NCBI RefSeq assembly: GCF_001027925.1
Contig: NZ_LECT01000006.1
Location: 310,001 to 374,000 of the forward strand
Source: Rhodopirellula islandica
GTDB taxonomy: Bacteria > Planctomycetota > Planctomycetia > Pirellulales > Pirellulaceae
Direction: 5' to 3'
DNA: 64,000 nucleotides
Shown here: positions 1-64,000 of the stretch, piece by piece
Position numbering within the stretch: position 1 is the stretch's first letter
Layout: each line of letters begins with the position of its first letter
The notes under the pieces: model-generated
Told to the model about the DNA's origin: nothing
Databases searched by the model: none
Seen by the model: the letters and a program-made list of their open reading frames with translations, nothing else
Position numbers and translations under genes: made by a program

Positions 1-3000
1 TTGCAAGCCAAGTTCCGCAGCAGTCGCATCCGGCGGTGTGAATGTGATCGAGATTTCGCCGGTGCCCTGACCGTCGGGCAAACCCTCGGGCAACACCCAA
101 TTGACGTAAACATGTCCCGGGGTGAACTGTTTCAGTTCGCCATCGACGACCGCCGTGCGACGGTTGTCCATCACGGTGGTGTCGTTGATGATTGACATCA
201 GCGGCGTGGCGTTGGCGATCGTGATGCTGGCACTGTCCCGGGCGGTCAGGACACCGGCTTGCGTGTTGGTGTTGGCTTCGATGAAAATCGATCCGGGAGC
301 CGCGACGATGCTGGGCATTTCCACAAAGATCGCGTCGACGGATTGTTGGACTGGTTGTTGGGTGATACCCGCTCCCAAATCTTCCGCTGGCAGCAGCAGA
401 CCCATCGCGTCGAGTTCATCGTTGATTTGGTCGAGTTGAACTTGGTATCTCGCGATGGCTTCGGCGTTGTTGCTGTGGGACCGCATCCAACTCAGGACGG
501 TGTCGCGTTGCTTCACCAACAGGTTGCCGAGGTTTTCATACGACAACGTTGGCAGTGGCAGTTCAGCGTTCTTGATGACGTAGAACTTGCCTGAGAAATC
601 GTTGCGAAGTTCTTCGGTGTGGTCGCTGTCGTAGGACGGCATGTCGACCTCATCAAGCAGCGAGGGGTCATTGGTCCAATCCGATTGTTCTTGGGCGCTA
701 ACTGGCAACCAAGTCAAATTGTCCGAGTAGTTGGCCGTTTCGAGTATGACGGGGATGTTGGTTGCCTGATCCAATCGGTTGCCGGCGGAATCCGAAGGGC
801 TGTAGCGGTAGTACTGGCCATCCACGCCGCCACCATTGGCATCGGCAACGGCTCGAACAATCGTTCCATAGTTCAAGAGAATCGGGATCGCATCGATGGT
901 CAGTTTGGCGAACTCAAAAGGAACGTCCTCAGCGAGGTCCTCTTCGAAACTGAAACGTGTTTTTGCCCAATCCCGATCGGTGTCGGACAGAACGGGCGTC
1001 TGATCCGTGGCAAAGTCCAATCGCGTCCCGGCGTCGTGGTTGGTTTTATCCCACTCGACGTTGCCGATGGCCAAAACGGCTTGGTTGTACAAGCCGGCCG
1101 TGATCGTCGCTCCGGCATCCACATCGACTTCGCTGGTGCCGTTGATCGTGGTGTCGTTGGCGACCGTGTATCCATAGGGAACCAGAGACAGGCTCATGAC
1201 CATGCCTTCTGCCTTGCCCGTCACCGGAATGGCCTGCGCCCGATCGGCGATCAACAACACATCGCGATAGCCTTCGATTCTGGATCCGCTGGAAATATCG
1301 ACGGTGTTGTGCCAGTCAATGGTGACACTTGGGTCGCCGATGGTGATGCTCGGTCGCAACGAGATCGTGGTGACCTCCACGTCGGCGAGGTGGTCGATCA
1401 GGTTGGGGACTTGGAAGCTGTCACGGCCTGTTTGCAGGCGGACTTCGGAACCTCGGATCAGGGTGCCGTTGACGTCGATGCGGTTCTGAATGTCACTGGC
1501 GGAACTTGCGTTGACACCGCCCGCACTGGCGACCGAGGCAGACAACAGGCTGGCACTGGGCCGCAGCAAAATTTCGCCTTGGGAAGACATCGTGATATCA
1601 CCGCGACGGTTGATGATCGATGAGTCGCCAAGTGTGATCGCTGCGTCCGTGTTGGAATCGAGGTTGCTCAGCGCGGTGGACACCGCCAGACCCGCGATGG
1701 CTTCGAGGTGGATGCTGTCGTAAGCCGTGACCTCGACACCGACATCGATCTTCAAGTCGCCGATCTCCTCTCCGTCGACGATCACGCTCGAGTCGTCGCC
1801 GACGGTCACGGTTGCATCCACGCCGTCGGCGTCGGTGCCGATGTCCGTTTGGCTGGTCAAGACCACCAAGTTGCCGAGGGCCGCTGAACCAGAACGTAAA
1901 TTAGTGCCATCGTTCTGCTTGGTGACCGTGTTCTTGGCCGCGACGCTCAAGTTGGAAGCGGTGATGTTCGCTCGGTCGCCGATGGAAACATTGGCGTCGC
2001 CAGTGAGCGTGAGATGCAACCCTGCACCGCTGCCCGCGGCAAGCGCAAAGGTGTAGGCGTCCGCTTCCCCGTCGAGCTTCTGCAGCGACGTCGACGTGAC
2101 GCTCATCGGTCCCGATTGAATGGTGACGTCATCGCCGATTGAGGCGATGGTTTGTTGATCGCTGGTCAGAATCGTGTTGGCACCGACTCCTGATGCAATG
2201 CCAACCCCGCTGGCAATCGCTTCTCCGAGGGCGTCGTTTGCGTTGGTTGCGGCGATGCGAACGCCACCGGCCAGAATGGTGGTCCCGTCGCCGATTCGAG
2301 CGGTGACCTCATCGACGTTTTCGCCTCTGCCCAGTTGAGTTTCCGAAACCATGGCACCGATGGCCACGGCACCTGCGGCACCACCACCGGTCGTGCTTCG
2401 CGACGTGATGTCGGTGGTCGCAACAATTTCGACGTCCCCCGAGGCACTGATCGTTCCACCGCTGATGTCGGCGTTGACCGCCTGAGCGATTTTTGCCGTG
2501 CTGTTGTTTCCGGCCACGCCGAGGTAGAGCGACGCAGAGACGCCGACGCTTTCCGTTCGCTTGATGTCAACGGTGCCGCTGCCATTCACGGTCACGCCGG
2601 ATGCGTTGATAATCGCGTCCGTGATCGATGCGTCGATCGTTGACAAGGCTTCGTTCGTGACCAGGGCAACGCCCAGTGCGGCACCGAAGGACAGAGCCAA
2701 GTCGATGTTCACCGCCGTCGCGTCGAGGGTGGCGTCTTCTTCGGCCTGGACCGACACGTTGCCAAGCACATCCAGTTTGACTTGGCCAAGGATTTTTGCT
2801 GTCACATCGTTGTTGATGCTGTTGTGCAAATTCAGTCCACCACCGCTGGCGGAGAACCCACCTGCACTGATGGCCGTCGAAACGCCGGTGACGTTGTCGA
2901 TCTTCATGTCGCTGGCGTCGGCTGTCACATTGATGTCGCCTCCGGCCACGATTCCAAAGCGAGTGGTCGCGCCCGTGTCGCCGGAGATCCACGATTGGAC

Positions 3001-6000
3001 TTCGTTGCCTACCGTGTTGGTGACGGTGGTCACGGCAACCGCGAGTGCCCCGACCGCATCGGCAATGGAAGCGCCCACTCCAGTCGCCTTGGTCACGGCC
3101 ACACTCCCCGTGGCGTGAACGTTGACATCTCGTCCAGCGTGAATCGTGCTGTCTTCGATGAAGGCGTGTGTTTGCGAATGGACCTTCGTGGTCGAGGTGG
3201 CTCCGGTGGCGGAGACCGCACCGCCGATGGAAACCGCCACCGCGATTGCGCCAGCGGCGCTGGCTGTTTGCAACGTTTCGGAGCTTGTCGCGGTGACGTC
3301 CACCGTCCCATCCACATCGATTGCACTGCCCGTGATGGACGCGTAGCTTCCTGGAACGGCGTTGTCATGCACCGAGTCGAGTTGATTGATTGCGATGGCC
3401 GCTCCAATCGCACCGCTGCCACTGACGATCCCACCACTCGCAGCGACCGAGGTGCTGACGACGAGTGCGTCGACGGTGCTGGTGTTGGTTGCGTGAACGT
3501 TCAAGTCGGCGGACGACACCACGTCGCCACTGGAACTCAACACCGAGGAACCTTGTGTTGACACGAGGCTGTTGTCGACGGTCGCATGGACCGTGTTGCC
3601 AATTCCGTTGAACGAGTACGCGCCCGCGCCTACCAAAGCAAGGGAAGCCTCACTGACCGCGGCGCTCACTCCAACTGCGATGGATTGAGACTCAATCTTC
3701 GCGTTCGCAGTGGCTTCGACGATGATGTCCCCGGCAAGGCTTTGCTCGGGAGTCAGCGTTTGTCCTTGCAGGCTGGTCGCCGTTGCGGTGTCGTGCCCGG
3801 TGGCCAGAATCCCGCCTTGGACGTTTTGAATCGAGGCGTTGACTCGGTTGTGGGACAAATTGATCGCTGCCGACACACCGATGCTGAACGCACCGGATGC
3901 TTCCGCGCTGAAGGCGACCGTGATCACAGAGGCATTTGCGACGGTGGAGATTTCGGAATTGTCGTCTGCCGTGATCGATGCCGACACGACATGGATGGAG
4001 GGCACAGCGTCCCCCGAGAAACCGCTCAGCAAATCATCGTCCGCGTCCTTGATCACGCGATCTTCTGGGCCACGATAGGCAATCGTGGCGGGAGTTGGGC
4101 CGTTGCCGGAGACCTGGGCGGACACATCCATGCCGATCCTGTTGACAACGCCGAGGCCCATGCCTGCCAGACTGACGGCGGCAGAACCGGCAATGCTGGC
4201 TGCGCCTCCGTTGGCGAGCGTGACGGCGTGAATATTGGAATCGGATTTGGCATCCACGATCAGCTGACCGTTCGCCACCACGTTGGAATCTTCCACCAGA
4301 GCCGACGTTTGAGTGTGTGACAGCGACACGTCGACACGTTTCCATTTCTGCACGTTGTGCAGGTCCAGTTTGCCGATCCAGTCCGGCGAACTGCCCTCCG
4401 AGTCTTCGTCATAGTCGATCGCAATGGGATCATCGCCGACGTATTCGTAGATGTTTCCTTTGGCGGGACCGTAAGACAATTTCAGCGATTGTCCGTTGGT
4501 CATTTGAGTTTGATCGCCAACCCAATTTCCTTCCGTGTGCTCGGTGACGAAATCGGCAGTGACGCTGTTGTCGGCTTCGTAGCCGATGACATTTTGAGCC
4601 ACGGTCACGCCGAAGGAAATCGCGACTGCGTCGGAACCGCCGATGCCGAGGGCAAGCGATGTGGAATCAATCACCGCGTCGATGTCGGCGGACGATTCTG
4701 CGTCGACTTGGACGTTCCCTTCCGCGTGCAATCGTGAACCGGTTACGATCGCGAGCGTGCTCCCGGTGATGGTGTTCGTTGCACTGGCTCCTGCTCCGCT
4801 AACCGCGACGCCTGTTTCACCGCTGAGTGCCGCGGCGATGGAGGCGCTGGCGGCGATGACGCTGATTTGCCCGCTGCTGGTTGCGGTGACCGTCACGTTG
4901 TCGACGGCGAAGTCGCGAATGTTGAACGTGTCGAGCGTTTCGTGGGTTCGCGAATCGATCTCGTCGTAGGACACGATCTGTTCGAAAACCGCGTTGGTGA
5001 TGTTCGCATCGACGTTGGATTCGATGGTGTTCAGCGCAATCCCAACCCCGACGGACACGGCCACTCCGGTTTCACCACTGAAGGCCGCCGACAAGGCAGC
5101 GGCACCGGCGAAGGCGCGAATCAGAGACGTGTCTCTGGCGTCCACGGTCACATCGTGAGAGGTCCATGCACCCGAGTCGATGTTCTTGATTTCCGCGATG
5201 GTGTCTGCCGCGATGTGGTTGGTCACAGAGGATCCCACACCGGCGACTCCGCCTCCATTCGCATCGCTGGCCGCGGCTGCCACCGCGACGGCGATCACCA
5301 CGGTGCTGATCCGCTGATCGCTGGTCGCAATCACGTTCACGTCGCCGTTTGCGGAAATGGTCGCGCCATCGATGATCGCGGTCGTGGAGGCATTGCTCAG
5401 ACCGTCGTTGTCGTGTCCGATCGAGTTCGTCGCGACGGAAACGCCGAGCGCAAACGCGGCTCCGGTTTCACCACCGGCTGCAACTGAGGCGCTGACCGCG
5501 ACGATGGTTGACAGAATGCTGCCTTGGTTGGCGGCATTGACGTTGACGTCCCCGGCACCGGTGCCTGCGGTATCGGTTCCCGAATGGATCGTCGAATCGG
5601 AAATCTTCGCGGCGGAGGTGCTCGTCACCGTGTTGTGAGAGAACGCACCGCCGCCTGAGACGGCCACACCGGATTCGACACCGCCACCCAATGAGACGGC
5701 TGTGGCGGTGGCGATGGAAGAGAGGGAAAGTTCAAAGACTTTCAGTTCGCCATCGATCTCTTCGATTGAAAAGGAGTCGCCTGAGACTCGGTCCACGACC
5801 ATCCAGCCCGTGCCGACACTGATCGCTTCGGTGGGATTGTTTGCATTGACCGCTTGCTTGCTGAACTGTTGAGTGATGTCCATTTCAGGGACGAAGTCAG
5901 CAGCGATGACTTCGCCGTAGATCTGCTTGTACAAGCGCAGCTTGATTGCATTGTCTCCGGCCTGATCGGCCTGCTCTTCGTTGCTCGCGCCATCGACCTC

Positions 6001-9000
6001 GGCATTCGCGGCATCGTCCAGTCGAGCGGCATTGACGGCGTAGTCACCGGTTTGGTCAAGCGTTTGTCGCAGTTTGCCCTGAACATGCGTGCCAACCGTC
6101 ACGTTGCCACCGGCGGCGAGAGTGGACGAATCGATCGTCGAGCCGAGCGTGGTTTCGATGAAGTTGTTGGAGATCGAGGCGGAAATGTCGATCGCAACTC
6201 CGGCTGCATCCGAGCTCGCCCCCAGCCCCAACGAAGCCCCAATGGCCAGCGTGTGAATGCTAGCGGAATCATCTGCCTGCACGACAATGTCTGCTCCCGC
6301 GATGACGTGGGAATTCCCCTCGATGGCGGCGGTGACGGATCGAGTGATGTCGGCCGAGGCGTAGGAACCGCTTGCAGAGACAGCGATGCCGTTGCCACCT
6401 TCCGAATTCCCCACGGCGATCCCACCCGCAATGGAAACCGTGTCGATTTGATCGCTCACCTCGGTCTGAACGTTGACATCGCCGCCCGCATTGACGGTTG
6501 AGTCATTGATCTGAGCGATCAGCCCGCCACTGATTTTGGTCGCCGCAATCGAGGCACCGATTGCCACGCCGACGCCCGATCCTTCGCCGGGAGTGGCTCC
6601 CAGTGTGAGCGCCACCCCGCCCGCGTCGGACGACACCTTCGACGTGTCCGTGGCGGTGACGTGGACGTCTTGCGTGGCGATGATGTCTGCTGCTTCGATC
6701 TTCGCGGCAGTGTTCGCCGTGATCGTGTTCCAGCTCGCACTGCCCGCCAAACCGACTCCTAATCCACCACCTTCTTTGGCGGCCGGTGGAGCCGCACTGA
6801 TGGCGGCGGAGGCGGCCACCGACACAATCTCACCAGATTGATTGGTGGTGACGTTGACATCGTGAGCGTTGTGAATCGTCGCGTTTTGAACGATCGCTTC
6901 GGTGGTGGTGTCGATGATCACGCGACTGAAGGAACCCACCAGCCCCACGGCGTTGTCGTCAGCGATCACGAGCGCGCCAGCACCCGACAGTCCAATGGTG
7001 GAACCGGAGTCATCGGCGGAAACAAGCAGGTCGCCACCGGACAATCCGATGGTGCCCGATGTGTTGATGTTGGCGCGTGTCGTTCGGGTGACTTCGTTCC
7101 ACGACGCGACGCCAGCGATCCCAATGCCGGTGCGGCTGGACGTGGGGGATGCGTCTTCCGAGGAATCACCGCCGCCATCGACCTCTTCCTCGGTTTCTCC
7201 AGCCTTGGTGTTCGATGCGGAGGCGCCGGCCAGTCCAAGACCGATTTGCCAGCCCGTGGAATCGGCACTGACTTGGACACGGGTCGCGGTGATCGCTGCG
7301 TCTTGACCAACCAACGTGTCGTTGTCGATTCCCTCGCCATCGCCGATGATCGCTCGGGTATCCCGAGTGCTCTGTTGAACGTTGACGCTGATCCCCGCGC
7401 CCGACGATTTGGCTCGCATCACGCCACCGGCCATTCCGGTTTGGATTTGGTTGGAATCTGCGGTCACGTCGATCACGCCACTGTCAATCGTGACACCGTC
7501 GTGGACGTGAGCGATGGTTTTGTGTGTGCCATCGAATGTGTTGACGCTGCCCGAGACACCAAACCCGCCGGACTTGCCACCGGCCAAGGCGATATTGAGG
7601 CCGAAGTGATCTTCCGTGGCACTGACTTTCAATTTTTGATCGTCACCGGTGCGGACCATGGCACCCCGCTGAATCGTGGCTTGGGTCACAGTGTCGAGCA
7701 CGTTGACAATCACGGAACCACCGATGCCACCTTTGCCAGAGGTGTTGTTGCTGATGATCGCACCGGGCGACAACGAAGTCGGTGCTTCGACGGCGGTGTG
7801 AACCAATCGTGTTTCTGTATTGGCGTCGACGGTCACTGTCTGCGTCGCAGCCTGCCACGCAGCGTTTTGGTTGATTCGGGTGAAGTCCCCGATCGTGGCC
7901 AAGGATTCGGTGTGATATTCCGCAACGACCAGTGTGCCCGCAACGGTGTACTTTGCGGCACCGTCTGTGCCTGTGTTTTCTCCGCCGATTGCCGTGGTTG
8001 CTCCGCCGGAGGGATTGCTCAGCAACGTCCCAACGGTTTTGGTGATGTTTTCCACACGGTCGAGTGAAAACCCGTCGATCTCGAACGCATCGTGAATGCC
8101 GGTCCAATTCTCGGGCTCGGCAAACAATGGCAGCGCGAGTTGGCTGCGAACCGTGAGTTGGCCGCTGGCATCCAGCTGCGCCCCAGAAAGGATGTCCGAT
8201 CCGCTTTCGATGATGGCTTGAGATGAGTTGTGGTACACGCCAATGCTGATCCCCACTCCGGCAGCCACTTTCTTTTCTGTGCCGCCGACTTCACTGCTGT
8301 CACCACCATCGGTCACGATCTTCCCCGAGGTTTGCGTCTTGAGACGGTTTTCGATTTCCGAATCGATCGAGACGTCCACGGATGATGACAGCACTGCAGT
8401 CGCCGCAATGGTCGCGGCCACATCGTGAGTGACGACATTGATGGCGACGCCACCTGAGACGGTGAACAGATCGTTGCCTTTGCCTTCGCCTCGCTGCAGA
8501 TCGGTTGCCGTCGGTCCTTGCTGCGATTGGCCCCATTCCTTGGTGCTGTCGAACGATCCCGCCAGCCCGCCGACCAAGTTCCCTACTTCGTTGCGGCCAT
8601 TTTTGAGTTTGGTGAGGAACGGTGCGCCCCCGGTTGCGGCGCCGACGGTCGACGAGTTCGCCGCCGTCAAAGACGCCTTCACCGAGACGCCTTCTGTCGC
8701 GAGCGGGTCCACCAATCGGTGCGTGGTGGTCGTTGCGGCGGTCGCAACCGGGATGGCGTTCAGCGTGATGGGAGCGGCGTTGATCGCGTCGCCTTTGGAC
8801 GCCGACAAACGAATGGAGTTGTCGTCGATGACCGTTGCATAGTAAACGCCGCCATCGACCAATCCGTCGATGGCCGGGTCAAGGAGAATGACATCGGCAG
8901 CCACCTCCAATGCATGCCGCGATCCACCTGGACCAGGACCGGTCAAATCAACGATCGCTGCCGGTGTGGACTCGGTTGCAATCGTGGTCAAGCGGATGTG

Positions 9001-12000
9001 ATCCGCATCCACAGCGTCAATGGTGTACTGGGTTCCTGCGTTGAGTCCGCCGATCACGCCGCCGTCCGCAAGGTATGTGACCACTTCACCGGTCTCAAAT
9101 CCATGCGAGTCCAATCGGATCGTCTCGCCAAATGGATTGGTTGTCGGGTCGACTGAATCCGAGTTGATGACCGGACCAGCGGTCGGGTCGAATTGCAAAC
9201 GATTGACCGACGGTTGCACGCGAGTCGGCACGAATGTCAGTGTTCTCGCAACCGGTTTGGAAGAATCGTTGTCCGTGTAAACGTCCAAGTGGTGTTCATC
9301 GCCGATGCCGGCGGCGGAAAGGTCAATGACGTCCGCAGGAGTGCCGCCATCGGGAGTGACGGGGCGCAATTGCAATGAATCGCCGCTGGTCGCCAAAACC
9401 TCGTAATCCGTTCCATCGGTCAATCCGCCGATCGCCACGTCACCGGCATCATGGCGATAACGGACGATCACGCCGTCGAACAACTCATGACTCGGGATGG
9501 CGATCTCATTGTCGGTGACGTCCAAGTCGCCGCTGATCACCGCCAAGACGTGTTCACCAAACTGAATCGTTGCGGAATCATCGAGGTCAACCAGGACCAG
9601 CGAATCGGGGCTTGCGGACAATCCAAACCGGTCGTCGTCGATGGAATCGACGACGACGTAGTAGTTCTGATTGTTGACAATCTCACCCGGTGTGCTGTTG
9701 TCCCCAGCCTCATAGTTCACCAGGGTGCCAGTCGTCAGTCCGTGACCAGGGATGACGAATTGATTGGCCACCGGGTCGACAAGCGGAGTTGCCCGGGTGC
9801 CGTCAAATTCGGTCGCTTTGGTTTCAAACGAGAAGGATTGATTTTGATTGTCGTGGAACGTGGCCAACAGAGTTCTGGCCGTTCCCGCGAATGCTTCGGT
9901 GCGGGTGTTGGCTAACTGGATCGACTCGGCGTCATCAGAGATGACGTAGTAGGTGGTGCCGTCAATGAGACCGGCCGACGAGCTTCCCGAATCGCCGCTG
10001 ACAGCATCGACGCCCGCGTGATACGTGATCGCTTGACCGGTGAACAACACATGACCCGGCATGGCGAGCGTCTTCGTCGCCACGTCAACCGAGTGAAAGC
10101 GAGCGTGCTGGGTCGTCAGCTGAGTGCTGGATCGATCCGCGTCGGTTCGGTAGGTGATCTCATCACCGGTTTGCAGCCCGTGATCGGGAATGGTGATTTG
10201 ATCCGTCGTTGAATCCACCACGCCACTCGCGTTGGGAACAAATGTTTGTGCCACTCCTGCGTACACAAAACCGTGCGAGTTTCCGACGCCAACGTCAGTC
10301 AGGTCCAGTGGCGTGGAGTCATTCTCGGAAGTCAAACCGGCGAGTTGAAATTGAATTTGGGTGGAGTTCGATCCAGGCACAAAACCTCGGTTCACAACCA
10401 GGTAGTTTTTCCGGTCTTCCAGGCCACCGATTGCCTGCGGTTCGTTGTCGTCGTCGCTGCCAGATTGGTACGACAGCACATACCCGTTTTGGATCGCTTC
10501 GAAATCGTTGACTTGGTCCTTTCTCAACGTGATCGTGTTGTCTGTGAGATTGACCGAGGTGGCCGGATCGAACAGCGAAACTTCCGTGGTGTAGATCGAG
10601 TGGGTCGGATGATCGCTGGCGTCGTACGCGGACAGCGTGTCCGTTGAAAGGTTAATGGAACGCTGGCGGACGACTTGGAAATGATCGTCGTCGATTTTGA
10701 CCACGAACAACGACTCGCCACTGGTCAAACCAGGCAACGGGAATGCCTCGTTGTCACCAATCGGGATCGCTTCATAGTTCAGTGGGTCGCCGGTTTCGAA
10801 ACCATGATCTTCGGCGTGGATCGTGGTGCTTTGGGTCGGCACTGAATCGTTGTTTAGATTGACACCTTGGAAGGTGCCGGCGGCCGTGAGCTTTCCGGCA
10901 ACGGTGGCCTGGATGTCAGCGGTGTCCACCGCGACAGCGAACCCGAGTGCCACGGTCGCGTCGACATTGATTCCGACGCTGGCGGCGGCGTTGTTGGTTC
11001 CGACGCCCGTTGCGTTGACGTTGATGCTGCCGGCCGTGGAGGTCACGACGACGCCAGAGTCAATTTGAGTTTTGCTGACCGAATCCGAGACGCTGACAGC
11101 GGCGGCCGCACCGGCTGCTTTGGAATCAGAGGTCTTGGTCTTCGCTTCTTCCAAGCTCTCTTGGCTTTCCAACAGCGGCCCTTCAACGGATTCGGACTTC
11201 TCGATGCCGTTGTCGTTGGTGGCCGAGGCTTGCACATCGGCAATGCTGTCGGCGTTGGAACCGATCGTGATGGTGCCGGCGGCCTGAATGGACGTGCTGC
11301 CTTGCAAGAACGTTTGGGCAGAAGCGTTGGAAATGCTGACACCGACCGCAACCGTCCCCAATCCGCGAGAGACCGCCCCGGTGCCAAACTGCATGTTGGC
11401 CAACGCGTACGTGGTCGCATCAGCGGTGGCGTCGGATGTGATTTTGACGGTCCCATCCGCTGTGATCGTCGCTGAATCGAGCGTCACGGTTGACTCGCTT
11501 TCGCGAACCATGACGGACACCGGCATCGGCAGCGGTGCCAAAGGGAACAGAGAGTGCAGTGCTTTGTGGGTGTAGCCGGAGATCACCTCAGGAACGACGG
11601 TGTCGATGTTCTTGTCGCGAGCCTCGGCCGTGATTTCGACATCGCCACTGGCCGTGATGATGGCGGAACCAATGCTCACGCTGGTGTTCTTCTTGCCCAC
11701 GCCGACCGGACGCATCGGGCTGACCAGCGAAGAGATACGCTGCGCATCGAGCGTGATGTCCTTGCCGATCAATGCGACGCCATCTTCGATTTTGACAAAC
11801 CGGTCCGACAAAAAGACGTCTGCAAGATCAATCGGTAAGTTGCTCGCCACCGACAATCCGGACTCCGCGCCGACGCTGTGCAGCGAGAGGTCGCCCGCGG
11901 TGATCTGGGCGTTGGCATCAACTGTGATCTGCTCGCCGATGATCGTGAAATCAATCGCAGGACTGAGGTCAATCGTGCCGCTGACGTGGATCGTGTCTTC

Positions 12001-12366
12001 ACCGAGGTACGCATCGATCTTGATCGAATTGGCCGACGTGGGGATCTCCCATCGTGTTTGGTCCGTTTGACTCGCGGGAGGGACGACTTCCAAGCCGTCG
12101 AGGTACACCGTCAAGTCATGGTTGCCGTCAACGATCAAGTTTCCCGAGTCTTGCGAGACCTGAATCGAATCGTACAGAGCCGACCCGCGGACTTCGTAGT
12201 CGCCCGCCATCAGTTGCCGTGATTCGAGCGATTCGAATCGAGCCGAACGTCGATGACGCCGACGGTTCTTCTTCGTTTTGGATCGACTGTTGGGACCGCT
12301 TTGTTCCACGCTGGAACAGTTTGCGCGGCGAAGTTGAAGTCCACGCAGTAAGTCATCGATGTTCAT
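1..12366 (-). CDS. Giant LEPR-XLL-type surface protein with beta-strand repeats (C-terminus beyond window)
   Basis: One minus-strand frame stays open from about 12444 to base 1, giving at least 4,122 codons; it was read codon by codon at both ends and in long internal stretches with no stop found. Residues 33-60 form an Arg-rich stretch followed by RFESLESRQLMAGD, matching the LEPR-XLL motif of very large secreted proteins in planctomycetes. Most of the rest consists of degenerate repeats of the pattern 'I.A..DI.V.A...S.I......A.SIA.A' followed by Gly/Ala-rich and Asn-containing blocks, as in filamentous adhesin-like, right-handed beta-helix proteins. A distinct block at about 8850-10850 repeats a 'H.L.TGD.V.Y' theme. 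Possible starts are 12444, 12399, 12387 and 12366; 12366 has an AGG about 6 bases upstream. A role in adhesion or as a surface layer is inference. Confidence 0.85.
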   Translation of the reverse strand, partial: MNIDDLLRGLQLRRANCSSVEQSGPNSRSKTKKNRRRHRRSARFESLESRQLMAGDYEVRGSALYDSIQVSQDSGNLIVDGNHDLTVYLDGLEVVPPASQTDQTRWEIPTSANSIKIDAYLGEDTIHVSGTIDLSPAIDFTIIGEQITVDANAQITAGDLSLHSVGAESGLSVASNLPIDLADVFLSDRFVKIEDGVALIGKDITLDAQRISSLVSPMRPVGVGKKNTSVSIGSAIITASGDVEITAEARDKNIDTVVPEVISGYTHKALHSLFPLAPLPMPVSVMVRESESTVTLDSATITADGTVKITSDATADATTYALANMQFGTGAVSRGLGTVAVGVSISNASAQTFLQGSTSIQAAGTITIGSNADSIADVQASATNDNGIEKSESVEGPLLESQESLEEAKTKTSDSKAAGAAAAVSVSDSVSKTQIDSGVVVTSTAGSINVNATGVGTNNAAASVGINVDATVALGFAVAVDTADIQATVAGKLTAAGTFQGVNLNNDSVPTQSTTIHAEDHGFETGDPLNYEAIPIGDNEAFPLPGLTSGESLFVVKIDDDHFQVVRQRSINLSTDTLSAYDASDHPTHSIYTTEVSLFDPATSVNLTDNTITLRKDQVNDFEAIQNGYVLSYQSGSDDDNEPQAIGGLEDRKNYLVVNRGFVPGSNSTQIQFQLAGLTSENDSTPLDLTDVGVGNSHGFVYAGVAQTFVPNASGVVDSTTDQITIPDHGLQTGDEITYRTDADRSSTQLTTQHARFHSVDVATKTLAMPGHVLFTGQAITYHAGVDAVSGDSGSSSAGLIDGTTYYVISDDAESIQLANTRTEAFAGTARTLLATFHDNQNQSFSFETKATEFDGTRATPLVDPVANQFVIPGHGLTTGTLVNYEAGDNSTPGEIVNNQNYYVVVDSIDDDRFGLSASPDSLVLVDLDDSATIQFGEHVLAVISGDLDVTDNEIAIPSHELFDGVIVRYRHDAGDVAIGGLTDGTDYEVLATSGDSLQLRPVTPDGGTPADVIDLSAAGIGDEHHLDVYTDNDSSKPVARTLTFVPTRVQPSVNRLQFDPTAGPVINSDSVDPTTNPFGETIRLDSHGFETGEVVTYLADGGVIGGLNAGTQYTIDAVDADHIRLTTIATESTPAAIVDLTGPGPGGSRHALEVAADVILLDPAIDGLVDGGVYYATVIDDNSIRLSASKGDAINAAPITLNAIPVATAATTTTHRLVDPLATEGVSVKASLTAANSSTVGAATGGAPFLTKLKNGRNEVGNLVGGLAGSFDSTKEWGQSQQGPTATDLQRGEGKGNDLFTVSGGVAINVVTHDVAATIAATAVLSSSVDVSIDSEIENRLKTQTSGKIVTDGGDSSEVGGTEKKVAAGVGISIGVYHNSSQAIIESGSDILSGAQLDASGQLTVRSQLALPLFAEPENWTGIHDAFEIDGFSLDRVENITKTVGTLLSNPSGGATTAIGGENTGTDGAAKYTVAGTLVVAEYHTESLATIGDFTRINQNAAWQAATQTVTVDANTETRLVHTAVEAPTSLSPGAIISNNTSGKGGIGGSVIVNVLDTVTQATIQRGAMVRTGDDQKLKVSATEDHFGLNIALAGGKSGGFGVSGSVNTFDGTHKTIAHVHDGVTIDSGVIDVTADSNQIQTGMAGGVMRAKSSGAGISVNVQQSTRDTRAIIGDGEGIDNDTLVGQDAAITATRVQVSADSTGWQIGLGLAGASASNTKAGETEEEVDGGGDSSEDASPTSSRTGIGIAGVASWNEVTRTTRANINTSGTIGLSGGDLLVSADDSGSTIGLSGAGALVIADDNAVGLVGSFSRVIIDTTTEAIVQNATIHNAHDVNVTTNQSGEIVSVAASAAISAAPPAAKEGGGLGVGLAGSASWNTITANTAAKIEAADIIATQDVHVTATDTSKVSSDAGGVALTLGATPGEGSGVGVAIGASIAATKISGGLIAQINDSTVNAGGDVNVQTEVSDQIDTVSIAGGIAVGNSEGGNGIAVSASGSYASADITRSVTAAIEGNSHVIAGADIVVQADDSASIHTLAIGASLGLGASSDAAGVAIDISASISNNFIETTLGSTIDSSTLAAGGNVTVGTHVQGKLRQTLDQTGDYAVNAARLDDAANAEVDGASNEEQADQAGDNAIKLRLYKQIYGEVIAADFVPEMDITQQFSKQAVNANNPTEAISVGTGWMVVDRVSGDSFSIEEIDGELKVFELSLSSIATATAVSLGGGVESGVAVSGGGAFSHNTVTSTSAAKISDSTIHSGTDTAGTGAGDVNVNAANQGSILSTIVAVSASVAAGGETGAAFALGVSVATNSIGHDNDGLSNASTTAIIDGATISANGDVNVIATSDQRISTVVIAVAVAAAASDANGGGVAGVGSSVTNHIAADTIAEIKNIDSGAWTSHDVTVDARDTSLIRAFAGAAALSAAFSGETGVAVSVGVGIALNTIESNVDANITNAVFEQIVSYDEIDSRTHETLDTFNIRDFAVDNVTVTATSSGQISVIAASASIAAALSGETGVAVSGAGASATNTITGSTLAIVTGSRLHAEGNVQVDAESSADIDAVIDSTSLALGIGGSDAVAISFGVTVAQNVIGYEADNSVTADFVTEHTEGNWVGDQTQMTNGQSLKLSYGPAKGNIYEYVGDDPIAIDYDEDSEGSSPDWIGKLDLHNVQKWKRVDVSLSHTQTSALVEDSNVVANGQLIVDAKSDSNIHAVTLANGGAASIAGSAAVSLAGMGLGVVNRIGMDVSAQVSGNGPTPATIAYRGPEDRVIKDADDDLLSGFSGDAVPSIHVVSASITADDNSEISTVANASVITVAFSAEASGAFSIGVSAAINLSHNRVNASIQNVQGGILATGHDTATATSLQGQTLTPEQSLAGDIIVEATANAKIESQSIAVGVSAAVSEASLALVGAGAYSFNGIGNTVHATVDNSLVSTQGSSVLSSSGDVVSSADLNVHATNTSTVDALVVSTSVAASGGIVSGSGAIGAAIAINQLDSVHDNAVPGSYASITGSAIDVDGTVDVTATSSETLQTASAAGAIAVAVSIGGAVSATGATSTTKVHSQTHAFIEDSTIHAGRDVNVHATGSVAVTKATGVGASIADAVGALAVAVTTVTNTVGNEVQSWISGDTGATTRFGIVAGGDINVTADASDMKIDNVTGVSTAISAGGFSASGGGLNLHNSINNDVTAKILGQVKLDVLGNVSVQAEEDATLDATAVNIDLALSFGAALGVALVTNEALSTIDASITDAIINASGVTVNGSGTVDIKRTESVGVSASLYLGVAGNNSTAKIAQAVNADISGGTISASGDVEIVATTDITSRSTTGGGAAGAVAIGAMVSETQLGRGENVDEVTARIGDGTTILAGGVRIAATNANDALGEAIASGVGIASGVGANTILTSDQQTIASIGDDVTIQSGPMSVTSTSLQKLDGEADAYTFALAAGSGAGLHLTLTGDANVSIGDRANITASNLSVAAKNTVTKQNDGTNLRSGSAALGNLVVLTSQTDIGTDADGVDATVTVGDDSSVIVDGEEIGDLKIDVGVEVTAYDSIHLEAIAGLAVSTALSNLDSNTDAAITLGDSSIINRRGDITMSSQGEILLRPSASLLSASVASAGGVNASSASDIQNRIDVNGTLIRGSEVRLQTGRDSFQVPNLIDHLADVEVTTISLRPSITIGDPSVTIDWHNTVDISSGSRIEGYRDVLLIADRAQAIPVTGKAEGMVMSLSLVPYGYTVANDTTINGTSEVDVDAGATITAGLYNQAVLAIGNVEWDKTNHDAGTRLDFATDQTPVLSDTDRDWAKTRFSFEEDLAEDVPFEFAKLTIDAIPILLNYGTIVRAVADANGGGVDGQYYRYSPSDSAGNRLDQATNIPVILETANYSDNLTWLPVSAQEQSDWTNDPSLLDEVDMPSYDSDHTEELRNDFSGKFYVIKNAELPLPTLSYENLGNLLVKQRDTVLSWMRSHSNNAEAIARYQVQLDQINDELDAMGLLLPAEDLGAGITQQPVQQSVDAIFVEMPSIVAAPGSIFIEANTNTQAGVLTARDSASITIANATPLMSIINDTTVMDNRRTAVVDGELKQFTPGHVYVNWVLPEGLPDGQGTGEISITFTPPDATAAELGLQ

Positions 12367-12531
12367 CGTCAGCCTGTTTCCATCCATGGAACGAATCATG
12401 ACCGCCGTTTCTTGAGCGAAATCCCAAGAAAACGGCGAATTCATTGCAGCAGGAAATACTCAAATTGAAGGCGCATCGCTAGACGAGTTTCACGCGGGGA
12501 AAACTGTCACCATTTTGATGTCTGGTTGATC

Positions 12532-12559
12532 TTGACGCGGGCGTTCTTGTTTGGATAAG
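12532..12559 (+). promoter_or_regulatory. Possible sigma70-type promoter for the outer-membrane gene
   Basis: TTGACG at 12532-12537 and GATAAG at 12554-12559 are separated by 16 bases and lie upstream of the gene starting at 12610 or 12655, in the 243-bp gap between divergent genes. This is a consensus-like match only, and planctomycete promoters are poorly defined. Confidence 0.25.
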
Positions 12560-12609
12560 CCTCAAGCTGCCAGGATCTTCTTGGTGCCGCTCAACCCTCG
12601 CTGTGAACA

Positions 12610-13902
12610 ATGGTTCACCCGACCGCATCAACTCTGAACGATCTCTTGAAACTGATGACTCAAAAAATTGATTGGGTTGGCATCACTTCCCGATGCCTCG
12701 TTGGGGCCAATCTGCTGGTCATTGGATGGTCGTTTTCTGGCAAAGCGTCGGCTCAGTCACCGCAGAACGATTCGCCGGCGAGTGGGTATTCCAGTTCATT
12801 CGATAGCGTGACGGATCTGCCGGCGAACGAGATCGATGACCTGATCGACCAGGCGTCTTACGCTCAGTGGACGGAAGCAGCTGCCGCTGATGGCGGGGTG
12901 ACCATTCACAATGGTGCCGATTCGTCGATTCAATTGATGAATCTGGAACGCCGGCTGGCCCAACAGGAATCGCAACTCGCTCGATTGCAGAATGGGCCTG
13001 CTCGGCCGGGCAAGCTGTTTGCACGCTATGAAAGCGTGATTGTGCAGCCCGTGCAGAGCAATCAAACCGCCTTGATCGTCCAAACAGGCGACGAAGAGTT
13101 CGCAACGGTCATGTTTCCATGGGAAATGAAGCACAGTCCCCGTGTCACGCTTGGTTACGAACCACCAAGCAACGGTGTCGGATGGCAACTTCGATACTGG
13201 CAGTTCGATCACGGCCAGTCCTTTGTTGCCAGTGAAGACAACGGCATCATCCAGCCGGGATGGCGAGCCGATGTGCCCTACCTCGTCGAAGACGGTGACG
13301 TCGCTTTGGGCGTGCAGCTCTTTGAAGAAGGCACCTTCACCAGCCGCGTTCGAGCGGATGTGATCGACCTGGAGGTCTCCCGCAACTTGATCCAACCCGT
13401 CGACGCATTCATCGGGATGCGATACGGCAAGTTCAGCCAAACGTACTCCGCCGTGACCGATGAAGGGTCCGTCAACGCAATCACCGAATTCCGAGGGCTT
13501 GGTCCTACAATGGCTCTGCGTCTGCGGCAGACATTGCCGCTGGATCGCTTGGCGATGTTCGGAACATTACGTGGGGCGATGTTGTATGGCAAAAAAGACT
13601 TTTTGGGACGAGAGTCCAACTTTGGCAACACACAACACGTCAACGGAATCGATTTGCGATCGTATGACGAAGGCGTGAATTCCTTTGCCGGCAGTCTCGA
13701 AATGCAAGTCGGCGTTGAATACACAATCACGGATCACTTCACGACCTTTGTTGCCTTTGAAGGCCAGCATCATTCCAGCGTCGGCGGTGTCAATCCACCG
13801 GCCACGATGGAGGGCCGCGACGGTGACGTGACTGGTGACAGTGTCCTGGACGACGACCTCAGCTTCGTCGGGCTGACCACCGGCATCCAGTTGCAATACT
13901 GA
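12610..13902 (+). CDS. Predicted outer-membrane beta-barrel protein
   Basis: A protein of 430 residues. An alternative start at 12655 gives a better signal peptide: MTQKIDW, then a hydrophobic stretch, then a cleavage-like GKASAQS. A short region near residues 110-135 (MNLERRLAQQESQLARLQN) looks like a coiled coil. The rest has alternating polar and hydrophobic strands ending in GLTTGIQLQY, with a C-terminal aromatic residue as is typical of outer-membrane barrels. It resembles planctomycete proteins annotated as Legionella-type major outer-membrane protein or BBP7 family, but the match is by general character only. It is divergent from the giant surface-protein gene, with a 243-bp gap. Function is not known; a porin or structural barrel is the best guess. 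Confidence 0.7.
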   Translation: MVHPTASTLNDLLKLMTQKIDWVGITSRCLVGANLLVIGWSFSGKASAQSPQNDSPASGYSSSFDSVTDLPANEIDDLIDQASYAQWTEAAAADGGVTIHNGADSSIQLMNLERRLAQQESQLARLQNGPARPGKLFARYESVIVQPVQSNQTALIVQTGDEEFATVMFPWEMKHSPRVTLGYEPPSNGVGWQLRYWQFDHGQSFVASEDNGIIQPGWRADVPYLVEDGDVALGVQLFEEGTFTSRVRADVIDLEVSRNLIQPVDAFIGMRYGKFSQTYSAVTDEGSVNAITEFRGLGPTMALRLRQTLPLDRLAMFGTLRGAMLYGKKDFLGRESNFGNTQHVNGIDLRSYDEGVNSFAGSLEMQVGVEYTITDHFTTFVAFEGQHHSSVGGVNPPATMEGRDGDVTGDSVLDDDLSFVGLTTGIQLQY

Positions 13903-13928
13903 TCCACGACGCATCCGTCGCAAAACAT

Positions 13929-13983
13929 CGTCGCGAAACTCATTCCCGTCGCGAATCTCATTTTCGTCGCGAATCTCATTTTC
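13929..13983. repeat. Degenerate 18-bp direct repeats next to the first REPIN
   Basis: Three units of about 18 bp with the core GTCGCGAATCTCATTTTC (the first reads GCGAAACTCATTCCC) run directly into the left arm of the palindrome at 13984, whose first bases GTAGCGAAACTC resemble the same unit. They may be partial copies of the REP arm produced by slippage. Confidence 0.7.
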
Positions 13984-14054
13984 GTAGCGAAACTCGTCAA
14001 GAGTTTCGTCCATTCCCTCTCCGAATCATCGAAACTCTTGACGAGTTTCGCTAC
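13984..14054. repeat. REPIN 1: 71-bp double-hairpin palindrome
   Basis: Two perfect 25-bp arms in inverted orientation, each beginning GTAGCGAAACTC, flank a 21-bp centre. Each arm also contains its own 8-bp palindrome, CGAAACTC-GTCAA-GAGTTTCG. A REP hairpin followed by its inverted copy is the defining layout of a REPIN. This copy lies 17 bp beyond the stop codon of the RAYT gene. Confidence 0.9.
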
Positions 14055-14071
14055 GAGTCGACGAGCTTTCG

Positions 14072-14656
14072 TTACAAGTATTTGGGATCAGGGCGACGGA
14101 AGCAGGCCGTTCTTTTCAAAAAAGAAAGCGTTTGCCAAACTTCGTCCCAGCCCGCTTCACCAAACAGCCGAATGCGTGGTGCGCCAGGCAATAGGCATCC
14201 GGTGTACGGGTAGGTCTGGAAATGATCTGTCTTGACCAAGCCTTTCCGTTCGGGATTTCTGGCGATGTATTCCATGGTGGATTCGATCGCACCACGCTCC
14301 AGTTCATGGTCCTTCAGAACATGATCGTACGGTTGCAATTGGAATTGATGCCCGACTCGTTTCAAGCAGTCGTTTGAATTCAAGCGAAACGCTTTCATGG
14401 CGGGCAACTGATCCGAGTCATCGGCGAGCCCTGCCCACAGAAGGTGGATGTGGTCGGGCATCAAACAATAGATCGGACAAGCGATCTGATAGCGGAAGGC
14501 GGCGTGGGTCAGCAATTCTCTCATCTTGTAGAGAAATCGAGCGTCGAGCCAACCGGTACGACGACCGTCAATCGTGCACACCCAATGCACCCATGCTTCG
14601 CCCCGGTAATACTCAGCCGGCAATCGTTTTAGCCGTTGCGGACGCTCGACAGTCAT
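14072..14656 (-). CDS. REP-associated tyrosine transposase (RAYT, Y1/IS200-like HUH enzyme)
   Basis: A protein of 194 residues. MPDHIHLLW at residues 66-74 carries the HxH of the HUH motif, and MEYIARNPERKG around residue 130 holds the likely catalytic Tyr (Y130) followed by the NP signature typical of RAYTs. Family enzymes nick and move single-stranded REP hairpins and are domesticated rather than self-mobile. The start at 14656 is preferred: the frame continues upstream (MDETLDEFRY) only because it reads through REPIN 2. The gene is flanked within 10 and 17 bp by identical 71-bp REPINs, which are its likely substrates. The nuclease role follows from the family and is not tested here. Confidence 0.9.
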   Translation of the reverse strand: MTVERPQRLKRLPAEYYRGEAWVHWVCTIDGRRTGWLDARFLYKMRELLTHAAFRYQIACPIYCLMPDHIHLLWAGLADDSDQLPAMKAFRLNSNDCLKRVGHQFQLQPYDHVLKDHELERGAIESTMEYIARNPERKGLVKTDHFQTYPYTGCLLPGAPRIRLFGEAGWDEVWQTLSFLKRTACFRRPDPKYL

Positions 14657-14665
14657 CCCTTTATC

Positions 14666-14736
14666 GTAGCGAAACTCGTCAAGAGTTTCGTCCACTGCCT
14701 ATCCGAATCATCGAAACTCTTGACGAGTTTCGCTAC
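14666..14736. repeat. REPIN 2: 71-bp double-hairpin palindrome
   Basis: Same 25-bp arms as the copies at 13984 and 14888, with a slightly different 21-bp centre. It begins 10 bp upstream of the RAYT start codon, so it may lie in the leader or promoter region of that gene. Confidence 0.9.
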
Positions 14737-14876
14737 GGATGGATCGTATCGATGAGCGACGCGTGGGAAGGAAGTCGCATGGCGATCTCAGTGTGCGTCG
14801 AGCGAATGTGTTCCAGGAATTGGGCTGTCCCTGGTTGGGAGTCGCGCGAGCCTGGCAACGCGACCGTCGCAGCGTC
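14737..14876 (-). pseudogene. Duplicated, internally deleted tail of the halogenase gene
   Basis: Bases 14737-14848 repeat 14959-15070, the last part of the halogenase gene, with only a few changes. The next roughly 25 bases (ending CGACCGTCGCAGC near 14874) match about 15212-15234, so this copy has lost roughly 140 bp between two GGCAA(C) microhomologies. Together with REPIN 2 it forms a tandem duplicate, at about 222-bp spacing, of REPIN 3 plus the true gene end. Confidence 0.85.
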
Positions 14877-14887
14877 GTGAAGCGATC

Positions 14888-14958
14888 GTAGCGAAACTCG
14901 TCAAGAGTTTCGTCCACTCCCTCTCCAAAACATCGAAACTCTTGACGAGTTTCGCTAC
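14888..14958. repeat. REPIN 3: 71-bp palindrome supplying the halogenase stop codon
   Basis: Third 71-bp copy with the same 25-bp arms. Read on the minus strand, its outermost bases GTAG give the in-frame TAG (14957-14955) that ends the halogenase gene, so the element overlaps the coding region by one codon. Confidence 0.9.
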
Positions 14959-16538
14959 GGATGGATCGTATCGATGAGCGACGCGTGGGAAGGAAGTCGC
15001 ATGGCGATCTCAGTGTGCGTCGAGCGAATGTGCTCCAGGAATTGGGCTGTCCCTGGTTGGGAGTCGCGTGCTCCTGGCAAACAACCTGGTTGAACGCCTG
15101 CTGGACTGAGAATGTAGTGGTGGTTCACGTCCAGGAACGTGGGATCACGCTGTGGCATCAGGACTCGGCCTGTGCGAGTGTATTCCTCCAGCAACCTCGC
15201 TAGAGAGTCAGGCAACGCGACCGTCGCAGCTTCTTTCCAAAACGCCGTGTCGCGGCGCTGTGAAACGACATAGTGCATCAGCACAAAGTCACGCACCTGA
15301 GCGTAAACCTCCGTCATCCGTGTGTTGAATGATTGGGTGTCGCAGGAGCGTTTGTCAAAGACACCTGGCAAGATCGTCGTCGGCAAACACTCCACCAATT
15401 CGTCCAGGGCGCGCTGGACCAAGAAGATCCCGGTGGACTCCAGCGGTTCGACAAAACCAGCGGACAATCCGATCGAGACGCAGTTGCCGACCCACGACAT
15501 CGGTCGCATCCCCACTCGCATCGGGACAACTCGGGTCTCCATTGTTTCCCCGTCGCCACCGACCAAGTCGATCAGTTCGCTTCGGGCGTCTTCGTCGCTG
15601 ATGTGAGCCGACGAAAACACATAGCCGCAACCCGTGTTCTCGTGCAGAGGGATTTGCCAGGACCAACCGGAGTTCATTCCGGTGCTGATCGTGAACGGCG
15701 GCAGTTCAGCGGAAGACTCTTCATCATCGCCCAATTCATTGCGAGGCCGACGCATCGTGATGGCGCGATCACAGATCAATTGCCCGGACCAGTCGGTCCA
15801 CTCTGATCGCATCTCTCGTTCAATCAGCACACTCGCGAATCCGCTGCAGTCGATGAACAGGTCCCCTGCCACGGCGGTTTGCCCATCCAGTGAAAGGGAT
15901 TGGATGTTGCCTTGCTCATCGTGGGCCGCGCCGCACACGTCCGCGACAACGTGCTGGACGCCTTCGTTGATAGCAATCTCTTGCAGGAAGGCAGCCAGCT
16001 TTCCCGCGTCGAGATGAAACGCGTAGTTGTGCGCAAGACTCGGTTGACCAGGCGCACGCGGACCGCGCCCTCGTTCGCACAGTTCGCGTTGGAAGCTGTA
16101 GTCGGTGTACTTGGATTCGACGGGGATCCAGCCCTGGCGAACTCCCCGTTGCCAGGTGTGAATCAGGTCCACGCCATCGATGGGGCTGCCGCAAATCCCA
16201 AACGGGTGCCAGTAACGGTGTTGGGGTTCGACCCAGTTGTCGAACCGAATCGCGAGTTTGTAAGTCGCACCGGTCCGGCGGATGAAATCATCCTCGTCGA
16301 TGCCCATGTTCTCGATCCAATCCACGATCGCTGGGATCGTCGCTTCGCCCACACCGATCGGTGGAACACGAGCCGATTCAACCACGGTGACACGGCATCC
16401 GAGTCGACGTTTCAACGTCGCGGCACTCATCCACCCCGCCGTCCCACCACCGACGACAACGATGTGAGGGGCGTTGGCCGAGGGACTGTCACCAAGTTGT
16501 TGGTCGTGATGCAGCACCGTGGTGTCGTCCGTTTCCAT
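14955..16538 (-). CDS. Flavin-dependent (tryptophan-type) halogenase
   Basis: A protein of 527 residues, the usual size for the family. The FAD-binding Rossmann motif VVVGGGTAGWMSA is at residues 27-39; GVGEATIP follows at about 62-69; TYKLAIRF at about 92-99 contains the Lys (K94) that aligns with the catalytic Lys of tryptophan halogenases; and WSWQIP matches the diagnostic WxWxIP motif. Family enzymes use FADH2, oxygen and chloride or bromide to halogenate aromatic substrates and need a separate flavin reductase, which is not seen nearby. The substrate is unknown. The start may be GTG 16541 or ATG 16538, with GAGGAA upstream. The C-terminus IDTIHP is followed at once by a stop inside REPIN 3, so the tail may have been trimmed by the insertion. 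Confidence 0.92.
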   Translation of the reverse strand: METDDTTVLHHDQQLGDSPSANAPHIVVVGGGTAGWMSAATLKRRLGCRVTVVESARVPPIGVGEATIPAIVDWIENMGIDEDDFIRRTGATYKLAIRFDNWVEPQHRYWHPFGICGSPIDGVDLIHTWQRGVRQGWIPVESKYTDYSFQRELCERGRGPRAPGQPSLAHNYAFHLDAGKLAAFLQEIAINEGVQHVVADVCGAAHDEQGNIQSLSLDGQTAVAGDLFIDCSGFASVLIEREMRSEWTDWSGQLICDRAITMRRPRNELGDDEESSAELPPFTISTGMNSGWSWQIPLHENTGCGYVFSSAHISDEDARSELIDLVGGDGETMETRVVPMRVGMRPMSWVGNCVSIGLSAGFVEPLESTGIFLVQRALDELVECLPTTILPGVFDKRSCDTQSFNTRMTEVYAQVRDFVLMHYVVSQRRDTAFWKEAATVALPDSLARLLEEYTRTGRVLMPQRDPTFLDVNHHYILSPAGVQPGCLPGARDSQPGTAQFLEHIRSTHTEIAMRLPSHASLIDTIHP

Positions 16539-16560
16539 CACGCCATTTCCTCATTTTCGT

Positions 16561-17088
16561 TCATTGATCGCTGGCGTTCGTGTCGCCGGTTGCGGATGGG
16601 GCGTCGCTGGGCATGCATCTGGCAGGTTCTTCCTGGTGGTCGGTGGCGGGTGGCGAGTGGGGCTCGATCACCAACGGTGGCGCGTTCGCTTTCTTGCGAA
16701 GCCAGTGGATGGATTTGCCGACCGGTGGAAAGCGAATGAGTTTGGCTTCCAATTGATGCTTTCCCGGAAAGTCCAGCAACAGGACACCGATCGCGACGGT
16801 CAGCAACCCCTGGCCGGGAAGGATCAGCATGGCAATTCCGGCAAGCAGCAACGACGCGCCCATCAAGTTCTTGAGGATCAGCCCTGACCATCGTAGCAAC
16901 GGATGCTGATCCGCAAACAGGGTTCGGGGCCGGTGTGGTTTGGCGAAGTAGTCAGCCGGGATTCGGACCACCAGAAAAGGCACGCTGAGAAGACTGCCAA
17001 CGAAAACCACGGCAGAGATGACCGCGGCCCACTGCATGGCACCTTTGTGTTCCAGGAGCTGGTCGTAGAGGTCGTTCAAAAAGTTCAT
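16561..17088 (-). CDS. PGPGW-type small membrane protein
   Basis: A protein of 175 residues with a hydrophobic segment at about 19-41 and a helical pair at about 68-105 built around LLAGIAMLILPGQGLLTVAIG. This Pro-Gly-x-Gly turn between two hydrophobic stretches matches the putative transmembrane family PGPGW. The C-terminal 40 residues are polar and Pro-rich. Its ATG overlaps the TGA of the cardiolipin synthase gene (ATGA at 17085-17088), so the two are probably translationally coupled and both serve the inner membrane. The biochemical function of the family is unknown. Confidence 0.75.
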   Translation of the reverse strand: MNFLNDLYDQLLEHKGAMQWAAVISAVVFVGSLLSVPFLVVRIPADYFAKPHRPRTLFADQHPLLRWSGLILKNLMGASLLLAGIAMLILPGQGLLTVAIGVLLLDFPGKHQLEAKLIRFPPVGKSIHWLRKKANAPPLVIEPHSPPATDHQEEPARCMPSDAPSATGDTNASDQ

Positions 17089-18590
17089 TGGATGGGGGCG
17101 AGCAGACGGCAGACACGAACCAGGAACCGATAGGGAAGTGAACTTTCGGTGTACTCGGCCGCCGACGCAAGTTCGCTTTTGGCAAAATCCGCTTCCAGCA
17201 TGGCTTCGACTTCCTTCGCGAATTCTTGGTTGATCATCAGCATCGTGATTTCGAAGTTCAATCGCATCGATCGGTTGTCGAGATTCGCCGTCCCAATCAG
17301 CGAAGTAGAGTCATCGATCAACCAGACTTTTTGGTGCAAGAAACCAGGCTGGTAGCGGTAGATCTGGATGCCTGCTTCTTTGGCTTCTTCCAGGTAAGAG
17401 ATTCCTGACCAATAGACATGCAGGTGATCAGGGTTTTGCGGAATCAGAATCCGGACATCGACTCCGCGAAGGGCCGCCAGTTGCAACGCTGACATCAATT
17501 GCTCATCAGGAATGAAGTACGGACTGACGATCCACAAACGGTCCTTGGCAGAATTGATTGCGTGCAGGAAGAACAGCGTTCCTGTTTCAAGCATGTCCGC
17601 CGGTCCAGTCGGCAAACACGCGGCGACGACTTCACCTCCTTCCTCGCGGACGGGATTCCATTGAAGTTGGGGAAGCGATCCTGTGGCCCAGTTCCAGTCT
17701 TCCACGAAGGGGGCTTGAATGCAGAGCACGACCGGACCGCGAAGTTCGACGTGGGTGTCACGCCAGGGAGTGAGCACCGGGTGATCGCCGAGGTATTCAT
17801 CACCGACGTTGTGCCCTCCTACAAAAGCCACCTTGCCGTCCACCACCACAATCTTGCGGTGGTTTCTGAAATTCAGTCGGAACCGGTTGCCTTTCCCCTG
17901 TGTTGTGTTGAAGGGAGAGATTTCGACGCCGCCGCTGCGGAGTTCCTGAATGTACTCAGGCGACAGGTCTTTGCTGCCCAGTTCATCGTAGAGCACGAAC
18001 ACGCGGACACCTTCGGCGGCCTTTTTGAGAAAAGCGGCTTTGCACCTTTGCCCCAGGTTGTCGTCTCGCAAAATGTAGAACTGAAAGAGCACGTACTCTT
18101 CGGCTTGGTCGATGCTGTCCAGGATGGCATCAAATGTTGCTTGCCCATCGATCAACAGTTTGGCGGAGTTGCCGGTGGTGATGGGAAGTCGGCTCAGGCG
18201 GTTGAGAAGACGCGACTGGCTTTTTTCGGAGGGTGTTTGAGGTACCAGCAAGAGATCGTCTTCCTCGAGTTCCGTTCGAGTGAGTTTGACGACCTCGCTG
18301 CTTGCGAGTTGTTCGCTGCGTCGCAGCAGATCGTATCCATCAAATTTTGACTGCCCGAGTGCCCAGTACGCGGGGACGGCGACGTATGGCAACGTGTTGA
18401 GGCTGACCGCCCAGGCCACGGCACCTTGCGAGGTGCGTGTCGACATCACGGCTTGAATCGATGTCAGGGCGCCGAGCACATGCATGAACATCACAAATGC
18501 GGCAAAGGCCCGCCTCTTTTTGGACCTCGGCTCGGGGGTTTCAACGGAAGCGTCCGCGGATTCAGAGGTTGGTTTGCTGCGTTGGAACAT
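17085..18590 (-). CDS. cls: Cardiolipin synthase (phospholipase D superfamily)
   Basis: A protein of about 501 residues from ATG 18590 (18623 is also possible). Two hydrophobic N-terminal segments follow a short basic tail (RSKKRRAF), then come two HKD motifs: NHRKIVVVDGKVAFVGGHN and LHQKVWLIDDSTSLIGTANLD, each with HxKxxxxD plus the downstream GG/GT-N. The final hydrophilic tail ends in VRVCRLLAPIQ. These enzymes condense phospholipids to cardiolipin at the inner membrane. Length and paired motifs agree with a bacterial Cls. The open frame extends to 18869, but the upstream part is low in hydrophobic character and starts inside apparent non-coding sequence. It forms a two-gene operon with the PGPGW protein. 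Confidence 0.9.
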   Translation of the reverse strand: MFQRSKPTSESADASVETPEPRSKKRRAFAAFVMFMHVLGALTSIQAVMSTRTSQGAVAWAVSLNTLPYVAVPAYWALGQSKFDGYDLLRRSEQLASSEVVKLTRTELEEDDLLLVPQTPSEKSQSRLLNRLSRLPITTGNSAKLLIDGQATFDAILDSIDQAEEYVLFQFYILRDDNLGQRCKAAFLKKAAEGVRVFVLYDELGSKDLSPEYIQELRSGGVEISPFNTTQGKGNRFRLNFRNHRKIVVVDGKVAFVGGHNVGDEYLGDHPVLTPWRDTHVELRGPVVLCIQAPFVEDWNWATGSLPQLQWNPVREEGGEVVAACLPTGPADMLETGTLFFLHAINSAKDRLWIVSPYFIPDEQLMSALQLAALRGVDVRILIPQNPDHLHVYWSGISYLEEAKEAGIQIYRYQPGFLHQKVWLIDDSTSLIGTANLDNRSMRLNFEITMLMINQEFAKEVEAMLEADFAKSELASAAEYTESSLPYRFLVRVCRLLAPIQ

Positions 18591-18798
18591 GGCGATGGCA
18601 ACTTGTTTTGGTGACGTCCACATGACTCGCCATCGCGAACGTCGCTGAAGCCAGGGTGTGGTTCCGTCGTGACGGAGCGATTGTATCGGACGCGGTGGGA
18701 AACGTAGCCACGGTAGCGCCGAGTCTCTCGGGCACGGAGCCAAAATCAGAGGAGGCGTTGGCACCGTTGGTTGGCACAACGCCATGAACCGCGTCGCA

Positions 18799-19047
18799 TC
18801 ATCCCGATGGTTGGCCAAGGCGATCGTCGGGAGGGGATTGGTCGATGCACCTTTTGCATCCCAGTTCATACCCGATCATTGCGTCGCGGCCCGTCTGCGT
18901 GAGCACCCAATGACGGCTGACCAAGGGCGGCGAGTGGCGGACGTGCTGGTTGTGGCCGCAGGCAAGTTGAGCTACCCAGTGGCCTTCATCGTCGGTGTGG
19001 AAACCAGTGATGGCTTGTGGAATGGTTTCCTCATCAGGGTTCTTCAT
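18799..19047 (-). CDS. DUF3565 family protein
   Basis: A protein of 82 residues from ATG 19047. The core QAITGFHTDDEGHWVAQLAC, then GHNQHVRHSPPLVSRHWVLT and a final CKRC, matches DUF3565: a short protein with His and Cys residues (CGHxQHxRH and CxxC) suited to metal binding. The frame stays open to an ATG at 19125 that overlaps the stop of an upstream remnant frame, but homology begins at about MKNPDEE. No function is established for the family. The neighbouring upstream region is a decayed gene, so the DUF3565 gene probably has its own promoter. Confidence 0.8.
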   Translation of the reverse strand: MKNPDEETIPQAITGFHTDDEGHWVAQLACGHNQHVRHSPPLVSRHWVLTQTGRDAMIGYELGCKRCIDQSPPDDRLGQPSG

Positions 19048-19121
19048 GATACGTGTTTGCCTCGCGTGGCGGTTTAAAACAGGAGTTTGTCTGCGTGGCA
19101 ACTGAAAGAGCGTGTGCTCAA

Positions 19122-19431
19122 TCATTCTTCGATCTCTCTGCCATCGCCCAGTAGGTGGGACAGCATCCGGCGAGGGTTTTCAAGGAAGGAACGAGTCACT
19201 CGGTAATGTTCCGTTTCTTCGTAGGCGATGGGGTGGATGCCCGCATCCGCGAAAGGTGGTTGGACTCCTTGTCATAGCGGGAGCGTTCTCTTCTTCCGCT
19301 CTCTTGAACAGGTGCATTGGCATGGCGAGCCAGCCCTCTGCGTCCGGCTTCAGGCCAATGACCTCGGGTTGGTGCCGCAGAACCAAGCTCAGGAATTTGC
19401 TGGTCGAAACGAGCGATGGATCATTGTTCAT
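19122..19431 (-). pseudogene. kptA: Decayed RNA 2'-phosphotransferase (KptA/Tpt1) gene
   Basis: The frame from ATG 19431 starts [20 protein letters not shown] then [14 protein letters not shown], a clear match to the N-terminus of KptA/Tpt1, which removes the splice-junction 2'-phosphate from RNA by making ADP-ribose 1'',2''-cyclic phosphate. After about 50 residues homology is lost (frame ends at 19180) and the conserved Arg-His and NAD-binding parts of the roughly 180-residue enzyme are absent. A different frame ending at TGA 19124-19122 carries a protein-like tail ([20 protein letters not shown]) that I do not recognise. Internal deletion plus frameshift is the simplest reading. Confidence 0.65.
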
Positions 19432-19628
19432 GGCACGATTCTAACCGAAAACAAAAGACGCTCGCGATCGATTGCTCCACGGCAGAGGCTTTGCATTGGA
19501 TCAGCGACGCGAGTCGCTCCGATGTCCGAAGATTGAGTCGGCCGGTTCTCTCGACTAAGGTTGGCCTGCCAAGGAAACGCTTGGTCGCCGATGTGTCGAA
19601 GGTTCCTTCCCCGCTTGTTTTGAACGCC

Positions 19629-21251
19629 ATGAAATCGTTGCCGCCTGCTCTTTTTGTCGCGTTCGTTCCTCTGATCCTGGTTCTGGCGATTCTGCCCGGG
19701 GAAATCACTGCGTCTGCGATGGAGCAAGACGCAGGCGCACTCGAAGAACGGGGCTCCCATCGATGGTCTCCGATCTATCTGACCGCGAATGATCTGTCGA
19801 TCGCAACGGGGAAGCCTTCGCTCGTTCTGATGTCGAGTGGATCGACGCACGTTCCCGTGTGGTCTTTGTCCGGCGGCACCGTGGGGCAATCGATTGCCGG
19901 CATCGTTAACGGGCTTCCCGACGAGTGCCGCGCGGTGAAGGTCGAGATCGTGGTGACCTCCACCGACGCGGGAACCAACCCGGACGTGGAGGATGTTTAT
20001 CGGGTTCACTTGTCGCAAATGGTGGACGATGCGCCGTTCACATCGCGATACGCCTTGGGCAAACCAGTGCGAACACCGCTTCCCGCCGGTCCGCTTCATT
20101 CCCGCACCATCGTTCTGGAGTCCTACTACGAAGTGGTTCCCAACGCGCCCCTGACGGTGCGGATTCAGCGGGAACCTGGCTTGCCCGGCGACACGTTCAC
20201 CCGCCCCACTGGTTTGGCGGTTGTGAAGGTGACGCCCTTGAGCGCTCTCGCGAAAGCTCATGTCGTGCAGGATGTGCGTGGCTACAACTCGTGGCCGATG
20301 ACTCAGGCCATAGGCGACATACTGGTCTGCACCTATAGCCGGGGATCAGCGCATTCGATCGGAGAGGACGCTCGCGCCGTGTATGCACGGACTTCGACCG
20401 ATGGCGGAAAAACGTGGACGGCGGAAACGGTCGTCGCGAACACGCCTGGCTTCGGTGAAGTCACGGTCGGGAAAGGCCTGGATTCCACGGGGGCGATGCT
20501 GCTGTGGGTGCGCCGCGTCGGCAAGCAGCGACATCACGACCTCTACCGCACCACCGATGGCGTGACCTTCACGCTTGTGGCGACTCCTGAACTCGCCACA
20601 CAACCGATGCAGATCACGGATGTCTTCGCGGTCCCCGAGGTGGGGTTGATGGCCTTGTGGTTCGCGGGGAACTACAGCGACAAAGCGGTTCACTCCTGGG
20701 GCGTGATGACCAGCAGCGATGACGGTGTCACCTGGACGCAGACTGCCGTCGAGTCCGGGTTGTTGAAAGCAGACTGGCCCACCGAACCCTCCGCTGTTTA
20801 CCTCGGCGATGGCAGGATCCTTGCTGTTGCGCGAACGGAAAGCGGGCCAGCTCAATTCCAGATGGTCTCGACGGACAACGGTGCCACGTGGACGCGCCAG
20901 CAAACCAACATCAGCGACATTTACGCCTCCACACCCAGCCTCATCCTCGACGCCGAAACCGGTTGGTTGAGTAACTATTATTACGAACGTGGCCGCGGCA
21001 TCCTCCGGCGTCGAGTCGTTGATCCGGACGTTGTCTTCGACCATCCGCTGCATTGGCCCGCTTCGGAGGCAGTCGCCACCGGCAGTCCGCTTCCGTGGGA
21101 TTCGGGCAACGCCAACGCCACCGTGATTGGGGACACCCACCACGTCTCCTTTTACTCTGGAAAGGCGCCTGACACAGCGGTCATGGTTTCGGAGTTTCCC
21201 GAACCCACGGCAGGAAAGATCCACCCCAGCACCAACGGTCCCAAGAGATAG
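19629..21251 (+). CDS. Secreted sialidase-family (BNR/Asp-box) protein
   Basis: A protein of 540 residues from ATG 19629 with a strong signal peptide (LFVAFVPLILVLAILPG, then ITASA). Asp-box motifs S-x-D-x-G-x-T-W occur at STDGGKTWT (about residue 255), SSDDGVTWT (about 360) and STDNGATWT (about 413), which define a six-bladed sialidase fold. The first 220 residues form a separate beta-rich region with no clear name. Family members release sialic acid, but many planctomycete members have unknown substrates and I cannot place the catalytic Arg triad with certainty. It leads the run of secreted degradation genes to the right. Confidence 0.85.
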   Translation: MKSLPPALFVAFVPLILVLAILPGEITASAMEQDAGALEERGSHRWSPIYLTANDLSIATGKPSLVLMSSGSTHVPVWSLSGGTVGQSIAGIVNGLPDECRAVKVEIVVTSTDAGTNPDVEDVYRVHLSQMVDDAPFTSRYALGKPVRTPLPAGPLHSRTIVLESYYEVVPNAPLTVRIQREPGLPGDTFTRPTGLAVVKVTPLSALAKAHVVQDVRGYNSWPMTQAIGDILVCTYSRGSAHSIGEDARAVYARTSTDGGKTWTAETVVANTPGFGEVTVGKGLDSTGAMLLWVRRVGKQRHHDLYRTTDGVTFTLVATPELATQPMQITDVFAVPEVGLMALWFAGNYSDKAVHSWGVMTSSDDGVTWTQTAVESGLLKADWPTEPSAVYLGDGRILAVARTESGPAQFQMVSTDNGATWTRQQTNISDIYASTPSLILDAETGWLSNYYYERGRGILRRRVVDPDVVFDHPLHWPASEAVATGSPLPWDSGNANATVIGDTHHVSFYSGKAPDTAVMVSEFPEPTAGKIHPSTNGPKR

Positions 21252-21598
21252 GGGGACGGATCATGCCGATCCTCCACCATCGCGAACTTGATTGGTGCCC
21301 GATCGATGAGCAGTGGTCGACGGGGCGCATCCAAGTCAGAAGGCCGTGGCGATGGGTTATACTCTCATTCTTGCCTTTCCTTTGGCCGTCGTACGCTCGT
21401 TCCTGACGAGTCCGACGGTTCCCGCCCCAGCAAGGAAAATCTGCCATGTCGGATCATGCTTTCTGTCTCACGTTTCGCACCGATCCAGAGGGCGTGCACA
21501 GCCCTGCTTTCCCTGCACTTTGCATTGACGAGCCTGTCGGAGGAATCGGAGTTTCTGAGTGGGGTGTCGGAACTCGTCACAATCCAGCCAGGCGATTC
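21252..21598. other. Intergenic region, no gene seen
   Basis: The 347 bases between the sialidase and DUF1549/1553 genes hold no recognisable repeat, RNA or terminator. The downstream frame stays open back to an ATG at 21446, but that extension lacks signal-peptide character. Confidence 0.5.
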
Positions 21599-24500
21599 GT
21601 GAATTGGTCACTTCGATTGATCATGATGGTCGCGCTGTTGAGCGGTGGTGCTTCCTTGGCCGGTGAACCGGTTTTGCAATGGCAGTTTGATGGTGCGTCG
21701 CAACCGGGGAGTTGGCTGGGCCAACATGGAACGCTCGAAAGTGGTCCAAGACCACCGAAGTATCCCGGATTTGACCGTGGCAACATGGCGATGCCCTTCG
21801 CGGGGCATGAAGGAGCCATTTTGGTGAAGGATCACGAGCGAGGTGGTTTCACCAATGTTCGTTTTGGCAAAGGGGACACATTTGCCTTTGAAACCTGGGT
21901 GAAGTTCAAGGGCATCCGCGCAGGACAAACCGCCTATCTTCTGGGCAAGGGACGGCACCCAAAGCACGGGGAGGACTTCGCGGAGAAGAATCAGAATTAC
22001 TCCGTTCGATTTCAGGGAGCGAAGGGCGGAGCCCGTTTTGGAATCCTGTTCACGAGTGAGCATCCCGAGACAAAGGATCGATTGTGGCATCGGTGGTGGA
22101 GCGAGTCCACGGTGCCTGGCACGGGCTGGCATCACGTGGCATTGCAGTTCACGTTCGGGAAAAGTGACAGCCTGTTGGCTTGGATCGACGGCAAAGCGGT
22201 CACGGGAACATGGGATGAGAGCGGTGCGACCGATCTTCCGCCGGTGCAGGATGCGGATGATCTTGTCATCGGCACGGGCTTTACCCGAGAAGAAGGCTCC
22301 TCCTTTCAAGGCTGGTTGGATCACCTCGCAATCTATCGCGGTGAGTTGGATCCCGATGAGATGAGCCAACGCTATCAGTTTGTCCCACCACCACCCGCCG
22401 TGACGCGGGAGATGGTTCCGCCGGGCAAGGTGTTGATTCAGATCAGCGAGGAGGGCGTCCCGAAATCCAATCACTGGCCCGAAGAGCCGGTCGTCACCGA
22501 GACTTACCTGGAAGAGGTCTTCGGGCTGTTCGAACTGCCGCACAAGTACGTCGCGACGGGCGTTCGGGGTGATCGGTCCAACCCATCGCATTTGCGAGCC
22601 TCGGCAGTCGTGGGGTTCCCACCGGGGAAACATCGGCTTCTGTTGCGAGGCCGTGGTGCCTGTCGTCTGTTCGTCGACGGAAAGAAATTGTTAGAGACTT
22701 CGCCTCGTCCGCACGACCCCGGAGGCTATGAGCCACTCTCGGTTCAGGACGAGTACCTTGATCTCGGGCCAGACTTCCGCTTTGCTCCCCCCGGCAATCG
22801 GGAGGCATGGTGTGAATTTGAAACGAATGGTGGCGAGCATTTTGTCATCCTCGAAACAATGGTGGGTGGTGTCACTGGACGCAGCACGTTCCGGCCTGAT
22901 GTCGGTGAGACGGTGGTTGCCATCTCACCGGAAAAAAGCGAATCATGGTGGCTGCTTGCGGGCGGGAATCGCGAAGTGCATTACACAGATGATGGATGGC
23001 AAGCATACGAAGAGGAACGTCGCTCGGTGCTCGCCAAGAGGAATGCTGTGGCTCGATCGGAACGTCGTGCGGCCAATCAGGATTACTGGAAACGCCGCCG
23101 TGCCATCGCTGCCGAGTGGCTGTCGAGCATCGACAAGGTCGCTGTGCCGGAGCTGCCCAGCGGATACCCCGCTCGGAATGCGATCGATCATTTCATTGCC
23201 GCACGGATATCAGACGTCCAACAGGAATCCGTTCGGAGTGATGCGACCAGCATCGATTACTTCAGGCAGATTCGCCCGCTGTTGGAATCACGTTGTTACG
23301 CTTGCCATCAAGGTGAAAAGGCTCAGGGGGATCTGCGTCTGGACGATCATCCGTCTGTGTTGATCGGTGGCGAATCGGACGGTCCAGCCATTGTTCCCGG
23401 CGACATCGACAGCAGCGCGTTGATTGATCGGGTCACAACGGAGGACGAGGATGTCGTGATGCCGCCCAAGGGCGATCCGTTGACGGACGAGGAAGTCTCG
23501 CTGCTTCAACGCTGGATTGAGGAGGGGGCTGTCTGGCCGCAGTTCGACGTTGACCGTTTTGAGTTGACGCCGTTGGCCGATGACTTGCAATTTCTTCGTC
23601 GGGTAACCCTGGACATCGTCGGTGTGCCCCCGACGGAATCGGAGATCATCGCATTCCGCAATGACGCCCCCGAGACACGCCGCAGTCAGGTGATTGACCG
23701 GTTGTTGGACGATCCTCGCTGGGCAGACAACTGGATGGGCTACTGGCTGGATGTTCTTGCTGAGAACCCGAACATGCTCAACCCGACATTGAACAACACC
23801 GGGCCGTTCCGCTGGTGGCTCCACGAGTCGCTGTTGGATAACAAACCTGCCGACCTGTTCGTAACCGAACTGATTCGCATGGAAGGGAGCGAGCGTTTTG
23901 GTGGTCCTGCTGGTTTCGCCACGGCGACGCAGAACGATCTGCCGATGGCTGCCAAAGGAATCATTGTCAGCTCTGCATTTCTGGGAGTCGAAATGAAATG
24001 TGCTCGCTGTCACGATTCCCCATCGCATGTTTCCTTGCAGGAAGATTTGATGCAGCTTGCGGCATCGCTCAAGCAAAAGCCGATCACGTTGCCCGAATCC
24101 AGCAGTGTGCCGATGGATCGGCTGAGTCAGGCGGGCCGCCAACCGCTGATCCAGGTGACCCTGCTACCTGGAACCGTCGTCGCGCCCGCTTGGCCGTTCG
24201 AACGCTACTGCGATGAATCGGTTGCGGATGCATTGGCTGAACGTCCCGGGAATTCGCGAGATCGACTCGCCGCGTTGATCACGGCTCCTCAGAACGAACG
24301 CTTTGCTCAGGTGATGGTCAACCGTGTTTGGCAGCGACTGATGGGGCGTGGCCTGGTTGCTGGAGTGTCCGACTGGGAAAAAAATCGTCCCACGCACCCG
24401 GCACTGCTGCGGTGGCTCGGGCACCAGTTCGTCGCGACCGGGTATGACCTCCAAGCCATCAATCGATTGATTCTGAACTCGCATGCGTACCAGCGTGCGA

Positions 24501-25279
24501 CGGACTTGTCGCTGATCGAAACCAGTCCGCTGTTCATTTCGCCAGCACCGCGTCGATTGACGGCCGAGCAGATCGTCGACTCTGTTTTCCACGCCACCGG
24601 AACCCCGTTTGATGTGGAGGAAGTCAGTCTGGACATTGACAGTGTGCGAGCAGTGAACACGACGATCTCGCTCGGACCAGCGAGTCGTTGCTGGATGCTC
24701 ACCTCGAGCTCGAACGAACGGGATCGTCCCAGTTTGTCTCTGCCACGGATCACGGCCGTCACGAGCGTGTTGAAGACCTTCGGTTGGCGAGGTGCTCGCC
24801 AGGATCCGCAGAGTCTTCGCGACACGGATTCCAACATCCTTCAGCCAGCGATTTTGGCCAACGGCGTCATGAGCACTTGGCTGACTCGGCTGAGCGACCG
24901 CCACGGAATCACATCACTCGTGCTGAAGGACCAGCCCGTTGAGCAACTGGTCGATCGCATTTTCCTTCGACTGCTGACACGGAAACCATCCGCGGAAGAG
25001 AAGGAACGGTACGTTCGCTTTCTGTCCGATGGCTACGACACACGCGTGATTCCGGAATCGAAACGCATCCAACCGACACCTGGCAAACGCGAACGCATCC
25101 GTTACGTGAGCTGGTCGAACCATGTCGATGGGCCGGCCAATACGTTGGCGGTGCAAAAGGAAGCTGACGCCCGCCGTGGCGATCCACCCACCAACGCTTT
25201 GAACGAGGACTGGCGTCTCCGCATGGAAGACATGCTGTGGGCCGTCCTGAATTCGCCGGAATGGGTTTACACACCGTAG
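21599..25279 (+). CDS. LamG-cytochrome c-DUF1549-DUF1553 protein
   Basis: A protein of about 1,226 residues from GTG 21599, which gives a signal peptide ([21 protein letters not shown]). Domains in order: a LamG/concanavalin-like domain (about 20-250, with [11 protein letters not shown] and HVALQFTFG); a carbohydrate-binding-like region (about 300-430); a planctomycete cytochrome c domain with CYACH at about residue 565 and the GP.IVPGD and [10 protein letters not shown] motifs; DUF1549 with [15 protein letters not shown] near residue 800; and DUF1553 to the C-terminus ([16 protein letters not shown]). The following DUF1501 gene is its usual partner. The pair is widespread in planctomycetes and is linked to polysaccharide degradation, but the reaction is unknown. 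Both CxxCH motifs probably bind haem c in the periplasm. Confidence 0.9.
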
Positions 25280-25313
25280 ATCCATGGAAACAGTCCAACA
25301 CTGGAGTACCACG

Positions 25314-26594
25314 ATGAAACGCCGCAACTTCATTGCTCAATCCGGCGCAATTGCTGGAGCCGCTTTGGCCAATCCCTCGGTGCTCGCATCACCGCCAGCG
25401 GTCAATCTTCCGAAGGGCAAAGCCGAGCACGTTGTGTTCATTTGGCTGGGCGGAGGCATGTCTCAGATCGACACCTTCGATCCAAAGCGTCGTGGTAACT
25501 CCCAAGCCTCGCCGAAACTCGCTGGCTCGGAATACGACGCCATCGACACCGTCGTGCCGGGAGTTCAGTTTTGCGAACACCTGCCTCGTTCGGCGAAGCT
25601 CGCCGATCGCATGACAGCCATTCGCACCGTGAATCATCACCTGGTCGACGAACACGCTTTCGGCACGAACTTTGTCCACACGGGGCGCCCCATCAGTGGA
25701 AGCACGACCTATCCGTCGATCGGTTCCATTGTCAGTCATGTGCGTGGTGCGGCGAACCCCGACGTTCCCGCTTACATGCTGATCGGTTATCCCAACGTCG
25801 CCCGTGGTCCCGGTTTCCTGGGGCCAAAGGCTGGCTACGTTTATCTGGTCGATACCGAAAGCGGGCCCGCTGGTTTCTCACGGCCGGCGGACGTGACTGC
25901 GCTTCGAGTCGATCGACGCCGTCAATTGCTCCAGCCACTGACCGACCGCGTCCCGAGCGACTCCCTGCTCTCGGAGTACCGCACCGCTCAGGCCGAAGCA
26001 CTGCGTTTGGCTGGGCCAGACTTCATGCGTCATTTCCGCTTGCAGGATGAGAGCGACGATCTGCGGAATGCGTATGGGGGGGAGTTCGGGCAACGATGTT
26101 TGTTGGCCCGACGCCTCGTGCAGGCTGGGGTACGATTCATCGAAGTGTCACACAATCTGAATTTCATCAATGGAACTGGTTGGGACACTCACAACGAAGG
26201 CCAGCAGAATCAACATGTGCTGATCAAGGAACTTGACATCGCGTTGTCAGCACTCATCACGGACCTGGAACAACAGGGCATCCTGGACAAAACACTGATT
26301 GCGATCGGGACCGAGTTTGGCCGGCCAGCGGAATATGATGGTCGTGGCGGGCGCGGGCACCAAGGGACGTGTTTCAGTTTGGTTCTCGCTGGCGGGGGCC
26401 TCAACCATCAAGGGGCCTACGGCGTCACGGATGAGCTGAGTAAAAAGATCGTCGAAAAACCTGTTTCCGTTCCCGACTTCCATGCCACGATCCACGCTGC
26501 CCTTGGCATCAATCCAGGGCTCGAACTATTCGATGGGTCTCGTCCGATTCCGATTACCGATCAAGGGAAACCTGTCGCGGCGTTGTTTGGCTGA
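25314..26594 (+). CDS. DUF1501 family protein with Tat-like signal
   Basis: A protein of 426 residues from ATG 25314. The N-terminus [20 protein letters not shown] has a twin-arginine-like signal. [18 protein letters not shown] at about 40-57 and the C-terminal [20 protein letters not shown] are the hallmarks of DUF1501, a sulfatase/alkaline-phosphatase-like fold. The gene starts 34 bases after the DUF1549/1553 gene and is almost certainly co-transcribed with it. The family is assumed to work with the cytochrome partner in the periplasm; the substrate is unknown. Confidence 0.9.
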
Positions 26595-26657
26595 GCAATG
26601 AGCAGGGGGCAGTGTCATGCGTCCAATGATGCCTCCTTCTCGCCAGCGAACCTCGCA

Positions 26658-26904
26658 CCCTTGTACCCAGGCTCTGCCTGGGCACACTCTGTCTTGGAGG
26701 CTCCTGCCTCCTGTCTCCCAACCCGGCAGGCAGAGCCTGCGGCGCATGGCGTTCCCAGGCGGGAGCCAGGGAACGAGCAGCACGCTTGTACCCAGGCTCC
26801 GCCTGGGCACACTCTGTCTTGGAGGCTCCCGCCTCCTGTCTCTCCAAACCGGCAGGCAGAGCCTGCGGTGCATGGCGTACCCAGGCGGGAGCCTGGGAAC
26901 GAGT
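26658..26904 (+). repeat. Hairpin-repeat array 1a: two 125-bp units before RAYT 2
   Basis: Two head-to-tail units start at 26658 and 26783. Each contains four successive palindromes: CCCAGGC-GCCTGGG, GGAGGC-GCCTCC, GCAGGC-GCCTGC and CCCAGGC-GCC(A/T)GGG, with 3-4 base loops. They are the same units as in the array at 27501, and the transposase gene sits between the two blocks. Confidence 0.9.
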
Positions 26905-26961
26905 CGTGACGAAATGCTAGGCTGACGGAAGGTGTCCATCCTCTCGCCCAGGAAAGCAATC

Positions 26962-27498
26962 ATGTCTCGCTCTCGATACAAGTTCGGAGAAGACTACCGG
27001 CCGTACTTCATGACCGACACCATCGTGGCTTGGTTGCCTGTCTTTTCTTACCCGGCATTCACCGACGTCATTTTCGATAGTTGGCGTTTTCTTCAAGGCG
27101 AGCGTGACATCCGAATCCTCGGATTCGTTGTCATGGAAAACCATCTTCACTGGATTGCGGTGGGCCCGCAAATTGGCAAACGCGTCGGAGAGTTCAAGTC
27201 GTTCACGGCGACGAGCATCTTCCACAAGATGAAGCGGATGGGATATGGAACGTTGCTTCAAGAACTGGAGTATTTCAAACTGCGTCACAAGGTCGACCAA
27301 ACGCACCAGCTATGGCAAGAAGGAAGTCATCCGCAAGTGATGGAGTCGGACGAAGTGATGTGGCAAAAGATTGAATACATGCACCACAATCCGCTGCGGC
27401 GTGGATACGTCGACGATCCGCTGCACTGGCGTTTCTCCAGTGCTAGAGCTTACGCTCGCCAGCCTTGTCTCATCAACGTTTGCACCGACTGGATGTAG
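26962..27498 (+). CDS. Second REP-associated Y1 transposase (RAYT)
   Basis: A protein of 178 residues from ATG 26962, with AGGAAAG a few bases upstream; the frame stays open to a GTG at 26932. VMENHLHWIAVGP at residues 58-70 carries the HxH (H61, H63) of the HUH nuclease site, and KIEYMHHNPLRRGYVDDPLHW around residue 139 holds the likely catalytic Tyr with the NP...G.V..P..W signature, followed by FSSARAY. It differs strongly from the RAYT at 14 kb, so it is a separate subfamily. Two units of the 126-bp hairpin repeat lie upstream and four downstream, ending and starting within about 57 bp and 2 bp of the gene, which suggests these hairpins are its substrates (inference). Confidence 0.88.
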   Translation: MSRSRYKFGEDYRPYFMTDTIVAWLPVFSYPAFTDVIFDSWRFLQGERDIRILGFVVMENHLHWIAVGPQIGKRVGEFKSFTATSIFHKMKRMGYGTLLQELEYFKLRHKVDQTHQLWQEGSHPQVMESDEVMWQKIEYMHHNPLRRGYVDDPLHWRFSSARAYARQPCLINVCTDWM

Positions 27499-27500
27499 CA

Positions 27501-28000
27501 CCCTTGTACCCAGGCTCCGCCTGGGCACACCCTGTCTTGGAGGCTCCCGCCTCCTGTCTCCCCAAACCGGCAGGCGGGAGCCTGCGGCGCATGGCGTTCC
27601 CAGGCAGAAGCCAGGGAACGAGGGGTACCCTTGTACCCAGGCTCCGCCTGGGCACACCCTGTCTTGGAGGCTCCTGCCTCCTGTCTCCCAAACCGGCAGG
27701 CAGAGCCTGTGGCGCATGGCGTTCCCAGGCGGGAGCCAGGGAACGAGCGGCACGCTTGTACCCAGGCTCCGCATGGGCACACCCTGCCTTGGAGGCTCCC
27801 GCCTCCTGTCTCCCCAACCCGGCAGGCAGAGCCTGCGGCGCATGGCGTTCCCAGGCGGGAGCCAGGGAACGAGCAGCACCCTTGTACCCAGGCTCCGCCT
27901 GGGCACACTCTGTCTTGGAGGCTCCCGCCTCCTGTCCCCCCAACCCGGCAGGCAGAGCCTGCGGCGCATGGCGTTCCCAGGCAGGAGCCAGGGAACGAGA
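27501..28000 (+). repeat. Hairpin-repeat array 1b: four units of about 126 bp after RAYT 2
   Basis: Units begin at 27501, 27628, 27753 and 27879 (periods 127, 125 and 126), all in the same orientation as array 1a. The conserved order of four GCCT/AGGC stems is kept in each. Small differences between units (TCC or TCT loops; CAGGCGGGAGCCTGC instead of GCAGGCAGAGCCTGC in the first unit) are often compensated within the stems. Confidence 0.92.
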
Positions 28001-28115
28001 GGAATGAGCAGGGCAACAGGTCGCTTGAACCGGTCACAGAGAACGAATCAAAAGACGCCGAAAACAGACGCGAGAAAGCTGGTGGTTCGAGTTGATTTCG
28101 AACGGCTTCCCCTCA

Positions 28116-29462
28116 TCATTCGGGCTTTGGGAAGAGTGCCATCAGACTGTCCGCGAAGATCCGGTGGCCGTTGACGTTGGGATGGTTGATGTTGTTTTCC
28201 ATCAGGGTGATGTAAGGGATTCCCTGTCGCCAGAGCCGACCGTAGCGAAGGGATCCTTCAGCGACCGCGATCTGGTTCTGTTGCGCAAAAGCACGAACGC
28301 CTTGGACGTAGGCGCGGGGATCGTCATCGATGTTTTGCTGGCTCGAAAACCCCATCCAGCTGGGGCGAACATAGTGCGGTGTCAGAATGATCCACTCGGC
28401 ATCTCTCTCGCGCAAGTCGGCCAGGATCTTTCCGTAACGCTCCTCCACTTGCACTTCTGAAAGACCGGCATCGTTGACGAACTCCGACACGATCAGATCG
28501 GCCTGCCGGTTCAACACCTTCTCCTGGTAGTTGTGTTCGCTGCCCGGTGGCTCGCTCAGGTAGCTACCGGTATTCCGTCCGCCCCACGCCTCCGTGACCA
28601 ATTCGATTTTGGCGTTTGGATAACGCGATTTCAGACGCTCCACAAACATCGATTGGTAGCGATTGAAGGTCGACACGCTGTCACCCCAAGCGAGGATTTT
28701 CAGGGGCTCTCCGGACTGGAGCTTTTTCAAAGACTCAGGCAGCAATGTTTCCGCAACGGAAGAACCGTTGGCTGTTGTTTCGGGGTAGGCGGTTTCCAAG
28801 ATTGGGAAGACGTGGTCCTTGCTCAACGCATCAAGGCGGGTGGGAAGGTAGATGTTCGCCAGCCGGATCTGGCCCGCATCCAAAGCCGGCGGTTCGGGCA
28901 TGGAAGCATGTGGCGTTCCTTTCTTCAGCACGATCTGATGATGCCCGTTTAGCACGACCGAATCGATGCGTTGTTTGGTGTGTTGGTAGTCGATGTACAC
29001 CGGTTGGTCGGGGGCGATGGCTCCCTGCGGCAACCGACCGACCGTGCCGGAGACAAGGTCAGCCTCGTAGTCGATCCCTCTTTGAAATGTCTTGGCCGCG
29101 GGCTCCAGACCGGCTCGGACGACAACACTGGTGGGGTCGAGCAAACCTTCGACCGTGCATTCCGCTGCGATGACTCCTTTGAGACGAACACCCTTTCGCC
29201 AGCCCGCTGTCGTCTTGGCGTCGAAGTCGGGTAAACGATCGTGTTTCTCGTGGGTGACCGTGACGATTTCGGGACCAGCGAGTTTCAATTCAGCCGCAAC
29301 CGATTGAGCTCCCGGCACGGTCACCGAGACGGTCCATGCTCCCGTCAGCCGCACCTCGGCGGGCGTCGCGACGGGGGATTCTGCCGCAACCGAAGTGACG
29401 CAGCAGATCGCGATCGCTTGCACCACGAGGAGAAGGAGGGTGAGTGTCAGGGTAGGTTTCAT
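28116..29462 (-). CDS. Secreted SGNH/GDSL-type hydrolase
   Basis: A protein of 448 residues from ATG 29462 with a signal peptide (MKPTLTLTLLLLVVQAIAIC). The N-terminal 200 residues are a beta-rich region. The C-terminal half carries SGNH features: ILAWGDSVSTFNRYQ (GDS with the nucleophile Ser), TEAWGGRNTGSYL (Gly/Asn block) and NHPNVNGHRIFADSL, with the catalytic His preceded by the helper residue. Such enzymes deacetylate polysaccharides or cleave esters. It lies in the sialidase/DUF1501 region but faces the opposite way. The exact substrate is unknown. Confidence 0.85.
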   Translation of the reverse strand: MKPTLTLTLLLLVVQAIAICCVTSVAAESPVATPAEVRLTGAWTVSVTVPGAQSVAAELKLAGPEIVTVTHEKHDRLPDFDAKTTAGWRKGVRLKGVIAAECTVEGLLDPTSVVVRAGLEPAAKTFQRGIDYEADLVSGTVGRLPQGAIAPDQPVYIDYQHTKQRIDSVVLNGHHQIVLKKGTPHASMPEPPALDAGQIRLANIYLPTRLDALSKDHVFPILETAYPETTANGSSVAETLLPESLKKLQSGEPLKILAWGDSVSTFNRYQSMFVERLKSRYPNAKIELVTEAWGGRNTGSYLSEPPGSEHNYQEKVLNRQADLIVSEFVNDAGLSEVQVEERYGKILADLRERDAEWIILTPHYVRPSWMGFSSQQNIDDDPRAYVQGVRAFAQQNQIAVAEGSLRYGRLWRQGIPYITLMENNINHPNVNGHRIFADSLMALFPKPE

Positions 29463-29679
29463 GGGGTGACCTTCAATGCTTCCACTAGGATGACCGCGAT
29501 TTCTTCGCGGCAAATGGTTCTGAGTTCTCGACCTTTTTCGACTCGCTCCGCGTCGTCTCCGTAGTTGGACTGGCCAACGGAGAACTTGCGATCACGCCGG
29601 ATCGTGCACGGGGAGCGGCATCGTTCGCGCCGACGAACGGTGCTGGCGAGGCATGGGACTGACGCCGCTCCAGTGCCAT

Positions 29680-30576
29680 TCAGTCCTGAGTCCTTGGCTT
29701 CCGCGATGGGTTCTTTGCATGCAGTTCGGCAAGCGTTTGGACCAGTTTCCCGGGATCATCGCACAGCAAAGATTCCGGACGATATTTTAGCAGCGGCAGA
29801 ACTTTCTCGGGTGTCCCTGTCGTCGCGTCGAAATGGATCTTCGCTCCCGCCTCGCGAATCTTTGTCAGTAGCGTTGGGTCGTTTTCGATCCAAGCAATCT
29901 GAGGTCGCAAGTAATTCATGTTCGCGGATAAAAACGCATCCATCTGCTTTTTCTGACGCAGGAAGATCAGCGTCTGGAGTTCCGGCAAGCGTTCTTTGAG
30001 TTGCTGCGATTGTTCCACGGTTCGCACGGCCGCGATCGTCCGCGCGGTTTCGCCATGGACTTTCACGGCTGCGGCAATTCGATCCGCATACGTCGCGCCT
30101 TCTTCCTTCAGGTCCAATTGGACATCGATCCGTCCACGGCAGACCTGCAGTGCTTGTTCCAGTGAAGGCACCCGTTCGGCATGGTACTCCGTTCCGAACC
30201 AAGTTCCGGCGTCCAGTGCCGCCAGTTCGTTCCAGGTCAGATCGTTGACACGCCCGCTGCCGTTGGTTGTCCGGTCCACCTTCGCATCGTGCATGATCAC
30301 CAACTTGCCATCGCGCGAGGTGCGGACGTCAAGTTCGACCGCCGTTGCTCCGGCTTCCATCGCTCTTTCGATCGCTGCGATGGTGTTTTCGGGACGATCA
30401 TGGCTCGATCCACGATGCGCCGAAATTCGCTGGACGGATCCGGCCGCTGCCGCCAAATCCTCTGCATGCGTTTGGGCCTCGGCCCTGCCGCACGTGGCGA
30501 TTGCAAACACGGTGCAGAGCACCACGCAACTGACAGCACCTCGTTGTTGTCTATCGTTTTGGCGTCGTGAACGCAT
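29680..30576 (-). CDS. Glycerophosphodiester phosphodiesterase
   Basis: A protein of about 298 residues. ISAHRGSSHDRPENTIAAIE is the GDPD active-site start (HRG...PENT), followed by ELDVRTSRDGKLVIMHD (the metal ligands E and D and the second His) and a later VQLDLKE. ATG 30576 gives a short basic start and a hydrophobic signal (VSCVVLCTVFAIATC) ending AEA. ATG 30618 is also possible, and the frame runs back to a GTG inside a repeat at 30669. The enzyme hydrolyses deacylated phospholipids to glycerol-3-phosphate and an alcohol, here probably in the periplasm. It lies downstream of and parallel to the PVC haem protein gene. Confidence 0.92.
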   Translation of the reverse strand: MRSRRQNDRQQRGAVSCVVLCTVFAIATCGRAEAQTHAEDLAAAAGSVQRISAHRGSSHDRPENTIAAIERAMEAGATAVELDVRTSRDGKLVIMHDAKVDRTTNGSGRVNDLTWNELAALDAGTWFGTEYHAERVPSLEQALQVCRGRIDVQLDLKEEGATYADRIAAAVKVHGETARTIAAVRTVEQSQQLKERLPELQTLIFLRQKKQMDAFLSANMNYLRPQIAWIENDPTLLTKIREAGAKIHFDATTGTPEKVLPLLKYRPESLLCDDPGKLVQTLAELHAKNPSRKPRTQD

Positions 30577-30666
30577 CCCAGTGAAGGCGAGCCGATAGGA
30601 AGGCGGGGTGTTGCTCATCGTTTTGTTTCTGGTTGTGCAGGGGGCTGTTGGTTGGACTGGTTCCTT

Positions 30667-30689
30667 CACAGGCTGGAAGCCGATGCCAC
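30667..30689. repeat. Single arm of the GTGGCATA...CCAGCCTGTG palindrome
   Basis: Twenty-three bases match, with two changes, the right arm of the long hairpin at 59097-59153. No left arm is present, so this is a half copy lying between the PVC haem gene and the GDPD gene. Confidence 0.75.
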
Positions 30690-30693
30690 TTCC

Positions 30694-33600
30694 CTATTGG
30701 ACTGCGTCGCCTTGGCGGAGCGTCAGCAAGTATTCGATCAAGTCGGAAAGTTGTTGCTCAGTGAAGTTGGCGACGAGGCCTTCGGGCATCAGCGAGACGG
30801 ATTGGGGGCGTTCCTCTTCGATGTCTGCTTCGTCGATCGTGATCTGTTGGCCGGTGGCGATGCCGAGCGTGATTTTCCCGTCTCGGCGATCGAGTACCAA
30901 TCCGTTTTGGACGCGGCCGTCTTCCAGCAGAAAGGTGGTCGCGACAAAGTTGTAGTTGATCGCTCCGCTTGGGTATTGGATGTGATACAGCAGTTCTCGG
31001 TCACCGTACTTCATCCCCACGGACGCCAGATCGGGGCCGACCAACGCGCCTTCCCCGGTGACCCGGTGGCATCGCGCGCAGGCGGCGTCTTTGTGATTGG
31101 CAAACAGCTCGCGGCCTCGTTCGACGTTGCCTTGCATCGCCAGCACCGCTTGCACGTTGTGAATCTTCGCGCTGTCGCTGCCTGCCTTCACTGGAAGTTG
31201 CTCCTCAGCTGCGAGACGAATTCGACGATCGGAATGATTGTGCAGCAGGAACGACAGTTCGCTCTCCAAGTCGGCAGCAATCTTCGTCTGCTTTTGCAGC
31301 GACAAGACCGTGTTGGCTCCTTGGAAACTCGTCGCGATCAGCTGCAAAGATCGACGTCTTGCATCCAGTGGCATGTTTTCATCAAGGAGGGCATGCAGCA
31401 GGGTGGGTTGTGCCGTGTCGTCTGCCATCGAGTGGATCGTTTCGAGCGCGGCCAAGGCAAGTCGTCCACCGCTCGGACTGCCTTGCGCATCGTCGATCAA
31501 CTTGGCTGCTAACGCACGAACAGGCTGGTGCTTCATTTTTCCGAGGGACGTCAGGGCTGCCACGCGAACAACATCCTGTTGTGTGTCGTCGCCTGCAAGT
31601 TTCATCAGTGGGGCTTCGAATCCGACCAACGATGCGTTTGCGATCGACTCGATCGCGGTGATCTGGAATGCGGGCGAGTCCAAGGCATTCATGAACACCT
31701 GACTTAGCGAATCGTCTTTGGTAAGTTCACGCCAATCGGTGGCAAGTTTGCGACCGAGTTGCCTGATGATTTCGAGTTTGCCTTCGGCGGTGACTCCATC
31801 TGCAAAGAATCGTTGGACGAGCACACGACCAGCAGCCGGGTCTGCAATTCCAGCCAGGGCAAGCGAAGCAGCTTGTTCGACCGAAGGGGATTGGTTGTGC
31901 GATAGCAGTTGCTCCATCGCAGGCAACGCTTCGCTGCGCTGAAGCACCCACGCCAAGCCAATCACGCGTGACGCCGAATTCGAGGGCGGCAATGCATCCT
32001 GAGGCCGAAGGAACGCATCGTTGGAACCAACCGGGTAAAACGGAGGCACGGCGATCGGTTGCTCATCCCACCCCGCTTGGATCGCTGTTTCAGCCAAGCT
32101 GCTGAACAGACGCGTGATGAATTCTGGCTCGCGATGGATCAAGGCGACTCGCAGAGCCTCCAGATAAAACCGGTCGCGACCGTCCCATGCAGCGGTCAAC
32201 GATTGCAACGCGGCGCCGATGTCTTCGGTTGGCTGGTTCGAAATGGCGAGCAACAATGCGCGGCGCACGCCGGCGTCCGGATCGTCAACGAGGGCTAGGA
32301 TTCGATCAAGGTTCTGGTTCGATTCATTGTCTCGGTCCGATTCACTGAGCAGGCTGAGTGACGTTTCGCGGATTCGCGGATCGGGATCGTGGAGAGCTTC
32401 CGCCACGTCGGCTTGGCCGGTGGTTGGCAGTCCATGCAGGACATGAAGTGCTCGCGCGCGGATGACTGGGTTTGTGTCCTGGAGCAACTCCAGCAATTCA
32501 TCGCGGGCTCCCGCACCTTGTCTCACCAATTGGTCACGTGCGGCCAGGCGTGCCACTGCGTTGGGTGACTGCAACGCTTCGGCCGCGTTGTCTCCATGGA
32601 ATGTCAACGTGTTCGGCTTGGTGTTTTCTGCGCTGACGCGATAGATCCGCCCGGTCGTCTGATCGGAAAACCGGTTGCCACCGACTCCGGCATCGTACCA
32701 ATCGCAGACGAACAGCGATCCATCGGTGGCGACGGAGACATCGACGGGGCGGAACCAGTCGTCATCGCCTTTCAGCAGCACATCGTAGTCCGATCGGAAG
32801 CCGGCCCCATGGCGAACGAGTGGGTGCGAATTGACTTGATGTGTCCCCGCATCGATCTGCAGCACCGCGCCATGATACTGTTCGGGCAACAGGCTTCCCT
32901 CGTAGACCACCAGCCCACTCGGTGACCCGTTCCCGGTTCCAACCAACTTCGGAATGATGCCGGGCAATTCTTCCGCCCAGTGCCGAGGCGAATCAGGATG
33001 CTGGTAACCGTACTCGCCGCCTTCCAGCACCCAGTACATCCGGCAACCACGATCGCCGTCATCATCGTTGTCGCTGCCAAACACGTTTCCGAAGGAATCC
33101 ACCGCTGCCTCGTAGTTGTTGCGATGGCCTGACGACAGAATTTTCAGTTGGGTTCCGTCGCGGTTCACGCGTAGCGTTGTGCCAACATTCGAGGACGTCA
33201 CCCGTTGGCCGGATTGGTCCATGACATCCAGCGTCGGTTCGCCGGTTTTCAGTTTGTCTGCTCCGTAGCGGGCGTCGCCAACGGTGAAATACAGTTTCCC
33301 ATCGGGACCGAAAGTCATCCCATGCAGTCCATGGTCGCTATCGACACCACGAAATCCAGTCAGCAGAGTGTGTCGGCGATCCGCGATGTCGTCCCCATCG
33401 GTGTCTTCCAGAACCAAGAGGTTGGGTGAATTGCCCGTGTAGACCCGCGTTCCGGTTTGAACGCCATCTTTCCAAATCTCTTCCACGGCCAGTCCCAACG
33501 GCACCGGGAAAATGTTGTCAGCGAACACGGTGACTTGGTCGGCTTTTCCGTCGCCATTGGTGTCGCTGAGGATCTTGATCTGATCCGCGTCTGCGACTCG

Positions 33601-33852
33601 GCTCATCGAATCGAACTCTTTCTGTTTCATTCGATAGTTGAGTCCTTCCGCAATCCAAACACGTCCGCGTGAATCGATTTCCATTGCCGTTGGGTTTCTC
33701 ACCATTGGCTCGCTGGCCCAAAGAGATACTTCCATGCCTGCGGCCGGATGCAACGACTTGAGAGAGTCGGTGGGTGAGATTTGGGCGGACGCACTGCCGC
33801 AGCTGACAACGAAAAAAGACAGGCAGGCAGATCGCCAGATGGATCGCAACAT
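30694..33852 (-). CDS. PVC-type haem-binding protein with dehydrogenase, HEAT-repeat and cytochrome c domains
   Basis: A protein of 1,052 residues with signal peptide SACLSFFVVSCGSASAQ. Residues about 30-400 form an NHL/glucose-sorbosone-dehydrogenase-like propeller (EISMP-type start 'VSLWASEPMVRNPTAMEIDS', HGLHGMTFGPDGKLYFTVGD, 'DNDDDGD'). Residues about 420-880 are alpha-helical HEAT repeats (IRARALHVLHGL and similar). The C-terminus has a cytochrome c domain: ACARCHRVTGEGALVGPDL near residue 925, then a Met-rich end. This three-part architecture is found almost only in planctomycetes and Verrucomicrobia and is thought to oxidise sugars in the periplasm; the substrate is unknown. Confidence 0.92.
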   Translation of the reverse strand: MLRSIWRSACLSFFVVSCGSASAQISPTDSLKSLHPAAGMEVSLWASEPMVRNPTAMEIDSRGRVWIAEGLNYRMKQKEFDSMSRVADADQIKILSDTNGDGKADQVTVFADNIFPVPLGLAVEEIWKDGVQTGTRVYTGNSPNLLVLEDTDGDDIADRRHTLLTGFRGVDSDHGLHGMTFGPDGKLYFTVGDARYGADKLKTGEPTLDVMDQSGQRVTSSNVGTTLRVNRDGTQLKILSSGHRNNYEAAVDSFGNVFGSDNDDDGDRGCRMYWVLEGGEYGYQHPDSPRHWAEELPGIIPKLVGTGNGSPSGLVVYEGSLLPEQYHGAVLQIDAGTHQVNSHPLVRHGAGFRSDYDVLLKGDDDWFRPVDVSVATDGSLFVCDWYDAGVGGNRFSDQTTGRIYRVSAENTKPNTLTFHGDNAAEALQSPNAVARLAARDQLVRQGAGARDELLELLQDTNPVIRARALHVLHGLPTTGQADVAEALHDPDPRIRETSLSLLSESDRDNESNQNLDRILALVDDPDAGVRRALLLAISNQPTEDIGAALQSLTAAWDGRDRFYLEALRVALIHREPEFITRLFSSLAETAIQAGWDEQPIAVPPFYPVGSNDAFLRPQDALPPSNSASRVIGLAWVLQRSEALPAMEQLLSHNQSPSVEQAASLALAGIADPAAGRVLVQRFFADGVTAEGKLEIIRQLGRKLATDWRELTKDDSLSQVFMNALDSPAFQITAIESIANASLVGFEAPLMKLAGDDTQQDVVRVAALTSLGKMKHQPVRALAAKLIDDAQGSPSGGRLALAALETIHSMADDTAQPTLLHALLDENMPLDARRRSLQLIATSFQGANTVLSLQKQTKIAADLESELSFLLHNHSDRRIRLAAEEQLPVKAGSDSAKIHNVQAVLAMQGNVERGRELFANHKDAACARCHRVTGEGALVGPDLASVGMKYGDRELLYHIQYPSGAINYNFVATTFLLEDGRVQNGLVLDRRDGKITLGIATGQQITIDEADIEEERPQSVSLMPEGLVANFTEQQLSDLIEYLLTLRQGDAVQ

Positions 33853-34393
33853 GAACAGCGTCCGAGCAATGAAATGGAGGGGAGGCGGGGAGGGAATCAG
33901 GACGCGCGAGACGAGGGAGGCTTCCGTTGGTGAAACAGAATTTGAATGCCGTCCATGCCGGCGACCACAAGGGCGATGCCTCCGTCTGCGTCCAAGTCAG
34001 GGGTGCCAATTGTAATCCAGTCCGGACTTCGCCGTGATTGATCGTGGCCATCCCGTTCAGAAAGTGTTTCTCCGGACATCTCTCAATGTCCGCGTGGCTT
34101 GGCTGAAGGCTCACCACCGTCTCGGATGGACCACTCGATGCCTGCTGCTTTTTCGTCCCTTCGAATCAAATAGAATGCCTCCTTTCCAAAGTGGAAGCCG
34201 TCGTGAAAGCTTTCTGTGTTCAACGTGTCAGCAGAAGTCGTTCGGCAAAAGTCGATTCACCGAAACGTGTTCACGTTCGGGTCTCGTGAACTGAGAGCTG
34301 ATGCTCGGTGGCTGATTCAGCCCCATGAGACCTGACCACGTGTTTGAAAATTGTTTCACTGTCCCATCCGTCTTCCAGAAGGCGATCAGCACC
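33853..34393. other. Intergenic region, no gene seen
   Basis: The 541 bases between the start of the PVC haem gene and the sialidase pseudogene contain no convincing gene, RNA or repeat. Short minus-strand frames overlap the upstream start but lack family features. Promoters for both divergent units should lie here. Confidence 0.5.
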
Positions 34394-34986
34394 ATGCGAA
34401 TCCGAAACTGCCGTTCTTTGGCCCCCGTTTTGATTGTGGCGGCTTGCGTCGCTGTGTCGTCCACTGTTGTGCAGTCTCAAGAACCTCAAGGGGTCGTTCC
34501 AGGGGCCGAGAAGCCACTGCGGATTTCGCCCCGACCTGACAATGACCGGAACAGCGAAGGCGATTTCATCCAACTCAAGGATGGACGGCTTCAGTTGATT
34601 TACACCAAGTTCATCGGCACGAGTGACCACGCACCCGCCGAGCTCATGGCTCGGTATTCCGCTGACGGTGGCAAGACTTGCTCTTGGTCTGGAACAACGG
34701 CGATGACCCGTTGGCAATCGTCAAGCCAGTCGGCCGGCGCCCTTTCACAGCGGCGCTCTCCGAAGACGAAGGCGTCACCTGGAAGCACATCCGAAATATC
34801 GGCACCGATCCACAGGGGTGGTATTGCTACACGGCGATCGAGTTCATCGACGATCATGTGCTGCTTGCCCATTGCGAGTACCCCGGTCTGAATTCGTTGC
34901 AAATCACTCGCTTTCCGATCCGTTGGTTGTACCAGTCAAGCGAGGTCGACAATGTGATTCCTGTCACTCCCAATGAATCTCAATAG
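34394..34986 (+). pseudogene. Sialidase-family gene with internal deletion and frameshift
   Basis: The frame from ATG 34394 encodes a signal peptide, then EGDFIQLKDGRLQLIYTKF and RYSADGGKT, the first Asp box. Translation then leaves homology at about 34675. In another frame, from 34678, the family C-terminus appears: LLVWNNGDDPLAIVKPV, DEGVTWKHIRN (Asp box) and GWYCYTAIEFIDDHVLLAHC. Intact relatives have roughly 200 more residues between these parts, so most of the propeller is lost. Confidence 0.88.
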
Positions 34987-35095
34987 CGCCCCTGGCTGAA
35001 GGACGCGGGTCAGGTGACACCTGGGAACCTGAGTCGGGTTGGCCAGCGAGTCGGCCGATCGGCGTGTCCGGCCAGACAAATGACCCGGACGGGCA

Positions 35096-35503
35096 TCAGT
35101 TTGAGGGCACTGTCGGTAGTCGAAGCACCACAAAGATGCCGTAGGCCGCGGCGGATAGGGTGACCAGTTTGGCGGCGACATGGAGACTGCTAAGGATCAA
35201 CGTTGATCCGACCAGCACCGTGACCATGGTGATGGCAACCACTTTCACTCCTGGTCGAACACCGCCTTGGTTGTGCCAATCACGCAGTGGGCCGCCGACG
35301 ATTGGCCACGCCATTGCTTTGGCGTGCCAGCTTGGCGACACACGGATGAGGAAGTAGCACATCAGCAGGAGGAATGGCGTGGTCGGGATACCCGGTAACA
35401 CGACACCAACCATGGCGAGCGCAAAGAACAGCCCGGCCAGGAACCAGTACAACCAGCGTTTGATGCCACGGGCTGGTTCGATCATCGAGGCGGTCTCAAC
35501 CAT
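35096..35503 (-). CDS. DUF454 (YbaN-like) membrane protein
   Basis: A protein of 135 residues from ATG 35503; the frame also opens from a TTG at 35551, 7 bases after the P450 gene. LYWFLAGLFFALAMVGVVLPGIPTTPFLLL holds the first membrane segment and the family's LPxxPTTPF motif; WPIVGGPLRDWHNQGGV follows; and two further segments are at the C-terminus. DUF454 proteins are small inner-membrane proteins of unknown function. The close spacing suggests co-transcription with the P450, but no functional link is evident. Confidence 0.85.
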   Translation of the reverse strand: MVETASMIEPARGIKRWLYWFLAGLFFALAMVGVVLPGIPTTPFLLLMCYFLIRVSPSWHAKAMAWPIVGGPLRDWHNQGGVRPGVKVVAITMVTVLVGSTLILSSLHVAAKLVTLSAAAYGIFVVLRLPTVPSN

Positions 35504-35557
35504 CGAAAACTTTCTGCCGATCTGTTCGGATTGGGCGGGAGCGATGGCCAAGCAAAG

Positions 35558-36709
35558 TCACTTCCATTGGACGTGGATGGGGACCGTCGCGTATCCGCTG
35601 GCAGGATACGATTCCAACGACGCAGGGGATTCGGGCTGGAGATGAAAACCGAGTGTTTGATCCAAGAGGGATTCCATGAACACACGCATCTCCATCCGAG
35701 CAAGTGGTGCGCCCGGGCAAACGTGAATGCCAGCTCCGTACAGCAGGTTGTTTTTCGGACTGCGATCGAACTTGACCATCCCAGCATCTTCGAACGCGGA
35801 TGGATCGCGATTGGCGGCGATCCAGTTGATATCCACACGCTCTCCCGCGTCGAGATCACGTCCACCGAGTTGGGTAGGACATGTGGTGGTCCGCCGATTG
35901 CTATGCAATGGATTGTGAACTCGCAGGATTTCGTCCATCGCGGCCAGCAGCACGCAACGGTCACGACGCAACGTGCTTTGGTGCTCCGCATTGTCTGCCA
36001 GGTGATGAATCAAAATTCCGATCGAAGCGGAGATGGTTCCGAGTTCGCCAACCGTCCAGTTCCGTAGAATGCTGCTGATTTCTTCGTTGCTCAGTCGTCG
36101 TCCATGGACAGTTTCGTGCATCAGAGAAGCGGTCACGTCGTCGTCCTTCTTGGCACCGCATTGGGAACGCTGCTGAATCAGGTCATCGACAATCGCATCG
36201 AGTTCACTCGCCAGCGTCGACAAGGCAACACGATCGCGGGCGCGAGTCGCGGATTGATTTTGTTCGGCCCAGCGGAGGAGCGGTTCGTGCAGGCTGCTTG
36301 GCCAACCAAGAAAGGCACATTGAATGCGAACGGCGAAGTGGGATGCCAGATCGCTCATCACCTCCACGTCGCTGCCGCCGACTGACAATTCGCTCAACAA
36401 GTCGGACGAGATCTCCCGGCAGACCGGCTCAAACGCGCCCACTCGTTCAGGGGAAAAATACGGTTCAATGATTTGCCGGAAAGGAGTGTGTTCCGGCGGG
36501 TCCATTCCATTGGGCACGGATTGATGCCGCGACACTTGGTTGCTGAACGTTGGATGGTCATTCAAAATTTGCATGACGTCGGCGTGACGAAACACGGACC
36601 AACCGCGTGACTCGCTGTGAGCCACCGGACAACGTTCACGCATCTCATCGTACGCAGCCACTTGATCGCGGATGACTCGATCGGATTCGGGATTCCAGTC
36701 GGACTTCAT
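35558..36709 (-). CDS. Cytochrome P450
   Basis: A soluble bacterial P450 of 383 residues from ATG 36709. DPPEHTPFRQIIEPYFSPERV at about 75-95 is the helix-C region; the ExxR of helix K appears in the 'DEILRVHNPLHSNRR' segment as E-I-L-R; and NNLLYGAGIHVCPGAPLARMEM contains the haem-binding FxxGxHxCxG-type loop with its Cys. The helix-I region reads VGELGTISAS in place of the usual A-G-x-D/E-T-T, so the acid-alcohol pair is changed. Redox partners are not seen nearby (the nap ferredoxin belongs to another operon). The substrate is unknown. Confidence 0.92.
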   Translation of the reverse strand: MKSDWNPESDRVIRDQVAAYDEMRERCPVAHSESRGWSVFRHADVMQILNDHPTFSNQVSRHQSVPNGMDPPEHTPFRQIIEPYFSPERVGAFEPVCREISSDLLSELSVGGSDVEVMSDLASHFAVRIQCAFLGWPSSLHEPLLRWAEQNQSATRARDRVALSTLASELDAIVDDLIQQRSQCGAKKDDDVTASLMHETVHGRRLSNEEISSILRNWTVGELGTISASIGILIHHLADNAEHQSTLRRDRCVLLAAMDEILRVHNPLHSNRRTTTCPTQLGGRDLDAGERVDINWIAANRDPSAFEDAGMVKFDRSPKNNLLYGAGIHVCPGAPLARMEMRVFMESLLDQTLGFHLQPESPASLESYPASGYATVPIHVQWK

Positions 36710-37145
36710 ATCGTTGTTGCGTTCATTGACGGACGCAGTAGAGCGCGCCGACTTTGTTGACGTAGTGAACGTGGCCTGCAAACGCGAGCGATGTGGAAAC
36801 ACATCGCATCAATACCAATCAACGTTAGCGGCACGGCTTCCAGAGCACTGGAAACCGATCGTCTGGGGGACTTCCACGCAACGAGTGAACATGCATCAGT
36901 GTATGCACTTTGGAATGTGTATAGCAAGGTGTAGGTTGAGGCAGTGGGCGTGGTGGCGGTTCCGAGTTGGGTTGGCCTGATAAAAAGCGTGCTCTCAAAA
37001 AAGCCGAGCACGCTCTCGCGGCTGTCTGCTCACCGCGATCAGCAGTCGCGATCACGATCCTGGGTGGGGAACGGCGCCGAATCAGGTGCCGAACTTGCAA
37101 TTGCCCGTTGAGCCTGCAGTCACCTCCGTCCGTGGTTGGGCAACG
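36710..37145. other. Intergenic region between P450 and nap genes
   Basis: The 436 bases contain no convincing gene. The only clear structure is a hairpin, AGCGTGCTC (36986-36994) with GAGCACGCT (37006-37014) around an A-rich loop, which could end transcription of the nap unit arriving from the right, although it lacks a strong T run. Confidence 0.5.
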
Positions 37146-37466
37146 CTAGCCGGTTGGCAACCGGTTCCGGATGATCTTGGTCGTGGGGTTGCCGGGCATG
37201 ATCGTGTCGCACCACATTTCGTTCTCAAAGACGTAACGAACCTGAATGGCCTGGGCTTCATCGGCAGCGAATGCGGATGCGGCCTCGGCCAGCGAGACTG
37301 TCGCATCGGTCGCGGTGGATTTCATTTGAACGTGCTGCACGTCGGCGCCTTCGGAGAGGTCGGCAAACAACTGCAGGACTTGATCCTTGGCCCATTCTGC
37401 TTCCAGGATTTCCGGCAGCGGCTCATTGTTTTCGAGGTCTGCCAGTGTGAGTTTTTTCGACGTCAT
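37146..37466 (-). CDS. Unknown 106-residue protein, last gene of the nap unit
   Basis: The ATG overlaps the TGA of the ferredoxin gene (ATGA at 37463-37466), so it is coupled to the nap operon. The sequence starts MTSKKLTLADLENNEPLPEI and is acidic at first, with VQMKSTATDATVSLAEAASA in the middle and a basic end TTKIIRNRLPTG. No membrane segment, signal peptide or metal-binding Cys cluster is visible, so it should be cytoplasmic. I do not recognise the family. Its position suggests a role in maturation or regulation of nitrate reductase, which is only inference. Confidence 0.75.
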   Translation of the reverse strand: MTSKKLTLADLENNEPLPEILEAEWAKDQVLQLFADLSEGADVQHVQMKSTATDATVSLAEAASAFAADEAQAIQVRYVFENEMWCDTIMPGNPTTKIIRNRLPTG

Positions 37467-38272
37467 GCGTTGGGTAATCCGGGACGCGAGAAGGCGGGCA
37501 TCAGTAAGATGGCGTTTTCAGGTGCCGGACAAACGTAGCGGCAAACGCCACACCCGGTGCAGGTGTCTTCCTTGATCACGGGCTTGCCATCGGTGACGGC
37601 GATTGCGTCGTCGACAGGACATCGTTCACTGCAAACGGTGCAAGTCGTGCTGTGGTGGGCCAGGCACAGGTGTTCGGTGATCCGGGCGGTGCCCATGATC
37701 GGCGGGATCGTGTCGACCAACACACCCGGTTCACACGACGCGATGCAAGGAAAGTCTTCGCACATCAAGCAGGCGGATGTGTCGGCGTCGATGACCGGTG
37801 TGCCGGCGACCGCGCCCAGGCGATCGGGGGCTTGGACGATCGCGTTGTACGGGCACGCGGTGATGCAGTCGCCGCACCGGGTGCAGCCCGCCAGGAACTG
37901 AAACTCGTCGATCGCACCGGGTGGTCGATGAACAGGGATCGTGCGAGCGAGAGGCTTGCCAGTCAGATTGGTCGGCGGAACGGGATCGATATGGATGCCG
38001 CCAATGCTGCGTGGCTGTGCAAGCGGTCGTTCTTCCACCTCTGGTTTGGGCAATCGTGTGACGAGCGCCGGAAAACGCGATGGTGGTCTCAATTTCCAGA
38101 GTCGACCTTGCAGCAATGCACGGCGGCTCTGGGAGACGGCAGTCGGTTGGAAGAGAAATGAAAACGCAACAAGCGGGAGGCGGAGAGTTGCAAAGAGGAA
38201 CCGCCGCAGAGCGGAGCTTTTTCTCTGCGTTGGCTTGTCAACGTCTCCCCGGCTCTCGTGACTTGGCGTCAT
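37463..38272 (-). CDS. NapF/NapG-like polyferredoxin of the nap operon
   Basis: A protein of 269 residues. Four Cys clusters: CTRCGDCITACPYNA, CLMCEDFPCIASC, CTVCSERCPVDDA and CTGCGVCRYVCPAP, for up to four 4Fe-4S centres. Homology to NapF-type proteins seems to start at SQSRRALLQGR (about residue 47). The preceding 46 residues are encoded largely by an intergenic palindrome of the type also found at 43549-43657, and the only ATG is inside that repeat. It may pass electrons to or help mature NapA. The gene starts 13 bases after the tetrahaem cytochrome gene ends. Confidence 0.85.
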   Translation of the reverse strand: MTPSHESRGDVDKPTQRKSSALRRFLFATLRLPLVAFSFLFQPTAVSQSRRALLQGRLWKLRPPSRFPALVTRLPKPEVEERPLAQPRSIGGIHIDPVPPTNLTGKPLARTIPVHRPPGAIDEFQFLAGCTRCGDCITACPYNAIVQAPDRLGAVAGTPVIDADTSACLMCEDFPCIASCEPGVLVDTIPPIMGTARITEHLCLAHHSTTCTVCSERCPVDDAIAVTDGKPVIKEDTCTGCGVCRYVCPAPENAILLMPAFSRPGLPNA

Positions 38273-38285
38273 TTCTTTCCCTGAT

Positions 38286-39074
38286 TCACTTTGCGACCAC
38301 ATCAAGCGGCGGCAGCATTGGGACGGCATTGGCTTCTGGCATTTGATCGAGCGAAGCTGAGGGGGCGTGGCACTGCGTGCAGTTCGTTCGCCACGGGTGC
38401 GTTGATTCCATGCCAGCCCATCCATGCGGGCCGCCATGGCAAGCGTTGCAGTTTTCTCGCATCCACTGCGAATGCGGGATTGTCGGCGGCGCGCCTTGGT
38501 AGGCACGCTTGCCCGCTTTCGGTGCCGGCAAGCCGACAAAGCTCGTTGAGACACTGGCATCGACTTCTTGGAACGGTGCCGGTGCCATCGATGCGTGACA
38601 CTGGACACAGTTGCCGAGGAATTCGTGCGACATCACGCTGGCCTTCAAATTCGCCATTTGCACGCCACTGGAATGACATGCATAACAAGCCGCATCGGTG
38701 GTGTTTTCAACGGGGTGCGGAATGATCGGTGGAGCACCGTTGAACGCACGGCGTGATGCCCGCAGTTCGCTGGACGCTTCCTTCTCCGATTCACTCGGTT
38801 CGATCTGGGTGTAGAGATCGTACTCCGGCGCTGGCAATGCCTGCGGCATCGACTGCCAGGGTTTCGTCGGTCCCATTGGTGTGCTGGCGATCTCAGCGTA
38901 ACTGACCGCAGGAATCAACTTTGTCTCCGTCCTCGTTCTTGAAATCTCGCGATCAGTCAACGGTGATTCGTGCATGCCATCGGGTTTTGGCACGCCATCA
39001 CCCAGACCAACGAAGTATCCCATCACCGCGACGGCCATCACCACCGAGAGAAAGATCGTTGTCAGCCGGTTCAT
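38286..39074 (-). CDS. Tetrahaem cytochrome c built of two NapB-like modules
   Basis: A protein of 262 residues from ATG 39074, overlapping the napA stop (ATGA). An N-terminal hydrophobic signal or anchor (TTIFLSVVMAVAVMGYFVGL) is followed by four CxxCH motifs: CYACH, CVQCH, CNACH and CTQCH. The motif RAFNGAPPIIPH before the first pair is repeated as RAYQGAPPTIPH before the second, and each is followed by two haem sites, so the protein is a tandem duplication of the dihaem NapB pattern. It should be the periplasmic electron donor to NapA. Ordinary NapB has about 150 residues and two haems. Confidence 0.88.
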   Translation of the reverse strand: MNRLTTIFLSVVMAVAVMGYFVGLGDGVPKPDGMHESPLTDREISRTRTETKLIPAVSYAEIASTPMGPTKPWQSMPQALPAPEYDLYTQIEPSESEKEASSELRASRRAFNGAPPIIPHPVENTTDAACYACHSSGVQMANLKASVMSHEFLGNCVQCHASMAPAPFQEVDASVSTSFVGLPAPKAGKRAYQGAPPTIPHSQWMRENCNACHGGPHGWAGMESTHPWRTNCTQCHAPSASLDQMPEANAVPMLPPLDVVAK

Positions 39075-41494
39075 GAAGGCACCTTGGCGGTCGTTTTCTT
39101 GACAACACGAGCCGCACACTTCTTGTAGTCCGGTTGTTTCGAAAACGGATCGTAAGCTTCCAGTGTGCAGTTGTTGATCAGTTTGGTTTCGTCAAAGAAC
39201 GGAACAAAGATCGTGCCACGTGGTGGTCGGCCACGGCCATCGATCCACACCGGCAAATCGCAAACGCCACGACGAGATTCAATGGTGACAATTTCGCCCT
39301 GGCGAATGTTGGCTGCTTGGGCGTCTTCCAAGTGCATTTCCACATACGCGGTTGGCATCGCGCGGCTGAGTTGCGAGACCCGCCGTGTCATCGTGCCCGT
39401 GTGCCAATGTTCCAGCACTCGGCCGGTGCAAAGCCACATCGGATATTCTTCGTCAGGCATTTCCGGCGGCGGCTGATACTCGTGGAACCAAATCTGCGCG
39501 CGACCATCGCTGGATGAGGAATGATAAAACTCGAATTCCTCGCCGGCTTTTACAAACGGGTCGTCGAATCCCGAGAAACGAAACCTGGTTTCTCGCCATG
39601 AACCGTCTTCTTGCTCGACCACTGGCCAACGCAACCCGCGAGCTTTCACGTATTCCTCATACGGGGCGAGGTTCTTGTGCTTCATCGTCGTGAACTGGCG
39701 GTACTCCTCGAACAGATGCTTGTCGACGTTGGTGTCGTAGTAGCGATCGAATTCCCAAACGGGAATCTCTTGGCCAGCGTCGTCTTTCACCGCGAAGATG
39801 AATGCACCGTCTTTGTCCTTCATTCCCTCATGGCCCATCTCGAACAGCTTGTGCGCGATCGCGATGGTCATCCAGCAATCGTCACGGGCTTCGCCCGGCG
39901 GATCGACCATTTTGAACCACTGTTGTGTTCGCCGCTCACTGTTGCCAAACATGCCGTTTTTCTCGACCCACATTGCGGCTGGCAAGATCAGATCAGCGAG
40001 TGCCGTGGTCGCGGTCGGGTACACATCGCTGACAATCAAGAATTTGTCTTCGAGACCCTGTTTGTCGTTGAAGAGTGCGTTCAAATTCGGCAGTGTTTGG
40101 CCCGGGTTGGTGACCTGCACGAACATCGTTGTGATGTCACCGCCTTCCGCCGTGGGTTTGGTGAACTGCTCGAACATCTTCACCGTGTGATAGCCCGGCA
40201 CTTCGCTGATGCTTCCCTCGCGAACGTTCCAGAAGCCTTCGCTTTGCTCGCGATGTTCAGGCTTGGTGACGACCCGGCCACCTGGCAACGCGTGAGCCAG
40301 CGTGCCAACTTCGCGGACCGTGCCGCACGCCGATGGCTGTCCGGTGAGGCTGGTGGGGGCATCGCCGGGGCGACCGAAGTGCCCCGACAACAGGTGAACG
40401 CCGTGGACCAACGAATTGATGGCCGTGCCCATCGTGTGCTGGTTCATGCCCATGCACCAGAGCGACGTGATTCGAATGTCGTGTTGCCCAAACAAGTCGG
40501 CAAGCATGCGAATCTTGTCCGCCGGAACCCCCGACAATTCTTCGACATGTTCTGGCGTGTACTTGGCGATCCGTTTGCGAAATTCCTCTTCGCTAATTGG
40601 CTCACCTTGCAGCGTCGGGGTGTCCGCTTCATCGCCTCGGAAGTTGCAGTGTTTTTCAACAAATGATTTGTCGTAGTTGTCGTTCTCGATGAGCAGGTGC
40701 AGGATGCCCAGCGAAATCGCAACGTCGCCGTGCGGTTTCATTTCCAAGTAGTCGTTCGCTGCATCGGTGGTTCGAGTCCGACGCGTTCCGATGTCGATGA
40801 TGCGGACCTGTTCACCACGCGAACGACGATCGGTGACTCGCGAGAACAGCACCGGGTGCATTTCGGCGGGGTTGTTGCCCCAGGTGATCAGCACGTCGCA
40901 TTCGTCGAGATCTTGGTAGCAACCTGCCGGTTCATCGACACCGTACGTTGCCAGGAAACCGGTCACCGCCGAAGCCATGCACAACCGCGCGTTGGGGTCG
41001 ATGTGGTTGTTGCTCAGTCCGCCCTTCATGAACTTCTGAGCGGCGTAGCCTTCGGGAATCGTCCATTGGCCGGACCCGTAAAACGCAAACGTATCCGGCG
41101 AGTCAAAGATTCGTTGGGCGATGGTTTCAATCGCTTCGTCCCAGCTGATTTCGGTCAGCTTGCCGTCTTTGCGAAGCAGCGGCCGAGTCAGTCGGTCCTT
41201 GCCGTAGAGGATGCTGCCAACGTGATAGCCTTTGACGCACAGCAAACCCTTGTTGACATCGGCGGCCTTGTCGCCAGCAACCGCGACGACACGCCCATCT
41301 TCGACACCAACTTGAACGTGGCATCCAGTGCCGCAGAAACGACAAGGTGCCTTGTTCCACTCCAAGCCTTCGCCTGTGGGCAATCCATCGACGGCTTGGT
41401 CAGCCTGAAGAACTGGCAGCGTCGCGCCCGCGACCATGGAACCGGCGGCAGCCATCGCGGCTGTCTTGAGCAAGGCACGTCGGTCGTTGTTCAT
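39071..41494 (-). CDS. napA: Periplasmic nitrate reductase catalytic subunit
   Basis: A protein of 807 residues. Tat signal MNNDRRALLKTAAMAAAGSM. The 4Fe-4S site is CRFCGTGCHVQVGVED then LLCVKG (C-x2-C-x3-C-x~27-C). The molybdenum-ligand Cys is in DPNARLCMASAV, the place used in NapA. Late motifs LCTGRVLEHWHTGTMTRR and EAYDPFSKQPDYKKCA match NapA and bind the bis-MGD cofactor. It reduces nitrate to nitrite in the periplasm. The start lies 2 bases after napD, and its stop overlaps the cytochrome gene, so the operon order is napD, napA, cytochrome, ferredoxin, unknown protein. Confidence 0.95.
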   Translation of the reverse strand: MNNDRRALLKTAAMAAAGSMVAGATLPVLQADQAVDGLPTGEGLEWNKAPCRFCGTGCHVQVGVEDGRVVAVAGDKAADVNKGLLCVKGYHVGSILYGKDRLTRPLLRKDGKLTEISWDEAIETIAQRIFDSPDTFAFYGSGQWTIPEGYAAQKFMKGGLSNNHIDPNARLCMASAVTGFLATYGVDEPAGCYQDLDECDVLITWGNNPAEMHPVLFSRVTDRRSRGEQVRIIDIGTRRTRTTDAANDYLEMKPHGDVAISLGILHLLIENDNYDKSFVEKHCNFRGDEADTPTLQGEPISEEEFRKRIAKYTPEHVEELSGVPADKIRMLADLFGQHDIRITSLWCMGMNQHTMGTAINSLVHGVHLLSGHFGRPGDAPTSLTGQPSACGTVREVGTLAHALPGGRVVTKPEHREQSEGFWNVREGSISEVPGYHTVKMFEQFTKPTAEGGDITTMFVQVTNPGQTLPNLNALFNDKQGLEDKFLIVSDVYPTATTALADLILPAAMWVEKNGMFGNSERRTQQWFKMVDPPGEARDDCWMTIAIAHKLFEMGHEGMKDKDGAFIFAVKDDAGQEIPVWEFDRYYDTNVDKHLFEEYRQFTTMKHKNLAPYEEYVKARGLRWPVVEQEDGSWRETRFRFSGFDDPFVKAGEEFEFYHSSSSDGRAQIWFHEYQPPPEMPDEEYPMWLCTGRVLEHWHTGTMTRRVSQLSRAMPTAYVEMHLEDAQAANIRQGEIVTIESRRGVCDLPVWIDGRGRPPRGTIFVPFFDETKLINNCTLEAYDPFSKQPDYKKCAARVVKKTTAKVPS

Positions 41495-41496
41495 CT

Positions 41497-41760
41497 TCAG
41501 TTCCTTGTGGATGGTTCTTCTTCGGTGTCTTCGTCGAACGCGACCATGGCGACGGCCAAGTCGATCACTCCCGGCAAGTCTCGGACTGCATTCCAGATCT
41601 CTTGGTCGCGTGTTTTAGTTTCGCTGTCCACGACAATTGCAAGCTTGCTGCCACAGGCTTGCCCCAAGTCAATTTCGGGAATGTTTGTGATGGATTCGAT
41701 CGCACTGATATGTTCTTCCACGGAAGAAGCGAACGTGACGACGAGACCACTGATTGGCAC
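41497..41760 (-). CDS. napD: NapD chaperone for the NapA Tat signal
   Basis: A protein of 87 residues from GTG 41760, chosen because PISGLVVTFASS (the family's 'SGxVV' strand) follows at once and the upstream frame lacks homology. The order of a small ferredoxin-like fold (beta-alpha-beta, IESITNIPEIDLG, KLAIVVDSET) and its position directly before napA identify it. NapD binds the twin-arginine signal of NapA until the cofactor is inserted. The C-terminal tail is acidic (DEDTEEEPS). Confidence 0.85.
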   Translation of the reverse strand: MPISGLVVTFASSVEEHISAIESITNIPEIDLGQACGSKLAIVVDSETKTRDQEIWNAVRDLPGVIDLAVAMVAFDEDTEEEPSTRN

Positions 41761-41800
41761 TGAGATTGCTTTTTGAAAACGTGGCAGAAAGGATCGGAAG

Positions 41801-41858
41801 TGAGGTTTCGCGAACCTGCACGTCAAGGTATACCATAGGCGTCGTCAGTGAAACCTCA
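41801..41858. promoter_or_regulatory. Inverted repeat between the two divergent nap units
   Basis: TGAGGTTTC (41801-41809) is perfectly inverted as GAAACCTCA (41850-41858). Nearly concentric inside it is the palindrome GGTATACC (41827-41834). The pair lies in the 114-bp gap between napD and the rightward cytochrome gene, a good place for a shared operator. No regulator is encoded nearby. Confidence 0.4.
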
Positions 41859-41874
41859 TTTGGGATGGAAATTC

Positions 41875-42594
41875 ATGTCGCGAATCGCCAATCTGCTCTT
41901 CGCTGGCGTGGTGTGCTTGATCGGCGCGATGTTCTTCGTCGCGACCAGTCGAACGGCATTGCGAGAGGATTCGCACGCCACCCCGGACGCTGTGGCTTCG
42001 GTTGCACAGTCTGGTGACGTGAGCTTCCAGTCTGCGAGTGAGCCTGCAGCGAAGTCCGATGGCGAGCAAGAGGCTTACCCTACGGTCATCCGTAAACCAT
42101 CTGGTCCGCCGCGGATCGAACTCGCCGGCACGGACCCGCAAGGACGAACCGGCAGCGTTGCCTGTTCCACTTGCCACCGCGTTCGCCAGCCGAACTTGGA
42201 CAACAAAACGGCCGCCACGCTCGACGAATTTCATCAAGGCATGACATTCAGTCACGGCAGCATCGCTTGCTATTCCTGCCACAATCCCGATGACTCGGAT
42301 TCGTTGCGGTTGGCCGACGGAACTTTGGTGGCTTATCAGGAGGTGATGACACTGTGCTCTCAGTGCCACAGCAAACAAGCGGAGTCCTTCGCTCATGGTG
42401 CCCACGGTGGTATGAACGGGCACTGGGATTTGACTCGCGGACCCCAGATGAAAAACAACTGCATCGACTGCCACGATCCGCACGCACCGGCCTACCCCAA
42501 GATGATTGTCGGCTTCAAGCCGAAAGACCGCTTCAACGCCCCTCTCGATCACAGTCACGACCACGAAGGAGCGGAATCCCATGACGAGCACTGA
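41875..42594 (+). CDS. Tetrahaem cytochrome c of the divergent (NrfD-type) nap unit
   Basis: A protein of 239 residues from ATG 41875 with an N-terminal hydrophobic anchor or signal (ANLLFAGVVCLIGAMFFVA). Four haem motifs: CSTCH, CYSCH, CSQCH and CIDCH, plus many additional His residues for axial ligation and a His-rich end (DHSHDHEGAESHDEH). It resembles small multihaem cytochromes that accompany Fe-S/NrfD membrane complexes. It overlaps the Fe-S gene by 14 bases. Most likely it takes electrons from the quinol-oxidising membrane protein and hands them to the NapA-side cytochrome (inference). Confidence 0.85.
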   Translation: MSRIANLLFAGVVCLIGAMFFVATSRTALREDSHATPDAVASVAQSGDVSFQSASEPAAKSDGEQEAYPTVIRKPSGPPRIELAGTDPQGRTGSVACSTCHRVRQPNLDNKTAATLDEFHQGMTFSHGSIACYSCHNPDDSDSLRLADGTLVAYQEVMTLCSQCHSKQAESFAHGAHGGMNGHWDLTRGPQMKNNCIDCHDPHAPAYPKMIVGFKPKDRFNAPLDHSHDHEGAESHDEH

Positions 42595-43534
42595 AACCGA
42601 CTCAACGCCCTCGTCCAAGCCCAGCCTGCCCATCGTTGAGAACTTCAGCCGCCGCGCCGCCGTGAAGGCCGGTTTTGCAACGCTGGGTGCGGGAGCGTTC
42701 GTGGCCGCGATTTCGCCGCTGCGACAAGCCGCCAAGAACACGTCGGCGGCGGAGTTCATGCAGACGCACTACACCGAACTGTCGACCGAGCAAAAGGCCG
42801 ATGTGATTGCTCGCCTGGAAGCCGAGACCAAAGAGAAGTACGGCGCGGACGTGACGATCGGGGATGATCGCCCAATCCCTGGCACAAAATTCGTCTACGC
42901 GATCAACCTCAGCGTGTGCAATGGCAACGGCAAATGTGTCGAAGCCTGCCACAAAGAAAACAATCACGACCGCGACACCAACCAGTCATACATCCGCGTC
43001 ATCGAAATGCCCAAGGGCACGATGGACATGGAACAAGGCTCGACGACGTACACCGGTGTGGTTCCCAAGGACGACAAATTCTACTTGCCCGTGCAGTGCC
43101 AGCAGTGCGACGAACCACCATGTGTCGACGTCTGCCCGGTCAAGGCGACGTGGAAGGAAGAAGATGGCATCGTTGTGGTCGATTACAACTGGTGCATCGG
43201 TTGCCGCTATTGCGAAGCGGCCTGCCCTTACCACGCGCGGCGTTTCAATTGGAAGAAACCCGAGGTGCCGGCCGCAGAGGTCAACCCAGACCAAAGCTAC
43301 CTGAGCAATCGGATTCGTCCGGTCGGTGTCGTTGAAAAATGCACGTATTGCTTGCACCGAACCCGCCGCGGCAAGTTGCCCGCGTGCCTGGAAGCCTGCC
43401 CGACGGGCGCTCGCGTGTTCGGCAATATTCTCGACAAGGATTCCAATATCCGCTGGATTCTGGAAAACAAACGTGTTTACATCCTCAAAGAAGAACTCGG
43501 TACCAAGCCGGCATTCTTTTACTACTTCGATTGA
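42581..43534 (+). CDS. Tat-exported 4Fe-4S protein (NrfC/PsrB-like)
   Basis: A protein of 317 residues from ATG 42581. Tat signal SRRAAVKAGFATLGAGAFVA. Cys clusters: CNGNGKCVEAC (first), CQQCDEPPCVDVCPVKA, CIGCRYCEAACPYHA and CTYCLHRTRRGKLPACLEACPTGA, the layout of NrfC/PsrB/DmsB subunits. The first cluster lacks the usual CxxCxxC spacing, since an Asn or Gly replaces one Cys, so that centre may be altered or missing. Located between a tetrahaem cytochrome and an NrfD-type gene, it is the likely Fe-S wire of a periplasm-facing quinol dehydrogenase complex. Confidence 0.88.
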   Translation: MTSTETDSTPSSKPSLPIVENFSRRAAVKAGFATLGAGAFVAAISPLRQAAKNTSAAEFMQTHYTELSTEQKADVIARLEAETKEKYGADVTIGDDRPIPGTKFVYAINLSVCNGNGKCVEACHKENNHDRDTNQSYIRVIEMPKGTMDMEQGSTTYTGVVPKDDKFYLPVQCQQCDEPPCVDVCPVKATWKEEDGIVVVDYNWCIGCRYCEAACPYHARRFNWKKPEVPAAEVNPDQSYLSNRIRPVGVVEKCTYCLHRTRRGKLPACLEACPTGARVFGNILDKDSNIRWILENKRVYILKEELGTKPAFFYYFD

Positions 43535-43548
43535 GCTGGGAAAGAAGT

Positions 43549-43657
43549 TGACGCAAAGTCGCGTGTGATGGGGAGACGCGGAGGGAAGTTTCAACGCGGA
43601 GCTTTTGACCTTCTTTCTCCTTTCTTTGCGGCTCTCCGTCTGGCCGCCTCTGCGTCA
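43549..43657. repeat. Imperfect palindromic intergenic repeat (GACGCA type)
   Basis: TGACGCAAAG at 43549-43558 pairs with CTCTGCGTCA at 43648-43657, and inner parts (GGAGACGCGGAG; GCTCTCCGTC) also pair imperfectly. It separates the Fe-S and NrfD genes. A related sequence at about 38163-38271, sharing AAAAGCTCCGC and the GACGC ends, forms the first codons of the nap ferredoxin. Confidence 0.75.
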
Positions 43658-43680
43658 TTTTTCTTGAGAAGCAATTCATT

Positions 43681-44919
43681 ATGAGCAGCATCCCCGCCAA
43701 AGAATCGCATGTCACGAGCTATCCGAAATTCATCGGACGTTCGTTGTGGCTGGCAACGGAAGGGTCATTCGCGTTTTATGCGTGGATGACGATGTTGACC
43801 ATGCTGTTTTTGGTCGGCGCGAACGCGTGGGCCAATCAAGTTGCCGGCGGCATGATCGGCACCAACATGACCGATCAGGTTTCGTGGGGACTGTACATCG
43901 CCAACTTCACGTTCATGGTCGGGTTGGCTGCGGGCGGTGTGATGATGGTCATCCCGGCGTACCTGTATCATGACCGCAAGATGCATGATGTTGTCATCAT
44001 CGGCGAGTTGCTTGCCATTGCTGCGATCGTGATGTGCTTGCTGTTCGTTGTCGCTGACCTCGGCCGGCCGGATCGGTTTTGGCACATGTTGCCAGGGATT
44101 GGAAAATTCAACTGGCCCATCTCCATGTTGACCTGGGACGTGATCGTGCTGAACGGCTATCTCGTCTTGAATCTGCACATCTGCGGCTACTTGCTTTACA
44201 TGCGTTTCCTCGGTCGCAAACCCAATCCGACGTGGTACATCCCGTTCGTGATGCTGTCGATCGTGTGGGCGATTTCAATTCACACCGTCACCGCGTTCCT
44301 GTACTGCGGTCTTGGTGGGCGACCGTTTTGGAACACCGCGCTGCTTACCCCGCGCTTCCTGGCGTCCGCGTTCGTCTCCGGCCCCGCGTTCATCATCGTT
44401 GCGATGGTGCTGATCAAAAGACTGACCGGCATCGGCGGACTCGATCATCCGATCGCCACGCTGACCAGAATCATTCGAGTCACCATTCTGATCAACCTGC
44501 TGATGGTCGCGTCCGAGCTATTCACTGAGTTCTACACCGGTGGTTCGCACGTGAGCGCAGCGAAGTATTTGTTCTTCGGCTTGCACGGCAAAACCGCACT
44601 TGTCCCATGGACCTGGACCGCGATCGGATTGAACATTACCGCGGCGCTACTCTTCCTGTGGCCGGGGTTGCTCGGATTCCGTTGGCGGCCACTGCTCGTG
44701 GCCGCTTGCTGCATGGCGTTTGTCGGCGCGTGGATCGAAAAAGGCATGGGGTTGATCGTCCCCGGTTTCATCCCCAGCACACTGCACGAGGTCGTTGAAT
44801 ACGTCCCCAGCCAACTCGAATGGAAAGTCACCGTCGGGATTTGGGCGTTCGGGTTGATGGTGTTCACCATCGCGATCAAAACTGCCCTGCCAACGCTGAA
44901 ACGCCCCGCCGAGCATTGA
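43681..44919 (+). CDS. NrfD/PsrC-type membrane subunit (quinol dehydrogenase)
   Basis: A protein of 412 residues with about ten hydrophobic segments, among them FAFYAWMTMLTMLFLVGAN, WGLYIANFTFMVGLAAGGVMM (the family's membrane signature), LLAIAAIVMCLLFVVADLGRP and WPISMLTWDVIVLNGYLVLN. RPDRFWHM and HTVTAFLYCG follow the pattern of NrfD/DsrP-like proteins that exchange electrons with menaquinol. In the absence of NapC or NapH genes it is the most likely entry point of electrons for the nitrate reductase. The chain NrfD, Fe-S protein, cytochromes, NapA is inferred from gene order. Confidence 0.9.
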   Translation: MSSIPAKESHVTSYPKFIGRSLWLATEGSFAFYAWMTMLTMLFLVGANAWANQVAGGMIGTNMTDQVSWGLYIANFTFMVGLAAGGVMMVIPAYLYHDRKMHDVVIIGELLAIAAIVMCLLFVVADLGRPDRFWHMLPGIGKFNWPISMLTWDVIVLNGYLVLNLHICGYLLYMRFLGRKPNPTWYIPFVMLSIVWAISIHTVTAFLYCGLGGRPFWNTALLTPRFLASAFVSGPAFIIVAMVLIKRLTGIGGLDHPIATLTRIIRVTILINLLMVASELFTEFYTGGSHVSAAKYLFFGLHGKTALVPWTWTAIGLNITAALLFLWPGLLGFRWRPLLVAACCMAFVGAWIEKGMGLIVPGFIPSTLHEVVEYVPSQLEWKVTVGIWAFGLMVFTIAIKTALPTLKRPAEH

Positions 44920-45171
44920 AGCCGCTGGGCAATTTGCATCTGCTGATTCGGTGGAAGAGTCTTGCTCATCGCCCATCTTGCTGGGCCGATTGCGATTGCC
45001 CTCAGCCTTTTCGGGCCGAGGGCATGGGATGCACTTCGATATCAGTCCCGGTCCAGCGCGGATCGTGAAGGATTCGTCGTCCTGGCCCTCAGGGGGGATT
45101 GCGATCTGGCAGACGGCCCACGGTGAGCTGTCGCACGGTCGTAGAGAGTCGCATCGGACTCCTGGGCCGCG

Positions 45172-45489
45172 TCAGTTGGCTTTCGTGACTAGCATGATCG
45201 AGTCTTCGATCGCGGTCAGACTGTGAAGTTCGCCGGGCGGCAGGAACAACATCTTGCCTGGTGTCATCGTCATCGTTTCGCCCATCGCCGTGAAGTCGAC
45301 CTTCCCGGCAACGCACTGAACAGTGATGTCCTTCGCGGCTTTGTGTTCGGGGATGGCTTTGCCGGCGGGCAGGACCAAACGCATCACGTTCATCGGCTCG
45401 GTTTTGATCAACAGTTTCGGTTTGGGTTCGGCATCGGTGCCGATGTCGTGCAGGTCGATCAGCTTTCCGGCGGTCATGGTTTCACTCAT
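45172..45489 (-). CDS. Small cupin-domain protein
   Basis: A protein of 105 residues, a single cupin barrel. VLPAGKAIPEHKAAKDITVQ is cupin motif 1 with one His (a reduced G(X)5HxH), and PGKMLFLPPGELHSLTAIED is motif 2 with PPGxxHxL. Such proteins bind a metal and act in sensing or small-molecule chemistry. It is convergent with the NrfD gene across a 252-bp gap that shows no other gene. Function cannot be narrowed further. Confidence 0.85.
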   Translation of the reverse strand: MSETMTAGKLIDLHDIGTDAEPKPKLLIKTEPMNVMRLVLPAGKAIPEHKAAKDITVQCVAGKVDFTAMGETMTMTPGKMLFLPPGELHSLTAIEDSIMLVTKAN

Positions 45490-45720
45490 TTGGTCTGCTT
45501 TCTTTTGAAAGGGGGAATGTCATTCAACTGGCCGAGGCGACGGTGCCGACGACCAACGTCGATTCGACTTGTTTGAGTTGCTTGGCGTGAGGCGGGTTGA
45601 ACTTCAAGTGTCACGACATGGCCAACAGAGGCCATGTGATGATTGGAAGTGTAAGCGATGCGGAAGTGATTGCAGTAGCAAACGCTTTCCTGAACAGGCG
45701 AGCGGCTCAACAACTCGTAC

Positions 45721-46424
45721 CAGTGCGTCCCCAGGCGGGAGCCTGGGGACGAGCTGTGCGATCTTGTACCCCGGCTCTGCCTGGGCACACCCTGCTCCCG
45801 AGGCTCCTGCCTCACGAACCTGCAACCCGGCAGGCAGAGCCTGCAAGACAGTGCGTTCCCAGGCGGGAGCCTGGGGACGAGCCGTGCGATCTTGTGCCCC
45901 GGCTCTGCCTGGGCACACCCTGCCCCGAGGCTCCTGCCTCACGAACCTGCAACCCGGCAGGCAGAGCCCGCAAGACAGTGCGTTCCCAGGCGGGAGCCTG
46001 GGGACGAGCCGCGCGATCTTGTACCCAGGCTCTGCCTGGGCACACCCTGCCCCCGAGGCTCCCGCCTCACGAACCTGCAACCCGGCAGGCAGAGCCTGCA
46101 AGACAGTGCGTTCCCAGGCGGGAGCCTGGGGACGAGCTGTGCGATCTTGTACCCCGGCTCAGCCTGGGCACACCCTGCCCCGAGGCTCCCGCCTCACGAA
46201 CTTGCAACTCGGCAGGCAGAGCCCGCAAGACAGTGCGTTCCCAGGCGGGAGCCTGGGGACGAACCGTGCGATCGTGTGCCCCGGCTCTGCCTGGGCACAC
46301 CCTGCCCCGAGGCTCCTGCCTCACGAACCTGCAACCCGGCAGGCAGAGCCTGCTTTGGGATTGCTTGGTAGGAGGCGGGAGCCTCCCAGGCAGTGTGTTC
46401 CCAGGCGGGAGCCTGGGGACAAGA
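45721..46424 (+). repeat. Orphan hairpin-repeat array 2: five units of 127-128 bp
   Basis: The landmark GCGATCTTGT (or GCGATCGTGT) recurs at 45758, 45886, 46013, 46141 and 46268 (periods 128, 127, 128, 127). Each unit has the same four GCCT/AGGC hairpins as array 1 but a different spacer (CGAACCTGCAA, GACAGTGCG). No transposase is adjacent. The final unit is altered, ending with an extra GGAGGCGGGAGCCTCC hairpin. Confidence 0.92.
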
Positions 46425-46601
46425 CTGGGCAGCATCAACTGTGAGTCACTTCACAGACCAAAGGCTCCGCTTCCTGTAAAACGATTCCCGTCCCCGTGTG
46501 TCGGCTCACACTGCAAACGGACGTGCCGAGCCGAAGAGGAACCAGACAGGAATTCTCGTTCCAGACCAATCAAAGCTCCATTTTTGCAAGGATGCCTCTC
46601 C

Positions 46602-46886
46602 ATGTCTCGTAAAATACTCACCCGTGCATCAGTCGTCGGCGTGGCTGCGTTTGGAAGCCTGTGGCTTGCCGGATGCCGCCAGAACGGGAGTTGCACCGTT
46701 CCTTCGGCAGGGTATGGCTCGTCTGCCTACTCGGCGTCGCCTTCGTATTCCCAGCCCGCGTACCAGGGCTCTGGCTCGACGAACTCAGTGCCTGCGTCGT
46801 CGTATTCCGCCCCTGCACAAAGCTACTCAGCCCCTGGCGGTTCTGGGACACGCTCTGCGCCATCTGGCGGTTCAGGCACACGATAA
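46602..46886 (+). CDS. Small Ser/Tyr/Gly-rich lipoprotein
   Basis: A protein of 94 residues from ATG 46602. The signal ends in a lipobox, GSLWLAGC, so Cys25 would be lipidated. The mature part is low complexity: repeated SYSAP and SAP/GGSGTR units, rich in Ser, Pro, Tyr and Gly. It probably lies on the periplasmic face of a membrane. I know no family for it. The gene follows hairpin array 2 and precedes the phosphate transporter operon on the same strand, with about 430 bases between them. Confidence 0.65.
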   Translation: MSRKILTRASVVGVAAFGSLWLAGCRQNGSCTVPSAGYGSSAYSASPSYSQPAYQGSGSTNSVPASSYSAPAQSYSAPGGSGTRSAPSGGSGTR

Positions 46887-47058
46887 GCCATTCCGGAAGG
46901 GCAAGACGCAGGAAACGATTCTTGATCCGTCGGCATGGCTGACGCTTCGACACAGCAAACGTCGGCCAAGAAAAATTCGGATGTCGTGTAAGGATCGTGT
47001 CGGCCTACCGTCTTCACTTGCGAGCTGCCAAGGTTCGGCTTCCCGCGACGAGCTGAAG

Positions 47059-47187
47059 TCACGTGACGAGATTGTCTGTTGGGAACGGCACACGATCACC
47101 ATCCTTCCAATCAGCCGGTTCCTCGATGATCTGCTCCGGGCCGATCCACTTGATGTGTGCATGCAGAAACTGATTGACGTCTTCCAT
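47059..47187 (-). CDS. Possible 42-residue protein
   Basis: A short frame with ATG 47187 preceded by AAGGTGAG at good spacing. It reads MEDVNQFLHAHIKWIGPEQI and continues with EEPADWKDGDRVPFPTDNLV before TGA. The composition is balanced and protein-like, unlike random frames here. No family is recognised. It is divergent from pstS, so it could share that promoter region. Its small size makes the call tentative. Confidence 0.4.
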   Translation of the reverse strand: MEDVNQFLHAHIKWIGPEQIIEEPADWKDGDRVPFPTDNLVT

Positions 47188-47312
47188 TCGCTCACCTTTG
47201 AGGGTGTCATGTGTGGCTCGGTCCAGACCGGTTGGCATTGCTTCGGCTGCATCGACGGATGCGGTTTGGGATGTCAGGGAACCGTGGTGAAGAGTGTGTC
47301 GAAGGAGTCATC

Positions 47313-48158
47313 GTGATACCACGCCCACATCTTGTCAGGGCAATCGCCCTGTTGGTCCTGGGACTGCTGTTCTGCGTGTTCCCCGGTTGCTCTTCAAACG
47401 ATGCCGATCAAAACGAGAACCAAATCGTTTTGACTGGCTCGAGCACTGTTGCCCCGTTGATGAGTGAGATCGCCAAGCAATTTGAATCGCTGCACCCTGG
47501 AGTGCGTGTTGATGTGCAAAGCGGCGGCTCTTCACGAGGCGTTGCCGATGCGCGGCGTGGCCTCGCTGACATCGGGATGGTCTCGCGAGACCTCAAAGCA
47601 GAAGAACAGGACCTGACGGCGTTCCCGCTCGCTCGAGATGGTGTCTGCGTCATCATCCATCGGGACAATCCCGTGGCCTCACTCACCGACGATCAGCTTG
47701 TGGCCATCTACACAGATCGCATCAACAACTGGAAGGAAGTTGGCGGGGCAGACGCTCCCATCACCGTCGTCAATAAAGCTGAAGGTCGATCCACACTGGA
47801 GCTATTCGTTGGGCATTTCCAACTGAACAACGAACAAATCAAAGCCGATGCGGTGATCGGCGACAACGAACAGGGGATCAAGACAGTCGCCGGTAACCGT
47901 CACGCGATTGGTTATGTTTCGATTGGGACTGCTGAATACGATGCCAAGCACGACGTCGAGATCAAACTGCTCCCGCTGGCGGGGATAGCGGCATCCATCG
48001 AAAATGTACGAGCGGGTGACTTTCCTTTGTCGCGTCCATTGAATCTGGTCGTGCAAGGCACGCCAACCGGAATCGTGGCGGAGTTCATCGACTTTGCTCG
48101 CTCACGCGACGTCAATCAGATCATTCTGGAGCAGTACTTTGTCCCGCTCTCGCAGTGA
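47313..48158 (+). CDS. pstS: Phosphate ABC transporter substrate-binding lipoprotein
   Basis: A protein of 281 residues. GTG 47313 is chosen because GAAGGAG lies 5 bases upstream and a lipoprotein signal follows (ALLVLGLLFCVFPGC). LTGSSTVAPLM near the N-terminus is the phosphate-loop TGSST motif; QSGGSSRGVADARRGLADIGMVSR and GRSTLELF complete the PstS phosphate-binding set. It captures phosphate in the periplasm for PstCAB. It is the first gene of pstSCAB; no phoU, phoB or phoR gene is visible in the window. Confidence 0.93.
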   Translation: MIPRPHLVRAIALLVLGLLFCVFPGCSSNDADQNENQIVLTGSSTVAPLMSEIAKQFESLHPGVRVDVQSGGSSRGVADARRGLADIGMVSRDLKAEEQDLTAFPLARDGVCVIIHRDNPVASLTDDQLVAIYTDRINNWKEVGGADAPITVVNKAEGRSTLELFVGHFQLNNEQIKADAVIGDNEQGIKTVAGNRHAIGYVSIGTAEYDAKHDVEIKLLPLAGIAASIENVRAGDFPLSRPLNLVVQGTPTGIVAEFIDFARSRDVNQIILEQYFVPLSQ

Positions 48159-49005
48159 TGTCACGCTCGTTTGGATCCTTCGCGGATGCGGGTTGCTGAC
48201 CGGAGCGATCACGGTGGTGATTGTGGGGTTTCTGCTTTGGGAATCACTGCCCGCGATTCGCGATGTTGGTGTTCGTCGATTCGTTTCTGACCAATCCTGG
48301 CACCCGTCCGCTGGGGCGACCGGCGGGCAATTCAATCTTGTTCCGATGATGGTGGCGACGTCGCTGGCAACCGCGGGCGCCGTTCTCCTGGCAGCACCAC
48401 TTGGCATTGGCTCGGCGGTGTTCGCACACTTCTATGCACCGCGCCGATTGAGGCACACGCACGGCAAAATGATCGAACTGCTCGCCGGGATTCCTTCGGT
48501 GGTCTACGGTCTGTGGGGCCTGGTCGTGCTCGTCCCATTGATTGCACGCTGGCATCCGCCAGGCACCAGTCTGTTCTCGGCGATCATCGTCTTGACGATC
48601 ATGATTCTTCCAACCATCGCGTTGCTCGCCGGTGCTGCGTTCGACAATTTGCCAAGCGAATACCTGCGAGCTTCCGCGGCACTCGGGTTGTCTCGCGGGC
48701 GAACCGTTTTGAGCGTCGTGTTGCCGGCCTCTCGATCGGGTCTGTTCACGGCCGTGTTGTTGGGGACAGGCCGGGCGATCGGCGAGACCATGGCGGTGCT
48801 GATGGTTGCTGGCAATGTCGTCCAGAACCCGACCAGCATCTTTCAGCCGGTCCGTACGATCACGGCAAACATTGCGTTGGAGATGGCTTACGCGATGGAG
48901 GGCCATCGTTCGGCACTGTTTGTGTGCGGACTGCTCTTGATGGGAATGGTCATGGTGTTGGTTGGCTTCGCAGAATGGGTCAGTCAAGGACGCATTCATG
49001 GATAG
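48139..49005 (+). CDS. pstC: Phosphate ABC transporter permease
   Basis: About 288 residues from TTG 48139, which overlaps pstS by 20 bases; the frame is open back to 48094 but no better start is seen. Six membrane segments can be read, beginning GLLTGAITVVIVGFLLW. ELLAGIPSVVYGLWGL and the EAA-like loop EYLRASAALGLSRGRTVLSVVLP are typical of PstC. It forms the channel with PstA. The downstream pstA start overlaps its end by 8 bases. Confidence 0.9.
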   Translation: MSRSRSDVTLVWILRGCGLLTGAITVVIVGFLLWESLPAIRDVGVRRFVSDQSWHPSAGATGGQFNLVPMMVATSLATAGAVLLAAPLGIGSAVFAHFYAPRRLRHTHGKMIELLAGIPSVVYGLWGLVVLVPLIARWHPPGTSLFSAIIVLTIMILPTIALLAGAAFDNLPSEYLRASAALGLSRGRTVLSVVLPASRSGLFTAVLLGTGRAIGETMAVLMVAGNVVQNPTSIFQPVRTITANIALEMAYAMEGHRSALFVCGLLLMGMVMVLVGFAEWVSQGRIHG

Positions 49006-49876
49006 CACAACCACCACGCCTTCGCGTCCAACTGTCAGCAGGCTGCTTGATTCCCTGGCGACCTGTGTCGTGTGGTCCATCGCCGCGATGGTCAGTGTTG
49101 TTTTTGTCTGGATCTTAGCGGACATCGTGATTGCCGGCCTGCCCTCGATCTCCTGGGCGTTTCTGACGGAAGCTCCTCGCAACGCGGGACGTGATGGAGG
49201 GATCTTTCCCATCGTTGTTTCAACGCTGCTCATTCTGGCCGTTGCGATGGTCGTGTCCGTGCCGCTGGGAGTCGGGACTGCGATCCTGCTAAGTGAGTTG
49301 ACGCAGGCGGAAAGTCTGTTTGGAAAGCTGGTGAGAAGAAGCTTGGATGTACTCGCAGGGGTGCCCTCCATTGTGTTCGGGCTATTCGGCAACGCATTTT
49401 TTTGCATCCACTTGGGGCTGGGGTTTTCCATCTTATCGGGCGGTCTCACACTATCATGCATGGTGCTGCCGATCCTGATTCGAGCGACGGAAGAAGGGTT
49501 TCGTTCCGTTCCGAATGAATATCGGATGGGGGCTGCGGCGTTGGGATTGTCGCGAACAGCCACGCTTGTCCAACTGCTATTGCCAGCCGCTGTGCCAGGT
49601 GTCGTTGTCGGATTGGTGCTTGGTATCGGCCGAGCGTTGGCTGAGACCGCGGCGTTGATTTTTACCAGCGGATACGTCGACCGCTCACCCGATTCGTTGT
49701 TTGATTCCGGGCGTGCCTTGTCTGTTCACATTTTTGATCTGTCGATGAATGTCGCTGGCGGTGATCGGCATGCGTATGGCTCCGCGTTGGTTCTCATTGC
49801 GATGTTGTTGGTCATCAACGCGAGTGCTAGCTGGACTGCCAATCGTTGGCTGAGAAAAAGGATCGTGGTGACATGA
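48998..49876 (+). CDS. pstA: Phosphate ABC transporter permease
   Basis: A protein of 292 residues from ATG 48998. The region APRNAGRDGGIFPIVVSTLL is typical of PstA, DVLAGVPSIVFGLFGN is the permease motif, and the coupling loop is EYRMGAAALGLSRTATLVQLLLP. Six hydrophobic segments are seen. Its stop overlaps the pstB ATG (ATGA at 49873-49876), which points to translational coupling. Confidence 0.92.
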   Translation: MDSTTTTPSRPTVSRLLDSLATCVVWSIAAMVSVVFVWILADIVIAGLPSISWAFLTEAPRNAGRDGGIFPIVVSTLLILAVAMVVSVPLGVGTAILLSELTQAESLFGKLVRRSLDVLAGVPSIVFGLFGNAFFCIHLGLGFSILSGGLTLSCMVLPILIRATEEGFRSVPNEYRMGAAALGLSRTATLVQLLLPAAVPGVVVGLVLGIGRALAETAALIFTSGYVDRSPDSLFDSGRALSVHIFDLSMNVAGGDRHAYGSALVLIAMLLVINASASWTANRWLRKRIVVT

Positions 49877-50751
49877 ACGCAAAAGACAGAGCAGCACGCA
49901 ACCAAGATGGTTGCCAACGAGCGTCTTGCCCCGAAAGCAACGGGTTCACACTTAGTCCCGTCGACACCGGGCCACCTTGCTGTCTTCCTCAACCGCTGAT
50001 TGAAGTCGACGGGCTTGCGGTTCACTACGGCAACGCTCGCGTCTTGAGCGGGATTTCGTTGACGATCCACCGAGGGTGTGTGACCGCGTTGATCGGGCCA
50101 TCGGGATGCGGGAAATCGAGCTTCTTGAGTAGCCTGAACCGGATGACGGACATGATTCCTGGATGCCGAGTGGAGGGGAAGGTTGCGCTCGGTGCGCTCG
50201 ACGTCCGCGCGACCAAGGACCTGATCTCGCTCCGCCGTCGCGTCGGAATGATCTTTCAAAAGCCAAATCCATTTCCGCTTTCGATACGCAAAAACATCGA
50301 AATGCCACTGAAAGAACACGGGATTCGGAACCGGAGCGAGCGTGCAGAAATCATCGAGACCGTTCTCGAAGACGTCGGCCTGTGGGCGGAAGTGAAGGAT
50401 CGGCTTGACTCGTCTGCCTTGTCCCTTTCGGGTGGCCAGCAGCAGCGGCTTTGCATCGCACGGGCGCTTGCTTTGCGTCCCGAAGTTCTCTTGATGGATG
50501 AGCCGTGCAGCGCCCTGGACCCGCTGGCCAGTGGTGTGGTGGAAGAGTTGCTGCTCCGTTTTCGAGGTCGGTACACTGTTGTCATCGTGACCCACAACTT
50601 GCAGCAAGCCCGGCGGGTCGCCGATTACGCGGCATTCTTCTGGGCGACCGACGGGACTGGCACGTTGATCGAGCACGGGACCGGTGCTCGCATCTTCGAT
50701 GAACCACGACAACCGTTGACGGTCGCCTACGTCAACGGCAAGGCGGGTTAA
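49873..50751 (+). CDS. pstB: Phosphate ABC transporter ATPase
   Basis: A protein of 292 residues. Walker A GPSGCGKSSFL, signature LSGGQQQRLCIARAL and Walker B VLLMDEPCSALDP are complete, with the switch His in VIVTHNLQQARR. SLNRMTDMIPGCRVEGKVAL after Walker A is characteristic of PstB. An N-terminal extension of about 40 residues (ATG 49873) precedes the usual start of homology near LIEVDGLAVHYG. It powers phosphate import through PstCA. Confidence 0.94.
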   Translation: MNAKDRAARNQDGCQRASCPESNGFTLSPVDTGPPCCLPQPLIEVDGLAVHYGNARVLSGISLTIHRGCVTALIGPSGCGKSSFLSSLNRMTDMIPGCRVEGKVALGALDVRATKDLISLRRRVGMIFQKPNPFPLSIRKNIEMPLKEHGIRNRSERAEIIETVLEDVGLWAEVKDRLDSSALSLSGGQQQRLCIARALALRPEVLLMDEPCSALDPLASGVVEELLLRFRGRYTVVIVTHNLQQARRVADYAAFFWATDGTGTLIEHGTGARIFDEPRQPLTVAYVNGKAG

Positions 50752-50829
50752 CGCATAGAGTGCGAATCCAATCGGAAAGCTTCTGGACCATCCGCCTGAA
50801 TCAAGCAAGTCGGCGGCGAAGCCCATCGG

Positions 50830-51432
50830 GTGATCGTGTTCTCACGCTATCCAGAACCTGGTGTGACCAAGACCCGGATGATTCCGGCGCGAGGGGCTGA
50901 GTGTGCGGCACGGCTGCAGCAGTCACTGACGAAACGGACGTTGGGCGTCGCGAGTGAGTATCGAAGCGGCCATTCATGTGATTTGGAAGTGCGATTCGCC
51001 GGTGGTGATTCAACACGAATGCGAAACGCATTTGGAACGGACAAGGAGTATCGTTCCCAGCAAGGTGAAAGTTTGGGGGAGCGATTGATCGATGCATTCG
51101 CCGTGGCCTTCAACGAAGGTGCAACACGCGTCGTCGTGATCGGATCGGACTGTCCCGAAATGGACCCCACCATTCTTGACGAGGCGATGAGGGCACTGTC
51201 GCGTGCCGATGTGGTGTTGGGGCCAGCGATCGATGGTGGTTACGACCTGATTGGGTTGAACGCGAACCAGCCTGGCCTCTTTCAAGAGATTGACTGGGGT
51301 GGCGAAAGTGTGTTCCGACAAACCGCCCGGAAGGCAATTCAGTTGCGATTCAAAGTTCATGGTTTGCAAACGCTTTTTCGTTGCGAATCGACGACGACCG
51401 TTGGGGGTTGCGGTGGATCGAGCGCGGCGTGA
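50830..51432 (+). pseudogene. DUF2064 (TIGR04282-type) glycosyltransferase, C-terminus lost
   Basis: GTG 50830 starts with MIVFSRYPEPGVTKTRM, the N-terminal signature of the DUF2064 family linked to arsenosugar biosynthesis, and GSDCPEMDP and GPAIDGGYDLIGL follow. The usual C-terminal D-x-D-T-P-x-D-L is absent; after about residue 175 the frame runs into sequence that in another frame encodes part of a GT2 enzyme. The truncated product may still fold, so the pseudogene label is a judgement. Confidence 0.7.
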
Positions 51433-51734
51433 ACTTCAGATCGCGTTTCCTCGGACGACCCTACGGGGATCAGGGATTGTTTGTGTCCGCCCGTCGGTTT
51501 TTCGAAATCGGTGGTTTTCCGAATTGGCCGCTCATGGAAGACGTTGAGCTATGCCGCCGTTTGCGGAAGCAGGGAACCATTTCGCTGGTCGAAGCCGCCG
51601 TCACAACTTCCGCCTGCCGGTGGCTGCGACTGGGGATTCTAAAAACCACCCTCATCAACCAACTTTGCATCGCCGGTTTCGGCTTGGGCATTCCACCGGA
51701 CACGTTGCAGCGCTGGTATCGGTCGCGGCGTTGA
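51366..51734 (+). pseudogene. C-terminal part of a TIGR04283-type GT2 glycosyltransferase
   Basis: The frame encodes AFSLRIDDDRWGLRWIERGV, then GRPYGDQGLFVSARRFFEIGGF and PLMEDVELCRRLR, the second half of the GT2 protein that normally accompanies DUF2064 in arsenosugar clusters. The N-terminal half with the nucleotide-binding DxD is missing, and the frame differs from that of the upstream DUF2064 gene. An internal deletion across two adjacent genes explains both fragments. Confidence 0.75.
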
Positions 51735-51751
51735 GTCTCGCAAGTCTTGCA

Positions 51752-52429
51752 CTACCCGTGCTTGCCAATTTCCCACCCGCTACCGCCAAGATGCTTCTGG
51801 GCGAAAGCCGCGGATTCTGGTTCAAGAGTTGTCGCGAACGTGTCGTTCCAGCGATTCAGGAATCCAAATAACGCAATCGTTGCTCCCAATTCAACGATCT
51901 GTTCGTCGCTGTAGTGCAGTTTCAGGGCGGCGAAGTGTTCGCTGGACACAGTGTTGGGCGTGCTGCCAGCAGCAAGTGCGAAGCGTAACGCAGCGACTTC
52001 CGCAGCGTCGAAAAGGTCGCTGTTCTCGAAGTCCCAAACCGCTTCGAGCTTTTCGACGGATACGCCCAGGTGAAAGGCCTCTCCGATCGTGTGCGCTTGG
52101 CAGTACCGACATCCTGATGCATTGCTGCTCACATGGGCAACCAAACTTTTCAGCGGCGCAGGGACCCGGGATTTGGATTGCTGATGACGGATCGTCCAGA
52201 CGATGTTCTTCCAGAACAACCGGACGCCCGTCCAAATCGGTATGCGACGGTCGGTTGGCGGGCCCAGGATGTTTCCAACCAGCATTGCGAAGCTGCCGAG
52301 CACTGCTGGTTGACGAGCCATCGTCAACATCGAGTTTGGAACCACGCCGAGTTGCTGTCGTGCCATGCGAAAGATCAGTTCACATTCGCGGGCTTCGGAT
52401 TTCTTCCGCGGAGATAGATGGGATGGCAT
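51752..52429 (-). CDS. Carboxymuconolactone decarboxylase/AhpD-like protein
   Basis: A protein of 225 residues. The core SNASGCRYCQAHTIGEAFHLG at about 100-120 has the CxxC plus His of the AhpD/CMD fold used by peroxidase-related proteins; LEAVWDFENSDLFDAAEVAAL follows as expected. The first 70 residues include VVPNSMLTMARQPAVLGSFAML, also typical of the family. Such proteins reduce peroxides with thiol partners or act as decarboxylases; which applies here is not known. It is convergent with the GT2 remnant. Confidence 0.85.
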   Translation of the reverse strand: MPSHLSPRKKSEARECELIFRMARQQLGVVPNSMLTMARQPAVLGSFAMLVGNILGPPTDRRIPIWTGVRLFWKNIVWTIRHQQSKSRVPAPLKSLVAHVSSNASGCRYCQAHTIGEAFHLGVSVEKLEAVWDFENSDLFDAAEVAALRFALAAGSTPNTVSSEHFAALKLHYSDEQIVELGATIALFGFLNRWNDTFATTLEPESAAFAQKHLGGSGWEIGKHG

Positions 52430-52549
52430 GAATGCTGAACTCCAACAAAACGATCGAGCGTGATGATCAAGGTCGCCAATCCGCGAGTGTCGTCGAACGC
52501 TGGGATGTGAAGTGACGGACCATACTGCGGGGCAATCCGGAGGGCAACG

Positions 52550-53551
52550 TCAGCGACTCGCAATCTCAGTTTCAGGACGAAATGCATGCCATGCAAACCA
52601 AAACGTATTCATCCACTGAAGTTCAGCCTCAGCCTTGATGACTCGAATCGTTTGATCGTCAGCGTCGAAGGCCACGGTGAACTTTCTGTTGCCCAGTGAC
52701 ATTTCGATTTGCTTCGACTTCCCTCCCAACGCGGAAATCGGAATCGCCATTGAGTTGGCATCGTCCCAAACCCCCAACACGCTTTCCTTCAAGGGCAAGG
52801 CGTTGCTGATTGGTTTTGCTGGGAACATCAGCTGGGGCTGTTTGAAATAGCGGGCGTACGGACTGCCTTGATAGTTTCGCCGGTGCCCCGTTTCCGATGA
52901 GAGGACGGTTGTGTTTGGGTTGCGAGCTTGCCATGCAGCCCACGTGGTGAGTTCCATTGGCAACACTCCCAACTTCATTCCGGCACCGGGTCCTGAAACA
53001 CCTTCGCCTTTCACCTGCGACCAAAGACTTTCCGTGTTGGATCGATCGTACATCAACAGGTTGCTGTTGTAGAGCAAACCGGAGACGCCGAACGCCAGTT
53101 CTCCGAGCGGAGTCTGGCGATCAAAGACGACGGCGGAGTCACACAGGGGACAGTAGGTCACCGCGATCGGTCGTTCTCCGATGCGATCATTGATGATCTC
53201 GTGATAGTTCAAAATCGCAAGCGGGTAGGCACGCGATTCACCCCCCGACGCAACGCCGATCACCCGGTCGCTGGCCCGCAAGTAAGTCGCTTCCGCCGCC
53301 GATACCATCTTTGGATTCGACAGAGAGGGGATGCCGTCTTTGGGAGGACCACCCGAGCGAATCTCCTGGGCGGGGATGGTGGCGTGCCTCAAGTCAAATC
53401 CGACACCTCCTTGACCTGGAAGTTGCACCGGTTGGGCGATTGGCGGATTGCTGGGGAAATGATCCGCATGACGTTGCAGCGACCATGACACTGCCATCGC
53501 GAACGAAGTGAAAAGCAGACAACGGCGGATCAGTCCGGACTGAATACCCAT
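52550..53551 (-). CDS. DUF3179 family secreted protein
   Basis: A protein of 333 residues with an N-terminal signal (CLLFTSFAMAVSWSLQ). RAYPLAILNYHEIINDRIGE followed by PIAVTYCPLCDSAVVFDR is the DUF3179 signature, with conserved Cys residues in CPLC and a His. GVSGLLYNSNLLMYDR and ETGHRRNYQGSPYA also belong to the family. Its activity is unknown; it is exported and found in marine and halophilic bacteria. It stands alone, with about 120 bases to the next gene. Confidence 0.88.
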   Translation of the reverse strand: MGIQSGLIRRCLLFTSFAMAVSWSLQRHADHFPSNPPIAQPVQLPGQGGVGFDLRHATIPAQEIRSGGPPKDGIPSLSNPKMVSAAEATYLRASDRVIGVASGGESRAYPLAILNYHEIINDRIGERPIAVTYCPLCDSAVVFDRQTPLGELAFGVSGLLYNSNLLMYDRSNTESLWSQVKGEGVSGPGAGMKLGVLPMELTTWAAWQARNPNTTVLSSETGHRRNYQGSPYARYFKQPQLMFPAKPISNALPLKESVLGVWDDANSMAIPISALGGKSKQIEMSLGNRKFTVAFDADDQTIRVIKAEAELQWMNTFWFAWHAFRPETEIASR

Positions 53552-53957
53552 TTCGGATCAACTCCTTTTCGATGAATCGAGAGACCTGAGTGAGCTGCCT
53601 GGCGATGACGTGTCGAGGCGACGTCAGAATGATTTCCGGCAGCGACCGATGGGGTGGCCATGCGTTTTTCCCATCGGTCCAATGTCACGATCGCAGCGAG
53701 GAGCTCATTGGGCAGTGAGGCAACTCACAGTTTGCAAAAGATCCGCAAAACACTTCGTAGCAATCTTCATCGAGGGAGCCTCTTGATCAGTGTAGCTCTG
53801 GATCGTTCCCCAGTGAACGAAAGCCCCGCAGCGAATTGTTTCTTGCTCCTTCTTCCTCGCGTTTCGAGCGGGAGAGGGTTGGGGTGGGGTAGCTGACCTG
53901 CTACGACTTCATCACTCACTCTTTAAACTTCACCCCTTCACTTATGAGCTTCCAAAG
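53552..53957. other. Intergenic region, no gene seen
   Basis: The 406 bases between DUF3179 and TspO-like genes contain no supported gene. Near 53858-53892 is CGTTTCGAGCGGGAGAGGG followed by TTGGGGTGGGG, which looks like a degraded intergenic repeat. Confidence 0.45.
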
Positions 53958-54353
53958 ATGAGTTGGCGAGACTGGTACGACGCGCTCGACAAACCGGCTT
54001 GGACGCCTGAGCCTTCGACGATTGGCACGATCTGGCAAATTCTTTACCCGATCATCCTGCTCACGTTCGGATACGTTTTCTACCGTGTCGCCCGCAAGCA
54101 AATCCCATGGCCCGTCGCGATCCCCTTCGCCATCAATCTGATCGCGAACATCGCCTTCACACCAATCCAGTTCGGCCTGCGGAACCTGCCCCTTGCCGCG
54201 ATCGACATCGCGATCGTGTGGATCACGATTGTCTGGGCGATGAAAGCCATTTGGCCGCACCATCGCTGGATCGCTGTGGCTCAAATCCCGTACCTGATCT
54301 GGGTGACGATCGCGACCGTGTTGCAATTCACGATCACCTGGAACAACGGCTGA
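53958..54353 (+). CDS. TspO/MBR-like membrane protein
   Basis: A protein of 131 residues. It starts MSWRDWYDALDKPAWTPEPS, close to the 'W..L.KP.W.P...' entry of TspO/MBR proteins. Further matches are WQILYPIILLTFGYVFYRVA, NLIANIAFTPIQFGLRNLPL and AAIDIAIVWITIVWAMKAIW. Five membrane segments can be counted with short loops. TspO proteins bind porphyrins or sterol-like ligands. At 131 residues it is shorter than the usual 155-170, so this is a divergent or minimal member. Confidence 0.75.
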   Translation: MSWRDWYDALDKPAWTPEPSTIGTIWQILYPIILLTFGYVFYRVARKQIPWPVAIPFAINLIANIAFTPIQFGLRNLPLAAIDIAIVWITIVWAMKAIWPHHRWIAVAQIPYLIWVTIATVLQFTITWNNG

Positions 54354-54450
54354 CTCTTTCGTGGGCCAGGCCCCGTTTGATGCGATGAGACGACCGTTCA
54401 AAGAGGGCTGCCCCGACTGATCGAAGTTGACGACGGCGACATCGCCGTCT

Positions 54451-55166
54451 TGTCCCCAGGCTCTGCCTGGGCACACCCTGTCCCCGAGGCTCCTGCCTCA
54501 CGATCCAGCAACCCGGCAGGCAGAGCCTGCAAGACAGTGCGTCCCCAGGCTCTGCCTGGGCACACCCTGCCCCGAGGCTCCCGCCTCACGAACCTGCAAC
54601 CCGGCAGGCAGAGCCTGCAAGACAGTGCGTCCCCAGGCGGGAGCCTGGGGACGAGCTGTGCGATCTTGTTCCCAGGCTCAGCCTGGGCACACCCTGCGCC
54701 CGAGGCTCCTGCCTCACGAACCTGCAACCCGGCAGGCAGAGCCTGCAAGACAGTGCGTTCCCAGGCGGGAGCCTGGGAACGAGCCATGCGATCTTGTACC
54801 CAGGCTCTGCCTGGGCACACCCTGCTCCCGAGGCTCCTGCCTCACGAACCTGCAACCCGACAGGCAGAGCCTGCAAGATAGTGCGTCCCCAGGCGGGAGC
54901 CTGGGAACGAGCCGTGCGATCTTGTGCCCCGGCTCAGCCTGGGCACACCCTGCCCCGAGGCTCCTGCCTCACGAACCTGCAACTCGGCAGGCAGAGCCTG
55001 CAAGGCAGTGCGTCCCCAGGCGGGAGCCTGGGGACGAGCCGTGCGATCTTGTGCCCCGGCTCAGCCTGGGCACACCCTGCTACCGAGGCTCCTGCCTCAC
55101 GAACTTGCAACCCGGCAGGCAGAGCCTGCAAGACAGTGCGTTCCCAGGCGGGAGCCTGGGGACGAG
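54451..55166 (+). repeat. Orphan hairpin-repeat array 3: about six units
   Basis: The landmark GCGATCTTGT recurs at 54660, 54788, 54916 and 55043 (periods 128, 128 and 127), preceded by two units starting at 54451 and about 54540. The first unit is only about 89 bp long because the CCCAGGC-GGGA hairpin and spacer are missing, as expected from recombination between two hairpins. Sequence and orientation match array 2. A short palindrome GACGGCGA-TCGCCGTC precedes it. Confidence 0.92.
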
Positions 55167-55460
55167 CACGCACACAAAGAAGTTGCGTTTGAAAAGATTT
55201 GAAAAGCCGTTCTCAGGCGTGGCTGCTTCGAGTGGGATTTGGCCTGGTTTGGGCCTGGCTTCGGTGGGTGTCGTTTCCCGCTCGGCAAGCTCCCGCTGCT
55301 CCAATGCATGAAGGGCCGCGAAGGTTTGAGCTGACCGAAGACCAGTGGAAAGAACGATCGCTTCAAGGTGCCGACGAATTGGGCCATTTCATGGCGCAAC
55401 TGGGTGACGCGTTGGGACAACGCGCACCAAAGAACAGACAGATGCATTTCAACAAAAGGC

Positions 55461-57068
55461 TCATTGCTTCTTCGCCTTCTTTTTCTTCGGGGTGGGGGCA
55501 CTCGATGGCTGATAGGTCTCGAGTAGCGTCTCCATTCCCTGCACGACTTCCGGAAATTCGTGATACAAATTTTGAGTCTGTTTCAGGTCTTTTTTCAAAT
55601 CGTAGAGCTGTGCAGGCGGTGAATTCGGCTTGATCTTTCCACTTGCAATATCGCTGTTCGTGTATCCCGCATAGGCAATGGCGGCAGGGCCGGCAAAGTC
55701 GTGTCGACCTCGTTTGGTTCCGCCAAAACCGCCGCTTCCCTGGCCGCTGATATACATCCACTTGCCCCTGCGAATCGCGAGGAAGCCGCGTCGACTCGCT
55801 GCCAGAACCAAGTGATCACGAATGGGGTTCTGCGGGTTCCCAGTCAGTGCGGGCAGCACATTCACACTGTCGACCGCTTGACCGTCGCGAATCTCGACAC
55901 CAGTCAGTGCGGAAATTGTCGCGACCATATCGACGTTGCAAATCAACTGATCCGAAACCGAACCCGCTTCGATCTTGCCTGGCCATTTGGCGATAAACGG
56001 AACGCGGTGTCCGCCTTCCCAAACGCCAAACTTAAAGCCGAGCAATTCACCGTTCAAATGGTGTCCCGCATCCCAAGCACCCTGCCCGGTTACATTGAAC
56101 ATGCCGCCGTTGTCGCTGGTGAAAATGATCAGCGTATCATCGGCCACGCCTTGCGCTTCGAGCGTCATGGTGATCTCGCCTACGATCCAGTCGAGTTCGT
56201 GAACAAAGTCGCCATAGAGGCCGCACTCACTGGTTCCTTGGAAGCGGGGTGCCGGTGTGAAGGGATGGTGGATATTGGTAGTCGCCAGGTAGAGGAAGAA
56301 GGGATCTTCCTTTTGTTGCTTGATCCAATCGACCGCTTTCTCCGTGAGGTGGGTACCGACATGATAGTCGTCGTAGAGAGCATGGGCCGCATCCGCGCCA
56401 CCGATGTCGCCGATGTGCATCTTTTCGTGGATCTCTTTGGTCTTCGCCTTCTTGCCATGAACAAACGGGTCATCCGGCAGCAAGCCTACGACGCGGTGGT
56501 TTTCGACATAAACAAATGGCGGATGGCTATTCACAGTTGGCACGCCGTAGTAATGATCAAAGCCCAGTTCCAGCGGGCCGGGCTTTAGGTCGCCGTTCCA
56601 ATCGGGAGTTTTCTCACCGAAGCCCAAATGCCATTTACCAACACAGGCGGTGGCATAGCCCGCGTTTTTCATCACATCCGCCAAGGTCTGCTTTTTCGGA
56701 TCGACAACCAAACCGCTCTTTAGAAAAACGGGCCTGCTCAGGTTTTTCCGGTGCGGATACTCTCCCGTCAGCAGAGCATAGCGAGACGGCGTGCACACCG
56801 CAGACGCCGAGTGCGCGTCGGTAAAGCGTCGTCCCTCTGCTGCGAGCTGATCGATATTCGGTGTCTTCAGCTTGGTCGCTCCATAGCAACCAAGATCACC
56901 GTAGCCGAGGTCATCCGCAAAAATGAGGACGATGTTAGGCCGGTCCCGACGAGTACGAGGCTCCGTCGAAGTCGCTGATTGAAGAGGATGCTCGCCATAC
57001 GCATCTGCCTGGCAAATTCCGCAAAGACAGAACAACGTCAATAGAATTGTCTTTTGATGTGCGTTCAT
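55461..57068 (-). CDS. Secreted Cys-type sulfatase
   Basis: A protein of 535 residues with signal peptide TILLTLFCLCGICQADA. RPNIVLIFADDLGYGDLGCY at about 43-62 gives the metal-binding DD; VCTPSRYALLTG has the CxPSR site whose Cys92 becomes formylglycine; GKWHLGFGEKTPDW and TSDNGGMFNVTGQG complete the active site. The Lys-rich C-terminus (PKKKKAKKQ) is common in these planctomycete enzymes. It removes sulfate from a polysaccharide or similar compound; the substrate is not predictable. No sulfatase maturase is seen in the window. Confidence 0.93.
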   Translation of the reverse strand: MNAHQKTILLTLFCLCGICQADAYGEHPLQSATSTEPRTRRDRPNIVLIFADDLGYGDLGCYGATKLKTPNIDQLAAEGRRFTDAHSASAVCTPSRYALLTGEYPHRKNLSRPVFLKSGLVVDPKKQTLADVMKNAGYATACVGKWHLGFGEKTPDWNGDLKPGPLELGFDHYYGVPTVNSHPPFVYVENHRVVGLLPDDPFVHGKKAKTKEIHEKMHIGDIGGADAAHALYDDYHVGTHLTEKAVDWIKQQKEDPFFLYLATTNIHHPFTPAPRFQGTSECGLYGDFVHELDWIVGEITMTLEAQGVADDTLIIFTSDNGGMFNVTGQGAWDAGHHLNGELLGFKFGVWEGGHRVPFIAKWPGKIEAGSVSDQLICNVDMVATISALTGVEIRDGQAVDSVNVLPALTGNPQNPIRDHLVLAASRRGFLAIRRGKWMYISGQGSGGFGGTKRGRHDFAGPAAIAYAGYTNSDIASGKIKPNSPPAQLYDLKKDLKQTQNLYHEFPEVVQGMETLLETYQPSSAPTPKKKKAKKQ

Positions 57069-57477
57069 CGTGCTGCTTTCTTTTGGGATCGATTCACTTG
57101 TTTGATATCAGGGCGTTTGCAGAAAAATGTTGCAAAAGATGAACGCGATTCGTCATCGTATCGCCGACATGAACGCAGCGTCCTTTTGTCGTGATGAAAT
57201 TTCAGTCGCGACGTGGCATTGTCGGCATCGGAGAGGAGTGCCGTCGCCAGACCCAGAACATGACACATCGAAATTGAATGATCTGAATCTTTCTATTTTC
57301 GAATTGCGACCGTGTTCCATTCGCCACGTTCTTGAACTTTGCTTTCGTCTTTCAGCGATCTCGGAGCGCTCGGTATTGCAGTTGACCGTCTCCCCGGGAC
57401 CGTCATTGTAAATTGTAAAGAAACACTCCTTTGGGCGTATCCGCGATCTGCAACTTGGTAAGGTTTTGTCGGCAAAC

Positions 57478-57597
57478 ATGTTATGCAGCCAGCCGTTGCT
57501 CGGCTATCCAATGATCGGTGCCGGACTTGCCGGCGGGAATTGGAAGACCATTGCCGATATCATCCAACAGGAACTCGTCGGCAACATTTCAAGTTGA
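57478..57597 (+). pseudogene. C-terminal remnant of a macro-domain protein
   Basis: A 39-residue frame reads LLGYPMIGAGLAGGNWKTIA then DIIQQELVG, the end of a TARG1/Poa1-type macro domain (IGYPxIGAGLAGGDW), which processes ADP-ribose derivatives. Nothing upstream in any frame completes the roughly 150-residue domain. The other bases from 57069 to 57606 show no gene. Confidence 0.6.
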
Positions 57598-57606
57598 TTC
57601 ATCGCA

Positions 57607-58293
57607 ATGATCACGACTCCAGTTGATACGACGACGCCGCTCGTTCTGCTCTCAGGGCTTGCCGCGGACGCTCGCGTCTTCACGCCGCAGAAGATTGCGT
57701 TTCCGCAACTGCATTGTCCCGCCTGGTTGCCTCCTCACCGCCAAGAGTCGATCGACGAGTACGCCAAACGGATAGCGGACACACTCGAGGAAGGGCCGTG
57801 CATTGTGGGTGGCGCATCATTTGGCGGCATCGTCGCTTTGCATCTGGCCGAACATGTCGACGCCCAAGCTGTGATTTTGATCGGAAGCATCAAGTCACCG
57901 TCACAACTGCCGCTGTATGCCCGCTGTGCTCGGCCGCTTCGGTCCTTGGTTCCCTTCATTCCGATTCGCTTTCTTCAGCTCCTCGCTCGGCCGATCGCGA
58001 CGCGAGCGATCAAGCGGCATGGACCCTTCGCGTACGGGCTTGCCTGTCAGTTCCGCGACTCCAACCCAGTCGTATTCAGATGGTCTTTGTCCCGTCTCTT
58101 GGATTGGTCCAGCACACCGGCCGTTTCCTGCCCGGTCTTCCATCTGCACGGCGACCGCGACTGGACACTCCCACTGCGCTACACGGATCCCGACAAGATC
58201 GTCGCCGGCGGCGGGCACGTCCTTTCACTGACACACCCCGATGAAGTCAACGCATACATCAACGAAATCCTCCACAAGAATTTGTCCAAGTGA
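57607..58293 (+). CDS. Alpha/beta-hydrolase fold protein
   Basis: A protein of 228 residues. LVLLSGLAADARVF is the oxyanion-hole start, GPCIVGGASFGGIVALHLAE carries the nucleophile elbow G-x-S-x-G-G, FHLHGDRDWTLP gives the Asp region, and GGGHVLSLTHPDEV holds the catalytic His. The order is that of a small esterase or lipase-like enzyme without a lid domain. It follows the macro-domain remnant by 10 bases. The substrate is unknown and no partner genes are obvious. Confidence 0.88.
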   Translation: MITTPVDTTTPLVLLSGLAADARVFTPQKIAFPQLHCPAWLPPHRQESIDEYAKRIADTLEEGPCIVGGASFGGIVALHLAEHVDAQAVILIGSIKSPSQLPLYARCARPLRSLVPFIPIRFLQLLARPIATRAIKRHGPFAYGLACQFRDSNPVVFRWSLSRLLDWSSTPAVSCPVFHLHGDRDWTLPLRYTDPDKIVAGGGHVLSLTHPDEVNAYINEILHKNLSK

Positions 58294-58413
58294 ACGAGAG
58301 GAGTGGGGCGTCCTTCTTTTGCGTTTGCGATTCAGGTCTTGCTCGTTTGGAGCGGTTCCTTTGCAACGCATTTTGGGACGCGGAGTGGAAACGCCCGATG
58401 CAACAGGTTCTGT

Positions 58414-58707
58414 TCACTCTTCTTCAATCGCGTCTTGTTGGTGAGCGGCATCGAATGCCGCGTTCACTTCGTCTTCATCAGGAAACGGAATCGGTTCTGG
58501 CTGAATGTATTCCCACATTTCGTTTTGGTGCAGCCATATCGGGTCGGCATTTCGGAGGATGAATTCGTCGACGGGAAGGCCGTCAATGGTCGGCGGACGT
58601 TTGATACGCACTTGTTTGCCGTTGATGAAGATCCACTGGTACTTTTTTTGGCGTTCTTTTTTGGCTCGTTTTTCGGCTGCCGTCAGTTTGCGTTTCGGTT
58701 TTGCCAC
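58414..58707 (-). CDS. Conserved-looking hypothetical protein, 97 residues
   Basis: GTG 58707 is preferred to the ATG at 58800 because GGAG precedes it and a basic start follows (AKPKRKLTAAEKRAKKERQK). The middle KYQWIFINGKQVRIKRPPTI DGLPVDEFI is compact and the C-terminus is acidic (IPFPDEDEVNAAFDAA). No membrane segments or known motif are seen. A nucleic-acid-associated role would fit the basic N-terminus, but this is a guess. Confidence 0.65.
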   Translation of the reverse strand: MAKPKRKLTAAEKRAKKERQKKYQWIFINGKQVRIKRPPTIDGLPVDEFILRNADPIWLHQNEMWEYIQPEPIPFPDEDEVNAAFDAAHQQDAIEEE

Positions 58708-58893
58708 GTTTGCTCCATTCGTTCGCGGATGACGACCAGGGTCACCAGTTGTTCGTTTTCCACCATCGGTTGACTCGTCCAAGTTTTGGATCGGTTGCAA
58801 TCTGCCGAGGCGAGGTGCATTCTATTGCGATGTGAATCAGGAAGATGCTTCCTCGGTTCGATTCGAACCTTGAGTGATTGAAATTGAGACCCG

Positions 58894-59092
58894 ATGTCAG
58901 AGTATCAGTGGATCGAATTCCTCGCGATTGAGTCACCGTTGGATTCCGACGCCATCGGGTTCATGCAAGCCCAGTCTTCGCGAGCCGAGGTCGACCAGTG
59001 GCGTTTTGCGAACGAGTGCCGATGAACTGAAGAACCGATACCCAACCCGGTCAGCACTGCATGCTGAAATCCGGAACGCTCTCGACGGTTGA
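58894..59092 (+). pseudogene. Remnant of a conserved hypothetical gene
   Basis: ATG 58894 encodes MSEYQWIEFLAIESPLDSDA then MQAQSSRAEVDQWRF, like the N-terminus of a hypothetical family beginning MPEYQYYEFQAIDRPL. It stops after 43 residues at 59025. A second frame to 59092 encodes DELKNRYPTRSALHAEIRNA, like that family's end. The middle is missing, so a large deletion is likely. Confidence 0.5.
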
Positions 59093-59096
59093 AAAG

Positions 59097-59160
59097 GTGG
59101 CATAGGCTTCCAGCCTGTGTTCCGCGCAATCACAGGCTGGAAGCTTATGCCACTTTTTTT
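59097..59160. repeat. Long hairpin with T run (GTGGCATA...CCAGCCTGTG family)
   Basis: The 23-base arms (59097-59119 and 59131-59153) pair with a single mismatch around an 11-base loop and are followed by seven T. It could work as a terminator on the plus strand, but a half copy at 30667 shows that it also belongs to a dispersed repeat family. Confidence 0.85.
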
Positions 59161-59365
59161 CGTTCAGACCCCCTCCCTGAACCCAACAATGCCCCCCGCC
59201 CCAAACAATAGTCCACAATCGTAATGAGGGAACTTTTGCCGGTCTTTGATGCGCCCGTGATGGTGTTCACAGCTCCACATCGAAAGCCGCGGTCTGATTG
59301 ACTCGCTACAACTGGCGGACCAAGATAGCAGCGAAAATAGAGTCCAGTACCTTAAAAGCTCCGCC

Positions 59366-61078
59366 ATGATCAAGCGACTATGTTTCCTCCTTGTCTCGTT
59401 CTCCGCAGTCTCATTCGTGGGAACCTGCCCAGCGACGGAGCCAGATACAGTCTTCGCAGAATCACTGCCGTGCTACTACACGCCGATTGAACGCAAGGAA
59501 ACCCAAAACCTCACATTCGATGTCGTTGTCTACGGCAGCACGCCGGGTGGAATCACAGCCGCAGTCCAAGCGGCTCGGATGGACAAGAACGTCGCACTCA
59601 TTTCGTTCGGTCCTCATGTCGGCGGTTTGACCACAGGCGGCCTGACAGCGACCGACATCGGCACGAACACATCTGTTGGCGGCTTGGCTCGCGAGTTCTA
59701 TAACCGACTTGGAAAGATTAGTAACTTCAGCTCGTATGAGGCCGAGACCGAGTTTCTTGAAATGCTCAACGATGCCGGCGTCACGGTTCTGTTAGACCGC
59801 CCCTTGGAATCCGCCGAGCTCCGCGAAAAACGGATCCAATCGATCTCGCTGATGACCGGCGAGACAATCGTCGCGAAGATGTTTGTCGATGCGACCTACG
59901 AAGGGGACTTGTACGCGGCCGCAGACGTGTCCTACCAAGTCGGCCGCGAGCCAAGGTCCGCGTTTAACGAGTCGCTCGCCGGACAATGGCAGGCGGAGTC
60001 ATGGAAAGGCGTGTACCAGTTCTGCGATCTTCCCATCAGCCCGTTCATCAAACCCGGTGATCCAAACGCGGGCCTACTGCGGGAGATCGCGATCAAGCCC
60101 GCCGGCGATCCTGGCCAAGGCGACTACAAGGTCCAGGCGTACAATTTTCGCATGATCTTAACGAACAGCGACAACAAGATCCCATTTCCCAAACCCAAAG
60201 GCTACGACCCCGATCGTTATGCACTGCTTGCCCGATTTCTTGACTTCGATGCTGACATCCAATGGAGACTGAATTACACGACCACGCCAATGACCGACGG
60301 GCCAGTGCAGATGCGTCGCGGCGACTCCAACAACGCCGGCAGCTTTTCCAGCGACTACGTCGGCGGGAACTATAAGTGGCCCGATGGCACCTACACCCCA
60401 GGCTCCTTCGATGAACTACCCGAGCCACGCCGAGGATTGCCGATGCCGATGGCCGAGTTGTACGAACTACGCGAAAAGATCTTTCAAGATCACATCAACT
60501 ACCAAGTCGGCCTGATGTACTTCCTGGCCAACGACCCACGCGTCCCCAAACCGCTACAACAACGCGTCAACTCATTCGGCCTGGACCCAAGTGAGTTCAA
60601 AAACACTGGCCATTGGCCCCACGAACTCTATGTCCGCGAAGGCAGGCGAATGGTCTCGGACTACATCATGGACCAAGCCAACTGCGAGGGAAAACGCATC
60701 GCGGAAGACTCGGTCGGCCTTGCTTCGTACGCAATGGATTCCCATTTCTGCCAACGTGTGGTTGTCGTCCGCGACGGCAAGACGACCGTTCGCAACGAGG
60801 GCGGGTTCGGCAAGTGGTGCCCAAGGCCCTATCCCGTCGCGTACCGTTCAATCGTGCCCAGCAAACGGGAGTGCGAGAACTTGCTGGTGCCCGTGACCCT
60901 ATCATCCACCCACGCCGCCTATGGGTCGATTCGCATGGAACCGGTTTTCATGATTCTCGGGCAAAGCGCAGGTGCCGCCGCATCCATCGCGATTGATAGT
61001 GCGGTAGCAGTGCAGGACATCCCGTACAACAAACTGCGAGAACGACTGCTTGCCAGTGGGCAGAAGTTGCAGAACTAA
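59366..61078 (+). CDS. Secreted FAD-dependent oxidoreductase (FAD_oxidored family)
   Basis: A protein of 570 residues from ATG 59366 with signal peptide RLCFLLVSFSAVSFVGTCPA. DVVVYGSTPGGITAAVQAAR is the FAD-binding beta-alpha-beta start (a GSTPGG variant of GxGxxG), and GPHVGGLTTGGLTATDIG follows, the family mark. FVDATYEGDLYAAADVSYQVGRE and the C-terminal GQSAGAAASIAIDSAVAVQD match the family end. The donor substrate is unknown; relatives occur in polysaccharide-use loci, here beside sulfatase sequences. Confidence 0.9.
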   Translation: MIKRLCFLLVSFSAVSFVGTCPATEPDTVFAESLPCYYTPIERKETQNLTFDVVVYGSTPGGITAAVQAARMDKNVALISFGPHVGGLTTGGLTATDIGTNTSVGGLAREFYNRLGKISNFSSYEAETEFLEMLNDAGVTVLLDRPLESAELREKRIQSISLMTGETIVAKMFVDATYEGDLYAAADVSYQVGREPRSAFNESLAGQWQAESWKGVYQFCDLPISPFIKPGDPNAGLLREIAIKPAGDPGQGDYKVQAYNFRMILTNSDNKIPFPKPKGYDPDRYALLARFLDFDADIQWRLNYTTTPMTDGPVQMRRGDSNNAGSFSSDYVGGNYKWPDGTYTPGSFDELPEPRRGLPMPMAELYELREKIFQDHINYQVGLMYFLANDPRVPKPLQQRVNSFGLDPSEFKNTGHWPHELYVREGRRMVSDYIMDQANCEGKRIAEDSVGLASYAMDSHFCQRVVVVRDGKTTVRNEGGFGKWCPRPYPVAYRSIVPSKRECENLLVPVTLSSTHAAYGSIRMEPVFMILGQSAGAAASIAIDSAVAVQDIPYNKLRERLLASGQKLQN

Positions 61079-61122
61079 TTTCATTCGAGCGCGATAACGA
61101 AGGCCTCCCCATGTGCTTGAAT

Positions 61123-61386
61123 ATGCTCAAAACGCTGACTCTCTGTTGATGCGTTTCTCTGCTTCAATCCGGCGCCATCTCACACGCGAATGAACGCGAG
61201 AGCCGGCCGCCCAACGTCGTCATGATCCTCGGCGATGATCCCGGCATCGAGTGTCTGTCGGCCTATTGCGGGCGGTCTCATCAGGCTCCTCCCATCGACA
61301 CGCTCGCCGATCAAGGCATGCGGTTTATCCACTGCTTTTCAAATCCGGGTTTCGAAAAGGTGTCCGGTGCCGATTTTTTCAGCTAG
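61123..61386 (+). pseudogene. N-terminal fragment of a sulfatase gene
   Basis: From ATG 61123 the frame has a TGA at 61147, then continues GAISHANERESRPPNVVMIL, GDDPGIECLSAYCG, and IDTLADQGMRFIHCFSNP before ending TAG at 61384. This matches a sulfatase up to just before the CxPSR site. The usual Asp-Asp pair is kept but a Leu-to-Pro change (DDPG for DDLG) and the stop show decay. The rest of the gene is missing. Confidence 0.8.
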
Positions 61387-61528
61387 ATGCACCTGAGAAT
61401 GGCGTGGTTTTCTCTCTGGTGTCCGGGAACGCTTCAAGGCCGGCCCAGGGGGGCGAAAGTCGATTGGCAGGTGCTGTTCGATCGTGACACTAGCAGTGAT
61501 GAGATCGACGGTCGGCTCTCGCAAGCTT

Positions 61529-61659
61529 ACTAAGCAGGTCGGCAGGAGTGATCAAGCACAACCATGTGAGCCGTTTGGGTGTTCGCCCCGGTTGTGCGTG
61601 AAAACCGTGGCTAACGCCAGCGGCTCACATACCCGATGACACCTGCGTACCTGCTTAGT
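61529..61659. repeat. 131-bp nested inverted repeat, MITE-like
   Basis: Outer ends ACTAAGCAGGT (61529-61539) and ACCTGCTTAGT (61649-61659) are perfect 11-base inverted repeats. Inner ATGTGAGCCG (61564-61573) and CGGCTCACAT (61621-61630) form a second perfect 10-base pair. No protein is encoded in it. It sits in the decayed region beyond the sulfatase fragment. Confidence 0.75.
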
Positions 61660-61892
61660 TGCGTGAGAGTAACGGCGGCGGTGCGACATTGGTTGCTGGT
61701 TGAATGCTCTCGCTGACGTCGCGCGCTGCCGGGAGCGTCTCGGACGTCTGGTGACTCCGGATGGTCGCGAGCGTGCGGGCGATTTGCCGATGTCACTGTG
61801 TGCTCATGATTGTTAACCAAAACCCCTGCTCCCGAGTCTCCATGATCATCCGTTTGGTGCCATCCACCATTCATCAATCATTGGGAACCCAT

Positions 61893-62112
61893 CTGTCGCC
61901 GCTCCGCGGCTTGGAATTGGGCGGGGGCATCCGAGACGTCGGGTTGAAACTCGACGCTATCGAATGACACCGCTCCGCGGTTGGTTGCCAACATCTTGAC
62001 CGAACAGTCGCGGAGCGACGGCATTGGGGCAGCCTTGGGTTTCAACCCAAGGTCCGGCCGTGACCAAAGCACACCCAAGTCGCGGAGCGACAACCGTTGA
62101 AACGAGTTCGGA
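61893..62112. repeat. Intergenic repeats with GTCGCGGAGCGAC and CTTGGG/CCCAAG palindromes
   Basis: GTCGC(C)GCTCCGCGGC or its complement recurs at about 61897, 61970, 62006 and 62080, and CTTGGGTTTCAACCCAAG is at about 62034. The region from 61387 to 62146 otherwise contains no gene I can support, apart from the nested repeat at 61529. Confidence 0.65.
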
Positions 62113-62146
62113 GCGATCTGCCGCCGCTCGGCTGTGGCGGGCCACG

Positions 62147-62187
62147 AAAAAAGCCGGCGTCGGTCAGTGACCAACGTCGGCTTTTTT
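62147..62187. terminator. Bidirectional rho-independent terminator after the tRNA
   Basis: AAAAAAGCCG at the left pairs with CGGCTTTTTT at the right through a 20-base stem with two mismatches and almost no loop. On the minus strand it lies about 44 bases beyond the tRNA 3' end and ends in T6. Confidence 0.85.
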
Positions 62188-62230
62188 GATTCGGTGGTGA
62201 ATGACAGGCAAGGTGCCTGTCCCACTCAAG

Positions 62231-62304
<74 letters not shown>

Positions 62305-62533
62305 GTATGTGAGACGTTGAATCGGACGCCAAGGTTCGATTTCTACAGCGAAATTTCGCGTAAACATCATTTTCTTGGCCTCGTGGCAACGATGGAGGAA
62401 CTATCGGTCACGATGGCGGATTCGTCAAGCGGCTGTTCGGATTGTTGGTGAGATTTTCGTTTTTTGGCCAGCCATTCGCTATGTTGGCCTAGAGTAGTAC
62501 GTTGTGCGCCGGCTCCGCCAAGTCTTTTCGAGT

Positions 62534-64000
62534 ATGAACCTTCCCCCCAACACGACCGCTTCCGATTCGTCGGATGCCATGGATTCCTCGGGGACGTTCT
62601 CGGCTGGCCCAGCCAATGTTTCCGGGCCGCCGGTTCCGCCGCCCCCCGTCGCTCCGCCACCCCCAGCGGATTCTGCGTCCACGCTCAGCCCGCAAGCGAA
62701 CGCAAGTTCGCAACCCGATCGCACGCAGCCAAACGGTGTTCCCAAACCCCCGCCCGCTCCTCCGCGGGCGACCTTGCCTCCGGTCAAACCGCCCGGTGTC
62801 GAGCCTCCTTTGACGCGGGAACCCAACGTCAGCAATGGTGCTGGCTCTGCAGACGATTCGCTGCCCAGCCCGTCTCCAGCGAGCTCCTCTCCAGCAACTG
62901 CAAGAAAGACGAAGCGAGCGGCTCACGCTGCCAAGGTCGCTCCGGTGGCTCAGCCCGAGGTCGCGAAAGCGGTCCCCGCAGAAGTGCCGCCGGCAACCCC
63001 GAAATCACGCTGGCGGACGGAAGTCCAACCTGAGAGCAACGAAGAGACCGGGGCCGAACAAGAAGACGAACTGGCACCCGTCAGGCGATCGGTGCCAGCG
63101 TGGTTGGTCAGCATGGTCTTTCACTTGGTCGTGTTGCTGGTCCTGGCTCTGTTGACCACTCCAATTGGCGAAGGCATCGGCAGCATCGTGTTGGAGTTCG
63201 GCGAAGCGACCGAGTCGGAGAACTTTGAACTGGAGAGCGTGAATATCCAGAGCTCGGATTCGATGCTGGATTCAACCAGCGATCTGGACAGCGAGATGGT
63301 GGTCGACACGGACATCCAGTCGTTGATGGACACGATGGAGATGCCCACCGAAACACTTGAGATGGTGCAGGTCGAGAACGGCATTGGGTCCGCGAGTGAA
63401 CTGGTCAAACCCATGTTCAGCGGTCGGTCGGGTGCGATGAAGAGTGCCTTGATCGCAGCTTATGGCGGCAATGACCAAACCGTGACCGCGGTTGAGCGTG
63501 GATTGCAGTGGTTGGTGAAGAACCAAGAACGCGCGGGATCGTGGAGCATGGCGGGGCCTTACTCCGATGCCGCTCCGTTTTCTGAAAACCGCTGTGCCGC
63601 CACCGCAATGGCAATGCTGGCATTCCAAGGCGACGGCAACACGCATCTCCAGGGTCCCTACTCCGAGAACGTCGAGCGGGGCCTCCGGACCTTGCTCAAG
63701 GGCCAACGCCGGGACGGTTTTTTGGCGACGGAAGTTCGCGGCGATGATCAACAAGCCTACGGGCATGCCCAAGCGACAATCGCCCTCTGCGAATTGTTTG
63801 CGATGACGGAAGATTCCGCCCTTCGCGGGCCAGCTCAGGCGGCGGTGGACTACTGCGTGAACGCTCAGTCGGCCGCCGGTGGTTGGCGTTATCGGCCGCG
63901 GCTGGATTCTGATTTGTCGGTGACAGGGTGGTATGTGATGGCGCTGACCAGCGCTCATGCTGCCGGATTGGAAGTTCCCTCGTCGACCTTGCAGATGGCC
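62534..64000 (+). CDS. Membrane-anchored prenyltransferase/squalene-oxidase repeat protein (C-terminus beyond window)
   Basis: The frame from ATG 62534 is open to the window end (489 codons). Residues 1-190 are Pro/Ala/Ser-rich and disordered (PPVPPPPVAPPPPADSA). One membrane segment, WLVSMVFHLVVLLVLALLTT at about residues 192-211, is followed by an acidic stretch. From about residue 315 come alpha-alpha barrel repeats: VERGLQWLVKNQERAGSW, VERGLRTLLKGQRRDGF and AVDYCVNAQSAAGGW, as in squalene cyclase/prenyltransferase repeats. Such large anchored proteins are common in planctomycetes; the function is unknown and a catalytic DxDD is not seen in this part. Confidence 0.88.
   Translation, partial: MNLPPNTTASDSSDAMDSSGTFSAGPANVSGPPVPPPPVAPPPPADSASTLSPQANASSQPDRTQPNGVPKPPPAPPRATLPPVKPPGVEPPLTREPNVSNGAGSADDSLPSPSPASSSPATARKTKRAAHAAKVAPVAQPEVAKAVPAEVPPATPKSRWRTEVQPESNEETGAEQEDELAPVRRSVPAWLVSMVFHLVVLLVLALLTTPIGEGIGSIVLEFGEATESENFELESVNIQSSDSMLDSTSDLDSEMVVDTDIQSLMDTMEMPTETLEMVQVENGIGSASELVKPMFSGRSGAMKSALIAAYGGNDQTVTAVERGLQWLVKNQERAGSWSMAGPYSDAAPFSENRCAATAMAMLAFQGDGNTHLQGPYSENVERGLRTLLKGQRRDGFLATEVRGDDQQAYGHAQATIALCELFAMTEDSALRGPAQAAVDYCVNAQSAAGGWRYRPRLDSDLSVTGWYVMALTSAHAAGLEVPSSTLQMA

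Follow-up and report, generated by a model that had tools for sequence, protein, structure and literature searches.

To our knowledge, little has been established about how RAYTs find their repeats and spread them. The REPINs of P. fluorescens SBW25 are described, in the cited part of PMC3116915, as non-autonomous inverted doublets that can fold into one long hairpin; they are linked to a RAYT, dispersed, and also found in tandem clusters that repeat the flanking sequence. The E. coli TnpA-REP (4er8), associated with BIMEs, is an HUH-Y1 nuclease, and in the portion of PMC8266576 used here both this enzyme and its counterpart from S. maltophilia cleave REPs in single-stranded form at C|T, the E. 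coli REP being one bulged hairpin. The same portion of that recognition study covers a few REPs, all of them with a GTAG foot, and the excerpted text of PMC6006769 names the E. coli residues E100, H101, and R104 as the GTAG contacts. Class 3 of the TnpA-Y1 proteins (Quentin et al. 2018, same excerpt of PMC6006769) occurs in Planctomycetes, has atypical hairpins without GT[AG]G, and is characterised by a Y----Q motif and a CnGA foot. The P. fluorescens repeat family R178 (PMC2718517, in part), with a length of 101 bp and internal 11-bp inverted repeats, is a possible Pseudomonas relative, compared by description only. No description of two-hairpin REPs was found in the titles or abstract openings of the open-licence literature searched.

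The locus presented here lies in the window, the whole stretch of 64,000 nucleotides that was analysed (C6:310001-374000), from the 7.43-Mb genome of Rhodopirellula islandica in 55 contigs. Measured against the cited accounts, its repeats resemble the SBW25 REPINs as RAYT-linked inverted doublets, dispersed as well as in tandem with repeated flanking sequence, but each arm contains two hairpins, lacks GT[AG]G, and has a CT border. The enzyme resembles the E. coli TnpA-REP as an HUH-Y1 nuclease, whose cleavage dinucleotide C|T is conserved at the unit border; in contrast, the GTAG foot and several contact residues are lacking, and the repeat consists of two spaced hairpins instead of one bulged hairpin. 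Class 3 has in common with this locus the occurrence in Planctomycetes and the hairpins without GT[AG]G, but the clade described below shows Y---NP and CTCG in place of Y----Q and CnGA and lies outside that class. The multicopy transposase gene and the Y---Q motif of the IS200/IS605 group are likewise not found, the gene being present in one copy in its own genome and carrying Y---NP. The elements are neither IS200/IS605 nor class 3 but REPIN-like doublets that lack two defining features of classical REPs, the foot and the hairpin number.

The RAYT gene and its six-unit array

The gene of the RAYT P0001 (26962..27498, forward strand) is an intact ORF of 178 amino acids and, by its sequence, encodes a Y1 HUH nuclease. 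It is flanked by six units in one orientation, with unit 1 (26660..26777) and unit 2 (26785..26903) on the left and unit 3 (27503..27622), unit 4 (27630..27747), unit 5 (27755..27873), and unit 6 (27881..27999) on the right, all on the forward strand. The units are 118 to 120 bp long, and spacers of 7 bp lead to a period of 125 to 127 bp. The initial annotation had reported six units of this period, in the same orientation on both sides of an intact RAYT, which is confirmed with the coordinates 26660-27999. It had further assigned AGGC/GCCT to every stem; the four hairpin positions per unit are borne out, but only 18 of the 24 hairpins carry AGGC/GCCT. The fourth hairpin reads AGGC..GCCA in five units, leaving unit 2 as the only one with a perfect AGGC/GCCT at this position, and the first hairpin of unit 5 reads AGGC..GCAT.

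Each unit is built of two inverted copies of one module, which leads to the hairpin order L S S' L', seen from unit 1 onward between borders that read CT...AG. The module contains a long hairpin L with an 11-bp stem and a short hairpin S, with a spacing of mostly 25 to 30 nt. In unit 3, the CT border (27503-27504) precedes hairpin L (27506..27528, forward strand), GTACCCAGGC.TCC.GCCTGGGCAC with one mismatch, and a spacer of 10 nt separates L from hairpin S (27539..27554, forward strand), GGAGGC.TCCC.GCCTCC. The inverted hairpins S' (27570..27585, reverse strand) and L' (27595..27620, reverse strand; single mismatch close to the apex) complete the unit ahead of the AG border at 27621-27622. Folded as single-stranded DNA, a unit of the window reaches a z score of -5.1, with L and L' staying separate hairpins and the middle pairing. 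A dispersed copy elsewhere in the genome forms a single LSSL hairpin of -48 kcal/mol (z = -11.0), and the ability of an inverted doublet to fold into one hairpin, typical of REPINs and BIMEs, is found here as well. A search of positions 26600-28020 for Rfam relatives gave 20 matches at E <= 1, all to microRNA models far under their gathering scores, and these are rejected as noise. The gene downstream of the six-unit array had no match in seven relatives at E <= 1e-60.

P0001 contains the HUH motif at H61-x-H63 and the presumed catalytic tyrosine Y139 in Y139-MHH-N143-P144, a Y---NP motif of class 2. H61, H63, Y139, N143, and P144 are invariant in clade alignments of 11 and 29 rows, and W118 and Q119 are kept in most clade rows. 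The protein is related by sequence to the E. coli TnpA-REP 4er8 (E 5.5e-7), whose residues E100, H101, and R104 align with P124, Q125, and E128 at an offset of 24. With NCBIfam NF047646, P0001 scores 83.8 bits at a cut-off of 80 and all 11 clade members match at E <= 0.01; with Pfam Y1_Tnp, P0001 is below detection and 4 of the 11 members match at E <= 0.01. Judged by the NCBIfam score, the protein belongs among the RAYTs and presumably works like them, and its gene is flanked by inverted cognate repeats as in other RAYTs. Compared with the gene of the sister species G155, it is under purifying selection, with a dN/dS of 0.07 (dN 0.031, dS 0.44, DNA identity 0.908).

A RAYT clade and its two-hairpin repeats

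With P0001 as the query, 18 of 149 genomes of the family match at E <= 1e-10, and 11 of them, the own genome included, match at an identity of at least 48%. A profile of these 11 members retrieved 451 relatives from one-per-species genomes, and the best 80 of the 451 (47 to 73% identity) were used. The working set contains 91 loci, some of which represent the same genome reached twice. The clade is split from eight more distant RAYTs at an SH-aLRT of 97. Fixed rules detect at least one half-unit in 79 of the 91 loci and, by the same criteria, none in 12. The clade loci contain 269 half-units in 430,039 bases, compared to none in the reversed and none in the shuffled sequences, and these controls rule out chance palindromes. 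Among other RAYTs, a single half-unit is found in 31 loci (102,470 bases, with some places counted twice). By their phylum labels, which may be wrong since many clade loci are MAGs, 51 of the 79 loci with half-units belong to Planctomycetota and 27 to eight other phyla, and one has no label. Isolate-type names in the set drawn from the best 80 of 451 relatives include Pseudomonas, Lamprocystis, Thiocapsa, Thiobaca, Methylobacter, and Rhodopirellula. An in-frame stop at fixed coordinates is seen in 7 of the 80 fetched loci, L094 and L111 among them; some may be effects of frame or length, and others may be decayed RAYT copies.

The consensus of the half-unit, taken once per locus over the 79 loci, is CT-CGTTCCCANGC-TCN-GCNTGGGAACG-CACT...CGANGC-TCN-GCNTCG. 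The unpaired border is C in 90% and T in 97% of these loci, with no consensus beyond it, and the foot of L is CTCG. A GT[AG]G foot is absent from this 79-locus consensus, which rules out that the repeats are REPs of the canonical GT[AG]G type. Contrary to the single hairpin of a classical REP, L and S occur together in 79 of the 91 loci. The stem pairs vary with compensation: pairs 3 and 4 of S, which half-unit detection does not demand, are Watson-Crick in 99% and 75% of 210 distinct half-units, compared to 76% and 31% expected from the columns. Half-units stand on both sides within 300 bp of the RAYT in 55 loci, and in 31 of these the arrangement is LS-RAYT-SL. The RAYT lies between whole units, as in the window, in 9 loci; 15 show other two-sided arrangements, and of the remaining loci 20 are one-sided and 16 have no half-unit at this distance.

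One base of the stem, adjoining its loop-closing GC, is variable; in the L-S reading, most loci have G, A, or C there. L and S share this base in 75 of the 79 loci (shuffled mean of 27.7, maximum of 43) and for 69 of 73 distinct proteins. The identity of protein residue 113, Gln in P0001 (codon 27298..27300, forward strand) and located five residues before the conserved W118-Q119, tracks this base pair across the clade, with Q accompanying G, R accompanying C, and S or T accompanying A. Position 113, a column picked after inspection of all loci, is by far the most informative about the L base, at 1.14 bits above the shuffled value, compared to 0.64 for the next column. The resulting rule agrees with the base of S in 72 of the 79 loci and with that of L in 70. 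In a tree built without column 113, the residue changes 10 times, the S base 8 times, and both jointly 11 times, so that 7 changes coincide, the highest number among 158 columns although column 113 is slow. For the L base, the joint change count is 13, compared to a mean of 44.5 with shuffled residues. An independent-pairs test gives one to four supported pairs and almost none opposite, too few for significance. Trained on Planctomycetota, the rule gives the correct S base at 25 of the 28 loci of other phyla, a comparison that is not fully independent since the column was chosen on all loci; the misses are one gap and two Thr residues absent from the training set. A held-out search of plasmids produced one clade member, the locus on a Salinivibrio kushneri plasmid; fetched after the rule was set, it combines R with the L base C, as predicted. 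Among viral contigs, no clade member and one distant match (22% identity) were found; phages gave no match, and two loci of Bacteroidota relatives that were inspected have no such hairpins. Positions 23 and 64 of P0001, the latter following the HUH motif, are slow columns with a weaker association with the hairpin base (five coincident changes each).

Two readings of this grammar have to be weighed. The array could be an ordinary BIME or REPIN array of a classical RAYT, in which L or S alone is the true REP with an unrecognised guide foot, its partner being a conserved spacer or passenger. The cited parts of PMC3116915 and PMC2817692 describe inverted REP doublets, REPIN clusters in tandem next to RAYTs, and REPs specific to one RAYT. 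L and S differ at four loci; the residue 113 rule agrees with S at three of them and with L at the fourth, and the Salinivibrio locus has L with no S found. Such an assignment to a single hairpin is possible but doubtful: the consensus lacks the GT[AG]G foot, the E. coli GTAG contacts (PMC6006769, in part) are replaced in the alignment by P124, Q125, and E128, and both the spacing of L and S and their common variable base are kept across the clade. The second reading is a widespread RAYT clade with bipartite two-hairpin REPs and a one-residue code, in which residue 113 directly reads the variable pair. This code would concern, in L as well as in S, the base pair third from the loop, with Q reading G:C, R reading C:G, and S or T reading A:T. 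For the bipartite repeat and the code taken together, the arguments for and against appear evenly balanced.

Copies within the genome, the genus, and the family

Searching the own genome with the unit gives 68 rows at E <= 1e-3 (both strands, some places being counted on both), and the exact half-unit pattern AGGCTCN{1,2}GCCTN{17,19}AGGCTC matches 75 times, compared to no match when read backwards. Copies were compared at 27 fetched sites outside the window. Dispersed full copies are near identical over a core running from CTTG (or CTCG) TTCCC... to ...GGGAACGAG, with the ends CTTG...CGAG, and at L206 and the L190 array the flanks are unrelated immediately beyond this common core. Many dispersed copies have about 10 nt more in common beyond the CT/AG core (left TTCAAGATTC, right AAAAAGCCTC), which makes their mobile border less sharp, as it is for copies enclosed by a larger inverted repeat. 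Such a larger inverted repeat, GGGACATCGATTTKATT.../...AATAAAATCGATGTCCC with one or both arms kept, surrounds the units at L182, L183, L184, L187, L193, and L195. The GGGACATCGATTTKATT.. palindrome was considered as a universal insertion target and rejected, as it flanks only some units and has eight matches in the own genome at up to three mismatches. At L185, L188, L192, L199, and L208, half-units form one end of a different composite dispersed repeat with a conserved right part.

The window holds two further arrays of diverged units on the forward strand, the second at about 45721..46420 and the third at about 54449..55166, and the RAYT searches of the own genome place no RAYT beside either. 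Only one gene of this genome matches P0001 at E <= 1e-10. RAYT places number 11 by Pfam and 13 by NCBIfam; the C6 locus has 18 AGGC hairpins and the others have 0 to 2. Several of the other RAYTs have hairpins of their own: the places L001, L003, L005, and L007/L014 adjoin the distinct hairpin families CTCGGGGC, CCATTGGC/CCACGAGC, CCGGGGCC, and CCACGGGC, and this genome thus seems to house several RAYT/repeat systems side by side. Another RAYT-like gene of a different kind (14072-14695, reverse strand) lies in the window region 13928-15080 among its own hairpins CGAAACTC.gtcaa.GAGTTTCG; a 222-bp tandem repeat beside it matches three successive places in G155.

Over the 149 family genomes, the half-unit pattern has 558 matches, compared to 5 for the backward control (summed totals). 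At least five half-units are present in 9 of the 11 RAYT genomes, compared to 6 of the 138 others (Fisher 3e-9), and at least one in 10 of 11, compared to 24 of 138. The carriers with fewer than five are G065 with two and G134 with none, the L apex of the latter being GGGC, outside the reach of the search pattern. With a unit DNA query, for which at most five candidates were scored per genome, 17 of the 149 genomes match, 7 of them RAYT carriers. The assumption that units are confined to genomes with this RAYT subfamily is borne out as a strong enrichment and fails as exclusivity: G138 (one contig; e.g., L209), G106, and G025 contain 28, 27, and 20 half-units, and nothing in them matches the clade profile. 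G146 contains 11 half-units and one weak partial profile match. By analogy with populations remaining after RAYT loss, described for other REPs in the cited part of PMC3686654, these orphan unit populations look like remnants after loss of the RAYT.

G155 is the nearest of 12 other genomes of the genus by PGK (99%). Its RAYT is absent from the place of the RAYT in the window, where about one and a half units adjoin the lipase gene; the cassette is found about 27 kb away in another array, where it has about five units at one flank and two at the opposite one. This is the place of the third array of the window, with the same left junction. Since the cassette occupies different arrays in the two genomes, it changed arrays in one lineage, and therefore moved by transposition or by exchange between arrays. 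A mis-join in the assembly of the own genome (55 contigs) is the less likely possibility, since all six units between the two unique flanks resemble each other. The region next to the tRNA-Met of the window (62230-62304) follows directly after the cassette array in G155, compared to about 7 kb between them in the window. This block of about 7 kb (about 55200-62140), missing at the same place in G155, is possibly an island or a deletion.

Matches with at least 85% identity over at least 250 bp were found for 18 of the 27 sites in 85 G155 stretches of 20 kb. Two of these, L188 and L192, matched through the composite repeat only, which leaves 16 sites for comparison and 11 that are not comparable. 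Units are present in both species at 16 of the 16 sites, of which 8 (L183, L184, L202-L206, L208) come from a contiguous stretch and 8 were picked from G155 regions with unit matches, a choice biased toward occupied sites. At L203, one hairpin is recognised in G155, yet the alignment continues through it. Array lengths differ at several sites, with one unit against two at L187 and about three against five or six at L200. An empty site that would show a recent unit insertion was not found among these 16 sites, half of them chosen with the bias mentioned. In the genus, RAYT DNA is present in 2 of 13 genomes; the other 11 gave no RAYT, five having been searched with the protein (none at E <= 1e-10) and six with DNA only. 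A unit behind PGK, within the 330 nt inspected, likewise occurs in 2 of 13 species, and the 11 species without it are too diverged there for the border to be aligned. The place behind PGK that is occupied by the four-hairpin unit in two relatives has, in G141 (L218), a different palindromic repeat, CCTAGGCTTCCAGCCTGG, in several copies.

These distributions bear on three further explanations. The units may be structural DNA kept by the host, such as terminators or sites for gyrase or the nucleoid, with the RAYT as a domesticated enzyme maintaining them. The strong purifying selection on the RAYT and the retention of units at all compared sites of both sister species, half of them chosen with bias, would fit this role, but it is improbable given the patchy occurrence in the genus of both the PGK-site unit and the RAYT DNA, a copy number that follows the RAYT, and the many genomes without both. 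A passive satellite, with slippage or unequal recombination as the sole source of array growth and the RAYT caught as a bystander, would account for the spacers being repeated along with the units and for the array lengths differing at shared sites of the sister species. It is nevertheless highly improbable, as single dispersed units share a common core, clade linkage and the co-variation of residue and base are unexpected of a bystander, and unit abundance, checked for equality with and without the RAYT, is unequal. An IS200/IS605-like insertion sequence with subterminal hairpins is scarcely credible despite the Y1 HUH enzyme, the hairpin ends, the cassette in different arrays in the sister species, and the few genomes with two different clade RAYTs (L084/L086, L098/L130, and L105/L114 among the best 80 of 451), since each of the 11 carriers has one RAYT at 48% identity or more, the Y motif is the Y---NP of class 2 and not Y---Q, and the multicopy part is the unit and not the gene.

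Proposed mechanism and its meaning

The locus is very probably a mobile repeat system of the RAYT/REPIN type, in which each REP is a two-hairpin module and the four-hairpin unit is an inverted doublet of it. This reading is backed by the grammar of the repeat, the common borders, the dispersal in the genome, the linkage to the RAYT, the purifying selection, and the co-variation of residue 113. Each module has the order CT, L, short spacer, S, and the unit equals the most frequent RAYT ends, LS-RAYT-SL, without the gene, which identifies it as a non-autonomous element. The initial annotation had suggested a distinct transposase-hairpin system. A regular unit is indeed tied to one RAYT clade (79 of 91 loci, compared to one half-unit in 31 other loci) and has neither the foot nor the hairpin number of classical REPs, but it is better read as a REPIN-like doublet inside the RAYT/REPIN kind than as a separate system.

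From the analogy with known TnpA-REP enzymes, we infer binding and nicking by the RAYT. The enzyme would bind the folded single strand, probably at replication, with residue 113 reading the variable pair, chiefly in S. The CACT/CTG stretch between L and S is, by its position, a candidate for the guide in place of GTAG. Tyr139 would then nick at the border C|T, after which the unit may be moved or copied. As the 7-bp spacers recur along with the units, tandem arrays would grow by a second process, such as slippage, rolling-circle copying, or unequal exchange.

The clade offers a regular two-hairpin repeat with defined ends and no GTAG foot, together with naturally occurring hairpin variants that go along with one residue of the enzyme, which suggests a simple and testable rule for the recognition of folded DNA. 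The choice of a hairpin by a single-strand nuclease becomes a simple question of residue swaps. With the module as a signature, such repeats can also be sought in many genomes, in which they may sit unannotated or be called as spurious ORFs. If the proposed code is true, exchanging this one residue would redirect the enzyme to a different folded single-stranded DNA.
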